DNA from: a virus
Direction: 5' to 3' (one strand)
Length of the DNA stretch: 52,221 bases
Virus record (IMG/VR): IMGVR_UViG_3300035698_011887
Coordinates: 1-52,221 of that record
Part shown: in pieces, positions 1 through 52,221 of the stretch
Numbering within the stretch: the first letter of the stretch is position 1
Layout: the number at the start of each line of letters is the position of its first letter
Notes under the pieces: generated by a model
Told to the model about the DNA's origin: nothing
Seen by the model: only the letters and a program-made list of their open reading frames with translations
Database searches by the model: none
Program-made: the position numbers and the translations under genes

Positions 1-192
1 AACCAACAGCTTTCAGATATTGTTAGAGTTGTTTATCAGACGAACTATGAGAAACCAGTAAAAAACGTAATGAGCCTCTTCCCGAAGGAGCAGTTGGAAT
101 CAGTCTTGAAGAGGCAGCCATTACCGTCTGTGAACGATATGGATATCGGCTTGAACACTTCTTTAGACTCTCTTTCAAAGAAGGAGGCTTAA
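1..192 (+). CDS. Tail assembly chaperone, zero-frame product (gpG-like), 5' end outside window
   Basis: This frame enters from the left edge and ends at TAA 190-192, leaving 63 visible residues. It sits just upstream of the tape measure gene, the place of lambda G and its relatives, whose products coat the tape measure protein while the tail tube forms. It contains the heptamer A AAA AAC (60-66) in the phase needed for a -1 slip, and the -1 frame is open from 51 to 446. The visible protein is hydrophilic and has no motif I recognise, so the call rests on position and on the shift signal. The start codon is outside the window. Confidence 0.7.
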   Translation, partial: NQQLSDIVRVVYQTNYEKPVKNVMSLFPKEQLESVLKRQPLPSVNDMDIGLNTSLDSLSKKEA

Positions 193-446
193 CAAGCGAC
201 CAAATGCTAATTCTTTTTGAGCAGTACCAAGAACGACAAATGCAAGAAAGACGTTTCCTTGCAGGAATACATGGTATTAATCTTGACAAGGAGATGAAGA
301 AACAAACGAATAAAACCAAAGAGGAAAGTTCTTTTATGTTTGGTGACCCTAAGGAATATGAAAAAATGTCTGATGAAGAGAAAAAGAAGAAAACTAATCA
401 GATGATGGGAAAACATAAAACTTGGGCAGCTAACACAATGAGGTAA
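1..446 (+). CDS. Tail assembly chaperone, -1 frameshift fusion product (gpGT-like), 5' end outside window
   Basis: Translation in the zero frame to position 66, then in the -1 frame from CGT 66-68 to the stop at 444-446, would add about 126 residues. The -1 frame has no convincing start of its own near the slip site: it is open from the TGA at 48-50, reads as well-composed protein at once (for example EEAAITVCERYGYRLEHFF), and reaches its first ATG only at 204. The C-terminal part is rich in Lys, Glu and Met, as T domains often are. In the lambda family the fusion is made at a few percent and links the chaperone to tail tube subunits. The tape measure gene follows four bases later. Confidence 0.68.
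60..115 (+). promoter_or_regulatory. Programmed -1 ribosomal frameshift signal
   Basis: The slippery heptamer A AAA AAC lies at 60-66 in the zero frame. Seven bases downstream an 8-bp stem can form, GCCTCTTC (74-81) with GAAGAGGC (108-115), with a 26-base loop. Heptamer, spacer and stem match the standard bacterial and phage -1 frameshift arrangement, and the -1 frame is open on both sides of the site. The stem could stall the ribosome over the heptamer. Confidence 0.75.
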
Positions 447-450
447 AATT

Positions 451-3400
451 ATGGCTAGTAACTCATTAAATCTTGGAACGATATTTACCGCTGATACTCT
501 GTCTTTTGAAAAGGGCATTGGAAGAATGCTGGCAGGTTTAAAATCTCTCGAAGGAGCCCACAGAAGAACAGGAGCAGCAGCAAAGAAAGGTTTTAGTGGA
601 GTTAGCAGTTCTGTTGCTAAAACCAATAAATCGTTTGATAAGGGTGGCAAGAAAGCTCAAGAGTATAGCAAGCAGATAGGAAAAGTTACAGGAGCATTTA
701 AAAGGACTGTTGCAGCTATGAAAGTGACAGCTTCTTACGGCATTGCTGCTACCGCCATCTTTGCTGTTACGTCTGCATTTAAAGCAGGAATAAAAGAGAT
801 AGTTGATTATGACCAAGCATTAAAGAACTTGCAAGCTATTACAAGAGCTACGGATGCTGAAGTTGTTGGAATGGGAGAGACAATCAAGCAGGTAGCTGAA
901 ACAACAAAATTCTCTACTGGTGAAGTTGCAGAAGGCATGGTTCTTCTTGGTCAAGCTGGTTTTTCTGCTTCTGAAGCTATGAATGCAATGCAGGCAGTAG
1001 CCAATCTTGCTACTGGTACTCTGGGTGACATGAAGATGGTCACAGATTTACTTACAACTACTATTAGAGCATTTAATCTTGACACAATCGAGTCTTCAAG
1101 AGTTGCAGATGTTATGGCAAATGCTATTAATAGGTCAAAACTAACTATTGATAAATTGAGGATTGCTTTTAACTTTGTAGGGGCTGCTGCCGCTCAATCA
1201 GGACTTTCTATTGAGGAATTATCAGCTTCTATGATGTTGCTTGCCAATAATGGACTTAGAGCAAGTACGATTGGTACAGGATTAAGGCAAGTATTGGCTA
1301 GATTGTTAGCGCCAAATAGAAAATTAAGAGAAGAATTTCAAGCGCAAGGAATTGAACTTGATAAGATAAATCCAAAAACTGTTGGTTATCAGAACTCAAT
1401 GAAAGAACTTACTAAAGTTCTTTATGATGCTGAGACACAGACAGTTGATATGGGGAAAGCATATCAGTTGTTTGGTCTTCGTGGTGCTCAAGCTGTTTCA
1501 GTTCTTGTTAAGGGTTTTGCCGGTGGTGGATTTCAGAATATGCTTGATAAGACGTATGAAGTTGGAACTGCTTCGGATATGGCTGGGAAGCAGATGGAAG
1601 GTCTAGGAGTTGCATTTAAAAATTTAGCAGATAGAGCAAAATTACTTTTTGTTGTTATGGGGGAAGGAGGTTTAACTACTGCACTAAAGATGCTTGTTCA
1701 GATTTTAAAACTAGCCACGATTGCTATAGCTGCTTTTTTAAAGAGTGGTATAGGGCAACTTATTATTAGTTTTGGTGTTTTAACTGGAAGCGTTTATCTT
1801 TTTATAAAGAGTCTTGTTCTTCTAAAAAAGGTTTTGTTTACTGCATCTGCTGCAACTTTGTTATTGAGAAAACAAATGGGCTTCATGAGAGCGACATCTA
1901 TTAATTTAGGGACAGCTATAGCTAAGTTTAATAATCCTCTTTTACTTGCAGCCATTGCAATAGGAGCGGTTGTTGCAGCCATAAATCACTATTTAGGAAG
2001 AACACAAAGAGCTATTGATGCAACAGTGAAGATGTCACAGGAAACTGTAAATAATGTCCATGCTTTGAAAGTATATGGTGCAGCTATAGAGGATATAAAT
2101 AAAAAGAAAGGGGAAGGGCAAAAGGTAGAAAAAGAGTATGTTGCTATTTTGCAGCGTTTGGTAGAGACGTATCCTGATTTAGAAGATAAGATTAAATTGA
2201 CTACAGATGCACATGAGGAGAATGTTAAAGTTATAAGGGAGGAATTAAGCAAAGAGTTAGATAAATTAATTAAACAGAATACGGAATTGGTTGCCCTTTA
2301 TGATAAATCTGCAAGAAACGCAAGAATATTGGAGGGTGCTTTGAGTGTATTGAGAAAAGGCTATAAAACTGCAAGTAAAGCTGTTGTCGATTTTTTCAAA
2401 GCACAGTATAGTATGTTTCTTATTGGTACAAGGACAGTTAAAGTACATGAAAAAACTGTAAGTTGGCTTGAAAAACTTGGGATTGGTTCAAAGAAAGCAA
2501 AAGAGGAAGAGGAAAAAAGGCTAAAAGTTTTTGAACAGACAGCGTTATCTATGCAGGAAAGTGGCAAAGCTATTGAAGTAATAATAAGAAATCTGAAAGA
2601 AATGGGAGCAAGAGAAGACGAAGTAAAGAAAATATCTGATGCTTTTAAAAAACAAGCTATTATTATTAGCAAATCAGCTAAGACTTTGGAAGAAAAGGTA
2701 CCAAATATATTTAAAGATATGTATGAAGAGTTTGATGTTTTAAGAAAAGCTGATTTTTTAAAAGCGACTAAAGCAATGGAAGCGGAAATAGCTGCCGCAA
2801 TAAAGAAACATGAATTGCTTACTGGTATTGCTAAAATCAGTGCAGATTTAGAGGCATCTATAAAAGCCAAACACCTTATGAAATTTGTAGAAGATGCTTA
2901 TAAGGAAATATTGGCAGAAGAAGAGGTGTCAAGAAAGAAAATAGACATTCTTGAACGATATATTGGCAAGGTAGAGTCAATATACCAAAAAAGAATTGAA
3001 GTTATTGATGATGTTTATTTAAAGGAGTTCCTTGCAGCACAGGGAAATAAGAAAAAATTACTTGAAGCAGATAAGAAATATACTCAAGATATGAAAATGG
3101 CAGCAGAAGATAGAAATAAAGCTATTGAGGGGATTCATATAGCACACAATGAAAGAGTAAAGAGAGAACAAGCAAAAGTTGTTGATGAGATGAGAAAGCT
3201 ACATAAGAAGATGGCTGATGATCTTATAGACCAACTTACAAGTAAATATGAAAAACTTAAATCTGAAGTTGCAAAACTTATGGGCGATTTGAAGAGTCTT
3301 GAACAAAGCTATTATAATGATATGAGAGATTCAGCCCAGAAAACAATGACAGATGAAGAAAAATGGAATGATGATAGAAAAGAAGTTCATAGGCTAATGA

Positions 3401-4293
3401 ATGAAGCTAAAGAGAATAGTGATGCTGAATTATATAAAAAAGCACGTAGTCTTGCGAAAACTCTTGGCAGAGAGGTTGTTGATGAGAATGGAAAGGTTGT
3501 AAAGAGTTTGCAAGAAACAACCAACCAATCTGAAGAACTAATGACGGAGGCTTATGAAGCACATAGCCAGTTGATTAAAAGTTTAGCTGCGGAAAGAGAA
3601 AAGGAGATGGGGAAAATACAAGAGGATATAAAGAAAATAAATACCCTTTTGGCTGAGTATGAAAAAGTAATTGATAGAGTAGGAGAAAAAGAACTCAGGT
3701 TAAGAATGGACAAAGCTTTGGATAGTATTGGTAAAGCTCATGGACTTGTTTCTAAGTTTAAGAACAAATGGGATTTACTCGTAAGCAAGACGATAACCCT
3801 TACTGTGTTACTTGATGACCAAACTGGTGGTGGCGGAGGCGGGGATACATCTGAAGCAGGCACATGGGATAATCCTGGTTTTGGTCGCAAGGGTGGTTCC
3901 GCTGAAAGACTTGCGAGAGGAAGGAAACTGCCCGGCTTTGGTGGTGGGGATAAAGTAAAAGCATTACTTGAAGCAGGAGAATGGGTAATAAGAAAGGAAG
4001 CAGTTAAGAAGTATGGCTCGAATTTGTTTAAAGCTCTAAATGAGATGTCATTTAATATAGAAGATTTGCTTGGTGGAGCAATGAGAAGCATGGGTGGTAT
4101 GATTCCTCAACCAGCACCAGTCAAATATCAGACAGGCGGAGAAGTTGCTGCAAGTGGTGGAAGAGATGTTGGAAACACCTATAATATAACATTCTCTCCT
4201 CAGTTTATGACAGGAGATGAAATGGCAATGAGAAATATGGCACCGGAACTTAAACGTGTTCTTAATGAATTGGATGATAGGTGGGGTGAGTAA
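451..4293 (+). CDS. Tail tape measure protein, TP901 family
   Basis: The 1280-residue protein sets tail length and is ejected with the DNA. Residues of about 115-330 match the TP901/PhageMin_Tail core (VAETTKFSTGEVAEGM, then ANLATGTLGDMKMVTDLL). Hydrophobic segments lie near residues 405-460 and 493-515. Residues of about 600-1120 are Lys/Glu-rich coiled coil. A Gly-rich C-terminal motif, GGGDKVKALLEAGE, recurs at the end of many tape measures. The start ATG overlaps no gene and is preceded by AGGTAAAATT; the stop TAA shares its last base with the next ATG. It follows the G/GT pair, as usual. No peptidase or transglycosylase domain was recognised. Confidence 0.93.
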   Translation: MASNSLNLGTIFTADTLSFEKGIGRMLAGLKSLEGAHRRTGAAAKKGFSGVSSSVAKTNKSFDKGGKKAQEYSKQIGKVTGAFKRTVAAMKVTASYGIAATAIFAVTSAFKAGIKEIVDYDQALKNLQAITRATDAEVVGMGETIKQVAETTKFSTGEVAEGMVLLGQAGFSASEAMNAMQAVANLATGTLGDMKMVTDLLTTTIRAFNLDTIESSRVADVMANAINRSKLTIDKLRIAFNFVGAAAAQSGLSIEELSASMMLLANNGLRASTIGTGLRQVLARLLAPNRKLREEFQAQGIELDKINPKTVGYQNSMKELTKVLYDAETQTVDMGKAYQLFGLRGAQAVSVLVKGFAGGGFQNMLDKTYEVGTASDMAGKQMEGLGVAFKNLADRAKLLFVVMGEGGLTTALKMLVQILKLATIAIAAFLKSGIGQLIISFGVLTGSVYLFIKSLVLLKKVLFTASAATLLLRKQMGFMRATSINLGTAIAKFNNPLLLAAIAIGAVVAAINHYLGRTQRAIDATVKMSQETVNNVHALKVYGAAIEDINKKKGEGQKVEKEYVAILQRLVETYPDLEDKIKLTTDAHEENVKVIREELSKELDKLIKQNTELVALYDKSARNARILEGALSVLRKGYKTASKAVVDFFKAQYSMFLIGTRTVKVHEKTVSWLEKLGIGSKKAKEEEEKRLKVFEQTALSMQESGKAIEVIIRNLKEMGAREDEVKKISDAFKKQAIIISKSAKTLEEKVPNIFKDMYEEFDVLRKADFLKATKAMEAEIAAAIKKHELLTGIAKISADLEASIKAKHLMKFVEDAYKEILAEEEVSRKKIDILERYIGKVESIYQKRIEVIDDVYLKEFLAAQGNKKKLLEADKKYTQDMKMAAEDRNKAIEGIHIAHNERVKREQAKVVDEMRKLHKKMADDLIDQLTSKYEKLKSEVAKLMGDLKSLEQSYYNDMRDSAQKTMTDEEKWNDDRKEVHRLMNEAKENSDAELYKKARSLAKTLGREVVDENGKVVKSLQETTNQSEELMTEAYEAHSQLIKSLAAEREKEMGKIQEDIKKINTLLAEYEKVIDRVGEKELRLRMDKALDSIGKAHGLVSKFKNKWDLLVSKTITLTVLLDDQTGGGGGGDTSEAGTWDNPGFGRKGGSAERLARGRKLPGFGGGDKVKALLEAGEWVIRKEAVKKYGSNLFKALNEMSFNIEDLLGGAMRSMGGMIPQPAPVKYQTGGEVAASGGRDVGNTYNITFSPQFMTGDEMAMRNMAPELKRVLNELDDRWGE

Positions 4294-4784
4294 TGTCTAT
4301 AAAATTGTATACAAGGAATATTATAGAAACAGGAACTTTCACAGTCACAGGTGAACCAGATAGTGGATATCCTGAGTCTCGTTTACATGACAGAGAAATA
4401 AGTCTTTATTGGAAAGATGTTGGTGCTTATGAGGTTATTTTTTCAGTTGACCAAGGCACTTCCCCAAAAGCTGTTGATTCTTTAATAATAAATGAACATG
4501 ATTTTGATGGCAGATATCTGACTTGGCAATATTCGGATAACAGTTATTATTGGGTTGATGCTGTGGAAAGATGGCAACAAAGTGGAAATAGTCAGATAGT
4601 TAAGATACTCGCAACAGCACTTACAAAGAGATACTGGCGTCTGGTGTTGAGTGGTTCAGAGATAACGACAACAACATCAACAGTGTCAACTACAAGTAGC
4701 TCAAGTTCAACTAGTTCAACGGCTTCAACAGTTAGCACCACATCATCAACAAATAGCTCGACTACTACTACAACAACTGCATAA
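4293..4784 (+). CDS. Minor tail protein with C-terminal Ser/Thr tract
   Basis: The 163-residue protein begins at an ATG overlapping the tape measure stop (TAATG). Residues 1 to about 123 look like a compact beta-rich, jelly-roll-like domain (ESRLHDREISLYWKD; ALTKRYWRLVLSG resembles the closing strands of F5/8 type C domains). Residues of about 125-163 are almost only Ser and Thr with a few Ala and Val, the same low-complexity sequence found in the proteins at 5151-9860 and 24356-27130. Here the tract is the C-terminus, not a linker. The place just after the tape measure supports a distal tail or tail-tip role. The carbohydrate-binding suggestion is inference from fold resemblance. Confidence 0.6.
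   Translation: MSIKLYTRNIIETGTFTVTGEPDSGYPESRLHDREISLYWKDVGAYEVIFSVDQGTSPKAVDSLIINEHDFDGRYLTWQYSDNSYYWVDAVERWQQSGNSQIVKILATALTKRYWRLVLSGSEITTTTSTVSTTSSSSSTSSTASTVSTTSSTNSSTTTTTTA
4664..4781 (+). repeat. Ser/Thr-coding low-complexity tract 1
   Basis: Degenerate ACN, TCN and AGY codons encode a Ser/Thr tract at the end of the preceding minor tail protein. The codons vary (aca, act, acc, tca, agc), so the amino-acid composition is kept while the DNA is only loosely repetitive, which points to selection on the protein. Confidence 0.85.
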
Positions 4785-4794
4785 AGGAGTGAAG

Positions 4795-5154
4795 ATGGCA
4801 CAATGTACAGAAATATTTATGAGCTTTGGACATGAGTTCCCAGTAAGGTTTGATGAGAATCCAGTTGGAAGGAAGCAAACCAATGTTGTTTGGCAAGAAA
4901 CAGTTGGTGGAATTGAACGCTCTACAAAGTATGGGAATAGAAAAAGGAAAAGAAGATATTCTTTATTCCTTGATGCCACGAATCTGGCTGCTTTTCGTTC
5001 AGCTATGGATGATTTAGACGAAGGGTCGAAATCGTTTTACATCAAAGATCACGAAGGATTTTATTGGATGTGTCGTTTAGTTAATGACCCACTTGAGAAT
5101 TATCTTACACCGGGAACTACTCCCATAACAATAGAGGTAATTGAAAAGCTTTGA
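4795..5154 (+). CDS. Minor tail protein, function unknown
   Basis: Hypothetical protein of 119 residues from ATG 4795, which lies five bases after AGGAG (4785-4789); an in-frame GTG at 4789 overlaps that ribosome site and is less likely. It has basic clusters (KYGNRKRKRRYSLF) and a C-terminal beta pattern (TPGTTPITIEVIEKL). It sits between two tail genes and its stop overlaps the next start (TTGA). Small proteins of this kind between the tape measure and the hub usually form the tail-tip ring. I do not recognise the family. Confidence 0.6.
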   Translation: MAQCTEIFMSFGHEFPVRFDENPVGRKQTNVVWQETVGGIERSTKYGNRKRKRRYSLFLDATNLAAFRSAMDDLDEGSKSFYIKDHEGFYWMCRLVNDPLENYLTPGTTPITIEVIEKL

Positions 5155-8100
5155 AAACACTAAGTTCATTTAATCAGACTGCCATTGATAACCCTAATGT
5201 AGATATGATTAGACTTGTCAAGATTGATTTTGATGGTTTGATTTTATATCTATGTGATAGGTCATGGGGAGAATCGGGGAGCAAATGCATATTCAATGGG
5301 CAGATATATGAACCTTTAATTATCTCATGGGGCAATATTGACCAAGGCAGGATAAATCCAGTTTCTTTTAGATACACTCCCGGACAAGCAAGTTTTTATG
5401 TTGACAATAAGCCTCCTGTGGGAGGTTTTGATTGTTTCACTTTTATTTTTACTGCATATAAACCACACAAAGCCACTGTAGCTATTTCCCAAATATACTA
5501 TGGTGCGTCTCTTGCAGAGGACGAAATAACTGAGTGGGAAGGAAAGATCGAAGACCTTCCTACAATGAAGCAGGATAGTGTGGGAGTAGCTTGTGCTGGT
5601 TATGATTTATCTGTGTTAGCTACTTTTGACCATACCACAGTTTCTTTTTCTAATTATCCCGGAGCAGACCCAGATGAAGTAGGAAAGATGCTTCCACAAG
5701 TTTATGGTGAAGCGAAGAAAGTCCCATTTATAGCTGTTAATGTTGGTTCTATGACAACAACGACTGAGGATTTGGACACCATAGAAACAGTAATTGATGT
5801 TACGAATGCAAGTTTATTTCCTGATACTGGCACAATTCAGATAGACAATGAGAAAATTAGTTATGTAGGAAAGACAGCTACACAGTTTACAGGATGCACA
5901 AGGGGAGTGGATAGTACTGATGCTTCCGAACATGATGCTGCGGCAACTGTAGCTGAAATACAGTCCAATTATTATTTTATTATAGAACATTCCATTGTTT
6001 CTATTCCTGCTGTTTATGTTGAGCATAGATCATCAGGCGAGTTTGTCAGACAGGATTCAAGTCTTTATACAATCTATACAGGACAGACAGGAGATGAACA
6101 TGCCGACTATCCCGGAAAAGGGGTAATTGAATTTAATCTTCTTCCATACATCACAAAACAAATAAACGTAGAAGCAGTAGATACCATTGATGTAGATGAT
6201 ACTATTGATGTGGATGATGGTATTGGTGTAGATGATGATCTCGGTTTTTCTATTGGTGGAACAACAAAAGAAGTATATGCCAATTCTGGTCCTATTGGTG
6301 GTCGTGATGGTAATAATGTAACAAACACTATAATTAGTCCAAGTGGGGGAATTGTTTCTTTTGGGTTTCCTTCTGACAATTATGGAACGATTCTCAGACA
6401 AACATTTTACATTTTATATCAGAGTGTCTTTTCTGCACCTCTTTATGTCAGTTATAACTATATGTATGGCGATGCTATAATTTTACATAATGTCTATCAA
6501 GGATGGGCTCGTATTGTTTTTGAAGGAGCTTTGGGTGGATGGAGCCAACCAATAAATGTATGGTGTAAATTAGGGGATGTTGGGTGGAATGGTATCTTTG
6601 ATTGTTATAAAGTAGTGGAATACACTGCGGAACCAACAAAAACTGGTTCCGCTTATAAATCTGGAACAGCAGCAAAAACAGGAGATGCAATAAAGACAGG
6701 AACAGTTATTTTAACTGGGAACAGTGTTGCAGATACAGTTATTGGTGGTTTGGTCTGTGCAGATGTGCAAGGGCAGCCCGCTGATGCTTCTGAAAATTAT
6801 GGAACTGAGGGCTCTTTGATTGAAAGACCAGATTATATATTAAAGCACCTTCTTGTAGAAAGATGTAATTTATCTAAAAATAAGATAGACATAAGTTCGT
6901 ATGATGCCTCAGGAGCAATGTACGCAACATACTCTATGAATCAGTCTGTAGTTTTGTTGAATCCACCTATTGTTCCTGATTTGGTTCATGATATAGCAAG
7001 ACAGTCACGTTCACTTGTTTTTTGGGAGGCAGGACAACACCATCTTAGATTTATTAATAGGGAAGAGACAACAGACAAAGAGATCGGTGCAAATAGAATT
7101 GACTTAAAAACAACCAAAATAAGTTACACAAATAGAACATATATAAAAAACAAATTCACTGCTATTTTTGATAAAGAATGGTCTGCTGCGAGCAGAAAAG
7201 GCATTGAGCTTTTTACAAATGCTTTAGAAATTCAAGATGACGATAGTATTGATGATTATGGCATTTTAGAGGCAAAACAAATTGAATATCCTTTTTTGAC
7301 TAGTCAGGGAAATGCCTTAATTTGTTTGAACTATGAGAAAGATAATAAGAGGAGACCAAAACTACAGATAGAGCTATATGGAGGTTTGTTTTTATCGCAA
7401 CAGGAAATGGGGGACGTTCTTTCCTTCTCCTTTGATGGTGGCGATGTGTTTGATTTGACTTTGCTTAGGTTAGTGAAGTCAATAATAACTCAATTTAGAG
7501 TTTTAGGAAAAGTACAGACAGCTAAATCAAATATGAGACTTTTGCTCTCTTTTGAGCCTTCTTCTGAAGCAATTACATATGAAGGAGTTTTTTCTCCTCT
7601 TGTTTCCTCTGATGATGGTTATTGCATTTCAACTTCCATCTTTTATAATGATAGAAATGAAAATCTTATGGGGGCAACTGTAGGAGAAGTTACTACTACC
7701 AGTTCTACAAGCTCCACAGCTTCAACTACCAGTTCTACAAGCTCCACAGCTTCAACAATAAGTACCACAAGTTTAACACATTCAACTACAAGCTCAAGTT
7801 CGAGTACCAGTTCGACAGCTTCAACTACCAGTTCTACACACAGCACAACTACAAGCTCAAGTTCAACATCAACATCAACAACTGAAAGTGGGACAACCAC
7901 AACAACGATTAATCCTTGTGATGTTGGATTTGAGGATGTTAATAGATGTGTAGGAATGGTTGCAACAGCTTCATCACAATCATTAGGAAATGAATCACCT
8001 GATGCAATTGATGAAGATGTAGAAGATTACTGGAAGTCTGAAGCTTCTGGATTTCCACAATGGATTAACATTCAAATGTTGGCCTCAAGAGCAATTGGTA

Positions 8101-9860
8101 AGATTGTAATAAAAACTAATGCTTTACAATATACTTATCACCCAACATCGTTTGATTTAAAAGCTTCCGATACTGGTTTCTTTGCAGGAGAAGAAGTTAC
8201 TCTGTTAAGTCATACAAGTATTGAATGGTCTTCAGGCGAGACTAAAGAATGGTGGTTTGATAATGGGATGTATTATAAGCATTGGAGATTATATCATAAT
8301 GGTAATGCTGCTGGTGAATATGCAGTTATTTGTGAAATAGAATTGTATCAGTGTAATTCTTATTCAACTACAACTACAAGTTCAACTACCAGTTCAAGCT
8401 CTACAAGCACATCTACCACTTCAACCACTTCAACCAGTTCCAGCTCTACCAGCTCGACAGCTTCTACTTTATCTACCACTACAAGTTCAAGCTCTACCAG
8501 CTCGACAGCTTCAACATTATCAACAACCAGCAGCTCAAGCTCTACCAGTTCAACGGCTTCTACTTTATCTACTACATCAAGCTCAAGTTCCACTAGTTCA
8601 ACTGTTTCTACAGTTATAACTACTACAAGTTCAACTACCAGCTCGACAGCTTCAACATTATCAACAACAACCAGCTCATTTACCACCAGTTCTACCAGTT
8701 CAACAGCTTCTACTTTATCTACCACTACAAGTTCAAGCTCTACCAGTTCAACAGCTTCCACAAGTTCAAGTACCAGTTCTACCACTTCAACCACTTCAAC
8801 CAGTTCCAGCTCTACCAGCTCGACAGCTTCAACTATTTCAACAACCACATCAAGCTCAAGCTCTACCAGTTCAACTATTTCAACAACCACATCAACTTCA
8901 AGCTCAAGCTCAAGCACCAGTTCTACAACTTCGACCATAAGTACCACAACTAGCTCAAGTTCAACAGCCAGTACTACCAGCTCAAGCTCCACAACGAGTA
9001 CAACAATTCTGCCAGAAGAACCAAAAGGATATATTTATGGGGGAAGTGACCCCTTAGTAAGTCCTTATGATTTACAAGACTGTGATGAATATAACCCAGA
9101 TACATGGACAAACAAAACGAATATGCCTTCACCAGCAAGAACAAATCTGGCGGCTTCGACTATCGGAAGTGCGGGATATGTTTATGGTGGAAAATTGTCA
9201 AATACAAGATTACAAGACTGTGATGAATATAACCCAGATACATGGACAAACAAAACGAATATGCCTTCACCAGCAAGAGAATTATTTGCCACTTCAACTA
9301 TAAGTTCCAAAGGATATATTTATGGAGGGACCAGCAGTAGCGGTGGTTTATATGATTGTGATGAATATGTTCCTGATACTTGGACAAACAAGACTGATAT
9401 GCCTTCACCTTACAGATATGGTTTGGCAGCTTCAACTATAAGTAATAAAGGATATATTTATGGTGGCCATTATACGAGTTTGGTAAGAGATGTAGATGAA
9501 TATGACCCAGATACATGGACAGCCAAAACAGATACACCATTGCCATTAAGAAGAGATTTAGCAGCATCAACTATAAGCGATAAAGGATATATTTATGGAG
9601 GGTATGATAATTCCTCTACCAAGTACAGAGATTGTGATGAATACACTCCTGATACTTGGGCAAATAAAACAGACATGCCTTCGCCAGAAAGAGGAAGGTT
9701 GGCAGCTTCAACTATTGATAGTAAAGGATATGTTTATTGTGGTGAGGATTCTGGTTATAGTAGATTACAAGACTGTGATGAATACACTCCTGATACTTGG
9801 GTAAACAAAACAAGCACTCCAACACCAGCAAGATATTATTTAGCAGCATCAACTATATAA
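5151..9860 (+). CDS. Modular tail-tip hub/fibre protein: hub, Ser/Thr tracts, F5/8 type C-like domain, six kelch repeats
   Basis: This 1569-residue protein begins at a TTG overlapping the previous stop. Residues 1 to about 840 resemble a phage tail hub or tip protein (early FNGQIYEPLIISWGNID; later SLVFWEAGQHHLRF). A first Ser/Thr tract (about 846-918) leads to a discoidin/F5/8 type C-like domain (about 920-1070, with VATASSQSLGNESPDAIDED and YKHWRLYHNG). A second Ser/Thr tract (about 1072-1286) leads to six kelch-like repeats (about 1288-1569) with the pattern KGYIYGG, variable loop, DCDEY, PDTWTNKTDMPSP, LAASTI. Six blades are enough for a closed beta-propeller. The order suggests a virion hub carrying two sugar- or protein-binding heads on stalks. 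The TTG start is likely but not certain; the next in-frame ATG is 18 codons inside. Confidence 0.8.
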   Translation: MKTLSSFNQTAIDNPNVDMIRLVKIDFDGLILYLCDRSWGESGSKCIFNGQIYEPLIISWGNIDQGRINPVSFRYTPGQASFYVDNKPPVGGFDCFTFIFTAYKPHKATVAISQIYYGASLAEDEITEWEGKIEDLPTMKQDSVGVACAGYDLSVLATFDHTTVSFSNYPGADPDEVGKMLPQVYGEAKKVPFIAVNVGSMTTTTEDLDTIETVIDVTNASLFPDTGTIQIDNEKISYVGKTATQFTGCTRGVDSTDASEHDAAATVAEIQSNYYFIIEHSIVSIPAVYVEHRSSGEFVRQDSSLYTIYTGQTGDEHADYPGKGVIEFNLLPYITKQINVEAVDTIDVDDTIDVDDGIGVDDDLGFSIGGTTKEVYANSGPIGGRDGNNVTNTIISPSGGIVSFGFPSDNYGTILRQTFYILYQSVFSAPLYVSYNYMYGDAIILHNVYQGWARIVFEGALGGWSQPINVWCKLGDVGWNGIFDCYKVVEYTAEPTKTGSAYKSGTAAKTGDAIKTGTVILTGNSVADTVIGGLVCADVQGQPADASENYGTEGSLIERPDYILKHLLVERCNLSKNKIDISSYDASGAMYATYSMNQSVVLLNPPIVPDLVHDIARQSRSLVFWEAGQHHLRFINREETTDKEIGANRIDLKTTKISYTNRTYIKNKFTAIFDKEWSAASRKGIELFTNALEIQDDDSIDDYGILEAKQIEYPFLTSQGNALICLNYEKDNKRRPKLQIELYGGLFLSQQEMGDVLSFSFDGGDVFDLTLLRLVKSIITQFRVLGKVQTAKSNMRLLLSFEPSSEAITYEGVFSPLVSSDDGYCISTSIFYNDRNENLMGATVGEVTTTSSTSSTASTTSSTSSTASTISTTSLTHSTTSSSSSTSSTASTTSSTHSTTTSSSSTSTSTTESGTTTTTINPCDVGFEDVNRCVGMVATASSQSLGNESPDAIDEDVEDYWKSEASGFPQWINIQMLASRAIGKIVIKTNALQYTYHPTSFDLKASDTGFFAGEEVTLLSHTSIEWSSGETKEWWFDNGMYYKHWRLYHNGNAAGEYAVICEIELYQCNSYSTTTTSSTTSSSSTSTSTTSTTSTSSSSTSSTASTLSTTTSSSSTSSTASTLSTTSSSSSTSSTASTLSTTSSSSSTSSTVSTVITTTSSTTSSTASTLSTTTSSFTTSSTSSTASTLSTTTSSSSTSSTASTSSSTSSTTSTTSTSSSSTSSTASTISTTTSSSSSTSSTISTTTSTSSSSSSTSSTTSTISTTTSSSSTASTTSSSSTTSTTILPEEPKGYIYGGSDPLVSPYDLQDCDEYNPDTWTNKTNMPSPARTNLAASTIGSAGYVYGGKLSNTRLQDCDEYNPDTWTNKTNMPSPARELFATSTISSKGYIYGGTSSSGGLYDCDEYVPDTWTNKTDMPSPYRYGLAASTISNKGYIYGGHYTSLVRDVDEYDPDTWTAKTDTPLPLRRDLAASTISDKGYIYGGYDNSSTKYRDCDEYTPDTWANKTDMPSPERGRLAASTIDSKGYVYCGEDSGYSRLQDCDEYTPDTWVNKTSTPTPARYYLAASTI
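7685..7905 (+). repeat. Ser/Thr-coding tract 2, with a 30-bp perfect tandem duplication
   Basis: The tract links the hub part to the F5/8 type C-like domain. A 30-bp unit is repeated exactly at 7695-7724 and 7725-7754, showing recent slippage or unequal crossing-over that kept the reading frame. The rest is degenerate Ser/Thr codon sequence. Confidence 0.85.
8365..9010 (+). repeat. Ser/Thr-coding tract 3
   Basis: About 215 codons, nearly all Ser or Thr, with Ala, Ile, Val and Leu at spaced positions (units like STSSTASTLSTT). It links the F5/8 type C-like domain to the kelch propeller. The complementary strand is open over most of it, giving a Val/Glu/Leu-rich shadow frame that is not a gene. 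Confidence 0.87.
9013..9860 (+). repeat. Kelch repeat array 1 (six repeats of about 45-49 codons)
   Basis: Each repeat keeps the segments for KGYIYGG and DCDEYxPDTWTNKT nearly fixed, while the 6-12 codon stretch between them varies in sequence and length. A 69-bp block is identical at 9072-9140 and 9210-9278. The array could expand, contract or exchange loops by homologous recombination, also with array 2 at 11350-12169. Confidence 0.85.
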
Positions 9861-9862
9861 TT

Positions 9863-10255
9863 ATGTTAATCTATACAAATATTAAAATAAACAAAATTAG
9901 ATTCTACCATGAAAATGTAAAGAAACAGAAGGATATTAGAAGCAAAGAAGAATATAAGATGTTAAAAAAGGATGTAAAGAAAAAAGGAATCCTTGACCCA
10001 GTTGTTGTGGAATCATTCAGTCCTGATTTTTTAAGGATGCATGTAGGAGAACAAAGATTATTATTAGCACATGAACTAGGAATTGACAAATTGAAAGCAT
10101 TTGTTTATACTAAATATGAAACAAAGAAGAAACCATGTATCGGCAGAAAAATTAATAATGTAAAGCAAATAAAAAAGTACTTTAGAAATACAATGATACC
10201 ATCATATAAATGTTTATGTGATTATATCAAGAGTGGCATAATAACTCTACTATAA
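9863..10255 (+). CDS. ParB/sulfiredoxin-like domain protein
   Basis: The 130-residue protein starts at ATG 9863, three bases after the hub gene stop, with no clear ribosome site, so translation is probably coupled; a longer in-frame start at 9797 lies inside the hub gene. Residues of about 25-85 resemble the ParB N-terminal domain: a KKDVKKKGILDPVVVES strand-turn followed by HVGEQRLLLAHELGI, which fits the GERR-type box. ParB-fold proteins hydrolyse CTP, act as nucleases or bind DNA. No partition operon is present. A regulatory or nuclease role among fibre genes is unexplained. Confidence 0.55.
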   Translation: MLIYTNIKINKIRFYHENVKKQKDIRSKEEYKMLKKDVKKKGILDPVVVESFSPDFLRMHVGEQRLLLAHELGIDKLKAFVYTKYETKKKPCIGRKINNVKQIKKYFRNTMIPSYKCLCDYIKSGIITLL

Positions 10256-10266
10256 GGAGGCAAAAA

Positions 10267-10920
10267 ATGTTAAAGCAATTGTTGGACGACCATCAAACAG
10301 GAATGAGTCAATTTCAAGATGATTTTTTAGTAACGACAAGAGCAGGAGGGACTCTGTATGGACAGTATAAACAAGCTTTGAGAGAGTTGTATAAACGATT
10401 TAGAGGACTGAGAGAGCTTACTTGTAATAATGAAAGACTTCTAATTGATATAGAGGAATTAGAGTTTAGTTTAAAAAACACCACTGGCTTTACAAAGAAA
10501 AGAAAAGAAGTTGATTACAAAGAAAAGATTATGTTGATGGAAGAGTCTAAAAGAGTGATTAAAGACACAAAGAGAGAGTTTAATAGATTTTATCAACAAG
10601 CAGTTTATTTGAAAGAACAGATAGGAGAGCTTACAGATGAGAAAAGACACCGGTTAGATATGGAAATGTGGGAGTTTAGGATAAAAGAAATGCTCGTTAT
10701 TGATTTTGTTTCTAAAGGAAGAATTGGTAATGTTACTTACGAATTTTTAAGTTCTGCTCCTAAAGACATGAAAATGAGAATAGCTTTTCTTATTAGAGGG
10801 AAGGAAAATCAAGATAAATTGATAGATTGGTATGATACTAAGGAAGAATATCATATCCCAAAGGATTTGCCAAAAGTGGAATTGCTTAATACAAAGGAGA
10901 TGTTGTTAATAGATGGCTAA
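10267..10920 (+). CDS. Hypothetical coiled-coil protein
   Basis: The 217-residue protein starts at ATG 10267 after a strong AGGAGG (10256-10261). It is rich in Lys, Glu, Arg and Leu, with long amphipathic helices (about residues 30-150, RVIKDTKREFNRFYQQAVYLKEQI) and no signal peptide or membrane segment. Its last codons overlap the start of the kelch fibre gene at 10913. I do not recognise the family. Its place before a fibre gene would fit a fibre chaperone or connector, but that is only positional inference. Confidence 0.6.
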   Translation: MLKQLLDDHQTGMSQFQDDFLVTTRAGGTLYGQYKQALRELYKRFRGLRELTCNNERLLIDIEELEFSLKNTTGFTKKRKEVDYKEKIMLMEESKRVIKDTKREFNRFYQQAVYLKEQIGELTDEKRHRLDMEMWEFRIKEMLVIDFVSKGRIGNVTYEFLSSAPKDMKMRIAFLIRGKENQDKLIDWYDTKEEYHIPKDLPKVELLNTKEMLLIDG

Positions 10921-12169
10921 TAGAGCATTCATAAGATTTAGAAACATAACTATATTGAACAGAGCAGAGGTATCCAATGTTTATGTTCGATTTACTGCCT
11001 ATAGTGATAGGTCTGATGTTCCTGTTAATTTGCGTTGTGCGTTTGTGGACGAAGATAATCCTGATGCCCCTGTTACCTTTTCCGAGTTGCAAAGCTATAA
11101 TTTAACTGACTGGGTTTCTTGGAATTTATTAAATAGTTGGACAGATGGAGATGTTTATGATACTCCTGATTTGACTGACACACTTCAAGGAATTATTGAA
11201 AGAGTTGGTTGGGAAAGCGGAAACTCTGTTATGTTAATAATAGAGGATGTCAGTTCAGTTGGTCAAAGAGGTTTTTCTTCTGTTCGTTTTTCTAATGGAG
11301 ATGAGAAAGCTCTTTTGTTTGTTACTTATTTAGCGAGAGAACCATCTATAATTGTTACTGGAAGAGGATATGTTTTTGGTGGAAATGATAATAGTGCTTT
11401 ACAAGACTGTGATGAATACACTCCTGATACTTGGGCAAATAAAACTGATTGTTTAGTAGAAATACTTAGAGCTTGTTCTTTTGCAATACAAGGAAAAGCT
11501 TATGTTTGTTATGAAGGAAGTGGCAATGCTGCTTTGTGTGATGAATATGTTCCCAATGTTTGGACAGTTAAAGCAAACCCACCAGTGCCTGGAAAAACCT
11601 TTGCAGCAGCTTTTACAGTAAATGATAAAGGGTATATTTGTTGTGGCAATGGATATGGAGAATCACAAGATTGTGACGAGTATGTTCCTGATACATGGGT
11701 GTCCAGAACGGACGCTCCATATCCACCTAGAATCCGTTTAGCTGGTTCCGAAATAAACAACAAAGGATATATTTATTGTGGTACGTATGGAATACTTTCT
11801 CTTGTGGATTGTGATGAATATGTTCCTGATACTTGGACAAACAAGACGGAATGTCCATTGCCCAAAAGAGGAAGTTTGGCAGCTTCTACAATAAACAATA
11901 AAGGATATATATATAGCGGCACTCATTTTACTTCTTATTTTAGGGATTGTGATGAATACACACCAGACACATGGACAAGCAAAACAGACAATCCTTTGCC
12001 AGCAAGAAAAGAATTAGCAGCTTCTACAATAAACAATAAAGGATATATATATTGTGGTGTGGCTGGTTCTTTTTATCAAGATTGTGATGAGTACACGCCA
12101 GATACATGGATAAGCAAAACAGATGTTCCTGCACCTGCAAGGAACGAAGTGGCAGCAACATCATTATAA
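10913..12169 (+). CDS. Second fibre protein: beta-sandwich N-terminus plus six kelch repeats
   Basis: The 418-residue protein begins at ATG 10913, overlapping the preceding stop, with AAAGGAG about 12 bases upstream. Residues 1 to about 140 look like a DNRLRE-type beta-sandwich (SNVYVRFTAYSDRSD; LTDTLQGIIERVGWESGNSV), a module common in secreted and phage fibre proteins. Residues of about 145-418 hold six kelch-like repeats of the same family as those ending the 5151-9860 protein. The first two repeats are the most divergent and the last four close to consensus. It lacks a Ser/Thr tract. It probably forms a six-bladed propeller for receptor binding; the shared repeats suggest exchange between the two genes. 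Confidence 0.72.
   Translation: MANRAFIRFRNITILNRAEVSNVYVRFTAYSDRSDVPVNLRCAFVDEDNPDAPVTFSELQSYNLTDWVSWNLLNSWTDGDVYDTPDLTDTLQGIIERVGWESGNSVMLIIEDVSSVGQRGFSSVRFSNGDEKALLFVTYLAREPSIIVTGRGYVFGGNDNSALQDCDEYTPDTWANKTDCLVEILRACSFAIQGKAYVCYEGSGNAALCDEYVPNVWTVKANPPVPGKTFAAAFTVNDKGYICCGNGYGESQDCDEYVPDTWVSRTDAPYPPRIRLAGSEINNKGYIYCGTYGILSLVDCDEYVPDTWTNKTECPLPKRGSLAASTINNKGYIYSGTHFTSYFRDCDEYTPDTWTSKTDNPLPARKELAASTINNKGYIYCGVAGSFYQDCDEYTPDTWISKTDVPAPARNEVAATSL
11350..12169 (+). repeat. Kelch repeat array 2 (six repeats)
   Basis: The repeats share long near-identical stretches with array 1 (TGTGATGAATACACTCCTGA occurs in both), while the codons between GYIYCG and DCDEY differ in every copy. Conserved flanks with variable centres are a good substrate for recombination between the arrays. 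Confidence 0.82.
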
Positions 12170-12216
12170 AATGCAACACAATCATTATTAACCCTAATGA
12201 AGAGAGGAGAATGAAA

Positions 12217-13473
12217 ATGAAAATCGCACTATTAACAAATTTTATGGAGTTTCAGCCAGGGTATTCCTTAACTGGAATTGTAAAAGACCAAGCAATCATG
12301 TTATCAAGGTTTGGTCACGATGTTCATCTTTTCGTAAACTCAGGATACAATGGGGAAGAGTTTGACGAATCAGTAACACTCCACAAGAGTATCCCTTTTG
12401 CCCATCTGATAGATTATACATCTGTCAATGACATCACACCGGAACACAAAGAGATTATCGAGCAATGTAGGAAGAATTTAGTTGAGGAGTTAGCAGATTT
12501 TGACTTCGCCTTCACGCATGATTTCGTGTTTACAGGATGGTTTATGATATATGGACAAGCATGTAGACAAGCTTCTCACAACCTTCCTAATTTACGCTGG
12601 CTGCATTGGATACATTCTGTTCCAAGTTCCATGTCAGATTGGTGGTTCATCAAACAGTATGGCGTCAATCACAAGCTTGTCTTCCCAAACAATACAGACA
12701 GAATCAGAGTTGCGGAACAGTATAGAGGGTTCGCTGATGACGTTAGGATTATCCCACACATAAAGGATATAAGGACGTTCTTTGATTTTCAAGAGGACAC
12801 TTGTAGATTCATTGATAAGTACCCTGCGATAATGCAAGCTGACGTTGTTCAAGTTCTTCCTGCTTCAGTTGATAGACTTTCTTCAAAGAGAGTTAAGGAA
12901 GTTATGACCATATTTGCTGAGATGAAAATGCAAGGAAAATCGGTATTTCTTGTTATTGCAAATCAATGGGCAACTGGAAAGCAACAGAAAGAAGATACCA
13001 ATATCTACAGACAACATGCAATGAAAAACGGACTGATTGACCAGAAGGAGTTTACTTTTACTTCTGATTTTGAATCACCGAAGTTTGACGTTGGCATTCC
13101 AAAAGAAATGCTGAGAGAACTATTTCAGTGTTCCAACCTATTTATTTTCCCAACAAGAGAAGAGAGTTTCGGCTTAGTTGTTCCTGAGGCTTCATTGGCA
13201 GGCGGAGTTTTTATGGTTCTTAATAAGTCATTGCAGATGCAAATCGAAATCAGTGGGGGACATGCAACATACTTTGAGTTTGGTTCTCACACGCAGACTT
13301 TCACTCCCGATGACCCCGCAAAGTATTATCATGACCTTGCTATAATTACTCTTGCAAGGATGAAAGATAATGAATCGGTAATGACCAAGACGTTTATGCG
13401 GCAACATTATAACATGGACTTTCTTTACAGAACATATTATGAACCAACAATGATGGAGCTAAAGGGAGTATAA
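12217..13473 (+). CDS. Glycosyltransferase, GT4-like (GT-B fold)
   Basis: First gene of the glycan island. The start is taken at ATG 12217, seven bases after GGAG (12206-12209), and not at the ATG six bases upstream, which abuts the ribosome site; the result is 418 residues. The N-terminus MKIALLTNF with a later GYSLTGIVKDQAIMLSRFGH fits the GT-B opening fold, and the C-terminal half has IFPTREESFGLVVPEASLAG, the E-x7-E region that binds the nucleotide sugar in GT4 enzymes. It likely transfers a hexose to a growing glycan in the cytoplasm. The acceptor is unknown; the context suggests the phage's own Ser/Thr-rich virion proteins. Confidence 0.82.
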   Translation: MKIALLTNFMEFQPGYSLTGIVKDQAIMLSRFGHDVHLFVNSGYNGEEFDESVTLHKSIPFAHLIDYTSVNDITPEHKEIIEQCRKNLVEELADFDFAFTHDFVFTGWFMIYGQACRQASHNLPNLRWLHWIHSVPSSMSDWWFIKQYGVNHKLVFPNNTDRIRVAEQYRGFADDVRIIPHIKDIRTFFDFQEDTCRFIDKYPAIMQADVVQVLPASVDRLSSKRVKEVMTIFAEMKMQGKSVFLVIANQWATGKQQKEDTNIYRQHAMKNGLIDQKEFTFTSDFESPKFDVGIPKEMLRELFQCSNLFIFPTREESFGLVVPEASLAGGVFMVLNKSLQMQIEISGGHATYFEFGSHTQTFTPDDPAKYYHDLAIITLARMKDNESVMTKTFMRQHYNMDFLYRTYYEPTMMELKGV

Positions 13474-13478
13474 TATAA

Positions 13479-14159
13479 ATGAGCCAATTTGAAGTGATAA
13501 TACCAGTTGTTAATCTTGACCTGTTGAGAAAGTTACTTCAGAGTATTTCTGAAAACACTTTGAAACCAAAGAGAGTGATTCTCATTGATAATACAAAGGA
13601 GAAGCCACATAAGATATTTGAACAGATTCCATTAATTAATGGATTCTTTACCAAAGTTTGTTATTCAGATACAAGACTTGTAAATGAGTCTTTGAACTTA
13701 GGAAGAGAATACATTTCAAAGAATTGTGATTTTGTTTCCTTTCTTAATGATGACATTGTTCTTTTGGACTGCTTCTTTCAAAGGAATTTAGAATTATTTG
13801 AAAAGTATGCGAATTGTGGCGTTGCTGTCCCTAGAACGGTTACTTCTATGGAAGAACTGAGGAAGGGAAAAGTTTTCCCTCAGTTAATAAACAAACGTGA
13901 AGGGTGGGCATTTACAATAAGAAAAAGACTGCTCGATGACATTCCTCCCATTCCTTGTGACAGAGTTGCTACTTTCCATGGTGACGATTGGATTTGGTAT
14001 CATACTGTGCCAAAAGAAAATTATTGGTATAAGGATGCAGGAAATGTAATCTTTCATCATGTGGGAACTTCTATTCTAAAGTTAGGATTTAGGGCGCACA
14101 AGAAATCTGAAAGAAATGAGTTTTGTAAAATAGCTCTTGAGAAAGGATGGTCTGAATGA
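13479..14159 (+). CDS. Glycosyltransferase, GT2-like (GT-A fold)
   Basis: The 226-residue protein has an N-terminal strand FEVIIPVVNLDLLRKLLQSI and a metal-binding acidic motif in VSFLNDDIVLLD at about residue 90, both typical of GT2 enzymes, and a later aromatic HGDDWIWYHT that would correspond to the acceptor-side acidic motif. It is short for the family and has no membrane segment, so it should act as a soluble enzyme. The stop overlaps the next start (ATGA), indicating coupled translation in the glycan island. Confidence 0.75.
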   Translation: MSQFEVIIPVVNLDLLRKLLQSISENTLKPKRVILIDNTKEKPHKIFEQIPLINGFFTKVCYSDTRLVNESLNLGREYISKNCDFVSFLNDDIVLLDCFFQRNLELFEKYANCGVAVPRTVTSMEELRKGKVFPQLINKREGWAFTIRKRLLDDIPPIPCDRVATFHGDDWIWYHTVPKENYWYKDAGNVIFHHVGTSILKLGFRAHKKSERNEFCKIALEKGWSE

Positions 14160-15277
14160 GATTGGTTTTTCTATATACGAGTGTTAGTCCTTGTCCTGTT
14201 GGTTCAAATCAACCTTGGAACTCAGACAAAGAAACACAAAACTTTTATGCTGTCAATGGAAATGGTTTGTTGTCTGAAGGCTATTTCCATATGATAAAGA
14301 AAATGAAAGAAGAGAAAATAGTTGATGACTTGATTATCTTTATCGAATCAGCGAAGACTCCCGGCAGTACTGTTTTAGATGGGATTCCAGTTTATGTTAC
14401 CCCTCAAATCGAATATGTTGAAAGCTTTTTGAAAGAGGATGATATCATATTTGCAAGAGGAGGTTTTCGCACATGGTTTCCTTTCCTTGAGAAAATGAAA
14501 GCACAGAAAAGATGGTTGCTTTTATATGCTGCTAATACTGGCAGACAGAGATGGAGATTTTGGGATGTTGTCTTTGATGACTTGAGTGGCAAACATTCTT
14601 GGGATGTGCATGGAAGATTCTTTTATGATTTTAAGAAACCAATACACCAAGATTGTTTTTTTCCGATGGACATAGAAAGAGAGTATGATATTTGTATTGG
14701 CGCCAGTCACATCCATGAAAAAAAGGGACAATGGAAAACGATTGAAGCCATAATCGAATACAAGAAATTATTTAATGTAAATTTAAAGTGTATCATGCCG
14801 GGAAGAGGGAACCGTGGGGTAAACACAAATAAAATAATACAAAAGGTGAGTGACCACCACTTGGATGTCTCTTTTCCCGGCATGGTCTCAAGAGAAGAAG
14901 TTTGTAAGATAATGAATCAGTCAAAGCTTTTTGTTTATCTTGGAGGTGGAGGTCAGAATGATAGAGGTCCCTTAGAAGCGTTGAGATGTGGAACTCCTAT
15001 TATTATTTCTAATCCCCCAAATCATTCCCACGTTGTTTATGACAACCCCCAAGTTTGTACTGTTGCTAAAGATAGTGATGATTTTAATTTGACTGCACAC
15101 GACATGTACAATACACTCAAAGCGACAAGCGAAGGGAAACGAAAGTACGTTGTAAGTTATTTTGAATCTACATGTGGGTTAAATGAAGTCATTATCCCAG
15201 ATATGCGGAAACTGTTTGGAATTATTAGGGACAATCCTGTGCCAAACACAGGTCCCTTAAAGGAGGCATACTTATGA
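14156..15277 (+). CDS. Glycosyltransferase, GT4-like
   Basis: The 373-residue protein has a Rossmann-like second half: YDICIGASHIHEKKGQW, then VSFPGMVSREEVCKIMNQS, LFVYLGGGGQNDRGPLEALR and CGTPIIISNPP, the donor-binding pattern of GT4 with Glu in the E-x7-E position. The N-terminal half is less conserved. Start and stop both overlap neighbours by ATGA. Donor and acceptor cannot be read from the sequence. Confidence 0.75.
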   Translation: MRLVFLYTSVSPCPVGSNQPWNSDKETQNFYAVNGNGLLSEGYFHMIKKMKEEKIVDDLIIFIESAKTPGSTVLDGIPVYVTPQIEYVESFLKEDDIIFARGGFRTWFPFLEKMKAQKRWLLLYAANTGRQRWRFWDVVFDDLSGKHSWDVHGRFFYDFKKPIHQDCFFPMDIEREYDICIGASHIHEKKGQWKTIEAIIEYKKLFNVNLKCIMPGRGNRGVNTNKIIQKVSDHHLDVSFPGMVSREEVCKIMNQSKLFVYLGGGGQNDRGPLEALRCGTPIIISNPPNHSHVVYDNPQVCTVAKDSDDFNLTAHDMYNTLKATSEGKRKYVVSYFESTCGLNEVIIPDMRKLFGIIRDNPVPNTGPLKEAYL

Positions 15278-15975
15278 TTTACGGATATATGCACGTTTAT
15301 CAAGTAAACAACTGGAACAAGATTGTAGAGCAACAGCTTTACAGGATGAAGAAGTCAGGTCTATATGATAAAATAGACAAGCTTTGTATTGGTTTGGTTG
15401 GGAAAGAACCAACAAGAGAATACGATAAAAAGACAGAGATTATTTATCATATAGATAAACCAGAATTATATGAGAGTCTTACTCTTACCCATTTACATCT
15501 TACCTCACATACATTTAATGGGCAAATTTTTTATGTTCACACAAAAGGAGTTTCCCGTAATTCTCCATCATCATTTACTGATTGGCGACGGTTGATGGAA
15601 CACTATGCTCTTGACCGATATAAGGAATGTTTAAAGGAGTTAGAAAGAAAAGACATTGTTGGGGTTAATTGGCATCTTGGGGAGGGATTTATGGGGGCAG
15701 CTTCTAAACATGCAGAAGGGACAAAAGTGACCCCTCATTTTTCTGGCAACTTTTGGTGGGCAAATACAGACTATATAAAAAGACTTCCGATATTATTCCC
15801 AATGAAAAGTAAATATGAATGTGAGTTTTGGATAGGCAAAGCAAATCCCAAAGTAGCGGAGTTATGGCACTCTGGGATACACCATCAAAGAAAAGAATAT
15901 CCAGAATCGGAATATATCGGACAAATTAAAGCTCGATATTACAACGGGAGTGAGTTGAAGCAAGTCAACGTATAG
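15274..15975 (+). CDS. Glycosyltransferase-like protein (FSGNFWWANTDYI family)
   Basis: The 233-residue protein carries GQIFYVHTKGVSR and FSGNFWWANTDYIKRLPI, motifs of a family of putative glycosyltransferases seen in sugar gene clusters and large viruses. TDWRRLMEHYALDRY between them is also typical. The DxD equivalent is not obvious. The start overlaps the previous stop (ATGA) and a 23-base gap precedes the next gene. The assignment as a transferase is from family memory and context. Confidence 0.62.
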   Translation: MIYGYMHVYQVNNWNKIVEQQLYRMKKSGLYDKIDKLCIGLVGKEPTREYDKKTEIIYHIDKPELYESLTLTHLHLTSHTFNGQIFYVHTKGVSRNSPSSFTDWRRLMEHYALDRYKECLKELERKDIVGVNWHLGEGFMGAASKHAEGTKVTPHFSGNFWWANTDYIKRLPILFPMKSKYECEFWIGKANPKVAELWHSGIHHQRKEYPESEYIGQIKARYYNGSELKQVNV

Positions 15976-15998
15976 ATTAAGAGGAGAAATCGCAGATT

Positions 15999-16694
15999 AT
16001 GAGCATCACAGACAGCGAAAAACGGAAAGAAAAGATATTGTCAGAGCTTGAAACGCTGATTTTAGATTTAGGAGTTGATGACCTTCCAACTTTTGGTGGA
16101 AAATATGAAGGAGGGATACACTTGCAGCAAATAGCAAGTGAAATTGCCGGATGTATATATGATTTAAAGAATGTCAATCTGAAGTTTCATAGTTTCTTGG
16201 AGATTGGTGCAGCAGCAGGAGGGAATACATATCTGTTTAATCACTTCTTTGACTTTGATAACATAGCCATCATTGATGATAATAGGCACAAAAAGTATGC
16301 ACTCAGACAAGAGATATTAAAAGACGTGCCTCACAGTGAGTTTATTGGTGATTCTCATTCGGAGCAAGCAGAAAGATTCTTAGAAAACCTTCAGTGTAAT
16401 TATGATATTATATTCATTGATGGTGACCATAGTTATGAGGGAGTGAAACATGACTTTTTATCATCCAAGAAGTTTTTGAACTACAAAGGCTTTGTTGTCT
16501 TCCATGATACCCATGCATGTGCCGGAGTTAATAATTTTGTACACAAACTAAAAGAGAAGGCTTTGGTGTTTGATGAGGCACATGACGAAGTACAACCGAT
16601 AAAGTTTTTCGGAGAATATATTGGCAAGGATAAGAAATTAGGTGTAACAGTTTTTCAAATTTACTCAATCCCAAAATGGAGGGAACCAAAATGA
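15999..16694 (+). CDS. SAM-dependent methyltransferase, Methyltransf_24-like
   Basis: The 231-residue protein has the class I motif FLEIGAAAGGNTYLF (about residues 65-80) and IIFIDGDHSYEGVKHDF (about 135-150), the signature of the cephalosporin hydroxylase/sugar O-methyltransferase group, followed by GFVVFHDTHA. Members methylate hydroxyls of sugars in surface glycans and antibiotics. AAGAGGAGAAAT lies upstream (15979-15990). The stop overlaps the next start. A role in capping or modifying phage-made glycans is inferred from the neighbours. Confidence 0.78.
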   Translation: MSITDSEKRKEKILSELETLILDLGVDDLPTFGGKYEGGIHLQQIASEIAGCIYDLKNVNLKFHSFLEIGAAAGGNTYLFNHFFDFDNIAIIDDNRHKKYALRQEILKDVPHSEFIGDSHSEQAERFLENLQCNYDIIFIDGDHSYEGVKHDFLSSKKFLNYKGFVVFHDTHACAGVNNFVHKLKEKALVFDEAHDEVQPIKFFGEYIGKDKKLGVTVFQIYSIPKWREPK

Positions 16695-17860
16695 AATGTA
16701 GAATTTGTAATGCCGATGCAATAGAGTTTTTGGATTTAGGAATGCAACCCATAGCTAATCATTTTTTGTCTATTACGGAAGACCACACCAAAGAGTTCTT
16801 TTATGAGTTAAAGATTTACTTTTGTCCTGAGTGTTATACAGTTCAGATAGGTAACTGTCCTGAGAAGGAGGCAATATTCAATGATGAGTATGCCTATTTT
16901 ACTTCAACATCTAATTATATGGTTCAGCATTTCAAAAAGCTTGCAGATGAGATAAAGCAAAGGTTCCTGCCTGAGAATGGTATTATAGTAGAAATAGGAA
17001 GTAATGATGGGACGTTTCTGCAAAACTTTAGAGAGTACAGGCATTTAGGTATCGAGCCTTCCAGTAATGTAAATGCTATTGCCTCTGAAAAGGGATTGAC
17101 AACTCACAATAACTTTTTTAGTGAAGAGGTGGCGAAAAAAGCAGTTGCATATAGAGGACGGGCAGATGTGATTACAAGCACGAATGTATTCCCTCATATG
17201 CAGGATAGAGATTCAGTTCTAAAAGGAATCAAGAAGCTACTGAAGAAAAATGGTGTGTGGATAAATGAAGGAGCCTCACTCAATAAAATAATGGCTCTTG
17301 GTTCTTACGACCAGTTTTATAATGAGCATGTGTTTACAGATTCAGTTACCTCCTTTGAAGCAGTTATGAGAAGGTACAATTTACGTCTGTTTGATGTAGA
17401 ATATTTAGGAGTGCATGGTGGGTCAATGAGAACTTATGTATGTCACGAAGACTTTATAAAAGGTGAGCAGGAAAAAATACAATGTTTTATTAAAGAGGAG
17501 AACTTAACTAAAATTGAAAGTTTTTTGAAGTTTAGTGATAGAGTGAAATATAGTCGGGAGCAGTTCATAAAAAGATTATTACTTTGCACTCCCGGAAGTG
17601 TGGTAGGATATGGAGCTACGGCAAAGAGTACGACAATTCTTAACTACTGCAATATAGGAATTAACTTGATAAGCAGAATATATGATACAACACCAATTAA
17701 ACAAGGTACCCTAAGTCCGGGTATGCATATACCAATTGTCCCTTACTATGAGTTTGAAAGAGACAATCCAAAGAATGTAGTTTTATTTGCTTGGAATCAC
17801 GCAGAAGAAATATATGAAAAGGAAAAGGGGAAGAATATAAATTGGATACTGCCAATATAA
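16691..17860 (+). CDS. TylC3-type sugar C-methyltransferase
   Basis: The start is ATG 16691, overlapping the previous stop, with GGAGGG eight bases upstream; an earlier in-frame ATG at 16676 lies inside that ribosome site. The 389-residue protein has an N-terminal four-cysteine zinc site (CRICNA, then CPECYT), a class I SAM domain (VEIGSNDGTFLQ, TSTNVFPHM) and a C-terminal domain with VGYGATAKSTTILNY, the three-part layout of NDP-hexose 3-C-methyltransferases (TylC3 family). Such enzymes make branched deoxysugars. Its presence means the phage may supply an unusual sugar and not only transfer host ones. Confidence 0.8.
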   Translation: MKCRICNADAIEFLDLGMQPIANHFLSITEDHTKEFFYELKIYFCPECYTVQIGNCPEKEAIFNDEYAYFTSTSNYMVQHFKKLADEIKQRFLPENGIIVEIGSNDGTFLQNFREYRHLGIEPSSNVNAIASEKGLTTHNNFFSEEVAKKAVAYRGRADVITSTNVFPHMQDRDSVLKGIKKLLKKNGVWINEGASLNKIMALGSYDQFYNEHVFTDSVTSFEAVMRRYNLRLFDVEYLGVHGGSMRTYVCHEDFIKGEQEKIQCFIKEENLTKIESFLKFSDRVKYSREQFIKRLLLCTPGSVVGYGATAKSTTILNYCNIGINLISRIYDTTPIKQGTLSPGMHIPIVPYYEFERDNPKNVVLFAWNHAEEIYEKEKGKNINWILPI

Positions 17861-18399
17861 ATAAATACATTTATATTCATATTCCGAGATGTGCCGGAAC
17901 TACTAATAGAGATGTTCTCAAGAATACTTTTGGAAGGGCAAGAGTGTACAGAGATTTGTCTTTTAAAAAAGAACCAAGATTATATAAAAATAAGAATGGT
18001 AAAGAACTTCTTGTTAATCGTTTTGAATTATGTGATAAAGCATATCAGAGTCGTTTTGGTTCTTTTGATTGGGAAAACTATGACGTTATATTTGGGCATT
18101 TTACAATTAGGAAATATATGTATATGGAGTGTCCTTTTATTACTTTTATACGGAATCCAATTGAAAGAATTATTTCTGAATATAGTGTTTTGAGAAGAGA
18201 GGATGAAAAATATAAAGATTTAAGTATGGTAGAATATTCATACTTAAATCAAAATTTAATAACATGGATGACTGGTGGAGATATTAGTAAATTTTTATTT
18301 ATTGGCATTGTTGAAAAATATGAGGAAAGAAAAGAAATTGAGTCGCACAATAAATTAGATATTGCTTTATACAATGAGGTTAAAGATGGTTTTTTATGA
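17842..18399 (+). CDS. Sulfotransferase, Sulfotransfer_2-like
   Basis: The start TTG 17842 lies 19 bases inside the end of the previous gene; no later start precedes the first motif. The 185-residue protein has a 5'-phosphosulfate loop, YIHIPRCAGTT (residues 11-21), close to the family HIPKTAGTS, and a 3'-phosphate site TFIRNPIERIISEY near residue 100, close to LRDPVERFLSEY. Both PAPS-binding elements are present. It is shorter than usual, so the C-terminal lobe may be reduced. Sulfation of phage-associated glycans is the simplest role. The stop overlaps the next ATG. Confidence 0.72.
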   Translation: MDTANINKYIYIHIPRCAGTTNRDVLKNTFGRARVYRDLSFKKEPRLYKNKNGKELLVNRFELCDKAYQSRFGSFDWENYDVIFGHFTIRKYMYMECPFITFIRNPIERIISEYSVLRREDEKYKDLSMVEYSYLNQNLITWMTGGDISKFLFIGIVEKYEERKEIESHNKLDIALYNEVKDGFL

Positions 18400-19154
18400 A
18401 AATATATCTACATAAAGAAACAGACCGTTCAGCTATTTATATGGCAAACATATTTAGAATATTAAAACATTCTCTTGAAGATTTGGGTCATACAGTAAGT
18501 TCATACAGTGGTTTTTATTCTGAGTGTGATATTGCTTTGTTTATTAGAAAGCCGTTTGATAGACAAAAGAGAAAAGGAATCTATCACATTCTCTATCAGG
18601 TAGAGTTATATATGGAAAATCAGGATGAAGTAGATGAATGGTATGATTTTGGATGGGATGAAATTTGGGACTCGAATAAAGTAAATGAAAGAGGTAAGTT
18701 TGTTCCTATAGGATACCATCCCTGTTTGAAGTTCGATATTATTAGTTCTGTGTGCAATCGAAATATTACTATGCTTGGTGGAGCAAATCAAAGAAGGAAT
18801 GAATTTAATACAAAAGTTAAACATCCTTGGGTGTATGTACACAGTTTTGACCATGTGACAAGAGGAAGAAAAATAACTGAGACAAAAATAAATGTAAATA
18901 TTCATGCATACGACAATAGTTCTTATGTGGAATGGGATAGGATTGGACACTTTCTTTCCAATGATTGTTTCTTTATTAGTGAGCAGTTTCCTTGCAGTAT
19001 CAATGTTCCTATGTTCAAAACACCACAGCAATACGACAGTTTAATTGAGCAGTATATAAACAATCCTGCTTTGAGACAGAAGAAAGCAGAAGAAATGGGA
19101 AAAGAGTTTAGAAAGAAATTTGATATGAAAGACATTTTAAATGGGGTTTTATGA
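18396..19154 (+). CDS. Glycosyltransferase-like protein
   Basis: The 252-residue protein overlaps both neighbours by ATGA. Its second half resembles the donor domain of CgeB-type transferases: INVNIHAYDNSSYVEWDRIG, then NDCFFISEQFPCS, and a C-terminal helix FRKKFDMKDIL. The N-terminal half (MKIYLHKETDRS) is unlike standard GT-B starts. Position between a sulfotransferase and a clearer CgeB-like transferase supports the call; substrate unknown. Confidence 0.55.
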   Translation: MKIYLHKETDRSAIYMANIFRILKHSLEDLGHTVSSYSGFYSECDIALFIRKPFDRQKRKGIYHILYQVELYMENQDEVDEWYDFGWDEIWDSNKVNERGKFVPIGYHPCLKFDIISSVCNRNITMLGGANQRRNEFNTKVKHPWVYVHSFDHVTRGRKITETKINVNIHAYDNSSYVEWDRIGHFLSNDCFFISEQFPCSINVPMFKTPQQYDSLIEQYINNPALRQKKAEEMGKEFRKKFDMKDILNGVL

Positions 19155-20053
19155 GAACAAAAATTGCAATAATTACTCATGGGTTTACTAGACCGGGACA
19201 GTCTTGTTACCATTCCGTTATAACTGCATTTGACTGTTTCTTTGATGTTACATGGCTAGTTATTGATTATGGATGGCCTGAAAAAGTAACAGAGATTTTG
19301 GATTATGAAGAACAGGAAGCAATTATTTTTATGGTGGGTTTTAAGCATTTAAGAAGAATGGTCCCTTTTGATTGGGGAGACTTTAAAGGCAAAAAAATCA
19401 TGTTTGATTTTGATGCTTGTCAAAATTATGGTTGTGGAATAGGAAGCAGCCCACATAAAGGGAAATGGCCCATTATTTTTAAAAGACAAAAATTTGATTT
19501 GCTTCTTTGTACTGGAAAGAAAACAACGGATTCCTTAAATGGGGAAGGGACAAAAACATATTGGATACCAAAAGCATTTGATGGAAATATGTTTTTTGAT
19601 AAAGGAAATGATAGGAAAAAAGATATCTGTTTTTATGGTAGAAAGTATGAGGAAAGAATAAATATGTTATCTTTTTTAGAACAACAAAATATCCTTGTGC
19701 AAAGTATTAACCATCCATATCATTTTTTAAACAGTCGTTTAAATCAGTTTAAAATCTGTGTTGTATATAATGGAATAGAACCAATGATAAAGCAGTTTGA
19801 AATAGCTGCGAGTGGTTGCGTTCCTTTTTGCAATAAGATACCAGAATTATTTAATTTGGATTTTATAGACAGAGAGACAATGGTATCTTATAACACATTT
19901 TATGAACTTGCAGATAAGTTGATTTACTATTTAGAAAGACCAAAAGAACTTGAAATTATTGGAAAGAATGCAGCAAGAATGGTAAGTTTAGAACACACAT
20001 GGGAAAAACGAATGAAAGCCATAGAGGAAATAATAAATGAAACCATTAGTTGA
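19151..20053 (+). CDS. Glycosyltransferase, CgeB-like (GT-B fold)
   Basis: The 300-residue protein has KKDICFYGRKYEERINML in mid-sequence and FEIAASGCVPFCNKIPEL in the C-terminal third, matching the Glyco_trans_1_2/CgeB donor region in which the Glu binds the nucleotide ribose. The end (EHTWEKRMKAIEEII) is typical of the family, as is the modest length. The next gene starts inside its last codons at 20037. Confidence 0.72.
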   Translation: MRTKIAIITHGFTRPGQSCYHSVITAFDCFFDVTWLVIDYGWPEKVTEILDYEEQEAIIFMVGFKHLRRMVPFDWGDFKGKKIMFDFDACQNYGCGIGSSPHKGKWPIIFKRQKFDLLLCTGKKTTDSLNGEGTKTYWIPKAFDGNMFFDKGNDRKKDICFYGRKYEERINMLSFLEQQNILVQSINHPYHFLNSRLNQFKICVVYNGIEPMIKQFEIAASGCVPFCNKIPELFNLDFIDRETMVSYNTFYELADKLIYYLERPKELEIIGKNAARMVSLEHTWEKRMKAIEEIINETIS

Positions 20054-20627
20054 TATCTACAAGGACAGTTTTTTCAGAAGACGAAGCTCTTTAATGTGGA
20101 GAGTTCCCATTGTGTGTGAGCCAATATTCAAAGAGTTTAATCCAACTTCTATTGTTGATGTTGGATGTGGTATAGGCGATTATGTTATGGGATTTAAGGG
20201 ACTCGGAGTTTTGTTTGCTCATGGAATAGAGGGTTCAGATAATTGCTTGCCTCATCTTGTTGTGAATCTGAAGTTTATAACTATTGCAGATTTAAGGACA
20301 CAATTTGATTTGCAGAAGTCTTTTGATGTAGCAATGAGCTTTGAAGTAGCAGAACATATTGAGCCAGAGTATGCAGATATTTTTTTGCTTAATCTTACCA
20401 ACTTATCAGATAGAATATTAATAACTGCTGCTGGTCCCGGACAAGGGGGACACTATCATGTAAATTGTCAACCAAAATCGTATTGGATAGACAAATTCGA
20501 TCTTCTTGGATATGATAACATTCAAGAGAGAGCCGAGAGCATTAAGAAGTTTTGGGAGCCTTGGAAACATAGAAAAGAAATCTATGGGGGTTATTATAAC
20601 AATCTGCTTTACTTTGAAAGGAGGTAG
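20037..20627 (+). CDS. SAM-dependent methyltransferase, class I
   Basis: The 196-residue protein has SIVDVGCGIGDYVMGF (motif I, about residues 38-54) and VAMSFEVAEHIEPEYAD (about 98-115), as in the Methyltransf_23/11 group that methylates sugars and lipids. AGAGGAAA stands about eight bases before ATG 20037. It overlaps the preceding transferase by 17 bases. The acceptor is not predictable. Confidence 0.75.
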   Translation: MKPLVDIYKDSFFRRRSSLMWRVPIVCEPIFKEFNPTSIVDVGCGIGDYVMGFKGLGVLFAHGIEGSDNCLPHLVVNLKFITIADLRTQFDLQKSFDVAMSFEVAEHIEPEYADIFLLNLTNLSDRILITAAGPGQGGHYHVNCQPKSYWIDKFDLLGYDNIQERAESIKKFWEPWKHRKEIYGGYYNNLLYFERR

Positions 20628-20630
20628 AAG

Positions 20631-20810
20631 GTGGAGAACATAGAATTATCTTATGATAAAGACGTAGATGTTCTTTATATATCATTTGGTAAGCTAAAGA
20701 AAGGAATATCCATTGAAGATGAAAATGGGAATTTAATTAGGATACACCAATTAACTGAAAAAATGACAGGAGTAACTATCATTGATTTTGTTAAACGCTA
20801 TTTACAGTAG
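20631..20810 (+). CDS. DUF2283-like small protein
   Basis: Short gene of 59 codons with a GTG start at 20631, five bases after a strong GGAGGT (20620-20625). The translation opens ENIELSYDKDVDVLYISFG and continues with a GISIEDENGNLIRI beta pair, which matches the DUF2283 pattern (YDxxxDVLYI). Members are small proteins of unknown function, often near toxin-antitoxin genes or in phages. No toxin partner is visible; both neighbours are glycan enzymes. Confidence 0.72.
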   Translation: MENIELSYDKDVDVLYISFGKLKKGISIEDENGNLIRIHQLTEKMTGVTIIDFVKRYLQ

Positions 20811-20822
20811 AGGAGGTAGAAA

Positions 20823-21554
20823 ATGGACATTGACGTAACTATCACAGCTTGTAGGAGACCGGAGATTTTGGCACAAACGCTGCATTCTTTTATGAGTAAA
20901 ATGCTGATAGGGCATACTTGTTATGTATCTATTAACATTGACCCTGTTGGGGATGCCGATGCTTATGAAGTTATTAAGGCATGTGAAGTTGTCTTTCCAA
21001 GTAGAATGGTGCACAGAACGCCAAAAACACCTAATTTTTCGGACGCTTTTAAATGGGCATGGCAAAGTAGAGGAGGCTCGGAATTTGTTTTACACTTAGA
21101 AGATGATTGGGAGCTATTGAAAGATGTTGATGTTATGCACATGGCATATATATTAAGGAACAATCCAAAACTTGCTTTGCTCAGACTGCCTCAGTTTAAA
21201 GCAGATGGTGACAAGATGAAAAACTGGAATAAGTTCTTCCCTTGGAATGGGGAATACTTTGAGTGTCCAGAAGAGTTGAAGATGTCAGTTGGTTTTTGTG
21301 GACACCCATCATTGATAAAGAAAGAGTTTGTTGACAACACAGTAAACTTTATAGATACCACAAGAAATCCTGAGAAGCAGTTTCACAGGGGTCCCATAGA
21401 GATAATGGAAGAAGTAGCTAAATGGGACTATGGAGTGTATGGGACACCAGAAGAGTCTGCATACATTCGAGATATAGGCAGAAAGTGGATGATAGAAAAC
21501 AAATGGAAGAAGAAGGGAAGTAAAGCTCACTTTATGGAGTGGGAAAAAAATTAA
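20823..21554 (+). CDS. Glycosyltransferase-like protein, GT-A type
   Basis: The 243-residue protein follows AGGAGGT (20811-20817). MDIDVTITACRRPEILAQTL is a GT-A start and EFVLHLEDDWELL holds the acidic metal-binding motif near residue 95. CGHPSLIKKEFV and the Trp-rich end are consistent with a transferase that acts on sugars. No membrane segment. One of at least eight transferase-like genes in the island. Confidence 0.7.
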   Translation: MDIDVTITACRRPEILAQTLHSFMSKMLIGHTCYVSINIDPVGDADAYEVIKACEVVFPSRMVHRTPKTPNFSDAFKWAWQSRGGSEFVLHLEDDWELLKDVDVMHMAYILRNNPKLALLRLPQFKADGDKMKNWNKFFPWNGEYFECPEELKMSVGFCGHPSLIKKEFVDNTVNFIDTTRNPEKQFHRGPIEIMEEVAKWDYGVYGTPEESAYIRDIGRKWMIENKWKKKGSKAHFMEWEKN

Positions 21555-21567
21555 AGGAGGTCACGTT

Positions 21568-22380
21568 ATGAATTTATGCAATCCTGAGGGATTTAGAAAT
21601 GAAATAAAGGAAGTAAGAAATAGAGGAAGTAGGTCTTTCTTTACTTGGTTTGATGGGGGTGAGACAGTTGATGGCGCTTTTGATAAAGCGAATGATATTT
21701 TTTGTTGTTTAATGCTACCTTGGGCTACGAAATTCATAGGAGATTTGAGTGACAAGGTCTCCCTTGATATAGGCTATGGTGGAGGTGGACAAGTTGTTGC
21801 TGCTTCAAAGCATTTCAAATATGCAATAGGGATGGATGTGCATAATGAAATCAGTTTTGTTGAGGCGGAGTTACGAAAGCGTCAGGGTGGACAGAATAAA
21901 AACACTGCTTTGTTTATAGGACAAGGGAACAATATTCCTACGGATAATAATTCAATTGACTTTATTCATTCATGGGTAACATTTCTCTTTCTTGGAACTA
22001 TTCAGAATGTAGAAACTTATTTAAAAGAAATAAAGAGAGTCCTTAAACCGGGAGGGGTTGCTGTTATATTTTTTACTCGTTTAGTTCGGAGCCATCGAGT
22101 GCAGAGTTTAGAACAGTACAAGGCAGACCTAGATAAGGAAAAAGAGAATGAACTTGGATACAGAGAGGGTGGTCCCTTAACAATAGTCAATCGTCCTAAT
22201 CTGATTATGTCTTTGTGGAAAATGACCCTGCTTGTTGAAGCACAAAATTTTGTTTCATTGGTGGGAATGCGTTCACAAGAGGGGGACAAGATATATGGTC
22301 AGCACGGTCTTGTGTTTCAGAAACCAAAGAACAAACCAAAGCTGAAAGTCAAAAAAATAAATAAAAAGAAAGGAAAATAA
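21568..22380 (+). CDS. SAM-dependent methyltransferase with basic C-terminal tail
   Basis: AAAGGAGGT stands about ten bases upstream of ATG 21568. The 270-residue protein has SLDIGYGGGGQVVAAS (motif I), SIDFIHSWVTFLFLG and EIKRVLKPGGVAVIFF, the Methyltransf_11 pattern. The last 20 or so residues are a Lys-rich tail with Pro (KPKLKVKKINKKKGK), which recalls the basic tags of three DNA-metabolism proteins of this phage. The likely target is a sugar, given its neighbours. Confidence 0.75.
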   Translation: MNLCNPEGFRNEIKEVRNRGSRSFFTWFDGGETVDGAFDKANDIFCCLMLPWATKFIGDLSDKVSLDIGYGGGGQVVAASKHFKYAIGMDVHNEISFVEAELRKRQGGQNKNTALFIGQGNNIPTDNNSIDFIHSWVTFLFLGTIQNVETYLKEIKRVLKPGGVAVIFFTRLVRSHRVQSLEQYKADLDKEKENELGYREGGPLTIVNRPNLIMSLWKMTLLVEAQNFVSLVGMRSQEGDKIYGQHGLVFQKPKNKPKLKVKKINKKKGK

Positions 22381-22381
22381 A

Positions 22382-23308
22382 ATGCACAAATTATCAATCA
22401 TTTGCCCATTTGTAAATGAATTTCCCCAAATAATGTTTACTGCACAAGCAGTGGCACAATCACTTTTGGGGAGAGTCGAGTTTGAGTTTATGGCAATTAA
22501 CAACTATTGCGAAGAAGTTAAAGCACAAAGTAGAGAGCAGGACAAAGGTGGGGAGACAATGCAAGTTTGTCAGAAAGGAAATCCTTGGTTAAAGTATCTT
22601 GAATATACAGACAAGCTTTCTCATTGGCAGTCAAAGAATATGGGAGCCCAACATTCAACAGGAGATATTTTATGGTTCGTTGACGCCCACTGTGCTATAA
22701 CAAGAGATGGATTGTTTGATATGTTCAATTACTATGTTGAAAATCAAGAAAGACTGAACGGCACAATCCATCTTCCATTGACGTATAAAATACTTGAATG
22801 GCATAGACTCATTTACAAGCTGGCTGGAGAAATCGAGCAAGGAAATCTACATTACTCTTTTACTGGATACCGTGCAGCAGACGAGCCCTACGAAGTGCCT
22901 TGCATGTCAACGTGTGGAATGATGATGTCAAGAGAAATCTATGATAAATTAGGAGGCTGGCCTGTTGAACTTGGAATATATGGAGGTGGAGAGAACTTTA
23001 TCAACTACACTCTTGCTACTTTAGGAATGAAAAAATGGATAATGACAGGAGGTGGAACGCTGTTTCATCATGGAGAAAAGCGAGGCTACCACTGGAATGG
23101 TGACGATATGATAAGGAACCGTTTCATTGCTAATTATATGTTTGGTGGTGACAAGTGGTTGACATTGATGCGAGACAACAGAAAGGGGAAGAAAGAAGTA
23201 TTGACAAATATCTATAATGATGTTAAGGCGACCTGTAAAGGACATCGAGAATTAATTAAAAGACAACAGGTAATAAGTATTGAGGAATGGTTAACTAAGT
23301 GGAGGTAA
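22382..23308 (+). CDS. Glycosyltransferase, GT2 family
   Basis: The 308-residue protein begins HKLSIICPFVNEFPQIMFTA. DILWFVDAHCAITRDGL is the DxH-type metal motif of GT2/GT27 enzymes, and CGMMMSREIYDKLGGWP followed by YGGGENFINY matches the acceptor-side region of polypeptide GalNAc-transferase-like enzymes (GGWDEE..EGE..E). It could therefore be the enzyme that puts the first sugar on Ser/Thr, but this is inference. It is the last clear sugar gene of the island. Confidence 0.78.
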   Translation: MHKLSIICPFVNEFPQIMFTAQAVAQSLLGRVEFEFMAINNYCEEVKAQSREQDKGGETMQVCQKGNPWLKYLEYTDKLSHWQSKNMGAQHSTGDILWFVDAHCAITRDGLFDMFNYYVENQERLNGTIHLPLTYKILEWHRLIYKLAGEIEQGNLHYSFTGYRAADEPYEVPCMSTCGMMMSREIYDKLGGWPVELGIYGGGENFINYTLATLGMKKWIMTGGGTLFHHGEKRGYHWNGDDMIRNRFIANYMFGGDKWLTLMRDNRKGKKEVLTNIYNDVKATCKGHRELIKRQQVISIEEWLTKWR

Positions 23309-23312
23309 AAGC

Positions 23313-23783
23313 ATGGCCCAAGCACTAAAAATCAAAACAGCAAATACACCCTTAAAAATAGTCGGTGACATCATTGGTATTTTTAATGATGCTCATAGGT
23401 TTTCAGAGTATGAATTGTTAGCTTTCGATGTATCTAAAATTGAAGGCGAAAGAGAAGAGGTTGTCGCTAAACTCAATGCAATTCAAATACCATTTTCAAC
23501 AGCCTACAAAACAGAAACAACCAGATGGTCACAGACAAGGCCCGTATCAAAGACTGTTTGGCGGGATACTGACGATAAGTGGTACTTTCTTGAAGCTCTA
23601 CCCAAGCATCAATGGTCAATGGCTTTGCTTAAGGAATCAGAGAAAACCACTTTAGAAACAGCCACAACAGGTCTTGCCAGGGATGCAGTTTATAAGAAGA
23701 TGGTTGTTAACCCCGGCACTTGGGATGAAAAGAACAAGACTGAGGCAACAGATTTAAACCCTATGGCTTTAGCGGAGAAATAA
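23313..23783 (+). CDS. Hypothetical protein
   Basis: The 156-residue protein has GGAGG about nine bases upstream of ATG 23313. No signal peptide or membrane segment. The sequence is mixed alpha/beta and has several Trp residues (RWSQTRPVSKTVWRD, KWYFLEALPKHQW). I do not recognise a family. Location after the glycan island and before adhesin-related genes gives no firm hint. Confidence 0.6.
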   Translation: MAQALKIKTANTPLKIVGDIIGIFNDAHRFSEYELLAFDVSKIEGEREEVVAKLNAIQIPFSTAYKTETTRWSQTRPVSKTVWRDTDDKWYFLEALPKHQWSMALLKESEKTTLETATTGLARDAVYKKMVVNPGTWDEKNKTEATDLNPMALAEK

Positions 23784-23793
23784 GGAGGTAATT

Positions 23794-24102
23794 GTGGAAA
23801 ACTGTGTACAATGTAACAATAAACTAGGGGAAGTTTTTATCAGAAATAATGCCGATGGCATTTGTAGTCTACGGTGTTGGGAAAATTATCTGAAAGAAAA
23901 CAGAGAGGATGAAGAAGTTTTAAGGGCTGAGTATGAGATGGCTTATTCAGAGCCACGTGAGATATTGGGTAGAGAAAATATGCCAACTATCGGAGCTTGG
24001 GAATATGAACCCCCTAAAGTAGAGGTATATAATTGTGTAATGTATAATTGCACAGGGCCAGAAGTAGAAAAAGGAGAAGGGGAAAATGGCAGAAATATAT
24101 AG
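23794..24102 (+). CDS. Small zinc-ribbon-like protein
   Basis: GTG 23794 follows AAGGAGGTAATT, so the GTG start is well supported. The 102-residue protein has an N-terminal four-cysteine arrangement (CVQCNNKLG, then GICSLRCWENYL), a probable treble-clef or ribbon zinc site, followed by an acidic stretch and YNCVMYNCTG. The last 17 bases overlap the next small gene. Function unknown. Confidence 0.6.
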   Translation: MENCVQCNNKLGEVFIRNNADGICSLRCWENYLKENREDEEVLRAEYEMAYSEPREILGRENMPTIGAWEYEPPKVEVYNCVMYNCTGPEVEKGEGENGRNI

Positions 24103-24253
24103 CATAATATTGGAAGATTGGGATTATTGGGATGGGACTAAGTCTTGGGGTGGCGAAGGTTCAAAAGCTGCGAGAGATAAGAGGTATAGCATTCGAAGAT
24201 TTTGGGATGTTCGGCAAATTTTACTAAAAAGAAAGCCAAAAATTAATAATTAA
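24086..24253 (+). CDS. Truncated duplicate of the adhesin N-terminus (55 aa)
   Basis: ATG 24086 is preceded by GGAGAAGGGG. The product matches the start of the adhesin at 24356: both begin MA(E/D)VYS-like, then share YWDGT(K/I)SWGGE, a basic stretch ending (R/T)(R/K)YS, and (I/T)RRF. Similarity ends near residue 40, after which a short basic tail runs to TAA. It looks like a partial tandem copy that lost its remainder, though the frame and ribosome site are intact and a short protein could still be made. Confidence 0.6.
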   Translation: MAEIYSIILEDWDYWDGTKSWGGEGSKAARDKRYSIRRFWDVRQILLKRKPKINN

Positions 24254-24261
24254 TAATTAAC

Positions 24262-24338
24262 CCCGGATGCCTTTTGCAAGAGGTTAAGGATGACGGCCTG
24301 TGTTCGTTCATCCAATCCGGGAACCTACACAGGAGGTG
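24262..24338 (+). ncRNA. Candidate structured leader RNA with pseudoknot overlapping the ribosome site
   Basis: Outer stem CCCGGAT (24262-24268) pairs with ATCCGGG (24315-24321). Inside are a small hairpin (24270-24283, CCTTT/AGAGG with one G-T pair, loop TGCA) and a hairpin GGATGA (24288-24293)/TCATCC (24308-24313). The loop of the latter has CCTGTGT (24297-24303), which is complementary over 7 bp to ACACAGG (24327-24333), and those last bases are part of the ribosome site AGGAGGTG (24331-24338). The pairs fit together as one pseudoknotted fold. It could regulate translation of the adhesin. No known riboswitch or ribozyme class was recognised. Confidence 0.55.
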
Positions 24339-24343
24339 ATTTT

Positions 24344-24355
24344 ATGGAAAAATAA
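24344..24355 (+). CDS. Three-codon leader minigene (MEK)
   Basis: ATG GAA AAA TAA stands four bases after the full ribosome site AGGAGGTGA (24331-24339); its stop is followed at once by the adhesin ATG at 24356. The adhesin start is 16 bases from the site, too far for direct initiation, so translation by termination-reinitiation through this minigene is likely. Confidence 0.45.
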   Translation: MEK

Positions 24356-27130
24356 ATGGCAGACGTATATTCAGCAATAATACTTGACGATGACTACTGG
24401 GATGGGACTATATCCTGGGGCGGTGAGACTACTGAAGCCAACCGGGACACTAAGTATTCCACTCGTAGATTTACGTCTGTTGCTGCCTGGGAGGCTGATA
24501 GAGGAACAAATAGCCAAGCTGGTGATAATGAATATGGGATTATCAGTGGCGCTTGGGCGAGCGCAGATGCAGCAGCGGTGCATATATCAGGTTTTAGTTC
24601 TGATGCCGAAATACTACAATGTCCTTTAACATTACCCGATGGTACAAATCCAGCAAGGCATAATGGTATCCTTGATGGTGTAGCTAATTCTCATAAACTT
24701 GAATTAGATGCTGATGGTCAAATATTAAGTGCCAACCAAAGCAATGTAACAATAGACGGATTACAATTACATAATACCAGGACGGGTGATGTTTCAGCAG
24801 CGTGTGTTTTGTTCAATCAAGCAAACACGGGGATGGTTCTTAAAAATCTTGTGTGCAGCGGGGCTGAAGACGGAAATGGAATACAGATTTCCAATGCTGC
24901 TATTACTGTTACAATCCACAATTGTGTTGTTTATAACCCTCATGCTCAACATGCAGCATCAGAGGGGATATATCTTAATATCTGTTCCACAGCGCTTGTT
25001 TATAATTGTGTAGTTTATAATTATAATGATGGCATTGAAGTTGATAACGGAACAGTAACAGTCAAAAATACTGCCGTTTTTAATAATGGTGATGACTTTG
25101 ATGGCACATTCACTCTTGACTATAACGCCTCAGACGATGGTGACGGTACAAACGCTGTTGATTGGACAGCAGAGGCAACAGACTGGGCAGCTAATTTCAC
25201 AGCTTATACTACTGGAAATTTTACACCGCTAAATGTTGATTTGCCGGGTGCGGGAGTTGGCCCAGATACAGACGCTAACGTTCTCACAACTGATATAATC
25301 GGCAACGCAAGAAGCGGTGGCACCTGTACGATAGGAGCGTTTGAGTATCAGGGTGGGGCAACCACCACCACCACTACCACTACGACTTCAAGTACCATTT
25401 CTACTACTTCAAGCACTGCTTCAACAGCTTCAACTACCTCGTCTACGGAAAGTACCACATCTTCAAGTACCACCAGTTCATCAACAACCACATCCTCAAG
25501 TACCAGTTCTACAGCAAGTACTACCAGCTCAACACATTCAACAACCAGCTCTTCAACTACAAGTTCAACTGCTTCTACAACCAGTACTACACACAGTACC
25601 ACCACTAGTTCCTCAACAACAGCGTCTAGTTCAAGCACTACTTCATCTACAGCTTCTACTACTAGTACCACATCTTCAACACACAGTACCACCAGTTCCA
25701 CACACACCACCACAAGTTCGACTTACAGTACTACCTCCTCTACAGCATCGACACTGAGTACCACATCCAGTACGTACTCATCTACCTCAAGCACAGCGAG
25801 TACCACTTCGTCTACATATTCGACTGTTAGTACAACTACCAGTTCATTTAGTACAACGTCTTCTACTGCGTCTACTGTCAGTACCACTTCGTCTACATAT
25901 TCAACTACATCTTCTACCGCTTCGACACTGAGTACCACATCCAGTACAGCAAGTACCACGAGTTCTACATATTCAACTGTCAGTACCACAAGTAGCACAT
26001 ATAGCACAACATCAAGTACATACAGTACCACAAGTACAACAGCTTCTACATTGAGTACCACTTCAAGCTCAAGTTCTACAGAGTCCACAACGTCAACATA
26101 TAGTACCACAAGTTCAACTGCTCCCGGAGCAACAACACATTCAACAACCACAAGCAGTTCGTCTACCAGTTCAACTTATTCAACCACAAGTACCACGAGT
26201 TCAACGTATAGCACTACCAGTTCTACACTGTCTACCACAAGCAGTTCTATGAGTACCACTTCAAGCACTGCTTCAACTATCAGTACCACATCTTCAACAC
26301 ACTCGACTACCTCATCTACAGCATCTACCACGAGTAGTTCATATTCGACTACATCCAGTACAGCGAGTACTACGAGTTCAACACACAGTACCACATCCAG
26401 TACCCATACTACTACCAGTTCGACTGCGAGTACCACCAGTTCCACATCTAGTACGATATCTACCACAAGCACGACTGCTCCCGGAGTGACAACACACAGC
26501 ACAACTACCAGTAGCTCAAGTTCCAGTTCAACGGCTTCGACTACATCGAGTACTCAATCTACCATCAGTACAACTTCAAGTACAACATCTTCAACAGCCA
26601 GTACCACGAGTAGTACTGCAAGTACGACTTCGAGTACTTATTCTACCATCAGTACAACGTCTTCAACATATAGTACCACCAGTTCGACACATAGTACGAT
26701 ATCTACCACATCCAGTACCCATACTTCTACCAGTTCGACTTTAAGCACGACCTCAAGCTCAATGAGTACAACGAGCAGTACAGCTTCAACTACCAGCAGT
26801 ACAGCATCAACTGGCAGCACAACATCGAGCTTTTCAACTACATCCAGTACTCAATCTACGACCAGTTCGAGCAGTTCAAGCTCAACCTATACAACTACCA
26901 GCAGTACGTCAAGTTCGTCAAGCAGTACCATGACAACTCAGACAGGAGCAACAGGAACTACCACAACAAGCTCTTCGAGTTCGAGTTCAACGACAAGCAG
27001 TACATATATACCAACAGATGCTATTTACAATTTTAAACATGCGGCAATTAAAACCAATTTTAAGCACAAAAACACACAAGTTAATTTTAAGCACAAAAAC
27101 ACACAAGTTAATTTTAAGGAGGTGGTTTAA
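24356..27130 (+). CDS. Large adhesin: parallel beta-helix head with mucin-like Ser/Thr stalk
   Basis: The 924-residue protein has residues 1 to about 335 in the form of a right-handed parallel beta-helix (NVTIDGLQLHNTRTGD, GMVLKNLVCSG, ALVYNCVVYNYNDGIEV, TVTVKNTAVFNNGDD are successive turns; ending ARSGGTCTIGAFEYQG). Residues of about 338-885 are almost only Ser and Thr with regular Ala, Tyr, His, Val or Met and two short APG(A/V)TTHSTT breaks. The C-terminus has four NFK turns, two of them an exact NFKHKNTQV repeat. No signal peptide, so it is probably a virion protein. The stalk is the type of sequence that becomes densely O-glycosylated, and the sugar-enzyme island lies just upstream. Confidence 0.75.
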   Translation: MADVYSAIILDDDYWDGTISWGGETTEANRDTKYSTRRFTSVAAWEADRGTNSQAGDNEYGIISGAWASADAAAVHISGFSSDAEILQCPLTLPDGTNPARHNGILDGVANSHKLELDADGQILSANQSNVTIDGLQLHNTRTGDVSAACVLFNQANTGMVLKNLVCSGAEDGNGIQISNAAITVTIHNCVVYNPHAQHAASEGIYLNICSTALVYNCVVYNYNDGIEVDNGTVTVKNTAVFNNGDDFDGTFTLDYNASDDGDGTNAVDWTAEATDWAANFTAYTTGNFTPLNVDLPGAGVGPDTDANVLTTDIIGNARSGGTCTIGAFEYQGGATTTTTTTTTSSTISTTSSTASTASTTSSTESTTSSSTTSSSTTTSSSTSSTASTTSSTHSTTSSSTTSSTASTTSTTHSTTTSSSTTASSSSTTSSTASTTSTTSSTHSTTSSTHTTTSSTYSTTSSTASTLSTTSSTYSSTSSTASTTSSTYSTVSTTTSSFSTTSSTASTVSTTSSTYSTTSSTASTLSTTSSTASTTSSTYSTVSTTSSTYSTTSSTYSTTSTTASTLSTTSSSSSTESTTSTYSTTSSTAPGATTHSTTTSSSSTSSTYSTTSTTSSTYSTTSSTLSTTSSSMSTTSSTASTISTTSSTHSTTSSTASTTSSSYSTTSSTASTTSSTHSTTSSTHTTTSSTASTTSSTSSTISTTSTTAPGVTTHSTTTSSSSSSSTASTTSSTQSTISTTSSTTSSTASTTSSTASTTSSTYSTISTTSSTYSTTSSTHSTISTTSSTHTSTSSTLSTTSSSMSTTSSTASTTSSTASTGSTTSSFSTTSSTQSTTSSSSSSSTYTTTSSTSSSSSSTMTTQTGATGTTTTSSSSSSSTTSSTYIPTDAIYNFKHAAIKTNFKHKNTQVNFKHKNTQVNFKEVV
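25369..27010 (+). repeat. Ser/Thr-coding tract 4 (about 547 codons)
   Basis: The longest of four such tracts in the window. Units of about 11-12 codons (such as STTSSTASTVST) recur with changing codons. Two APG(A/V)TTHSTT islands at about 26121 and 26479 divide it into three blocks, suggesting duplication of a block of about 350 bases. The antisense strand is open and gives Val/Leu/Glu-rich shadow frames. Confidence 0.88.
27056..27115 (+). repeat. 27-bp perfect direct repeat at the adhesin 3' end
   Basis: The unit AATTTTAAGCACAAAAACAC plus seven more bases occurs at 27056-27082 and 27083-27109, and a third partial copy follows. It encodes NFKHKNTQV. No spacers, so not a CRISPR array; it is a coding tandem duplication. 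Confidence 0.85.
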
Positions 27131-27469
27131 ATGGCTTCAGTAGAATCCTTTACAAAACAAAACTATGAGCAGTTCTTCATTGCCGTCGATTTAGTAGACG
27201 TATTGGAGTCTGGGGAAAGCATAGATTTAGCTTCAACAACCATCACAGCATTAAAAGTGGATGGGACAACGGCAGCAACAGCTATTATATTGCAACCGCT
27301 AACAAAAGCATTAGATGATTCCCCTGATGGTGGAACTGACAACAGAGTTAAACTTCGAGTTCAAGCTGGTGTGGAGGCAGATTCTCCATACAAAATAACA
27401 TTTAAAATTCCTACAGATTTGAATAATCAATGGGAAGTAGATGTTAAAATGAAAATAAAGGAGTTGTAA
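27131..27469 (+). CDS. Hypothetical phage structural-type protein
   Basis: The 112-residue protein starts at ATG 27131, directly after the adhesin stop and behind AAGGAGGTGG. It has a beta-rich pattern (ESIDLASTTITALKVDG; SPYKITFKIPTDLNNQWEVDVKMKI) that resembles small beta-sandwich proteins encoded beside fibres. It could be a fibre accessory or tip protein. The family is not recognised. Confidence 0.6.
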   Translation: MASVESFTKQNYEQFFIAVDLVDVLESGESIDLASTTITALKVDGTTAATAIILQPLTKALDDSPDGGTDNRVKLRVQAGVEADSPYKITFKIPTDLNNQWEVDVKMKIKEL

Positions 27470-27470
27470 A

Positions 27471-27893
27471 ATGACTGAGTTCACCGACAAAGATAGAATA
27501 TTGCTTACACGACACGATGTAAAACTTGGTAGGGTATGCTCGGATATGAAGGAACTAAAAAAAGAGTTAAAAGAAGGCTTCAAGACAATATTTGAAAAAT
27601 TGGATGCAAATATTGTAAATTGCTCGGTGAATAGAACTGAGTGTCAAAGGGAATTTGATGGAAAGATAAAAGATATTGATGAAAAGACAGGGAAGTTTTT
27701 TACTAGGACAGTTTTAATGTGGATTCTTGGTATTCTTATCTTTGGTGTAATTAGTATTGGTTCATTTACGGGAGCAGTAGCAATTATGTCAAATGTAAAC
27801 AAACAAAGAATATTAGACTTTCACAAAGGGGAGACTATTAGAAATGATTTGGGAACCAGTAATAAAACTACTTCGAGTAGAAGAGAATTTTGA
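27471..27893 (+). CDS. Membrane-anchored coiled-coil protein, possible holin-type
   Basis: The 140-residue protein has an N-terminal charged coiled coil (CSDMKELKKELKEGFKTIFE), one strong membrane segment at about residues 82-105 (MWILGILIFGVISIGSFTGA) and a short tail. This resembles XhlA/hemolysin-type proteins that go with phage holins. The next gene, a putative lysis protein, begins 50 bases before its stop. Lysis role is inferred from position and topology. Confidence 0.55.
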   Translation: MTEFTDKDRILLTRHDVKLGRVCSDMKELKKELKEGFKTIFEKLDANIVNCSVNRTECQREFDGKIKDIDEKTGKFFTRTVLMWILGILIFGVISIGSFTGAVAIMSNVNKQRILDFHKGETIRNDLGTSNKTTSSRREF

Positions 27894-28272
27894 CTTCGGC
27901 ACGTTTGGGGTTTGGCTTATAAGCACCCGAGCTTTTTGTGTTTGTCTTGAGCCACCTGATATAGAGAACTCAAGAAACATTTCCAGTATACCTGCACAGC
28001 AGTATGAATGTGAGAGATACTCTTCAGATAAGTACCCAGATACATTTCAGGTTATGAATGTTCCCAATAGAGACAAGGTACTTATCCATGCAGGCAATCT
28101 AAAGAAGCACACAGAGGGTTGTATAATGCTTGCTCAACACTTTGGAAAACTGGAAGTAGCAACTCAGGAAGAGAGAGCGGTACTTAATTCTGGTAATACT
28201 TTTAAGTCCTTTATGAATTTAATGGAAGGCGTTAAGAAATTTAACTTGACAATCGTTGAACACTATGGTTAA
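27844..28272 (+). CDS. DUF5675-like protein, putative lysis-associated enzyme
   Basis: The 142-residue protein has FGTFGVWLISTRAFCVCLEP, ISSIPAQQYECER and VPNRDKVLIHAGNLKKHTEG followed by CIMLAQH, matching the DUF5675 pattern (TLG.L, IPaG.Y, R..IliHxGN, GCI). The family is common next to phage holins and has a fold reminiscent of L,D-transpeptidase-type enzymes, with conserved His and Cys. ATG 27844 is inside the previous gene, but the family match begins near this start. It is a candidate cell-wall enzyme. Confidence 0.65.
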   Translation: MIWEPVIKLLRVEENFDFGTFGVWLISTRAFCVCLEPPDIENSRNISSIPAQQYECERYSSDKYPDTFQVMNVPNRDKVLIHAGNLKKHTEGCIMLAQHFGKLEVATQEERAVLNSGNTFKSFMNLMEGVKKFNLTIVEHYG

Positions 28273-28294
28273 CGAAAACTAAGGAGGTAGACAG

Positions 28295-29227
28295 ATGAAA
28301 ACTTTAATGTACATGTTTTTGGTTTTAGTTTTATTAATTGCTTCTGTTTGTTCCGCAGCAAACATTACTTTAAGATGGGATGCTAATACGGAAACAGATT
28401 TGGCTGGTTATGAATTGCATTATAAGATGGATACACCGGGAGAGCCTTACGATGGAACTGGTGCCACTGAAGGAAACTCACCAGTAGATATACCATTGAG
28501 TATTTTAGTTGATGTGAACAACCCTGAGTTTACAATAACTAATTTAGATGCTGGACATATATATTTTCTTGCATTGAAAGCATATGACACAACAGCTAAT
28601 TATAGTGGTCTTTCCAATGAGGTTACTTCTTTTTATATATCATCGCCAATGAATGGCTTCCTTATTAACTCAACTAACTATACTGCATTTAATGTACATG
28701 GCAGAGCAGCGGCCTTTATTGATGTAGATATTTATTCCAATAATGTATTAATTGGAACAACAACACCAGATACAAATGGGGCTTGGTCAATAGATATTGA
28801 TTTTAGTGGTGTGAGTCAAGGGATAATTAATATTCATGCTGAAACAAATGCAAGCCCGTTACCCACGGGCAGTGTGGTTGGAACATTAGATTATACAGCC
28901 CCGCTACCACCCACAATAACACAATCATTAGTGGTTACTTCTGTAACTCAAACAGAGGTAGGTCTTTCGTGGGATGACGTTCCAGATACCACAGGATATG
29001 TTGTGTATAGAAATGGTGCAAATATTAGTCAGACACCCAACAATCAGTATACTGATGTGGGATTGACACCAGCAACAACCTATGAATATGAAGTATCAAC
29101 AGTAGATAATCTTAGCATCAAATCGAATTTGGAAAGCGCTACGACCTTACCAGATAGTAGTCCACCACCTAGTGGAGGTAGAGGTGGAGGTAGTAGCAGT
29201 GGTTGCTTTATTAACTCAATCAAATAA
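28295..29227 (+). CDS. Exported fibronectin type III protein with truncated GCFIATA-like end
   Basis: The 310-residue protein follows AAGGAGGT. It has a Sec signal peptide (residues 1-21, hydrophobic, cleavage after CSA), a first fibronectin type III domain (ITLRWDANTETDLAGYELHY, IYFLALKAYDTTANYSGLSN), an Ig-like middle (SPMNGFLINSTNYTAFNVHG) and a second fibronectin domain (VGLSWDDVPDTTGYVVYRNG). The end is Pro/Gly/Ser-rich and stops at GCFINSIK, which recalls the host motif GCFIATAAYG that precedes membrane anchors, here cut short. Probably a host-derived surface or superinfection protein. Confidence 0.65.
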   Translation: MKTLMYMFLVLVLLIASVCSAANITLRWDANTETDLAGYELHYKMDTPGEPYDGTGATEGNSPVDIPLSILVDVNNPEFTITNLDAGHIYFLALKAYDTTANYSGLSNEVTSFYISSPMNGFLINSTNYTAFNVHGRAAAFIDVDIYSNNVLIGTTTPDTNGAWSIDIDFSGVSQGIINIHAETNASPLPTGSVVGTLDYTAPLPPTITQSLVVTSVTQTEVGLSWDDVPDTTGYVVYRNGANISQTPNNQYTDVGLTPATTYEYEVSTVDNLSIKSNLESATTLPDSSPPPSGGRGGGSSSGCFINSIK

Positions 29228-29243
29228 ATTAAGGAGGTAAATT

Positions 29244-29711
29244 ATGTTATCTTGGTTTGGAAAAGTATTTGGCACAGGAAAAGCATTGGAACAAGGATTA
29301 GGTACTATTGATAAGGTAGCTGATGGAGCAGTCAAAGGACTTGATGCCTTGTTTTTTACACCAGAAGAGAAATCAAATCAGTCTGTGAGGATTCTCGGAA
29401 TGAATATGGCAATGGTAAAAGCTTTGCAGGATGAGTTTGCCCCAAGAGCAATCACACGCAGAGTACTTGCAATTATTATTGTAGGCAGTACTTTTATTCA
29501 TTTCAATATTGCTGTGTTTATGGGAATCATGGCTAATTTGAATCCGAAAATTATTATGGTTGATGGAAAAGAAGTTAATGCTTGGACAGGTGCTTTGAAT
29601 TTTACAGCGACAATACTTGCCCAAGAGATTAAGATTGCTATGATTGTGGTATTCTTCTACTTTGGATACTATGGTGTCAAAGCAATAATGAGAGAAAAGA
29701 ATGGCAATTAA
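29244..29711 (+). CDS. Holin-like membrane protein
   Basis: The 155-residue protein follows AAGGAGGTAAAT. The N-terminal half is amphipathic (GLGTIDKVADGAVKGLDALF, then FFTPEEKS), followed by two membrane segments at about 72-97 and 118-145, the layout of the holin_3TM group. Its place among the lysis cassette genes at the end of the + arm supports holin function. A second membrane protein follows. Confidence 0.62.
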   Translation: MLSWFGKVFGTGKALEQGLGTIDKVADGAVKGLDALFFTPEEKSNQSVRILGMNMAMVKALQDEFAPRAITRRVLAIIIVGSTFIHFNIAVFMGIMANLNPKIIMVDGKEVNAWTGALNFTATILAQEIKIAMIVVFFYFGYYGVKAIMREKNGN

Positions 29712-29731
29712 CCATTAACAAGGAGGTAGAA

Positions 29732-29899
29732 ATGGAATTTTTGTGGCTAGTAGGCGGAGTTTTGGTTGGTGGGGTTGTAATGTTTTTTGTGGCTCGGAAC
29801 AACCAGAAGAAGTTTAATGAAGCACTGAACATTGACCCTAAGATGAAAGCAAAAGAAGTTCTTGCTGAGTTAAAGCGCCGTCTTGCAAGTAAGATATAA
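29732..29899 (+). CDS. Small single-span membrane protein
   Basis: ATG 29732 stands after AAGGAGGT. The 55-residue product has an N-terminal membrane segment (WLVGGVLVGGVVMFFVARN) and a Lys/Glu-rich cytoplasmic or periplasmic tail (KAKEVLAELKRRLASKI). It could be an antiholin or an i-spanin-like protein. It is the last gene of the + arm and is followed by the convergent hairpin. Confidence 0.6.
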   Translation: MEFLWLVGGVLVGGVVMFFVARNNQKKFNEALNIDPKMKAKEVLAELKRRLASKI

Positions 29900-29907
29900 T
29901 TGATTGG

Positions 29908-29934
29908 GCTCCCCTCTATTCTTTAGGGGGGAGC
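29908..29934. terminator. Bidirectional hairpin between convergent arms
   Basis: GCTCCCC (29908-29914) pairs with GGGGAGC (29928-29934) over 7 GC-rich bp with a 13-base loop. It lies between the last + gene (stop 29899) and the end of the - arm, overlapping the 3' end of the - gene at 29916. No long T run follows on either side, so termination may be weak or factor-assisted. Confidence 0.6.
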
Positions 29935-30158
29935 TTAAATATTTCGTCCCACTCTTCAAACAGTCTTCTCAATGCTCTTCTTTTTGTGCTTCTAATTATA
30001 GATAGATAATCCATATCGGTTCGTTTTAATTTTAGTGCATGTAACTTCTGTGCAATAGCTTCAGTACTCTTTCCAACGTATTTACCTATCTCATGGTTAG
30101 TCATTGAATTATAATTATCAAGCAAGTAATCTAATTGCCACTCTACCCATTCTGCCAT
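29916..30158 (-). CDS. Myb/SANT-like helix-turn-helix small protein
   Basis: The 80-residue protein has WVEWQLDYLLDNYNSMTNHE, then IGKYVGKSTEAIAQKLHALKLKR, which fits the SANT/Myb-like three-helix pattern of phage and bacterial DNA-binding proteins (W..EE..L..N...., LA..LGRS..AV..K...L). Start and previous stop overlap (TAATG). Last gene of the - arm. Probably a small DNA-binding protein. Confidence 0.6.
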   Translation of the reverse strand: MAEWVEWQLDYLLDNYNSMTNHEIGKYVGKSTEAIAQKLHALKLKRTDMDYLSIIRSTKRRALRRLFEEWDEIFKLPPKE

Positions 30159-30376
30159 TATTCTTCTTCCAGCAGTTTTTGTTTTAGATACATAACAAGG
30201 TCTAATGCCTCCTGATATGCATCCATCAATGAGTTCCTACCATTATTTGTTTGCAAAGGAGTTCCATATCGGATAGTTCCAATCTCTTCTCTCTTTTGCA
30301 AATCAATTATCACTTGCGGTAGAACATTCTGTGTTCCTTTCTTTGGTTCTGGTTCTCTGATATGTGCTTTTGACAT
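30158..30376 (-). CDS. MazG-like small protein
   Basis: The 72-residue protein with VLPQVIIDLQKREEIGTIRY, then GTPLQTNNGRNSLMDAYQEA and LDLVMYL, resembles a small all-alpha NTP pyrophosphohydrolase-like family seen in phages and actinobacteria. The acidic helix (DAYQEALDL) is compatible with metal binding, but the full EExxE/ExxD set is not evident. TAATG overlaps on both sides place it in the recombination operon. It might sanitise nucleotide pools. Confidence 0.5.
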   Translation of the reverse strand: MSKAHIREPEPKKGTQNVLPQVIIDLQKREEIGTIRYGTPLQTNNGRNSLMDAYQEALDLVMYLKQKLLEEE

Positions 30377-31011
30377 TATACTTCCTTTGGAATTAGATTT
30401 ACTTTTGCAAATTCTCCATGATATTTTAAGGCTGCCTCGTTATAGGCTCTTGCTGCGTCTTTTTTTGTTTCATACATGCCAAGATGTTTTTTATGGTAAT
30501 TAACTGTTATATATGCTTGCCATTTTTTTGCTCCCTTGTCTCTCCACACTCCCTTATAGCCAGATTTATTTTTGCTGTTTACTTTTCTATTCCTACTATT
30601 TTGTTTATTGGTACACACCCTTAGTTTTTCCTTTCGATTATCTAATGTATTGTGGTTTCTATGGTCTATTTGAACATCTCTACTTGGTGTTATTCCCAAT
30701 ACAATGTGCTGCAACCCCACTTTTTTTCTGCCCATGTCTGCATTCACTCTCCCTTGGTGTAAACGCCATTTATATTTTTTAACCTTGTCAACATCTTCGG
30801 CATCAATAAGTGTCCTTGCTACCTCTTCTGACCTTACATTATATAAAACAATTTCTGCAATATCTCCATTGATAATTATTTTATTGGGGTCACTGGTTGT
30901 TCTTTTCTTTATTTTTCCATATCGGGATACCTGCATATAGTGTTTACCACAATATCCTTTTGCATCGTGTATAGAAGAACAGCCAATTACCTTACATATT
31001 CTCTTTGACAC
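30376..31011 (-). CDS. HNH endonuclease with AP2 domain (homing type)
   Basis: The start is GTG 31011, seven bases after GGAGGT; an ATG at 31026 overlaps that site. The 211-residue protein has an N-terminal Cys motif (CKVIGCSSIHDAKGYCGKHY), an HNH_3 core (LQHIVLG, VQIDHRNHNTLDNRKEKLRV) and a C-terminal AP2-like DNA-binding domain (SGYKGVWRDKGAKKWQAYIT, then LGMYETKKDAARAYNEAALK). Such free-standing endonucleases spread by homing. It sits directly after the C-terminal piece of the split SbcC, the second HNH gene of this cluster. Confidence 0.85.
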   Translation of the reverse strand: MSKRICKVIGCSSIHDAKGYCGKHYMQVSRYGKIKKRTTSDPNKIIINGDIAEIVLYNVRSEEVARTLIDAEDVDKVKKYKWRLHQGRVNADMGRKKVGLQHIVLGITPSRDVQIDHRNHNTLDNRKEKLRVCTNKQNSRNRKVNSKNKSGYKGVWRDKGAKKWQAYITVNYHKKHLGMYETKKDAARAYNEAALKYHGEFAKVNLIPKEV

Positions 31012-31609
31012 TGCTGATACCTCCATTTTTAGTTACGGTGAATGTCTTGTCTGCCGAAATATTTATTTCTGTTTGGTGTGACACTATTATTATTTGTAGT
31101 CCCAGCTTTGTGGATAACATTTTGAGCATGTCACTTGCCTTTTCATGCAAATCTCTGGACAAGTTTCTTAGAGGTTCATCTAATACTATGGTACTTCGAT
31201 TCTTTTTCAAAGACCAAAATGATATTCTTAAAGCTAAAGATGCAACATCTACGGGACCAAATCCCGACCCTTCTAATGGATGATACTCATTCCCATGTTC
31301 CTCAAACAACAAGTCGCATTCTGTCTTGTTTCTTCGTGTTACAAATCTGACTACAAACTCTATCTCTTCATCAAATACCGAGCGTATAGCAGTCGTGACA
31401 AGCTTAGAAATATGATATTCAAGATTGCTCTGCGTTATCTGTGCTACTTCTTGGAAGATTATACGAGCCTTCTCTGCGTGTGCTGCTCTGTCCTTATGGA
31501 AGATATAGCTCTCTTCCAAACTTTCAACCTGCTCTTCCAGTAATGTCTTTCTTGCTTTGGCATTTTGGAAGTGTTCTTTTATGGATTCAAATTCTTCTAG
31601 GTTTACCAT
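30992..31609 (-). CDS. sbcC: SbcC/Rad50-like ATPase, C-terminal piece
   Basis: The 205-residue protein has a short coiled coil, then the ABC signature region LEGSGFGPVDVASLALRISF and a Walker B with catalytic Glu, STIVLDEPLRNLS, and a D-loop/H-loop region LQIIIVSHQTEI. It has no Walker A, so it cannot act alone. With the pieces at 31603-31842 and 33626-34708 it makes a complete SbcC/gp46-type ATPase, which with SbcD processes DNA ends for recombination. It overlaps the preceding small gene by seven bases. Confidence 0.85.
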   Translation of the reverse strand: MVNLEEFESIKEHFQNAKARKTLLEEQVESLEESYIFHKDRAAHAEKARIIFQEVAQITQSNLEYHISKLVTTAIRSVFDEEIEFVVRFVTRRNKTECDLLFEEHGNEYHPLEGSGFGPVDVASLALRISFWSLKKNRSTIVLDEPLRNLSRDLHEKASDMLKMLSTKLGLQIIIVSHQTEINISADKTFTVTKNGGISSVKENM

Positions 31610-31842
31610 TCGTAAGAATCCCTCAACTCAGCATATTTTTTGTCGAGTTCCTTCTGGCTTTTCTCCATTTTCTTTTGGATGTCCTGCAATAGTTCGGCAG
31701 CATCTTCAACAGTAGTGACACCAAACCGTTCTTCCATCTGCTTCAGCAATGTTTCGAGCATTCCACCTAACTTGCTTTGCTCTTCCTTTGCATCAGTGAT
31801 AGCCTCTTCTAGTTCATCCAGTTTCTTTTCAATCTCTTCCAT
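31603..31842 (-). CDS. SbcC/Rad50-like descending coiled-coil piece
   Basis: The 79-residue protein is a Lys/Glu-rich coiled coil throughout, with a mid-break FGVTTVEDAAELLQDI that is typical of the descending arm of phage Rad50-like proteins. ATG 31842 stands eight bases after AGGAGG, inside the end of sbcD. Its end overlaps the start of the ATPase C-terminal piece. It most likely supplies the strand of coil between zinc hook and C-terminal lobe. As a separate polypeptide it is unusual. Confidence 0.6.
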   Translation of the reverse strand: MEEIEKKLDELEEAITDAKEEQSKLGGMLETLLKQMEERFGVTTVEDAAELLQDIQKKMEKSQKELDKKYAELRDSYEW

Positions 31843-32779
31843 TCATTACCTCCTTTATTATGTCTAATGTCCCTTGTTCTATATCATTCTCTTTTATATA
31901 TTGTTTCAGGTTCTTTGCATAGTCAAGACCATCAATCTTGACATTATCTTTCAAGCGAGACACGAATGCCTCAAGCTCTTTGTTCTCTTTCTTTTCCTGT
32001 TCGATGGTAGACAAATCAAACACTTTCTCAGAAGGTTCTATAGGTATTAAATGCTTTTCGATTGTCCTATCATCCGTATCATAGATATAAACACATGGCT
32101 CATGGTCAAGCTGTGCTGTTGTCATTCGCATTAGAGAACCACAATTAATGAGATGCCTATTCTTGTAAGAGCATACAAAAGCATTATGATTGTCACCAGA
32201 AACGATAAGATCAAAATTGGTAGTACGCAGTAGTACATTAGCCATTCTAGCATCTTCCTGTCCCTCCCATAGTTTTTTGTTTTTAATTATCATCTTGTGT
32301 ATGACTAAGATATTTATTCCGTCTGTTATTATTTCTGGGATGTCCTCAAACCATGAAGCTCCATATAAATGTACGTTGGAATGAATTATTTTTGGTGGAT
32401 ATTTCCCAGATTCTATTACTTGTGTTGGTTGTGTTTCTTTTGGTTTGCTACCAAGAATAGACAACACACCAGCAGCCTCCAAAACTCTAAGAGGAGTGTT
32501 CTTTGTATCTGAGGAATGGTATCTCAAGTCATGCTGTCCAAATATAGTTTTGATTGGGATATCATTTACATCTTTCAGCGTTTTGATTACTGCCCTCTTT
32601 AGAAAATCATTTGCTTTGTGACTGTCAAAGAAATCTCCCGGCTGTAAGATTAATGAGCAATTGTATTCATGGGCAAGACCAAGGATATGGCACAATTTCT
32701 TATTTTGTGGATAATCATCTATTCTTTTTTTTGGTGGAGCGTTAGTTAAATGCCAATCACCTGTTAGAAGTATTTTCAT
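31829..32779 (-). CDS. sbcD: SbcD/Mre11-like exonuclease (gp47 type)
   Basis: The 316-residue protein carries the calcineurin-like phosphoesterase motifs in order: GDWHL (residues 7-11), LQPGDFFDSHKA, TIFGQHDLRYH (GNHD variant with Gln), INILVIHKMI, IVSGDNHNAF (GxH equivalent SGDNHN). These bind the two Mn ions of Mre11/SbcD nucleases. ATG 32779 has AGGAGG about eight bases upstream. It lies between two halves of sbcC, unlike the usual adjacent order. Confidence 0.87.
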   Translation of the reverse strand: MKILLTGDWHLTNAPPKKRIDDYPQNKKLCHILGLAHEYNCSLILQPGDFFDSHKANDFLKRAVIKTLKDVNDIPIKTIFGQHDLRYHSSDTKNTPLRVLEAAGVLSILGSKPKETQPTQVIESGKYPPKIIHSNVHLYGASWFEDIPEIITDGINILVIHKMIIKNKKLWEGQEDARMANVLLRTTNFDLIVSGDNHNAFVCSYKNRHLINCGSLMRMTTAQLDHEPCVYIYDTDDRTIEKHLIPIEPSEKVFDLSTIEQEKKENKELEAFVSRLKDNVKIDGLDYAKNLKQYIKENDIEQGTLDIIKEVMNGRD

Positions 32780-33629
32780 TTCTTAAACCTCCTTTTTTAA
32801 TTAAATATAGTCGCTTTGTAAATTTAATTTCCGTATTAGGACGAATACCATTTAATTTGTTTCTCTTTGCGACTTCTTTTAAAATTTGTTTTTCCAAACA
32901 TGGCTTTAATCTTGTGTTATTTTTTGAAAGATTGCAATTTTCGCATGATGTTACTAAATTTCTGGCTTCATCCACACCACCTTCATATTTTGGCTTTATA
33001 TGGTCACAATGTAACTTAACACCATCAACGATAGATGAATCACCACAATAAATGCATTTGAATTTGTCTCTTTTAAATATAAGGAAAGTAGCACGTTCAT
33101 CGGCTGCAATTTTATGATGATATTCTATTAAGCATTCTTTAGTACAAAATATTTTGTGCTTCTTTTTTGTGGTGAACTTCTTAGAGCAATTCTTACATAA
33201 TTTTTCTTGCTCTTGTCCTACTGATATATCAAACTCTTTTACCCTATAATACATAGTCGTATATGAACAGGTAAACTTTTTTGCACATTGACGTAGGGAA
33301 AGCCCTTCTTCTTCATAACAATACCTAAGTTTTTCTTCATTTATAACCAATTTTTTTCTCTTTGTGCCCTTTTTCGTTGTAACTTTCTTTGGAATCCTCT
33401 TTGTAACTTTCTTTCTCAACAAACCCAATTTCTTATTTACAGTGATTTTTGAACAGTTGAACTGTGCCATACATTCTTCTATAGTGTACCCAGATTCTTT
33501 ATATAGTTTTACCAGTTTTTTGTCAATCGCATGGCATTTTTTACAACGACACCTATACCCACTTGGCAGGGTGTCAAATTCATCCACCGATTTTTTTTCC
33601 TCACAAGTTCGGCACTTTCTCATGTTCAT
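32757..33629 (-). CDS. HNH endonuclease with zinc and HTH motifs, inserted in the sbcC cluster
   Basis: The start is ATG 33629, six bases after GGAGAAAG and overlapping the sbcC N-terminal stop (ATGA); a longer frame to 33671 exists. The 290-residue protein has an N-terminal Cys motif (CRTCEEKKSVDEFDTLPSGY), two HTH-like helices (YTIEECMAQFNCSKITVNKK; LSLRQCAKKFTCSYTTMYYR), a zinc finger (CKNCSKKF) and an HNH core (FKCIYCGDSSI, LHCDHIKPKYEGG, NLVTSCENCNLSKNN). It is a probable homing endonuclease. Its 3' end overlaps sbcD by 23 bases. Confidence 0.83.
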   Translation of the reverse strand: MNMRKCRTCEEKKSVDEFDTLPSGYRCRCKKCHAIDKKLVKLYKESGYTIEECMAQFNCSKITVNKKLGLLRKKVTKRIPKKVTTKKGTKRKKLVINEEKLRYCYEEEGLSLRQCAKKFTCSYTTMYYRVKEFDISVGQEQEKLCKNCSKKFTTKKKHKIFCTKECLIEYHHKIAADERATFLIFKRDKFKCIYCGDSSIVDGVKLHCDHIKPKYEGGVDEARNLVTSCENCNLSKNNTRLKPCLEKQILKEVAKRNKLNGIRPNTEIKFTKRLYLIKKGGLRNENTSNR

Positions 33630-34708
33630 TTCTTTCTCCAATGTTGTCGATATGCCCCACATTTTGGACAAAAATCATTTTTATTCTCTTTTAGTAGCTG
33701 GGTTCTTTCTTTTATATCTGTTTTGAGTACGTCAGACATTGAATTTAAGGACAATTGAGTATCAAGTATGTCACTGTATAACTTTTCAAATTTGGCGTGC
33801 TTATTTCGCAACTGAGAGAGTTTGACAGATATGGCTTTTGCCTCCTTTACATCATCTTCAATTGAAATGATGTTCTTGGCATTTTCTATTCCCTCTTTCT
33901 TTAGTTCGCATTCCTCTATTAACAAACCAAGAGCTTTTTCTTTTTCCTTCAGCTTTGTTAATCGAGCTTGTCTTTTCTTTATCTGTTTGAATGGCATTTC
34001 AATTTCTAACCACTCGTCAAGCTCATGCAGTTCTGTTTTCTTGTCCCTTATTTTTGCTATTGCCAACTGAAGTTCATCTGCATATTGTTTTGTTGATTGA
34101 AAATTTTTATATACAACATCTATTTGTTCTATCCGATTCCCAACATCTTCCAGACCATCATACTTTTTTAGCTCTTCCCTTTTATCCTTTATCTCATTCT
34201 TGAGCCGTTTACTTTCAGCAAGAGAAGAATTAACTATACTGCTAACAGCGGTGTTGACTTCATGGATTATCTCAAGCCCAACAATCTTGTTCAATGCTTT
34301 AGCTACATTTCCGGGAGTCTCTTGCAGCATGAAAAACTTTTCCGCCTGAGACTGAATATTTATCTTGTCCATGTTGGATATGAGACTGATTTCTTCCGGC
34401 ACATCTGTTCGGAGTGCTTCGAGTTCCAAATCCTGTATGATATACCCATTGAGTCTCTTGTCTCTTGCTCTGGTAATAAAAGAATTGTCATCAAATCCAA
34501 TCGAAACAACTGTGCTGTCTTTATCTGTAGAGAACCAAGATTTGAAATGGAATCCTGATGGTTTGTTTTGGAGTGCCCAAATTATTGCTCGGATGAGTGA
34601 GGACTTACCATGATGACTTGTTCCTTTGATATTGTTCACGCCTTTGTCAAACTCAAGGAGTGAATATTTGTGCCCTTGAAAGTTAGTTACTTCGAGTGCT
34701 TTAATCAT
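33626..34708 (-). CDS. sbcC: SbcC/Rad50-like ATPase, N-terminal piece ending at the zinc hook
   Basis: The 360-residue protein starts MIKALEVTNFQGHKYS, has Walker A NIKGTSHHGKSSLI (about residues 28-40), a Q-loop region NIQSQAEKFFMLQETPG, a long ascending coiled coil, and at its end the zinc hook FCPKCG. Nine residues after the second Cys the frame stops, and the last bases serve as ribosome site for the HNH gene. There is no signature or Walker B; those are in 30992-31609. The protein thus stops where a normal SbcC turns back at its hook. Confidence 0.87.
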   Translation of the reverse strand: MIKALEVTNFQGHKYSLLEFDKGVNNIKGTSHHGKSSLIRAIIWALQNKPSGFHFKSWFSTDKDSTVVSIGFDDNSFITRARDKRLNGYIIQDLELEALRTDVPEEISLISNMDKINIQSQAEKFFMLQETPGNVAKALNKIVGLEIIHEVNTAVSSIVNSSLAESKRLKNEIKDKREELKKYDGLEDVGNRIEQIDVVYKNFQSTKQYADELQLAIAKIRDKKTELHELDEWLEIEMPFKQIKKRQARLTKLKEKEKALGLLIEECELKKEGIENAKNIISIEDDVKEAKAISVKLSQLRNKHAKFEKLYSDILDTQLSLNSMSDVLKTDIKERTQLLKENKNDFCPKCGAYRQHWRKK

Positions 34709-34709
34709 T

Positions 34710-34907
34710 TTAATATTCCATCCCAGAATATCGTTGTGAAATACAAATCATATGTTTATTTATTTTTTTGATTTCATCTTCAATTCCCTGTTTGTATATA
34801 TCGTAATCTACTTTGGCTGTAAGTAATTTATGTAGCCTTTCAAGTTCTTTATCAAAAAGTATCATGTTCTTTTTTGCTTCACTTTTAGTAAACATAAAGT
34901 TACTCAT
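34710..34907 (-). CDS. Hypothetical small helical protein
   Basis: The 65-residue protein starts at ATG 34907 behind AAAGGAG. It is Lys/Glu-rich and probably helical (FDKELERLHKLLTAKVDYDI). It ends one base before the sbcC N-terminal start, so it belongs to the same operon. No family recognised. A candidate structured RNA precedes it. Confidence 0.6.
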   Translation of the reverse strand: MSNFMFTKSEAKKNMILFDKELERLHKLLTAKVDYDIYKQGIEDEIKKINKHMICISQRYSGMEY

Positions 34908-34927
34908 TTTTCTCTCCTTTAAGAAAT

Positions 34928-35012
34928 GGTGCTAGCAGGACGACCGGCAGACGGGGAAAGACAAGCAAACCCTGGCATTTTTCGTCCATTTCTGCCACCG
35001 GATACCAGCACT
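34928..35012 (-). ncRNA. Candidate structured leader RNA upstream of the recombination operon
   Basis: On the - strand, GTGCT (35011-35007) pairs with AGCAC (34933-34929), enclosing CTGCC/GGCAG pairs (GGCAG at 34946-34950 with CTGCC at 34992-34996) and a hairpin TGGCA/TGCCA (34973-34977 with 34993-34997) as an alternative. The loop of this hairpin has TCGTCC (34982-34987), complementary over 6 bp to GGACGA (34938-34943), which would give a pseudoknot. The element is GC-rich within AT-rich sequence and non-coding. Coordinates of pairs are given on the + strand. Class unknown. Confidence 0.42.
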
Positions 35013-35016
35013 GTTT

Positions 35017-35168
35017 TTATTTTCCATTGAGTACAAAGTTAAACAACGACTTTATGTATTCACCATATAACGATTTTTTGTCTTTATACTCTTTATCAAG
35101 CGAAAACAAATAATGCACGTAATAAATAAATAAGCGGTGAATATGAAAAAAATAATTATTTTTTTCAT
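35017..35168 (-). CDS. Uncertain small ORF pair (38-aa membrane peptide and overlapping 33-aa frame)
   Basis: ATG 35168 opens a 38-codon frame to 35052 with a hydrophobic N-terminus (MKKIIIFFIFTAYLFITCII), behind a weak GGATG site. A second frame, from GTG 35118 to 35017, encodes a well-composed acidic/basic peptide (SLDKEYKDKKSLYGEYIKSL). The two may be one gene with a frameshift or one may be noise. Function unknown. Confidence 0.3.
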
Positions 35169-35169
35169 A

Positions 35170-35349
35170 TCATCCTTTTTTTATCAACATAAGATCATCT
35201 CTTATGGACTTACAGGATTTGATTAATGTCATCAGTTTTTTCCTTAGACGAGTGCAGGCAACTTTCTGCCCTTTGTCTACTTTCTCTGCATCCGAAAGAA
35301 ATGTATCTACCTCTTGTGACATACGCATAATCTGTGTTCCTATTTTCAT
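35170..35349 (-). CDS. Histone H1-like miniprotein (Hc1-like)
   Basis: The 59-residue product opens at ATG 35349, whose first bases overlap the nuclease stop (ATGA), with AAAGGAGCC upstream. It reads EVDTFLSDAEKVDKGQKVAC, then TRLRKKLMTLIKSCKSIRDD, which closely follows the Hc1/histone H1-like pattern (F..DAEK...GNKAAGTRLRK.L.EL.K.....R..I...K). Such proteins bind or compact DNA. The Cys in the conserved (A)GTR position is unusual. It lies in the recombination operon. Confidence 0.68.
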   Translation of the reverse strand: MKIGTQIMRMSQEVDTFLSDAEKVDKGQKVACTRLRKKLMTLIKSCKSIRDDLMLIKKG

Positions 35350-35789
35350 TGTGGCTCCTTTCTTTTCAATGTTAGTTTCTTTTTTAAGATAAGTTTCGGT
35401 TCCTTCCTTGTCAACTGCGGTGTTGAATTTGCTTTTGAGAGCAAGCCAAAAAAAACTTTAGCATCCAAAACAACAATTGGTTCCTGCCTATTTTTTTTAA
35501 TTACCAATAGCCAATTTGTTCCCTCCTTTTGGTTTTCTTTCGCTTGACGAATGTATGATGGCACAGACCAAGTTTCTTGGTATTTTGCTTCTACACTGAA
35601 TGGGAATTGCTTTTGTGCTTCTCCTACAAGACGAACATCTGTCCCAGATAAACCACTTTCCCTTGTGGAAATCAACTCATCTTTTCCCCACGGTATATTA
35701 AGTAAATTAGATATTTTACTACACATCCATTTTTGTAATCTTTGTCCTTTTGCTTTTTTACTTCTCGTTGTGTTTGCAGTCATAGCCAT
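35346..35789 (-). CDS. PD-(D/E)XK nuclease with basic C-terminal tag
   Basis: ATG 35789 (or 35783) begins a 147-residue protein; the frame is open further upstream to 36092, into the HNH remnant. KAKGQRLQKWMCSKISNLLN is the first helix, ESGLSGTDVRLVG holds the catalytic Asp and FPFSVEAKYQETW gives the E-x-K pair, followed by YIRQAKENQKEGTNWLLVIK; these are typical of phage resolvase- or RecB-like PD-(D/E)XK enzymes. The last 19 residues (KEPKLILKKKLTLKRKEPQ) form a basic tag also found in the RecA-like protein and DNA methyltransferase. Confidence 0.7.
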   Translation of the reverse strand: MAMTANTTRSKKAKGQRLQKWMCSKISNLLNIPWGKDELISTRESGLSGTDVRLVGEAQKQFPFSVEAKYQETWSVPSYIRQAKENQKEGTNWLLVIKKNRQEPIVVLDAKVFFGLLSKANSTPQLTRKEPKLILKKKLTLKRKEPQ

Positions 35790-36477
35790 CCCCAGATATA
35801 AATTTTTTAATAATTGTTTATAATATACTTTCCAGTCTCTTCTACCAAAATTTGCTTTACCATTACATGACCTACACACTGTAGCTAAATTGTCCTCTTT
35901 ACAATTTAATTTGTTGTAATCTATATGATGAATAACTAAATCTTCTGTTGCTCCACAACAAACACAAGTGTGGTTGTCTCTGTTTCTTATTAACTCTTTG
36001 AATTCTGAATCCCTCCATAAAAAACAGTAACCATCATGAGTAATTCCACCCCCTCCAAGAAGGATTATTTGCTCCAGCCATTCTTCCATCACCCAATGCT
36101 TTACTTATTTTATCTCGAACTTCTTTTCTATTTGTTCCATGGTTTTTTGTTATCATGCTTTTTGCTTCTTCGGTATGTTTTTTTCCAAAAAAATGATTTC
36201 TTTTTCCAGATTGAGCAGCACTCATTTTCTTTCTAGTTTCTTTGGTATGTTTTCTTCCAGAGAAACCAGGAGAACACTTACCATACATACTATTAAACTC
36301 TCCTGTATTGGAGCATTTAAGGGAACAGAAAATTGATTCTTTTCTTCTTCCTAAAAATTCAACACCGCAGTTAAGACAATTTTTTATATAGAAGAATTTG
36401 TATCCATCTCTATTGACTAAATTACCATTCTTCGATAGTACAAATTCTTCTATATTATCCCAGCAAATTTTGGGCAT
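35790..36477 (-). pseudogene. NUMOD3-HNH homing endonuclease with frameshift
   Basis: The N-terminal frame (36477-36034) begins after AAGGAAATT and has a Cys pair (NCLNCGVEF, IFCSLKCS) and two NUMOD3 repeats (SGRKHTKETRKKMSAAQSGK; FGKKHTEEAKSMI), ending GANNPSWRGWNYS. The HNH core (HTCVCCGATEDLVIHHIDYN, DNLATVCRSCN) follows in another frame. Removing one base from the five-C run at 36050-36054 joins them as NPSWRGGITHDGYCF, the normal NPxWxGG passage. So the gene is broken by one base or the run is a sequencing error. Its end is fused in frame to the PD-(D/E)XK gene. Confidence 0.75.
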
Positions 36478-36496
36478 TTTTTAATTTCCTTTCAAA

Positions 36497-37372
36497 TCAA
36501 TCCCAAGCATTTTTATCCTTGAAAACATATACTGTTATCCATGGTATTGTTCTCAGCCATGCACCACCTTTGGAGTATCCAGTTCCACCAGAACCAGAAG
36601 CACTTCTACCACGATTATCCATATCATTAACGATTCCACCAGAAGTATTAAATCCAATTCCCCAACCAGAGTTCATTGCTTTAGTTGTTGAACCTTCTCT
36701 TACAACCATTATTTTTGTGCCTTGCATAATACAGGCACTCAGGACAGCTTTTTGCAGCACGATAAATGAAGTGACCATTTCCTTTTTATATTTTGGATTA
36801 GCTGTGATTGTCAGCATTCCAATTGGCTCTACCTTGTTTAAGTCAACTGAGTTTACTACCTCTATTGATTTAGTTGGTTTTTCTTCGTGTCTTCCATTAT
36901 AAGAACCACCACTTGTAATACATTTGCCCTTGCCCCATGCTTTTTCATAGTGCTTTATGGCATGTTCATAAGAATAGTTCTTCTTGAATTTGGTTAGCAT
37001 AGCTAACGGAGTAAATTCGGGACCAGGATTTGCACTTTCATTATATGTTCCTAAGTTAGCAAATACAATATCTGGTGTCCGTAAATATTCTCGTTTTGTT
37101 TCTGCTGCTTCAACTGTCAGTGTCACCCCCTCATTGTTTGCAGACTGCATCTGTCCTTGACCTTGAAGCTGTCCTTGACCCTGCATCTGTCCTTGAATGT
37201 TTGTGTTTGTATTTTTATTGGTGTTTGAGTTCAGATTTGTGTTTGTATTTTTATTGGTATTACAGTTTGTATTTGTGTTAATGTCAACATCCTGTAAACC
37301 AAAAGCAAATGATGGAGCAGAAAGTAATACTGTAAACAGAATTGCAAAAATGATTGTGTATAATTTTTTCAT
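36497..37372 (-). CDS. Exported Asn/Thr- and Gln/Gly-repeat protein
   Basis: The start is ATG 37372, nine bases after GGAGA; the frame extends upstream but with no ribosome site. The 291-residue protein has a Sec signal (KKLYTIIFAILFTVLLSAPS, cleavage near AFA), then an Asn/Thr repeat (NTNKNTNTNLNSNTNKNTNT) and GQ repeats (QGQMQGQGQLQGQGQMQ), and a folded C-terminal part with SPIDVNS-like beta pattern (SIEVVNSVDLNKVEPIGMLT) and a Gly/Ser-rich loop. It is periplasmic or outer-surface by prediction. I know no phage family with this design; host-derived origin is possible. Confidence 0.6.
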   Translation of the reverse strand: MKKLYTIIFAILFTVLLSAPSFAFGLQDVDINTNTNCNTNKNTNTNLNSNTNKNTNTNIQGQMQGQGQLQGQGQMQSANNEGVTLTVEAAETKREYLRTPDIVFANLGTYNESANPGPEFTPLAMLTKFKKNYSYEHAIKHYEKAWGKGKCITSGGSYNGRHEEKPTKSIEVVNSVDLNKVEPIGMLTITANPKYKKEMVTSFIVLQKAVLSACIMQGTKIMVVREGSTTKAMNSGWGIGFNTSGGIVNDMDNRGRSASGSGGTGYSKGGAWLRTIPWITVYVFKDKNAWD

Positions 37373-37385
37373 GGTTTTATTCTCC

Positions 37386-38294
37386 TTATAATTTTGTTGG
37401 TTGCATTTCAATTGGAAGAAAAACAACTGAACCAATTTGCATTTTCTCAGGAACAACGTTCAAATTCAGTTCGTGTATTTTCTTCCAGTTCATTATATCC
37501 CCTGTGTATTTATAAGCTATTGAAGAAAAAGTTTCCCCTTCAATAACTGTGTGGGTAAATGTTTTTGGCTTTTCTTCTAGTCGAATCATTGGCTCTTCTT
37601 TTTCTTCATCTAACTGTAATATCACCTCCTTTATTTGTTTATTTTGTCCGTTTTCTGATAGTCCTTTAAAGACAACAAAACTTCCCATTGAGTTGTAAAC
37701 ATCTTTGACATACTGAGGGTCATAGTTTACATACTGTAAGAGTGCTTTTTCCATGTTGTTGTCATTTTCACCTAAGTATTTTTTAAGCACGTAAGCACCA
37801 GAATCAATGCCTGTTTCAATATCATGGAAATCAAATCTACTCTTCAGTTTGAGCTTCTTTACCCATATAGGCATTACCTGCATCAATCCTCTTGCTCCTG
37901 CTTTGCTTCGCAGTGTTGGATTGAAGTGGCTCTCTCGTTCCATCACTGCAATAATAGGAATGATTGGCAGACCATGCTTGTCTGCTGCAATGATAATATT
38001 TCTTGCTATCTCTGTTGCGACAAGATTAGGAACCGTCTTATTGATTCGGAGTACATAGTCCCTAATATGATTAAAAATCTTCCTCTCTTTCTCTTCGAGT
38101 TCAACTACCTTTAGTGCAAGTGAGTTGTTTGCATCTAAAAGAGTATCAATTTGTTTGTTTGCGGTTTCTATTTCAGATTTGTATGCAAAAATCTGCCAAC
38201 TTATTAACAAAACAAAAATACTAAACATTGATATCCCTAAAACAGTTAATACTTTGCTTTTATCAAGTCCTCTTTTTTCTAATAATTCTGCCAT
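37386..38294 (-). CDS. Membrane-anchored lytic transglycosylase with LysM domain
   Basis: The start is ATG 38294, eight bases after GGAGG. The 302-residue protein has an N-terminal membrane anchor (VLTVLGISMFSIFVLLISWQ), a coiled coil, an SLT-type transglycosylase domain with catalytic Glu in IAVMERESHFNPTLRSKAGA and RGLMQVMP, and a C-terminal LysM (THTVIEGETFSSIAYKYTGD, NWKKIHELN). It cleaves peptidoglycan glycan strands. It sits within the replication arm, apart from the lysis cassette, so it may act early or at entry, or be a second lysis enzyme. Confidence 0.87.
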   Translation of the reverse strand: MAELLEKRGLDKSKVLTVLGISMFSIFVLLISWQIFAYKSEIETANKQIDTLLDANNSLALKVVELEEKERKIFNHIRDYVLRINKTVPNLVATEIARNIIIAADKHGLPIIPIIAVMERESHFNPTLRSKAGARGLMQVMPIWVKKLKLKSRFDFHDIETGIDSGAYVLKKYLGENDNNMEKALLQYVNYDPQYVKDVYNSMGSFVVFKGLSENGQNKQIKEVILQLDEEKEEPMIRLEEKPKTFTHTVIEGETFSSIAYKYTGDIMNWKKIHELNLNVVPEKMQIGSVVFLPIEMQPTKL

Positions 38295-38308
38295 TTTATT
38301 TGCCTCCT

Positions 38309-39178
38309 TCATTGTAAGTTAAATGCAATTTCCCATTCTCTAAAGCTGTCTTGTTTTGTAAATGACTGAAAATTTAATTGCTCGAATGTGTCATAGAAAT
38401 CCCTAGAACGCAAGATATTTTTTTCGTACACAAATTCTTTTGTTCCTTCAAAGGGAAGTATTACTAATGGTTCATTTCTTTTTATTATTTCCTGCCCACT
38501 TTCAGACTCAATTTTTTTGAATGTCTTATGGTGTGAAGGCAGTTTTTTTCTTAGCCATTTAATCGCTGTTTTTGGTCCCACATCTTCAACGCCAGCCACA
38601 TTGTCGGTTTGACATCCGGCAATTGATTTTATATATCGCCATTCATAACTAGTAATCCCATATTTCTTTAGGAATTTATCTACTGTCATCATTTTTTTAG
38701 ATTGAAAATCCCACTGAGAACAGTACAATCCCACTAATTGCCATAAGTCATTGTCTCTACTTACAACGATTTTCTTTTGGTCACCACTCCACTGAACTAA
38801 TGAAGCTATTATATCATCTGCCTCAAGTCCTGTCTGAATGAAATTGTTCTTGAAACCAAGAGCAGGAAGAACATCCCTTCTCAGTATATGAAATTGTTTA
38901 TAAGCAATGCCATCAAAAAGCTTTTCCTCTTTTGTCTTTTCTTCTCTTCTCTTCCACTTGTATTGAGGATAAAGTGCAGTTCTATAGCTTTTTCTGCTGT
39001 CCCAAGCGAAGGCAAATGCGTCAGAATCGAACCTTTTTGATAGTTCCAGTACTTGATTAAGGAAATTAAAAACAATCTCTGTTTTCATCTCTTCAGTCGA
39101 TAAGTCCACATTTTTCATGGCATGTTTAGCTCTATGACAAAGTGCGGGACTATCTATTATTAATAATGGTTGTTTCAT
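38309..39178 (-). CDS. FEN-type 5'-3' exonuclease
   Basis: The 289-residue protein has LLIIDSPALCHRAKHAM (first acidic site), FAWDSRKSYRTALYPQYKWK (the helical arch start D.....R), GLEADDIIASL and KKIVVSRDNDLWQLV (acidic metal cluster), and an H3TH motif VGPKTAIKWL, as in T5 and T7-type 5' nucleases. It removes RNA primers and flaps during phage replication. Its start overlaps the next gene's stop. Length is usual for the phage family. Confidence 0.87.
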   Translation of the reverse strand: MKQPLLIIDSPALCHRAKHAMKNVDLSTEEMKTEIVFNFLNQVLELSKRFDSDAFAFAWDSRKSYRTALYPQYKWKRREEKTKEEKLFDGIAYKQFHILRRDVLPALGFKNNFIQTGLEADDIIASLVQWSGDQKKIVVSRDNDLWQLVGLYCSQWDFQSKKMMTVDKFLKKYGITSYEWRYIKSIAGCQTDNVAGVEDVGPKTAIKWLRKKLPSHHKTFKKIESESGQEIIKRNEPLVILPFEGTKEFVYEKNILRSRDFYDTFEQLNFQSFTKQDSFREWEIAFNLQ

Positions 39179-39438
39179 TTTTCCTCTGTTAGCTCTTCGG
39201 ATTTCATCGACTTATTAACTGCCCCTTTAACTACAGTCTTAACCATAAAGAGTTCTTCAATTCCCATTGGAAGTTTTGTTAGCTTTGTGTATCCACAATC
39301 ACATCGAAGCATGAATCCATAATCGCCAGATACCCTACATTGTTCCTTGTCACACACTTGGTTGTGAGGAGGATAAATCATCAAGGTTTTAAATTTATGC
39401 CTGTGAGCAAGTTCTTTTAAGCGTGATAAAATACTCAT
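39175..39438 (-). CDS. Small Cys-containing protein
   Basis: The start is ATG 39438, eight bases after AGGAG; an upstream in-frame ATG at 39456 lacks a site. The 87-residue protein has possible zinc ligands (CDKEQCRVSG, LRCDCGYTKL) in the middle. The stop overlaps the FEN start. It lies between the RecA-like and exonuclease genes and may be a DNA-repair accessory; no family recognised. Confidence 0.6.
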   Translation of the reverse strand: MSILSRLKELAHRHKFKTLMIYPPHNQVCDKEQCRVSGDYGFMLRCDCGYTKLTKLPMGIEELFMVKTVVKGAVNKSMKSEELTEEK

Positions 39439-39448
39439 TTCATTTCTC

Positions 39449-40576
39449 CTATGCATATTTTGGTTTTCTGTTTAGTCTTATTTCTTCTTCAATATTATTC
39501 CATGTCTCACCAACAAGTAATTGCAAATCCTTTTCAAGATTATTTAATTCGATTTGGTTAATCAGACTTTCCCTTGTTCCTTCCAGTTTAAAATCAGGAG
39601 CTTTAATTATACGTCCGGGTGCTTTCTTTTTAAAGATGCCATTTTCTAACAGGAAGTCTATGTTTGAAGATAGGTCATCAACTCCATAGTCATCAAATAT
39701 TGGGAAGTCAACTAAGCGTTTCTTACCAGTCAATTTATTCTTAGTTAGCTTTGCTCTTGTGTTGACACCAATAGCTCTCTTCCTTTTGAGGAATGTTTTG
39801 ATAACAGATAACCACAATTCGTGTGTGCTGTAAAACTTCAAAGCTTTTCCACCACTTCTTGTCTTGTCTGTAAATCCGAATCCTATATTGTCCCTTGTCT
39901 GTGATATGATTATGACAAGAGCTTCCATGTCTTTGATGTCTCTGCAAATGACTCGCAGGACTTCACCTATCATTTTTGGCTTTTCAAGTTTGTAACTTCC
40001 TTTTTGTTTTATGGGCTTGTCATCGTCATCAACTTTTACTTTCCCACTTTCCTTTGCCATCTGCATTGCTCTTTTTCTTTCTTCAATTGAGGTGAGAGCA
40101 TCCAGACTATCAAGGATATAAATAAATGGTCTGCCCTTTTGTATTGCTGCTACTATGTTGCCATAAAAGTCTTGAATCGTATCGGATACCACTTCCATAT
40201 CTATTCTGTTACTTGTCCGATGACCAAATAGATATTCAAGATTGAACTCAAGAGCGGCTTCAACGTCATCATAATAGAAAGCATAATCATCAAACCTTTT
40301 GAATATTGACATTTCCGCACAGCAAGATAAAGCCAGCATTGTTTTTCCTGATGAACTGTCCCCAATTAGATTGACAAGTTTTCCGAGTCCATAGCCACCA
40401 TTAGGATTGTCTGAGCAAGCACAGTTTAATAAAGTAGAACCAGTTGGAATAAGATTGTCTGTATTTATTTTCTCTTTTACTCGAATCTTTATTTTTTCTT
40501 TAGTTAAGTTTCGTATCTGAGCCGTGACTGATTTCTTTTTCAGCGTTGGTTTCTTCTTTAGTATTAGCTTTGCCAT
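39449..40576 (-). CDS. RecA-like recombinase (UvsX type) with N-terminal basic tag
   Basis: The start is ATG 40576, seven bases after GGAG. The 375-residue protein opens MAKLILKKKPTLKKK, a tag shared with two other proteins here. The core has LIPTGSTLLNCACSD, Walker A LIGDSSSGKTMLAL (about residue 76), an acidic DDVEAALE, Walker B FIYILDSLDAL and a Q/L2-like region VIIISQTRDNIGFG, in the order of RecA/UvsX. It promotes strand exchange and recombination-dependent replication together with the SSB gene upstream. Confidence 0.85.
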   Translation of the reverse strand: MAKLILKKKPTLKKKSVTAQIRNLTKEKIKIRVKEKINTDNLIPTGSTLLNCACSDNPNGGYGLGKLVNLIGDSSSGKTMLALSCCAEMSIFKRFDDYAFYYDDVEAALEFNLEYLFGHRTSNRIDMEVVSDTIQDFYGNIVAAIQKGRPFIYILDSLDALTSIEERKRAMQMAKESGKVKVDDDDKPIKQKGSYKLEKPKMIGEVLRVICRDIKDMEALVIIISQTRDNIGFGFTDKTRSGGKALKFYSTHELWLSVIKTFLKRKRAIGVNTRAKLTKNKLTGKKRLVDFPIFDDYGVDDLSSNIDFLLENGIFKKKAPGRIIKAPDFKLEGTRESLINQIELNNLEKDLQLLVGETWNNIEEEIRLNRKPKYA

Positions 40577-40597
40577 GTCCATCTCCTTTTGAGTTGT

Positions 40598-40624
40598 GTG
40601 CACCGCAAGACTTCTACGGTGCAC
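40598..40624 (-). other. Intercistronic hairpin between SSB and RecA-like genes
   Basis: GTGCACCG (40598-40605) pairs perfectly with CGGTGCAC (40617-40624), 8 bp with an 11-base loop, within the 54-base gap between the SSB stop and the RecA-like start. No T run follows. It may stabilise the upstream SSB message or act as an attenuator, allowing unequal expression of the two genes. Confidence 0.6.
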
Positions 40625-40630
40625 AAGGAT

Positions 40631-41719
40631 TTATTTACTTCTCAGGACAAGTGGCTTTTTCTTTCCTTTAACAGCTTTTGGCTTAGCTTTCTTCTTTTTC
40701 TTAGCTTCTTCTAACCGTTGCTGTTCATCCGAACAGTCATCGTAAGAGTCACACTCTTCACATTGCTCGTACATATCACATTCAATACCAAACTTTGCTC
40801 CGTATGGACACTCACCCGCTGTTGACTCTTCTGGTTCAGTTTCTTCTTCGGCAGACTGCTCTTCTTCCTCTTCTTCGTCTGCAACCAGTTTATCTTCAGC
40901 GGCAGTTATTTCCTTTTGCTTTTCGTCTTCTTTTTTCTCTTCTTTGGGAGTAGGAACATCTTCCCCATTGAATGCTGCACTTACTTTGTCTTCATCAGGG
41001 TGCATTACAATAACATCATCCAAACAAAAGGAAGTGTCGAGAACTTCATCAGGAATTGGTTCATCTCTGTCAATAAATCTGTGACCTATCCATGCTTGAC
41101 TGTCTCTGTCCACTCCACTATCATCTTTATATGTACCAGACTTTGTAATTTCAAATGCAATTGATTTTCCAGTGTCCGGGTCGGAGAATATGACAGGAGC
41201 ACCCCCTTTAGGATTCTTTGCAATCGCATCAACATTCATTTCAAAGAAGAAATGAGCAACTTCAAAAATCTGTAGTCCTTTTTCTTCTTCTTCGGGAGTG
41301 TCGTGAACCCATACAAGATACACAGTTCTTCTCTTCGGAGCAATTGGTTTCCACTGTGCTTTTGTAAGTCTGTTCTTTCTGATGTAATCACAAATTGGGT
41401 CAGGAAGTTTGAAGTTCTTTACTTGACAAACAAATGGGTCATTTCCAACTCCAATGTTTTGATGAACCCATAAGTCAATGACGTAAGACAGTCTTCCCGG
41501 CTTGACTTTCGGATGATTGTCACCAGCAACGAAAGGAATGATGTCGATAAGATGTTCCCCATACTCAGGACGCCAGAACTCTATCCCCTCAGGAATTTCA
41601 TCCTTGAGAAAAACAGTTCCATATTCTGCACTGCCCGTATCATCCTTTGTTTCGATTGCTTCTTCATGCCTCTTTTCCAAATCTTTTTTGAGCTTCTTTA
41701 CTTGTTTTCTAAATGACAT
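40631..41719 (-). CDS. Single-stranded DNA-binding protein with acidic, Cys-rich and basic tail
   Basis: The 362-residue protein has an N-terminal basic coil (FRKQVKKLKKDLEKRHEEAI), a phage SSB core of about residues 40-250 (GIEFWRPEYGEHLIDIIPFV, VIDLWVHQNIGVGNDPFVC, PKRRTVYLVWVHDTP), then a strongly acidic stretch (ADEEEEEEQSAEEETEPEES), a Cys cluster (CPYGAKFGIECDMYEQCEEC) and a basic end (GKKKPLVLRSK). The acidic tail is expected to recruit replication proteins. The Cys cluster and the basic end after the acidic tail are extra. It precedes the RecA-like gene. Confidence 0.75.
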   Translation of the reverse strand: MSFRKQVKKLKKDLEKRHEEAIETKDDTGSAEYGTVFLKDEIPEGIEFWRPEYGEHLIDIIPFVAGDNHPKVKPGRLSYVIDLWVHQNIGVGNDPFVCQVKNFKLPDPICDYIRKNRLTKAQWKPIAPKRRTVYLVWVHDTPEEEEKGLQIFEVAHFFFEMNVDAIAKNPKGGAPVIFSDPDTGKSIAFEITKSGTYKDDSGVDRDSQAWIGHRFIDRDEPIPDEVLDTSFCLDDVIVMHPDEDKVSAAFNGEDVPTPKEEKKEDEKQKEITAAEDKLVADEEEEEEQSAEEETEPEESTAGECPYGAKFGIECDMYEQCEECDSYDDCSDEQQRLEEAKKKKKAKPKAVKGKKKPLVLRSK

Positions 41720-41942
41720 TACTTTTTACCTCCTGTTTGTTGTCCTGTAGTTCGTTGTGTGGATTTACCACTGGATTTTGTACAGCACCATTGTTTCGGA
41801 TATCCGCCCATGACCGGTCTTCTTTGCCTTCAACGTGTAAAAAGAATTTAATCTCTGTTTCCGGCAGTTCTGGATGCTCTGTATCTCTCAAAATCTTTTG
41901 TACTGCTTCGGATATTTCTCTCTTCTGTCTCAGTGAAAACAT
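41709..41942 (-). CDS. Hypothetical small protein
   Basis: The 77-residue protein starts at ATG 41942 behind AAAAGGAGG. It has an N-terminal helix (LRQKREISEAVQKILRDTEH) and a beta region (EIKFFLHVEGKEDRSWADIR) and a loose C-terminus. It overlaps the SSB start by 11 bases. I recognise similar small proteins in phage replication operons but no named family. Confidence 0.6.
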   Translation of the reverse strand: MFSLRQKREISEAVQKILRDTEHPELPETEIKFFLHVEGKEDRSWADIRNNGAVQNPVVNPHNELQDNKQEVKSNVI

Positions 41943-41943
41943 C

Positions 41944-42462
41944 TTACCTCCTTTTGATGTTAAGTTTGACTTTATTTAATCTTGGATTTTTGTCGAGTTC
42001 ATCTTCTACTACTTTGTGCATCTCACCAGATTTTACTTCATCAAAATCTTGCTTGGATACTTTAGGGTCTGCCCAGTATCCTGAGATGTAAAGCGACACA
42101 AGCCCTTCAAGAGACTTCTTTCTATGCTCAAAAGCTAACTTTGCTATAGATAGTGTATTCACTTCTTGATTTAAGTCAAGTAAGGTGTTGTTAGCCTCTT
42201 TATGTTTTGCTGTATCAACAACATATCCACGTACCGCAGTCTCAGTTAGCTTGACTTTGTTGCCTATCGTATCCCAGTTTTTTCTTGCATCACTGTCTAT
42301 CTCTGAGTCAATAAGAGCAAGATTCTCTTTCTGTCTATCCCGCTCTTTTGTCTTCTCAGCCCACTTTTCTCCATACTTCATTACAAGTCCAGCCTGACTT
42401 TTCAAGTTATGCTCTAAACTTGATAAATCAATTTCTAAATCCTTTTCGTAATTGTATTCCAT
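41944..42462 (-). CDS. Coiled-coil recombination-operon protein, possible mediator
   Basis: The 172-residue protein is mostly helical. The segment AFEHRKKSLEGLVSLYISGY, then WADP, matches a widespread phage protein encoded beside SSB and RecA genes (consensus ALEHRKKALENLV.LYLAGYFS.P). Its place resembles that of UvsY, the recombination mediator, but similarity to UvsY is not evident and the role is inference. GGAGGTGAC precedes ATG 42462 by about nine bases. Confidence 0.6.
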   Translation of the reverse strand: MEYNYEKDLEIDLSSLEHNLKSQAGLVMKYGEKWAEKTKERDRQKENLALIDSEIDSDARKNWDTIGNKVKLTETAVRGYVVDTAKHKEANNTLLDLNQEVNTLSIAKLAFEHRKKSLEGLVSLYISGYWADPKVSKQDFDEVKSGEMHKVVEDELDKNPRLNKVKLNIKRR

Positions 42463-42474
42463 CTTGTCACCTCC

Positions 42475-42700
42475 CTATTTGTATTCATTTATACGTTCTG
42501 TAAGTGCAGCATTTTTTCTTTTTTCATCTGCAAGATACCATTTTATGCTTGAATTATATGTTTTTAGGATATCAATTTCTTTTTCAGCCTTCTTTAATTT
42601 ATCATTGCAAAGGGGGGTCGTTTGTGATGTACCACATTCCCCCTACACAAGATAAAGACATTAGAAAGACCACTAATATTATGGAAATAGTTAATTTCAT
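42475..42700 (-). CDS. Small membrane-anchored coiled-coil protein with a homopolymer frameshift
   Basis: ATG 42700 lies one base after the clamp loader stop. The first frame gives 32 residues with a membrane or lipobox-like start (MKLTISIILVVFLMSLSC) and stops at 42602. The next frame, open to 42475, continues as a coiled coil (DKLKKAEKEIDILKTYNSSI, DEKRKNAALTERINEYK). Removing one base from the six-G run (42612-42617, + strand) fuses them into 74 residues with the design of an i-spanin: one membrane span plus periplasmic coil. Either a sequencing error, a pseudogene or a shift. Confidence 0.5.
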
Positions 42701-42701
42701 C

Positions 42702-43667
42702 TTAAAACCTTACGTCCTGTTCGCTTTGTTCCTGACACGCAAAGAAGCATCCTAATGTCACTCCTGCTCTGCCAGTGTACATAAAACTGTCGGTAAAACA
42801 CGCAATGATACTTGCGAGTCCAACAGGAACCCCACCATGATTTAACAGCACTGAGTTGAGATAGCCAAGTATCGCATATCGTATTGATTCTGGCTCCCCT
42901 TTCAGATTCTTCAAGAGCTTTCTTACCTTCGTCCATTTGTTTATGACTGACAATTTTGGGTCAATCAATGCTTGACATATTTCTTTTATGGAAGCTTCAG
43001 ACACAATAAGATTTTCAATAGCATCCACCGCTTTCTCTTCGTCTTCCATATCAATCACACCATCAAATAAGGATAGAGCTTGTCCTGCACTTCCCCAACA
43101 TGACTTAGCAATCTTTCTCAGTACTGAAATATGATATTCCTTTTTGTCTTTTTCGGCAACTGTCTTGAGCAATCGAATGACTTGACTTCGTATTAATGGC
43201 TTCAGTTCGATTTCATGGCATCTTCTTCTGATTGCTTTAAGTGTGTTTGGTTTAATAGTTGATGGTTCAGAAGTACACAAAACAAAGTGTGCATGTTCTG
43301 GTGGCTCTTCAAGCAGTTTAAGGAGAGCTTCAAGAGCGGGACCAGTAATCATGTGGCATTCATCAAGAAGATATAATTTCTTATCCCCTACCATTGGAGC
43401 ATAGCCAACATTCTCTGCTATCTTGCGGATAGTATCAATACCACGTGTGTTTGCTGTGTTGTATTCGTAGAAGTCTGCCCCTGCTATTTTAAGGTGTTCC
43501 TTTATAATTCTTGCAAGTGTAGTTTTTCCACCTCCGGGCAATCCAGTAAAGAAAAAGCTTGAGGGAACATTATCCCTATCAAGGACAGAGGCGAGACTCT
43601 TAATTGCTGTTTCATTTCCGACCACATCATCCAGTATTTTCGGACGGTATTTCACCTGTAAAGTCAT
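42702..43667 (-). CDS. Clamp loader ATPase, DnaX/gp44-like
   Basis: The 321-residue AAA+ protein has VKYRPKILDDVVGNETAIKS, Walker A GLPGGGKTTLARI (about residues 42-54), Walker B KLYLLDECHMI, sensor 1 HFVLCTSEPSTIKPN, and an SRC-like RRRCHEIELKP, followed by the lid and a C-terminal collar domain. The bacterial DnaX zinc site is missing, as in T4 gp44 and archaeal RFC small subunits. It loads the clamp encoded at 48445-49503. ATG 43667 overlaps the previous stop (TAATG). Confidence 0.87.
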   Translation of the reverse strand: MTLQVKYRPKILDDVVGNETAIKSLASVLDRDNVPSSFFFTGLPGGGKTTLARIIKEHLKIAGADFYEYNTANTRGIDTIRKIAENVGYAPMVGDKKLYLLDECHMITGPALEALLKLLEEPPEHAHFVLCTSEPSTIKPNTLKAIRRRCHEIELKPLIRSQVIRLLKTVAEKDKKEYHISVLRKIAKSCWGSAGQALSLFDGVIDMEDEEKAVDAIENLIVSEASIKEICQALIDPKLSVINKWTKVRKLLKNLKGEPESIRYAILGYLNSVLLNHGGVPVGLASIIACFTDSFMYTGRAGVTLGCFFACQEQSEQDVRF

Positions 43668-43819
43668 TATGCCTCCTCAACATCATGTTTGTCGATATGT
43701 CGTTTTATTACTGAACCATTAGGAAGTTTTACACGTACAGTTTCTTCATTCACTTTGACAACTTCACCCTTGCCTCGATTGCTTCCCAATCTAAAAGTAA
43801 CCATTGTTCCTACCTTCAT
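43667..43819 (-). CDS. SH3/KOW-like small protein (50 aa)
   Basis: ATG 43819 follows GGAGGT by five bases. The product has a small beta-barrel pattern: MKVGTMVTFRLGSNRGKGEV, then NEETVRVKLPNGSVIKRHID. This is like KOW/Tudor-type or hypervirulence-associated domains that bind nucleic acid. Its stop overlaps the clamp loader start, so the two are coupled. Confidence 0.6.
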   Translation of the reverse strand: MKVGTMVTFRLGSNRGKGEVVKVNEETVRVKLPNGSVIKRHIDKHDVEEA

Positions 43820-43882
43820 TTAATACCTCCTTCTCCCCATTGATTCGTTTTTTAATATCTCGGTTGCTCTTCCTGGTCCCAT
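43820..43882 (-). CDS. Possible 20-codon peptide gene
   Basis: ATG 43882 stands after AAAGGAGATAT and opens a 20-codon frame (MGPGRATEILKNESMGRRRY) whose final codons are the ribosome site of the next gene. The good ribosome site favours translation. It may serve only to couple the genes. Too short for a family call. Confidence 0.3.
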   Translation of the reverse strand: MGPGRATEILKNESMGRRRY

Positions 43883-43894
43883 ATATCTCCTTTC

Positions 43895-44113
43895 TCAAAT
43901 CTTAAAAGAACCATCCAAAAATCTGATTTTAATTTCCATATTTATATAACCAGTTGGTGCAATAGTATTCCAATACTCAGTTGGCACTTCTTCTGTCTCA
44001 CAACTACTTGCAATTTCAAATCTGGTAACTTCATCTGAATTTTTTATGGCTTTAACCATATTTTTTAATACAACAAGTAATTTCTTCTTATTTTTTCCAA
44101 TCTGTTTTGTCAT
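43895..44113 (-). CDS. Hypothetical small protein
   Basis: The start is ATG 44113, six bases after GGGAG and inside the polymerase 3' end. The 72-residue protein has a basic N-terminal helix (KQIGKNKKKLLVVLKNMVKA) and a beta C-terminus (PTGYINMEIKIRFLDGSFKI). No family recognised. It lies between polymerase and clamp loader genes. Confidence 0.55.
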   Translation of the reverse strand: MTKQIGKNKKKLLVVLKNMVKAIKNSDEVTRFEIASSCETEEVPTEYWNTIAPTGYINMEIKIRFLDGSFKI

Positions 44114-46727
44114 ACCAACTCCCATCTATTTCTGTTATTTCGTGGTCTATTTTAAGTGGCACAATAATCCAATCAAATTCTTTCCGCACTCTCACTGTGC
44201 CAATATCATTTATTAGCCATATTATCTCTTCCTCTTCAGGCGGATACAAGTCATTTACAATCGAGTCATATATTTGTCCAATTGGTTTTGTCTTCAGTTT
44301 ACGCTTTTCGATTTCCTTTAACAGTTCTATCAATGTCCACAGTAGTATATGGAAGGCACTTCCCTGTGATTGATAATTGGTACAATCATTATTTGTCATG
44401 TATCCTCTGAAAACAAATCCAAGATGGGTCTCAATGAATCCTTGCTTTCGATACAGACGGTTTATTTTCCCCTTCCATTTTTTATAATGAGGGAATCTTT
44501 CGTCCCAAAATATTCTTTCTACTTCTTTGCAATGCTCAACAAATGCATTGTAATTATTAACACCTTTCATTCTCAAGTGCTGTCCTAATGTTATGCCTGA
44601 AGCTAATTTGAGTTTAATACAATTGTCCCACAAGTTCTTTGCACATGAACCATACCAGTCTCCATAGAACTCAGGAAAGACCCACTGATTCTTTGCATAG
44701 AATCGAATCTCTTTTGTTACCTCGTTTCTTTTCAGTTTCCACAAGTCAGCAGCAGTGTCCCTATGCATATTGTTTTCAGCAGCAGACACATATTTTATTA
44801 GATTCTTGTCCAAGTTGTAGCAAGTGCTTGTCGCTACTTCTATACCACTGAAGTCACTCTCAAGTATCTTCCATCCTTTTGATGGGATGATGCCTGAGCG
44901 AGTATATTTCTTTGCTTCTTCATCTCTCTTTGGAACGTTTGCAAAGTTTGGTCTGTCTGTGCTTGGTCTGTATGTTACAGGAATATTTAAGTTGGAAAAG
45001 GGGTGCATCTTACCATCATATGTCTCTCGCTTGAACTGAGCTACATATGTGCCTCTAACTTTATCTAATTTTCTAAAGAGCAATAGTTTTTCAGCAAATG
45101 GTGAATTAATTTTAGCGAGGGCTTCTTTGTCTGTTGAGTAACTTCCTTTAGCTGTTAATATCTTTGGCATTTTTAGGATGTCATAGAATAGTATCCCCAA
45201 ATCTTTTGATGAAGTGTTACTGAGTTTCCTTCCTGTTGCTTTTCTGAATACTCCAGCTTCTTCTCCTTCGTTCAGATACGTTTGAAGCTTGGCAATTCTC
45301 TTGTCAATCTCTCCTGTTCCTTCCTTTGTTGACAAAGATTCGTAATACTCTTCACTGACACAAATACCATTTTGTTCAACTTTAGATAGAGCTAACGTCC
45401 CATCATGTAGCAGATAGTATGCATCAATCATTTTCTTTTTCTTTTTAAGACCAGTCATAACGTCTGATTCAAATTGCTGTTCCTGTTTCTTAAATAAATT
45501 AAAGGAAAACAAGGAATCTAAAGCATTATAATGAAGTAAGTCTGAAAGGTCTGCCTTCTCTATTTTATTAAAAGCATTGGAAGTAGGAACTTTCAGAAAT
45601 CTTTTTACTTTAGCATCATAAGGAAAGACACCAAAATTAACATATGTTTGGAAGTTTAATGAAGTGTACCCAGAACGATTATCAAGAATATGTGAAGCGA
45701 GCATTGAATCCCAAGTCCATCCTTTAATCCTGACATTCAATAGAGTTGATGACCATACATCCTCAAACTTGATATTGTGTGCTATCTTACCAATGTTTTC
45801 ATTTTGCAGTATCCTTCGCCATCTCTTTCGTATCTGTTTAAATTGAAAAGAAGACCAGTGAGTTTTATAATTGAAAGGAAAGGAGAGGGCTTCGTCCCCA
45901 CAGCAAACAGAGATTGTGGATATCTTATGTCCGGGAGCGTATGGCTTGAGACCAGTTGTTTCATAGTCGAAAGCTAAATGTTCTGGCTCTTCCTCAAGAA
46001 CATTGTCCAGTACATCACAAACAGAATCAAAATTATACAAGCAGGTAACTTGTTTATTCTCATCCTGATATGTAAACGGCTCCAACTTCAATGCCTCCAC
46101 AGCATTCTTAACATCACGTTCCCAACAAGACACAAGATTTTTATCCTTGCTGCTTCTAATAATATATGACGGATGATACATAGGTAGAATGTATGCACCC
46201 GTTTCTCTGTCAGGGATACAAATCCCTCTCCATCTGTTAGCCGTCAACGTCTTGAACTTCCCCATGTAGAAGGATTGAATCGCTTTTCCACCAAGCAACC
46301 AAATAAACTTAGGCTTGTAATCTTTGATTGCTTTAGTTACAAGAGGACGGCAATATGCTAACTCCGCTTTAGTTGGTGGTCTATTCTTTGTGCCTGTAGT
46401 AGTCTTTTCAAATGGACGACAAGCTAAAGCGTTTGTTTTCCAGAAATCTACATCTAAATCCAGCCCATACTTTTTAAGCTCTTCTCTTTTCCATTGTCCT
46501 GCTTTGCCTACAAGTTGCTTTCCTAATTTGTCTTCATTGCCACCTGGGGATTCTGCAACTATTAAACATTTCTTTTTTCCATGTCCAGTAGGCTTCATCT
46601 TTGGAGAGTTGACTTTGCGATAGAGTCCACATTTATAACACTCAGGGTCTTTCGACTCAGTGATTTCAAAGTCTGACTCTTCTATCCCTTCCTCTTCAAA
46701 GAAATTATATTGTTTGTCTTTTGGCAT
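44088..46727 (-). CDS. DNA polymerase I (family A) with N-terminal uracil-DNA glycosylase domain
   Basis: The 879-residue protein has an N-terminal UDG family 4-like domain (about 25-215: CYKCGLYRK for the Fe-S ligands, LIVAESPGGNEDKLGKQLVG, MYHPSYIIRSS). A 3'-5' exonuclease follows (AFDYETTGLKPYA, GKIAHNIKFEDVW, HYNALDSLFSF). The polymerase part has motif A LESDFSGIEVA, motif B RFYAKNQWVFPEFYG and motif C QIYDSIVND. Motif C has Tyr and Ser where bacterial Pol I has HDE; the catalytic Asp is kept. SPO1-like phages have comparable UDG-polymerase fusions. This is the replicative polymerase. Confidence 0.9.
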   Translation of the reverse strand: MPKDKQYNFFEEEGIEESDFEITESKDPECYKCGLYRKVNSPKMKPTGHGKKKCLIVAESPGGNEDKLGKQLVGKAGQWKREELKKYGLDLDVDFWKTNALACRPFEKTTTGTKNRPPTKAELAYCRPLVTKAIKDYKPKFIWLLGGKAIQSFYMGKFKTLTANRWRGICIPDRETGAYILPMYHPSYIIRSSKDKNLVSCWERDVKNAVEALKLEPFTYQDENKQVTCLYNFDSVCDVLDNVLEEEPEHLAFDYETTGLKPYAPGHKISTISVCCGDEALSFPFNYKTHWSSFQFKQIRKRWRRILQNENIGKIAHNIKFEDVWSSTLLNVRIKGWTWDSMLASHILDNRSGYTSLNFQTYVNFGVFPYDAKVKRFLKVPTSNAFNKIEKADLSDLLHYNALDSLFSFNLFKKQEQQFESDVMTGLKKKKKMIDAYYLLHDGTLALSKVEQNGICVSEEYYESLSTKEGTGEIDKRIAKLQTYLNEGEEAGVFRKATGRKLSNTSSKDLGILFYDILKMPKILTAKGSYSTDKEALAKINSPFAEKLLLFRKLDKVRGTYVAQFKRETYDGKMHPFSNLNIPVTYRPSTDRPNFANVPKRDEEAKKYTRSGIIPSKGWKILESDFSGIEVATSTCYNLDKNLIKYVSAAENNMHRDTAADLWKLKRNEVTKEIRFYAKNQWVFPEFYGDWYGSCAKNLWDNCIKLKLASGITLGQHLRMKGVNNYNAFVEHCKEVERIFWDERFPHYKKWKGKINRLYRKQGFIETHLGFVFRGYMTNNDCTNYQSQGSAFHILLWTLIELLKEIEKRKLKTKPIGQIYDSIVNDLYPPEEEEIIWLINDIGTVRVRKEFDWIIVPLKIDHEITEIDGSWYDKTDWKK

Positions 46728-46803
46728 TAAATAAATGTCCTATATTCTTAATATTTTTCGTTCTAAATTACTTGGAACTTTTTTGTCACGGTTCATTGAT
46801 ACA

Positions 46804-47049
46804 TTATAAATCATTCTCCCAGGCACATCCGCTCCACCCACCTTTTCCTTTAGTGTTCATTGTGCCTTTTTCAAGCCTGCCAAATATACTGGTGTTGGAT
46901 GGATAGGCCATCCGGATGCATGAAAAACCATCTGCGCCAACCGTAAGGAAGGCACAACATTCTTCACCCTTCCCCATTTTGCAAATATTTTCTGCTTCAT
47001 CACCAGACATTTGAACTTCGGTTGAAAAGTCTCCTACGATTTTTTCCAT
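46804..47049 (-). CDS. Small Cys-containing protein 1
   Basis: ATG 47049 follows AAGGAG by about seven bases. The 81-residue protein has six cysteines (ICKMGKGEECCAFLTVGADG, FSCIRMAY) and a C-terminal GKGGWSGCAWE. No signal peptide. No family recognised. It is the first of a group of small Cys-rich proteins, each behind a leader with a shared motif, inserted between polymerase and clamp genes. Confidence 0.62.
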   Translation of the reverse strand: MEKIVGDFSTEVQMSGDEAENICKMGKGEECCAFLTVGADGFSCIRMAYPSNTSIFGRLEKGTMNTKGKGGWSGCAWENDL

Positions 47050-47068
47050 AATAGTCTCCTTGATTTAT

Positions 47069-47086
47069 AATGATTGAGCTGACCTG
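47069..47086 (-). promoter_or_regulatory. Shared leader motif, copy A
   Basis: The 18 bases here agree with copy B (47475-47492) in 16 positions; the - strand consensus is CAGGTYAGCTCAAYCATT. It precedes the ribosome site of the gene at 46804-47049. Whether it is a promoter or an RNA element is not clear. It overlaps the 3' arm of the hairpin at 47078-47142. Confidence 0.42.
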
Positions 47087-47142
47087 AACCAAAAGCCACA
47101 AAAAAGATCTTATCCTTAAATCTCTCGGCTTTTGGTGTCAGC
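47078..47142 (-). other. Long inverted repeat in the 46804-47049 leader
   Basis: GCTGAC (47078-47083) pairs with GTCAGC (47137-47142) and ACCAAAAGCC (47088-47097) with GGCTTTTGGT (47127-47136), 16 bp broken by a four-base bulge, with a 29-base loop. It lies in the gap between two Cys-rich genes and may act as a terminator for the upstream gene or a leader structure. Confidence 0.55.
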
Positions 47143-47165
47143 CGTCCAGCGGTTTATTATATTTT

Positions 47166-47456
47166 TCAGTCATTAATTCTGAAGCCACCATCAATACTAA
47201 TTTTATCAAATAAACTTTTCCCGCAATCATGGCATAGATATTCGTCCCACGGCCCATAGTTGTAGCCGCTGGCAAGCCATTTTTTATTTTTGTGCAAGCA
47301 CTTACGTTGTCTTTCTCTAAATTCAATTTTTAACCTGCTTTCATTTCTTCTTTCTATACAATTCTCGTTTTTAGATTCAAATTTTGCTCTGTATTCGGGA
47401 CAATTAGCAGGGTCTTCAGGAAATATTTGGGGTATGTATCTATCTTTAGCTTTCAT
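47166..47456 (-). CDS. Small Cys-containing protein 2
   Basis: ATG 47456 follows GGAGGTAAATA. The 96-residue protein has CPEYRAKFESKNENCIERRN, a basic region (FRERQRKCLHKNKKWLASGY) and a CHDCG pair that may bind zinc with upstream Cys. No family recognised. The copy B leader motif lies 19-36 bases upstream of the start. Confidence 0.6.
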   Translation of the reverse strand: MKAKDRYIPQIFPEDPANCPEYRAKFESKNENCIERRNESRLKIEFRERQRKCLHKNKKWLASGYNYGPWDEYLCHDCGKSLFDKISIDGGFRIND

Positions 47457-47474
47457 TATTTACCTCCAGAATCT

Positions 47475-47492
47475 AATGGTTGAGCTAACCTG
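47475..47492 (-). promoter_or_regulatory. Shared leader motif, copy B
   Basis: It matches copy A in 16 of 18 bases and shares the 12-mer AATCTAATGGTT (47470-47481) with copy C. On the - strand GGTTAGCTCAACC is itself a short inverted repeat. It stands just upstream of the ribosome site of 47166-47456. Confidence 0.42.
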
Positions 47493-47516
47493 GCGCACTC
47501 TGCCTGGCAAGCTGAT

Positions 47517-47957
47517 TTAAACTTCACGACCCGAACCCGACCTTGCCCGCTCAGAGTTTAGCGCCTTATTAGATTTCTTAAACCCCGAAATTCCATGGTA
47601 TTCTTTCAGGCTCTTTTGCATATTTTCACTGGGCGATAAACAATTAAAACCTAAATCCGTTAAGTTTAGCCATATCTCCGCGCACGATTCACATTGATAA
47701 TGGTCGGCCATCTTAATTGACGGCTCTTCGTTAAAATCCCAATCTGCATTATTTATTCTCGCTTCGATTTCGGTGTGAGGGTATCTGTACCGGTGGTGTT
47801 TAATGCAAGGTGCGCCTATATTTATCAGACCGCCGCAACTGCAACACCTCTTTCGCTTCGACGTATCGAGTGGTTCAAACCAAGAATGGTCTTCCCAATA
47901 AAACCACATCCCAGGTTCCGGGTCCCAACCAAAATCACAACTGCAAGACAGGCCCAT
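47517..47957 (-). CDS. Zinc-binding Cys-rich protein 3
   Basis: The 146-residue protein follows GGAGGTATAAACA. It opens GLSCSCDFGWDPEPGMWFYW and has CCSCGGLINIGAPCIKHHRY, a CESCAEIWLNLTDLGFNC segment and ENMQKSLKEYHGI; four Cys pairs suggest two zinc ribbons. I recognise the MGLSCSCDF type from bacteria and phages, but its function is unknown. Its GC content looks higher than its surroundings, and the copy C leader motif precedes it, which fits recent acquisition. Confidence 0.68.
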   Translation of the reverse strand: MGLSCSCDFGWDPEPGMWFYWEDHSWFEPLDTSKRKRCCSCGGLINIGAPCIKHHRYRYPHTEIEARINNADWDFNEEPSIKMADHYQCESCAEIWLNLTDLGFNCLSPSENMQKSLKEYHGISGFKKSNKALNSERARSGSGREV

Positions 47958-47978
47958 TGTTTATACCTCCATGTTGAA

Positions 47979-47990
47979 AATCTAATGGTT
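47979..47990 (-). promoter_or_regulatory. Shared leader motif, copy C
   Basis: The 12 bases AATCTAATGGTT are identical to those at 47470-47481. A small hairpin GGGC/GCCC with loop GAAT (- strand) lies just upstream, and the ribosome site GGAGGT just downstream. It belongs to the leader of the zinc-binding protein at 47517-47957. Confidence 0.4.
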
Positions 47991-48028
47991 TAAGTCAGGG
48001 GCATTCGCCCACGTTCATTAATTACAAG

Positions 48029-48355
48029 TTAATAGAGTGCCTCTGCACTGGTTATTATCTGTAAGTATTCCGATTTATTATTATAACTTTCTCTAAGTTT
48101 GATATAATCACTTTTCCCAGCAGCATCACGAATTGCTGAGAATAAATTATGTATTCTAAAAGGAGGTAAAGAATAACGACCATCGGTATCGCTTTGATGT
48201 TTCTTAACATTTATAAAATTTTCTGAGTGCCAGCAATTATTAATATTGTCAGCCAAATCCCAAATACTTATAAAAATATTGTTACCAAATTCAATTCCGT
48301 GTTGATGAAGCATGCTGTCTATAATTGAAATTCTCTTTTTTGTAAGTTTAGTCAT
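48029..48355 (-). CDS. Hypothetical protein
   Basis: The start is ATG 48355, the second of two adjacent ATGs, with better spacing to AGGAGGT. The 108-residue protein has a helical N-terminus (KLTKKRISIIDSMLHQHGIE) and mixed remainder. No motif recognised. The leader (48356-48444) has a 10-bp palindrome CATCATGATG at 48387-48396. Confidence 0.55.
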   Translation of the reverse strand: MTKLTKKRISIIDSMLHQHGIEFGNNIFISIWDLADNINNCWHSENFINVKKHQSDTDGRYSLPPFRIHNLFSAIRDAAGKSDYIKLRESYNNKSEYLQIITSAEALY

Positions 48356-48386
48356 CATACCTCCTTACAGATAATATGTAATTATG

Positions 48387-48396
48387 CATCATGATG
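48387..48396. other. Palindrome CATCATGATG
   Basis: Perfect 10-bp dyad in the 89-base gap after the sliding clamp gene and before the start of the next gene. It could be an operator half-site pair, but short palindromes arise by chance. Confidence 0.25.
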
Positions 48397-48444
48397 TATT
48401 TGTCATGTTCCATTTATCTATATATTTTAATAAAAACATGGAAA

Positions 48445-49503
48445 TCATGCCCTCTTCAGCATGATTAAATGTTTATAGTTTTCAGTCTCCAACAAAACCT
48501 TTTTGTCTTCATCGTCCTTATTTAATATAGTACTACCAACCATTTTTAAAGCGTCCTGTAATGCTGTAGGATTGATTGAAATAAATATTGGAGTGTCAGA
48601 GTATTCAATTTTGATTTTCTCTTGAATTTTAGCACTCTCAGAGCTTGAGGATAGTATCAACTCGTTATCTTCGAGCTTGATATGGACAAATCTATCAAGA
48701 TATGTCGTTTCACTTGTCATTGTAATGACCAAGTCAAGGATTCTGTTGAACTCTTCTGGTAATTCAATCCTTTGTTCCGTCTGAAAGTTAGCTATCAAAT
48801 CCATAATGGCTTTGAAAGGATATTTGCCAGATATTCTTCTCATTGCGAGCATACAGTTGTCTTCATCTGTGAAGATAACCCATGACTTGTCCACTCTGAA
48901 TTTAGTTGCTTCCATTTTTATAAGTGTGGGAGCTAAGTCTGCATTGAGCAAGATGTTTTCTTTTGTCTTGAGCAAGGGATGTTTCATTGTCCATAGACTG
49001 CCTCTTGTTTTATCTGAACTCATAATAGTTTTACCATTTATACAGATACAAGCCAATGCACCATCAGCAGCGTCTTTACTTGCAGAGAATGCACAGGCAG
49101 CTATTCCTTGACTGAATCCTTCCGGTAAATCAAACAGTACACCATCCCCCAACGACTCTTTTATCTCTTCGATAGTTGCTAGGTCAATTTCGTTCAGCAT
49201 CAAAGAGTTTAAGTCCAGCTTTGCCTTTCCGCAGAGTATCTTTACTTTGCCCACATCCTCAGTTATCTTTACAAATTTGCCTGTTGTTTTAGTAATGAAA
49301 TTGAATAGCTTCGTAAAGCTAATGACACAGTTAAGGTCAGTATCAATCGGATAGGACATGTAAGTTTGGTCATTGAAGATTGCAATTTCGTTCTCCGAAA
49401 AGATTAATTGTCCCAAGAAGTTTTCAATCAATACATCATCCTTCAATGAGACTGGCTTCAGTTTGTTTAAAATGTTTCGCAGTTCTGATTTTTCTATTTT
49501 CAT
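48445..49503 (-). CDS. dnaN: Sliding clamp, DnaN-like
   Basis: The 352-residue protein has the three-part, beta-clamp-like layout: KIEKSELRNILNKLKPVSLK, a middle with GVLFDLPEGFSQGIAACAFS, FRVDKSWVIFTDEDNCMLAM and RRISGKYPFKAIMDLI (the FPDY-type motif region), and IFISINPTALQDALKMVGST. Length fits bacterial beta clamps and not the shorter PCNA or gp45. It holds the polymerase on DNA. The DnaX-like loader at 42702 is its partner. Confidence 0.75.
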   Translation of the reverse strand: MKIEKSELRNILNKLKPVSLKDDVLIENFLGQLIFSENEIAIFNDQTYMSYPIDTDLNCVISFTKLFNFITKTTGKFVKITEDVGKVKILCGKAKLDLNSLMLNEIDLATIEEIKESLGDGVLFDLPEGFSQGIAACAFSASKDAADGALACICINGKTIMSSDKTRGSLWTMKHPLLKTKENILLNADLAPTLIKMEATKFRVDKSWVIFTDEDNCMLAMRRISGKYPFKAIMDLIANFQTEQRIELPEEFNRILDLVITMTSETTYLDRFVHIKLEDNELILSSSSESAKIQEKIKIEYSDTPIFISINPTALQDALKMVGSTILNKDDEDKKVLLETENYKHLIMLKRA

Positions 49504-49519
49504 TGTGTAATTTCCCTAT

Positions 49520-49660
49520 TTAAGTAAGACCTAAACACGAATCAATTTGTACAAGAATAAATACTATTATTATAAAATCAAAAAACCCAACTCCAAGAAA
49601 TAAAAATTCGTAGTCGTATTTATATTTGGCATTCATCCATGCCAATAGTAATGAAAACAT
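49520..49660 (-). CDS. Small membrane protein (46 aa)
   Basis: ATG 49660 follows GGAGGGATAAATA. The product has aromatic, hydrophobic segments (FLFLGVGFFDFIIIVFILVQ), so it is a probable one-span membrane protein. It lies between the clamp gene and a frameshifted gene. Function unknown. Confidence 0.5.
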   Translation of the reverse strand: MFSLLLAWMNAKYKYDYEFLFLGVGFFDFIIIVFILVQIDSCLGLT

Positions 49661-49663
49661 TAT

Positions 49664-49997
49664 TTATCCCTCCAATGAAACAAAGCATTCTGTCATGGTA
49701 TCATAGTTATTTATTTTTGTTGTTGGTGTTAAATCTGTTCTCATTGCCAGAATTAACTGGGAAAACACAAACATCATTTTTCCAGCATCGCCTGTCAATG
49801 TTGAGGCTCGCCAGTCAATGTATAAATGAACGACTTCATCAGAACCAAACAGAGCAATGTTCGCACCAATTAACATCATATCTCTGCCTAATTTTTTCTT
49901 TGCCTGAGAGTCCTTGTTTGATTTTGTTTGTAACTGTGGGTCTGTCATCCTGCTGAACAGTTCCAATAGGTCACAGTACGCTTTTTTCTTTATTCAT
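49664..49997 (-). CDS. Small conserved protein with a homopolymer frameshift
   Basis: ATG 49997 overlaps the previous stop (ATGA) but the frame ends after eight codons. Removing one base from the six-T run (49982-49987, + strand) gives MNKEKAYCDLLELFSRMTDP and continues in frame to 49664, about 110 residues. The rest (MMLIGANIALFGSDEVVHLY, FVFSQLILAMRTDL) resembles the C-terminal domain of a bacterial family with LFGSDEVI and LL.AMRKDLG motifs, usually preceded by membrane spans that are missing here. The function is unknown. Confidence 0.55.
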
Positions 49998-50209
49998 TTT
50001 TCATTTCTCCTTTGTCTGTGTCTTATTAATAATTTAGTACCATTTTTACAAACCATATTATAACGCTTTTTAAATGCTCTTAACTTTAGTGGCATGGGGT
50101 CAAAATCCTGTCTTGTTACTTTCCACCATTCAATAAAACGTATCCATTTTTTCCTGCTTCGTTTGGTATAAATAACTTCCAAATTTCTAATCCTTTTTAT
50201 GTAATTCAT
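49994..50209 (-). CDS. Hypothetical basic protein
   Basis: The 71-residue protein is strongly basic (YTKRSRKKWIRFIEWWKVTR; KLLIRHRQRRNEK) and may bind nucleic acid. Start ATG 50209 lies within the end of the previous gene and its stop overlaps the next ATG. No family recognised. Confidence 0.55.
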   Translation of the reverse strand: MNYIKRIRNLEVIYTKRSRKKWIRFIEWWKVTRQDFDPMPLKLRAFKKRYNMVCKNGTKLLIRHRQRRNEK

Positions 50210-50351
50210 CTTCTATGGTAACAATTTCAGAGTCTTCACTCCCATGTAGTTTTTTCAATAGAGTTTCCCCATAGTGTTTCAATACACTTTTACTGACTAT
50301 TATTTTCCCCTTTGTTAATCGTTTAATTGTTTTCTTGTCTGGAATTAGCAT
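50187..50351 (-). CDS. Hypothetical small protein (54 aa)
   Basis: ATG 50351 opens a 54-codon frame (IPDKKTIKRLTKGKIIVSKS; GSEDSEIVTIEDELHKKD). Its start is close to the previous stop at 50354 and its end overlaps the next gene by 23 bases, a coupled arrangement. Ribosome site is weak (GGTAAGTACTA). Basic first half, acidic second half. Function unknown. Confidence 0.5.
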   Translation of the reverse strand: MLIPDKKTIKRLTKGKIIVSKSVLKHYGETLLKKLHGSEDSEIVTIEDELHKKD

Positions 50352-50353
50352 AT

Positions 50354-50557
50354 TTAGTACTTACCAAATACTGATTCATTTTTTATTACATTATCAATGG
50401 CATCCCTTACCGAGGGAACAGCACCACTCTTGTTTGATTCATGTAAACGCCACCCTCGTCCTGTTGCTGATGGTCTTAGAATAATCTTTCCAGTGTACTT
50501 TCTTTTGTTGGTTAGTTTTTGTAAAAAGTCTAACCTATCTTTATCTTTAGAACTCAT
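50354..50557 (-). CDS. Hypothetical small protein
   Basis: The 67-residue protein has KIILRPSATGRGWRLHESNK, then GAVPSVRDAIDNVI, a compact alpha/beta pattern. AAAGGAT-like site upstream of ATG 50557, which lies three bases after the methyltransferase stop. No family recognised. Confidence 0.55.
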   Translation of the reverse strand: MSSKDKDRLDFLQKLTNKRKYTGKIILRPSATGRGWRLHESNKSGAVPSVRDAIDNVIKNESVFGKY

Positions 50558-50560
50558 TTT

Positions 50561-51547
50561 TTAATCCTTTCTGAATACCAAAACATATTCATGTTTCTTT
50601 GGCAAGATTTTGTTCTTAATTATATCCTGTACGAATGCAGCATTAACCGGATTTCCTAAGTCAACTATGTAAATGTTAAACGGTGTGAATCCTGCTTCAA
50701 TGAATAATCTATACAAATCTACGTGGTACGGATAGAATACTTTATCTTTCCTAAAGTCATTGATAAACCAGCAACAGTAAGCTCCCTGCTTGAGGATTCT
50801 ATAGTTTTCTTCGACATGAGGTGTTAGATTTTCAATGAAGTCATCGTATGTTTTGGATTTTCCTAACTGCTGCTCTTCAGGACCATATTCCTCAAGGCAC
50901 CAATAAGGCGGACTTGTAATTGAGAAATCACCATAATTGTCAGGAAGATCAACTTTAGCAGAACTTCCCTCATACAGTTTAATCCAATTCTTTCTTGGCA
51001 ACAAAGACTCTTTATTTCGTCTGTCTAAAATCTCTGCCATCTTTTTATTTTCTACCATAAATTCGTGACAAACATCAAAGCCAACATAGTTCATTCCTGC
51101 TTTATAACAGAGTTCCATTCTACTGTTGTGCCCGCAGAAAAAATCGACTACCGTTCCGCCTTCGGGACAGTATATTTTCGTGATGATTCTCCCAACATTC
51201 TGAGGAAAAGCTGAGAGAGTATTGGTTCTGCCTTGAAGCTTGAGTCCAGATTTTTCAAGACCCGGAGTATAGTTTTTGCTGTCATGCATTTTTCGTGCAT
51301 TTCCTTTGTAATGGAAGGCATAGCCACCACCTCTCTTCTTTCTTGAAGTGTCTGTTGTTTTGGAAATTACTTCAGTTCGGTTATGTATAAGGATGGATGT
51401 GGGAACTTTCTTTGTGCCAAGCTCAATTAAGAACTCGGATTTGATTAGTCTTGACTTTGCTAAGGCTTCAGCGTTGAGTCCTTTAGCTTTCTTTTTTAAT
51501 GTGAGTTTTGGTTTCTTCTTTAGGATTAATTTTGGTTTTTCCGTCAT
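50561..51547 (-). CDS. DNA methyltransferase (N4-cytosine/N6-adenine) with N-terminal basic tag
   Basis: The 328-residue protein opens with the tag KPKLILKKKPKLTLKKK. The catalytic part has a motif X/I region FPQNVGRIITKIYCPEGGTV, then VVDFFCGHNSRM (DPFxGSG variant, residues 133-144), GFDVCHEF, and motif IV DFSITSPPYW (about 208-216). The order motif I before IV is permuted relative to beta-class enzymes. No cognate restriction enzyme is in view, so it probably protects phage DNA or regulates. Specificity cannot be read. Confidence 0.8.
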   Translation of the reverse strand: MTEKPKLILKKKPKLTLKKKAKGLNAEALAKSRLIKSEFLIELGTKKVPTSILIHNRTEVISKTTDTSRKKRGGGYAFHYKGNARKMHDSKNYTPGLEKSGLKLQGRTNTLSAFPQNVGRIITKIYCPEGGTVVDFFCGHNSRMELCYKAGMNYVGFDVCHEFMVENKKMAEILDRRNKESLLPRKNWIKLYEGSSAKVDLPDNYGDFSITSPPYWCLEEYGPEEQQLGKSKTYDDFIENLTPHVEENYRILKQGAYCCWFINDFRKDKVFYPYHVDLYRLFIEAGFTPFNIYIVDLGNPVNAAFVQDIIKNKILPKKHEYVLVFRKD

Positions 51548-51583
51548 CAGATTATGCCTATTTTCCTCTAGAAAAATTAGATT

Positions 51584-51817
51584 TCATTTTTTTAGTCTGG
51601 ATAGATTTTTCAACACCCAACTAAGATAAATCAATTGTGCGTTTGTTATTCTTGCTGCCCTTGACAACTTTTGTAGTGCTTGTTCAAAATTTAAAAAGAT
51701 TCTATCTACACGCTTTTTAATAGGCAACCGACGGTCTACCATTCCAGACCGTCGGTCGTTAGCAATATAGAGCCCAAATTCTACTCTTCTTCTATCGGGT
51801 GATGTGCGCCGCCTCAT
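51584..51817 (-). CDS. Hypothetical Arg-rich protein
   Basis: The 77-residue protein is Arg-rich at its start (RRRTSPDRRRVEFGLYIAND, DRRSGMVDRRLPIKKR) and helical at the end (FEQALQKLSRAARITNAQLI). The DRRSG..DRR pattern recalls N-termini of PilZ-related proteins, but no PilZ domain follows. The DNA for DRRSGMVDRR forms an 11-bp inverted repeat. Its start overlaps the previous stop. Confidence 0.5.
   Translation of the reverse strand: MRRRTSPDRRRVEFGLYIANDRRSGMVDRRLPIKKRVDRIFLNFEQALQKLSRAARITNAQLIYLSWVLKNLSRLKK
51727..51756. repeat. Perfect 11-bp inverted repeat inside a coding region
   Basis: ACCGACGGTCT (51727-51737) pairs with AGACCGTCGGT (51746-51756), with an eight-base loop. It is GC-rich in AT-rich surroundings. 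It falls within the 51584-51817 gene and encodes the two DRR segments. Confidence 0.75.
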
Positions 51818-52221
51818 TACTGAATCATCGTCATTTTGTTGGTCTTCTCATCTTTCTTTGCGAGACCCTTTTCAACAAGACGATTGAATGCATCGTAGAA
51901 AGTGGCTTTTTTGTCGTTCCATGCAAGTTCTCTTACCTCTTTCATTGTCTTGCCTGTTTTGTTGCTGATGGATTTAATGAACAGATTTGCTTTGGAACCC
52001 ACAGCATATCCAAAATCATCTCTTTTTACTGTGGATTTTTTTGCTTCGGCAGCCGGCTTCTTTGGAGTGACTTTTGCAGTTTCTTTTGCTTTCAAAGCTG
52101 GTTTCTTTGGAGTGACTTTAGCTTTCGGCTTCGCTTTAGCTTTCGGCTTCGCTTTCACGATAACTTCCGGTTTTTCTTCCGGCTCTGCTTCTTCCGGCTC
52201 TGCTTCTTCCGGCTCTGCTTC
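51817..52221 (-). CDS. Lys/Ala/Pro-rich protein with C-terminal helical domain, 5' end outside window
   Basis: The frame is open to the right edge, so the start is outside. The visible 134 residues begin with an acidic EAEPE repeat (15-bp DNA unit, three copies), pass to a Lys/Pro/Ala histone H1-like region (KAKPKAKAKPKAKVTPKKPA) and end with a folded part (NKTGKTMKEVRELAWNDKKA, DAFNRLVEKGLAKKDEKTNK) like a winged helix. It probably binds DNA through the basic region. A GTG at 52158 is in frame but the upstream acidic codons look coding. Confidence 0.65.
   Translation of the reverse strand, partial: EAEPEEAEPEEAEPEEKPEVIVKAKPKAKAKPKAKVTPKKPALKAKETAKVTPKKPAAEAKKSTVKRDDFGYAVGSKANLFIKSISNKTGKTMKEVRELAWNDKKATFYDAFNRLVEKGLAKKDEKTNKMTMIQ

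Follow-up and report, generated by a model that had tools for sequence, protein, structure and literature searches.

Organization of the adhesin locus

The window analyzed here is the whole of IMG/VR record IMGVR_UViG_3300035698_011887, which derives from an uncultivated virus and comprises 52,221 bases (positions 1 to 52,221). A late structural operon of about 30 genes on its + strand contains a leader, which is located between a 55-codon ORF (24086-24253, +) and the gene encoding a 924-residue adhesin-like protein (24356-27130, +). The gap that holds the leader measures 102 nt, whereas all other gaps in the operon are 23 nt or shorter or are overlaps. The core of the leader has a GC content of 55%, and its edges are AT-rich. 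Neither a promoter nor an intrinsic terminator was found on the + strand at the leader site, and the lack of a promoter-like site near the leader is consistent with an intercistronic element. Inspection by eye for an integron-type attC site gave no matching core sites, and this candidate was rejected.

The product of the downstream gene was assigned as an adhesin or tail-fiber-like protein from its translation and a match to Pfam PF13229. Its N-terminal part is a right-handed β-helix, which is followed by a very long, low-complexity, Ser/Thr-rich stalk (TTSSTASTTSST..., 25350-27000) that also occurs in the otherwise different fiber gene of a close relative. This stalk may be glycosylated; several glycosyltransferase-like genes are present in the same operon (12106-15277 and 22382-23308). 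The 55-codon ORF directly upstream of the leader encodes a truncated paralogue of the adhesin N terminus (52% identity in the alignment), which duplicates the first ~40 residues of the adhesin (MAEIYSIILEDWDYWDGTKSWGGE...), then diverges and stops. Its first 41 residues are 56% identical to the adhesin of a relative. This ORF may be what is left of an earlier adhesin, or an N-terminal domain that exists on its own.

A strong ribosome-binding site serves a three-codon minigene

Within the leader, the Shine-Dalgarno (SD) sequence AGGAGGTGAT (24331-24340, +) is a 10-nt match to the 3′ end of 16S rRNA. Its duplex with the anti-SD has an energy of -16.6 kcal/mol, the strongest among 31 starts tested, narrowly ahead of the gene at 27131, directly after the adhesin (-16.5 kcal/mol). 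The spacing of 7 nt between AGGAGG and the next ATG fits a start at 24344 and not that of the adhesin, whose own ATG at 24356 has an SD energy of only -3.3 kcal/mol. The start at 24344 opens a three-codon minigene, ATG GAA AAA TAA (24344-24355, +), which is in frame with the adhesin ATG and abuts it. The preliminary description of this DNA had assigned the site to a minigene whose stop adjoins the adhesin start, and both the sequence and the SD energies bear this out. The locus shares with minigene-controlled leaders a very short ORF that has its own SD and lies close enough to the main start for re-initiation. A further, alternative upstream ORF of 21 codons (MTACVRSSNPGTYTGGDFMEK, 24290-24355, +), overlooked in the preliminary description, ends at the stop codon of the minigene and has an SD-like GAGGT (24280-24284) five nt 5′ of its ATG at 24290.

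Predicted fold of the leader

The leader can form three stems and a pseudoknot. Stem P1 pairs CCCGGAU (24262-24268, +) with AUCCGGG (24315-24321, +) through 7 bp, all Watson-Crick. It adjoins, with no spacer, the P2 hairpin GCCUUU-UGCA-AGAGGU (24269-24284, +; strands 24269-24274 and 24279-24284), which is followed by UAA and then by the 9-bp P3 hairpin (24288-24313, +), in which 24288-24296 pairs with about 24304-24313. The loop of P3 (L3, 24297-24303, +) is CCUGUGU, and its entire length is complementary to ACACAGG (24327-24333, +), whose last three bases are also the first three of the SD. This pseudoknot helix (PK) again comprises 7 bp, all Watson-Crick, and P1, P2, P3, and PK are mutually compatible in one fold. 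The three compatible stems and the 7-bp pairing between loop and ribosome site that had been described at first are thus all present.

With P3 (9 bp) beside P1 (7 bp), the linker at 24322-24326 (5 nt) would place L3 next to the tail, and from these lengths the modeled knot appears sterically reasonable; pairing of all 7 nt of L3 probably requires the top of P3 to open. We infer that the leader RNA may fold in this way in the cell. Of the 10 nt of SD match, the pseudoknot takes up only three, at the 5′ end; the leftover AGGUGAU still binds the anti-SD at -8.3 kcal/mol, so any masking of the SD would be partial or steric, by bulk. The earlier proposal that the fold covers part of the SD is therefore upheld as to the overlap and weakened as to its extent.

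The pseudoknotted fold is predicted to be rarer than chance

The site had been picked in the preliminary description before testing, and shuffled controls had been suggested there as a check of the fold. The nested stems alone are ordinary, with z-scores of -0.96 for 24250-24360 (111 nt) and -1.9 for the 75-nt core at 24262-24336. The pseudoknot was then scored as a loop-to-outside helix by its stacking energy plus a penalty of 7 kcal/mol, which is a heuristic model. With this term added, the z-score of the 75-nt core fell to between -3.8 and -4.0, and shuffled sequences folded as well in 0 of 150 and 2 of 1200 cases; the latter count was still 2 of 1200 when AGGAGG was held fixed in the shuffling. 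For the core with its flanks, the z-score was about -3, and 1 of 150 shuffles was as good. With the nested fold taken as given, shuffled tails or random loops produce a 7-bp L3-tail pairing that is wholly Watson-Crick at a frequency of about 0.1%; the figure is about 2.3% if G-U pairs are allowed.

None of 4172 75-nt windows elsewhere in the genome, on both strands, reached the energy of the core (-31.6 kcal/mol), the next best pseudoknotted window being 8.5 kcal/mol weaker (-23.1 kcal/mol). In two related virus records, 3 of 11,068 windows reached the core energy, all with nested-only folds, and the best pseudoknotted window there had -26.5 kcal/mol. Further, this and related phages (385 kb) contain 668 SD-like sites, and of the pseudoknots touching an SD at these sites, that of the leader was by far the most stable. 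Within the folding model used, these results support a pseudoknotted fold against the SD that is rarer than chance.

Searches for homologues of the leader and for known RNA classes

When the window was searched with the Rfam 15 covariance models at the gathering score, no match was obtained, and at permissive E-values only chance-level matches appeared, the best being TeloSII_ncR30 (E 3.2, other strand) and flavi_FSE (E 8.1), both far under the cut-offs. The glnA and Downstream-peptide models gave no match at E up to 10, the Rfam xrRNA (exoribonuclease-resistant RNA) families gave no sequence match, and the glutamine riboswitch core GGAAGUA, which is conserved in the crystallized RNAs, is absent from 24262-24343. 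This agrees with the initial impression of an unrecognized class of RNA.

A covariance search for homologues with compensatory changes had also been suggested, and our searches of phages, plasmids, IMG/VR, and GTDB returned none. BLASTN with the leader in phages and plasmids yielded nothing beyond chance matches of 18-44 nt. Pattern searches of IMG/VR for P3, PK, and SD together and for P1, tail, and SD were empty, as was the leader pattern search of GTDB genomes; a pattern of PK and SD gave four matches in IMG/VR, which had unrelated folds. A covariance model built from the single sequence and run over the window, L002-L006, and twelve virus records recovered only the leader itself; a match at 18356 (E 0.028) was without P1 and was taken as chance.

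The adhesin gene and the leader lie in an apparently exchanged region

The only relative of the adhesin that we found is that of IMGVR_UViG_3300017613_002273 (L002; 46% identity), and none was found in named phages or in GTDB genomes. In L002, the adhesin ATG overlaps the end of the upstream gene and is served by a plain GAGGAG site, with neither leader nor minigene. Stop-codon readthrough or hopping was considered unneeded in our virus, the adhesin N terminus being complete from the ATG at 24356 and matching the L002 start. A close relative of the phage as a whole is IMGVR_UViG_3300033153_006334 (G003), in which the DNA polymerase is 86% identical and most genes are syntenic. At the adhesin locus, G003 has different tail-tip genes and no leader or minigene; its fiber gene, preceded by a 13-nt gap, has only a C-terminal piece in common with the adhesin. 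When 22382-27130 was compared with 25091-30472 of G003 (L036/L031), the flanks were 82-89% identical at the protein level, and the cassette between them was unrelated except for that C-terminal piece. From these alignments, the adhesin N-terminal module and its leader seem to have been swapped in as a cassette; the truncated paralogue just upstream is further evidence of recombination at the locus.

In the sequences compared, neither related lineage conserves the leader. Homologous leaders that lacked the pairings had been named at the outset as evidence against the fold, and this objection holds in part: what we found were homologous loci without the whole element, and no leaders with broken pairings were seen. 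Absence from the relatives' loci indicates that the element is not conserved and does not show that it is non-functional.

Elsewhere in the record, a homing-type HNH endonuclease with an AP2 domain is encoded at 30376-31026 (-) and had no tblastn match in G003. A 14-nt exact match, TATGGAAAAATAAA, occurs both at the minigene (24343-24356) and within this HNH gene (30908-30921, -), probably by chance. A GC-rich hairpin (GGGCTCCCCTCT/AGGGGGGAGC, 29901-29935) at the junction of two convergent operons is likely a terminator.

Discussion

We tentatively favor, at a little under even confidence, the view that the leader throttles translation of the adhesin in cis, is specific to this lineage, belongs to no known family, and would work as known SD-masking pseudoknots and minigene leaders do. 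Folding of the three-way junction would carry L3 to the tail just beyond P1, where it would pair with the 5′ portion of the SD, and the pseudoknot would then compete with loading of the 30S subunit. A ribosome that did load would start the minigene, terminate at its TAA directly before the adhesin ATG, and then be recaptured by the SD or re-initiate at the adhesin. Overall, the adhesin would be made slowly compared with the products of the neighboring genes in the operon, at a rate set by the structure. The analysis shows the pairings and their improbability, the SD strengths, the gap, and the minigene layout, whereas repression by the leader and recapture of ribosomes by the minigene are what we infer. 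For a throttle speak the rarity of the fold, the 102-nt gap in an otherwise tightly packed operon, the contrast between the SDs of minigene and adhesin, and the lack of a nearby promoter-like site. A throttle is also favored because, in E. coli constructs, an SD-less ORF was not translated when it abutted an SD-bearing upstream ORF of 3-5 codons, the ribosome being recaptured by the SD, whereas upstream ORFs of more than six codons permitted downstream translation (PMC9955659). Leader minigenes act in cis to modulate the gene that follows them, and other such leaders raise expression, through coupling or mRNA protection (PMC8708949). Because published minigene leaders can raise or lower expression, the direction of the effect in the host is a guess. 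Against a throttle stand the lack of a leader homologue in our searches, the absence of leader and minigene from both the nearest adhesin relative and the close syntenic phage, the small share of the SD that PK covers, and the probable need to open the top of P3 for full pairing of L3.

The main rival explanation, which we regard as somewhat unlikely, is that the leader is a relic of module exchange: the leader, SD, and ATG-GAA-AAA would have come with or before another gene and then been joined to the adhesin N-terminal module, and the fold, whether real or accidental, would have no present role except to supply the SD. The swapped cassette between its closely similar flanks, the truncated N-terminal paralogue just upstream, and the relatives without leader and minigene all fit this explanation. 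However, the operon tolerates almost no spare sequence elsewhere, and a 7-bp all-Watson-Crick pseudoknot next to a perfect SD would hardly be expected to stay intact in debris that is decaying.

By analogy with known RNAs, the compact knot, a ribosome parked at the strong SD and minigene, or both might instead shield the downstream late mRNA from RNases, which we consider quite unlikely. The predicted topology is that of flaviviral xrRNA, with a three-way junction and L3 paired with sequence 3′ of P1 (PMC5760640), and espADB mRNA is reportedly stabilized by a ribosome bound at a strong SD that precedes a mini-ORF of six codons (PMC8708949). The likeness to flaviviral xrRNA is one of predicted topology; the leader has no sequence match to any xrRNA family in Rfam and lies in another context. 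In the glutamine-I riboswitch (glnA RNA), too, a three-way junction is combined with pairing of L3 to the 3′ tail, and the leader is again alike in topology but lacks both the Rfam match and the conserved core. Its sequence matches neither kind, and we file the leader under neither the xrRNAs nor the glutamine-I riboswitch.

An improbable reading is a leader of a new kind, in which the pseudoknot would choose between two ribosome entries, with the strong SD leading into the three-codon trap and the weak one into the 21-codon ORF, which shares its stop codon with the minigene and would hand ribosomes on to the adhesin; if so, the RNA would set adhesin dosage without any ligand.

In the leader of T4 gene 32, likewise a structured phage mRNA leader tied to translation control, a simple pseudoknot far upstream nucleates binding of gp32. 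A switch of a new class that senses a ligand or a protein, as a riboswitch or as an operator for a phage protein of the T4 gene 32 kind, had been suggested for the present leader and is in our estimation very improbable. A compact pseudoknot against an SD is the typical architecture of such elements, and T4 gp32 is reported to be an autogenous repressor of translation that recognizes its own mRNA (PMC535899). In the leader described here, it is a three-way junction that would pair straight into the SD, with no known binding protein; the suggestion of sensing gained no support, as no homologue was found that could show conserved loop nucleotides, the adhesin is not a metabolic gene, and the phage proteins searched included no candidate regulator. 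Least probable of all, the 21-codon ORF would be the real unit, its weak-SD ribosomes melting the fold, stopping at the TAA, and handing over to the adhesin, with the strong SD futile. This frame is open from its ATG through the minigene, it follows GAGGT at five nt, and re-initiation occurs after ORFs longer than six codons but not after those of 3-5 codons (PMC9955659); however, chance would give an open frame this long in about one case in three, its ATG lies inside P3, and no homologue was found with which its coding could be compared.

Translational control by leader pseudoknots and by minigenes is already known. The throttle that we favor would resemble the minigene leaders of EHEC LEE1/ler, the LEE4 mini-ORF, and axe-txe mg2 in having a very short SD-driven ORF before the main gene, with an effect in cis on translation or mRNA stability (PMC8708949). 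It differs in that the gene encodes a phage adhesin whose start follows the minigene stop directly, the minigene SD lies partly within the predicted pseudoknot, and the function is a proposed one. Coat-lysis coupling in the RNA phage GA and its derivatives with short upstream ORFs likewise have a stop that adjoins the next start and a downstream gene without a useful SD (PMC9955659), but in GA the overlapping UAAUG follows a full-length coat gene, whereas here UAA|AUG follows three codons and a strong SD. In a narrow search of the literature, we found no phage adhesin gene whose leader joins a pseudoknot with a minigene that adjoins the start.

As a single sequence without relatives, the leader constitutes for now a well-defined hypothesis. 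If it is correct, the phage would set the copy number of a receptor-binding protein within a long polycistronic message through an SD-masking knot and a decoy minigene, and the leader would be a small natural system in which to examine whether very short ORFs trap ribosomes or pass them on. Further, dosage control and the receptor-binding module would move together, since the leader would be carried along with an adhesin module that can be swapped.

What the first reader, a model, noticed from the sequence alone, without database searches (positions are those of the whole stretch)
30992..34708. SbcC split into three polypeptides with SbcD and an HNH gene between them
The N-terminal piece ends right after its zinc hook (FCPKCG), the descending coil is a separate 79-residue gene, and the signature plus Walker B lobe is a 205-residue gene. 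SbcD and an HNH homing endonuclease lie between the N-terminal and coil pieces. All motifs are intact, so the pieces could assemble into a working complex. Inference: endonuclease invasion at the hook, followed by gene shuffling, gave a naturally split Rad50.
Basis: partly seen in the sequence, partly recalled or inferred. Interest (0 to 1): 0.76.

Follow-up and report, generated by a model that had tools for sequence, protein, structure and literature searches.

The report
Naturally split Rad50 (SbcC) repair ATPase
This phage makes its Rad50/SbcC DNA-break-repair ATPase as three separate proteins cut at the zinc hook, and the same cut is found in well over a hundred other phages, in plasmids and on many Bacillota chromosomes, so it is an old, apparently working design and not damage caused by the endonuclease gene next to it.

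Summary
On the minus strand the SbcC/Rad50 N-half (360 aa) stops 10 residues after its CxxC hook. Then come an HNH gene, SbcD, a 79-aa coil gene and the C-half (205 aa). The proposed origin does not hold. Close phage relatives (46-70% identical) have the same cut, two of them with nothing between N and SbcD, so the HNH gene is a later passenger.

The cut is family-wide. In 168 of 182 further phage loci N and C are separate open frames; in 162, N ends 2-36 aa after CxxC; no unsplit member was found. The same set, usually SbcD-N-coil-C, is chromosomal in Bacillota, often between recA and rny, sometimes beside NurA-HerA. In six Clostridia genomes N and C lie at different loci; in two Pseudomonas megaplasmids the halves are fused in the order C-N. 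In 269 sampled genomes N and C co-occur, and canonical SbcC nearly excludes them (1/30 against 158/239). Structure predictions of the halves match the two chains of archaeal Rad50.

Best reading: an old, archaeal-type Mre11-Rad50 complex whose ATPase head assembles from two polypeptides, a third supplying the descending arm. The ABC signature serine and D-loop aspartate are replaced. Assembly and activity are inferred, not shown.

The parts
33626..34708 (-). SbcC/Rad50 N-half: Walker A lobe, ascending coil, terminal zinc hook CPKC (360 aa)
   Evidence: PHROG 16465/77; AlphaFold2 pLDDT 80.9 with helix 186-341; best PDB matches P. furiosus Rad50 N chains 9a9j_A, 1f2u_C, 1ii8_A; C347 and C350 invariant in 59 sequences
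32757..33629 (-). HNH endonuclease (290 aa), lineage-specific insert between N-half and SbcD; not needed for the split
   Evidence: Pfam HNH 2.9e-10; absent at this junction in L020, L022, L024 and Mvi-JY20
31829..32779 (-). SbcD/Mre11-like phosphoesterase (316 aa), metal motifs GDWH, GDFFD, GQHD, GDNH
   Evidence: Metallophos 1.9e-9; phrog_100; motif survey
31603..31842 (-). Separate 79-aa coil protein, proposed distal part of the descending arm
   Evidence: an HMM-matched coil ORF (mostly 76-118 aa) lies next to N or C in nearly all loci
30992..31609 (-). SbcC/Rad50 C-half: proximal descending helix (4-78), variant signature GSGFGPVD, Walker B LDEP, H-loop (205 aa)
   Evidence: AlphaFold2 pLDDT 90.1; best PDB matches Rad50 C chains 1f2u_D, 1f2u_B; phrog_15167
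30376..31026 (-). HNH-AP2 endonuclease (216 aa) overlapping the end of the C-half; neighbour, not part of the complex
   Evidence: phrog_99 7.4e-37

Best explanation
The operon encodes an archaeal-type Mre11-Rad50 (SbcD-SbcC) complex whose Rad50 is naturally made as three polypeptides. The N-half supplies the Walker A lobe, the ascending arm and, at its very end, the CxxC hook. The small coil protein supplies the distal descending arm. The C-half supplies the proximal descending helix, the signature, Walker B and the H-loop. N and C fold together in trans into one ABC head, two heads engage around ATP, the hooks of two N-halves are joined by zinc, and SbcD binds at the base and trims DNA ends. 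The cut is ancestral to a large family spread over phages, plasmids and Bacillota chromosomes; the HNH gene came later. Shown: sequence anatomy, conservation, gene orders, co-occurrence, near exclusion of canonical SbcC, fold matches of each half. Inferred: assembly in trans, position of the coil protein, nuclease function, single origin of the cut.
For: Cut just after the hook in 162 phage N-pieces and 77 mostly chromosomal N-pieces, with separate coil and C genes and no unsplit member. Catalytic residues nearly invariant in both halves. The C profile hits archaeal Rad50 C chains in PDB; the N profile hits Rad50 N chains and, with its last 70 positions, the solved Rad50 hook (6zff, 1l8d). AlphaFold2 models of the window halves match complementary chains of one crystal entry, 1f2u. 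N and C co-occur in 19/19 Bacilli and 11/11 Clostridia C-positive genomes, also where C stands alone at folD-rny and SbcD-N-coil is elsewhere (6 genomes). Canonical SbcC is in 1/30 split-positive against 158/239 split-negative genomes, Fisher 9e-12. Genomic context recA / rny and NurA-HerA. SbcD fused to N in several plasmids, and C-N fusion in Pseudomonas megaplasmids.
Against: No complex was modelled or tested. The coil protein has no specific homology beyond coiled coil, so its place in the arm rests on synteny and conservation. Arm lengths agree in phages (median 159 ascending against 156 descending residues) but not in chromosomal members (274 against 172), so there the simple antiparallel pairing is incomplete. 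Signature Ser and D-loop Asp are replaced, so ATP hydrolysis may differ. Exclusion of canonical SbcC is not corrected for phylogeny.
Confidence: 0.82

Rival explanations
1. The HNH homing endonuclease invaded a full-length sbcC at the hook and gene shuffling then produced the split in this lineage.
For: HNH and AP2 genes do sit at or near the N end in the window, in L021 and in Bacillus phage vB_BboS-125.
Against: The same cut exists without any endonuclease in close relatives L020 and L022, in Mvi-JY20 and in the chromosomal operons; N-SbcD gaps hold assorted genes such as thyX-like or lipoprotein-like ORFs.
Confidence: 0.03
2. The pieces are a decaying or frameshifted sbcC in which only SbcD, or nothing, is functional.
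For: Pieces are short, and PHROG, Pfam and NCBIfam do not recognise the arrangement; a few members show extra breaks (L042, L083, Cetobacterium plasmid).
Against: Walker A, hook, Walker B and H-loop residues are nearly invariant over sequences about 20-30% identical; the halves are retained together in distant genomes and at unlinked loci.
Confidence: 0.03
3. A single full-length SbcC is still made, by programmed frameshifting, stop read-through or protein trans-splicing.
For: In chromosomal operons N, coil and C are adjacent with small gaps or overlaps.
Against: SbcD lies between N and coil in 132 phage loci and in the window; N and C are at different loci in six genomes and at least 38 kb apart in phage Magritte; no intein-sized domain follows the hook, because N ends within about 36 aa.
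Confidence: 0.02
4. The pieces do form a Rad50-like head, but a non-canonical one: with signature Ser to Gly and D-loop Asp to Ser it binds ATP mainly to clamp or tether DNA, and the phage SbcD with GQHD and GDNH is a weak nuclease or a different phosphoesterase.
For: The substitutions are conserved in the family; half of phage SbcDs have GQHD and two thirds GDNH. PDB entry 1us8 is titled 'The Rad50 signature motif: essential to ATP binding and biological function'.
Against: Walker B Glu is invariant and the Asp after the signature nearly so; chromosomal SbcDs keep all five canonical metal motifs; canonical SbcC is missing from most carriers, as if replaced.
Confidence: 0.1

Closest known systems
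Archaeal Rad50-Mre11 (P. furiosus, M. jannaschii), often in an operon with NurA-HerA
   Same: Best profile and fold matches for both halves; a chromosomal SbcD matches archaeal Mre11 models best; NurA-HerA neighbours in L050, L064, L078.
   Different: Archaeal Rad50 is one polypeptide; here it is three. Signature LSGGE to GGG-V-D and D-loop D to S.
Engineered two-chain Rad50 catalytic domain (PDB 1f2t/1f2u, chains of 149 and 148 aa)
   Same: N and C lobes as separate chains forming one ABC head; the window's N-half matches chain C/A and its C-half chain D/B.
   Different: That split is a crystallographer's construct without arms (that it was engineered is from my own knowledge); here it is natural, with hook and coil protein retained.
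Bacterial SbcCD and phage T4 gp46/gp47 (phrog_77, TIGR00618)
   Same: Same pair of proteins by homology; SbcC-like N and C regions matched in order.
   Different: Single-chain SbcC/gp46; the split form nearly excludes it in genomes.
Mre11/Rad50 fusion proteins (Yoshida et al. 2011, PMC3175470)
   Same: SbcD fused in front of SbcC; [quoted passage not shown]
   Different: They did not, in the passages read, report a separate gene for the missing half or a split family; I did not examine those two genomes.
PHROG 16465 'exonuclease' and PHROG 15167 'ATPase'
   Same: Existing phage clusters that correspond to the N-half and the C-half.
   Different: Not linked to each other as two halves of one protein in that library.

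Membership tests
Mre11-Rad50 / SbcCD | Walker A and N-lobe of the Rad50 ABC ATPase | tested here: met
   GxSDxGKS/T with invariant Gly and Lys in 59 N-pieces; PDB profile and fold match to Rad50 N chain
Mre11-Rad50 / SbcCD | Walker B (LDE) and H-loop in a C-lobe | tested here: met
   D144, E145 invariant in 66 and in 183 C-pieces; H178 invariant in 66 and kept in 155 of 183; fold match to Rad50 C chain
Mre11-Rad50 / SbcCD | ABC signature LSGG[EQ] with serine | tested here: not met
   Gly at the serine position in 66 of 66 and 178 of 183 sequences, by alignment with P. furiosus Rad50
Mre11-Rad50 / SbcCD | D-loop aspartate after Walker B | tested here: not met
   Ser in 66 of 66; in the phage set Ser 144, Gly 27, Asp 6 of 183
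Mre11-Rad50 / SbcCD | CxxC zinc hook at the tip of the coil | tested here: met
   C347, C350 invariant in 59 N-pieces; profile end matches solved Rad50 hooks 6zff and 1l8d; six phage members have altered hooks
Mre11-Rad50 / SbcCD | N-lobe and C-lobe in one polypeptide joined by the coil | tested here: not met
   Separate ORFs in the window, in 168 of 182 further phage loci and in the chromosomal operons; C-N fusion in two plasmids
Mre11-Rad50 / SbcCD | Partner SbcD/Mre11 phosphoesterase, genetically linked | tested here: met
   Metallophos 1.9e-9; SbcD in the operon or fused to N in nearly all loci
Mre11-Rad50 / SbcCD | ATP-dependent end processing, DNA tethering by the complex | not testable with these tools
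   needs reconstitution
Split intein / trans-spliced protein | intein halves at the break | tested here: not met
   N ends 2-36 aa after CxxC; there is no room for such a domain

The most novel reading that the evidence does not exclude
A whole branch of Rad50 works without a continuous chain between head and hook: the ATPase head is built from two gene products, the descending arm is an exchangeable third subunit, the halves may be encoded far apart on the chromosome, and this form replaces canonical SbcCD in about a tenth of sampled Bacilli and Clostridia species as well as serving many phages.
Probability: 0.6. Interest if true: 0.82.

Novelty: new variant of a known kind. Interest (0 to 1): 0.72.

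Why it matters
Rad50 and its SMC kin are thought to pass ATP-driven changes from head to hook along an unbroken coiled coil. A family that is cut at the hook, with the returning arm as a loose subunit, tests that idea directly in nature. It also supplies an SbcCD for many Bacillota that by profile search seem to lack one, including Alkalihalophilus pseudofirmus and Shouchella clausii, and gives meaning to phage genes now called 'exonuclease', 'ATPase' or 'hypothetical'. The C-N fusion in Pseudomonas megaplasmids and the unlinked halves in Clostridia are natural controls for which covalent links are dispensable.

Tried and rejected
Single-protein scan of viral contigs with the C-half found no relatives, and a broad C alignment was too divergent to search with; narrower alignments solved this. 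A scan with the Pseudomonas C-N fusion found no phage member, so no natural N/C fusion was available for a single-chain structure prediction of the assembled head. An apparent coil-C fusion in L100 was an out-of-frame start; the true coil gene lies in another frame. The Prevotella plasmid hit (L017) looks like RecN. Equal arm length as proof of pairing was dropped because it holds for phages only. The combined tree of both lobes separates the large phage clade from a clade of chromosomal, Bacillus-phage and plasmid members, with some low supports and no unsplit outgroup, so a single origin of the split is parsimony, not a tested result. Full-text searches for split or permuted Rad50/SbcC found no prior report, but most subscription papers are not covered.
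Full report
What is in the window. The record is an IMG/VR virus contig of 52,221 bases. Reading the minus strand, five genes follow each other with overlaps: the SbcC N-half 34708-33626, an HNH gene 33629-32757, SbcD 32779-31829, a 79-aa coil gene 31842-31603 and the SbcC C-half 31609-30992; an HNH-AP2 gene follows. The N-half ends ...NDFCPKCGAYRQHWRKK*, ten residues after the second hook cysteine. Family searches place N with SbcC/exonuclease, C with a phage 'ATPase' cluster and SbcD with metallophosphoesterases. No other SbcC is in the record.

The cut is older than the HNH gene. Phage relatives L020-L024 (46-70% identical to the query proteins) all have N ending 9-13 aa after CxxC, then SbcD, coil and C. 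L020 and L022 have nothing between N and SbcD, L024 and L023 only a small ORF, L021 other ORFs including a different HNH/AP2-type gene. Microcystis phage Mvi-JY20 has N-SbcD-coil-C without any insert, and its N ends CSQCNRLVLGGNPCQSSS*. Bacillus phage vB_BboS-125 has N-AP2-coil-C and an unannotated SbcD further down.

The cut is family-wide. Three viral scans gave 182 loci, a few from contigs already seen. N and C are separate ORFs in 168; the main orders are N-SbcD-coil-C (132, two of them with an extra weak C match) and N-coil-C-SbcD (30); none has N and C in one frame. Of 168 N-pieces, 162 have a CxxC, 2-36 aa from the end; the other six have altered cysteine motifs or hooks at the same place. 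N-SbcD gaps are 60 nt or less in 58 of 132; larger ones hold assorted genes. On plasmids the SbcD and N genes may be fused (Geobacillus, Aneurinibacillus, Paenibacillus, Brevibacillus), and in two Pseudomonas megaplasmids the C-lobe is fused in front of the N-lobe, ending GGTCPTCQQSMNGVHAHV* or GGICPTCQQTIGAHSHA*, with the coil gene before and a diverged SbcD-like gene after. That C-N order is a circular permutation of Rad50 opened at the hook.

It is chromosomal in Bacillota. In those and the five first phage relatives, 77 N-pieces end 6-32 aa (median 17) after the hook. In Bacillaceae, Laceyella and several Tissierellia the operon lies next to recA, usually with rny after it (and ymdB or spoVS beyond); in Syntrophaceticus, Carboxydothermus and a Deltaproteobacteria MAG it follows NurA and HerA (gene names by my reading of the sequences). 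In seven Clostridia loci the C-half stands alone, in those inspected mostly between folD and rny; in six of these genomes the N-half, with SbcD and coil, is at another locus.

Co-occurrence and replacement. In an even sample of 151 genomes of the class of A. pseudofirmus, 19 have the C-half and all 19 have the N-half; a 20th has an N-half at a contig edge. In 118 genomes of a Clostridia class, 11 have both and none has one alone. Canonical SbcC (TIGR00618, E<=1e-20) is in 1 of 19 and 0 of 11 carriers, against 109 of 132 and 49 of 107 non-carriers (Fisher 3.5e-11 and 0.0025, combined 9e-12). Of 41 carriers looked up directly, five had a canonical SbcC. Relatedness of the genomes is not corrected for.

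Structure. The N-profile matches Rad50 N chains and, with its last 70 positions, the ascending half and tip of solved Rad50 hooks; the C-profile matches Rad50 C chains. AlphaFold2 of the window's C-half (pLDDT 90.1) gives a helix 4-78 and the C-lobe; the best PDB matches are 1f2u_D and 1f2u_B. The N-half (pLDDT 80.9, pTM 0.36) gives the N-lobe and a 156-residue helix 186-341 to the hook; the best matches are 9a9j_A, 1f2u_C, 1ii8_A. Entry 1f2u holds the Rad50 head as two separate chains, so the two halves match complementary chains of one structure. Coil protein (79) plus C helix (75) about equals the N helix (156), and phage medians agree (156 against 159), but chromosomal N arms are about 100 residues longer than their descending parts.

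Departures from canonical Rad50. Aligned with P. furiosus Rad50, SGGE of the signature reads G-[GFY]-G-[VIPA] and is followed by an invariant Asp; the D-loop Asp is Ser in 66 of 66. In 183 phage C-halves including the window the signature Ser is Gly in 178 and the D-loop residue is Ser in 144, Gly in 27, Asp in 6. SbcD of chromosomal members keeps all five metal motifs; about half the phage ones have GQHD and two thirds GDNH.

Mechanism. Most likely the two halves fold together into one ABC head in trans, the coil protein pairs with the distal part of the N arm, zinc joins the hooks of two N-halves, and SbcD sits at the base and processes DNA ends. Each half's identity and the joint retention of the halves are shown; assembly, the coil's position and activity are inferred. 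Read-through, frameshift or trans-splicing cannot explain loci in which SbcD lies between the pieces or the pieces are unlinked.

Literature. Full-text searches found no description of a naturally split or permuted Rad50/SbcC. The nearest precedent is Yoshida et al. 2011 (PMC3175470), who saw SbcD-SbcC fusions in which one ATPase segment was missing. NCBIfam, Pfam and PHROGs returned no model that names the split form.

Verdict. I rate it a new variant of a known kind.

Noticed in passing
window 35346-36092 and 36034-36477 (-): A further HNH endonuclease gene (248 aa) and an overlapping 147-aa ORF with NUMOD3-like repeats upstream; with the HNH genes at 32757-33629 and 30376-31026 this stretch is rich in homing-type endonucleases.
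   Followed up: no
window 36497-37456 (-): Secreted-looking protein with NTNxNTN repeats and a possible signal peptide.
   Followed up: no
L018 4445-8849: Cetobacterium plasmid: the N-half itself is broken into overlapping ORFs of 252 and 123 aa, and an IscB gene sits between the C-half and SbcD.
   Followed up: partly
L015 5495-8731, L019 5302-8410: Pseudomonas megaplasmids carry a circularly permuted C-lobe+N-lobe protein with a preceding coil gene; the following SbcD-like gene (L015) has no Pfam match and its metal motifs look degraded.
   Followed up: partly
L296 2998-4050 with L003 284-934: Microbacterium phage Magritte has N-half and C-half far apart in a 133-kb genome, and its N-half has no hook.
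   Followed up: partly
L035, L043, L072, L088: A lone SbcC C-half gene lies between folD and rny in Clostridia, a conserved housekeeping neighbourhood.
   Followed up: yes
L157, L158, L178, L179, L204, L250: Phage N-halves with altered hooks (such as CPIFSVPCC, CPVTGEYC) at the same C-terminal place; zinc binding may use other spacing or be lost.
   Followed up: no
L002 8247-9227 (record 22426-23352 of NC_048735.1): Unannotated SbcD gene in Bacillus phage vB_BboS-125.
   Followed up: yes
L156 3981-4637, L167 3562-4248: ThyX-like genes, with kinase-like genes before them, inserted between the N-half and SbcD in phages.
   Followed up: no
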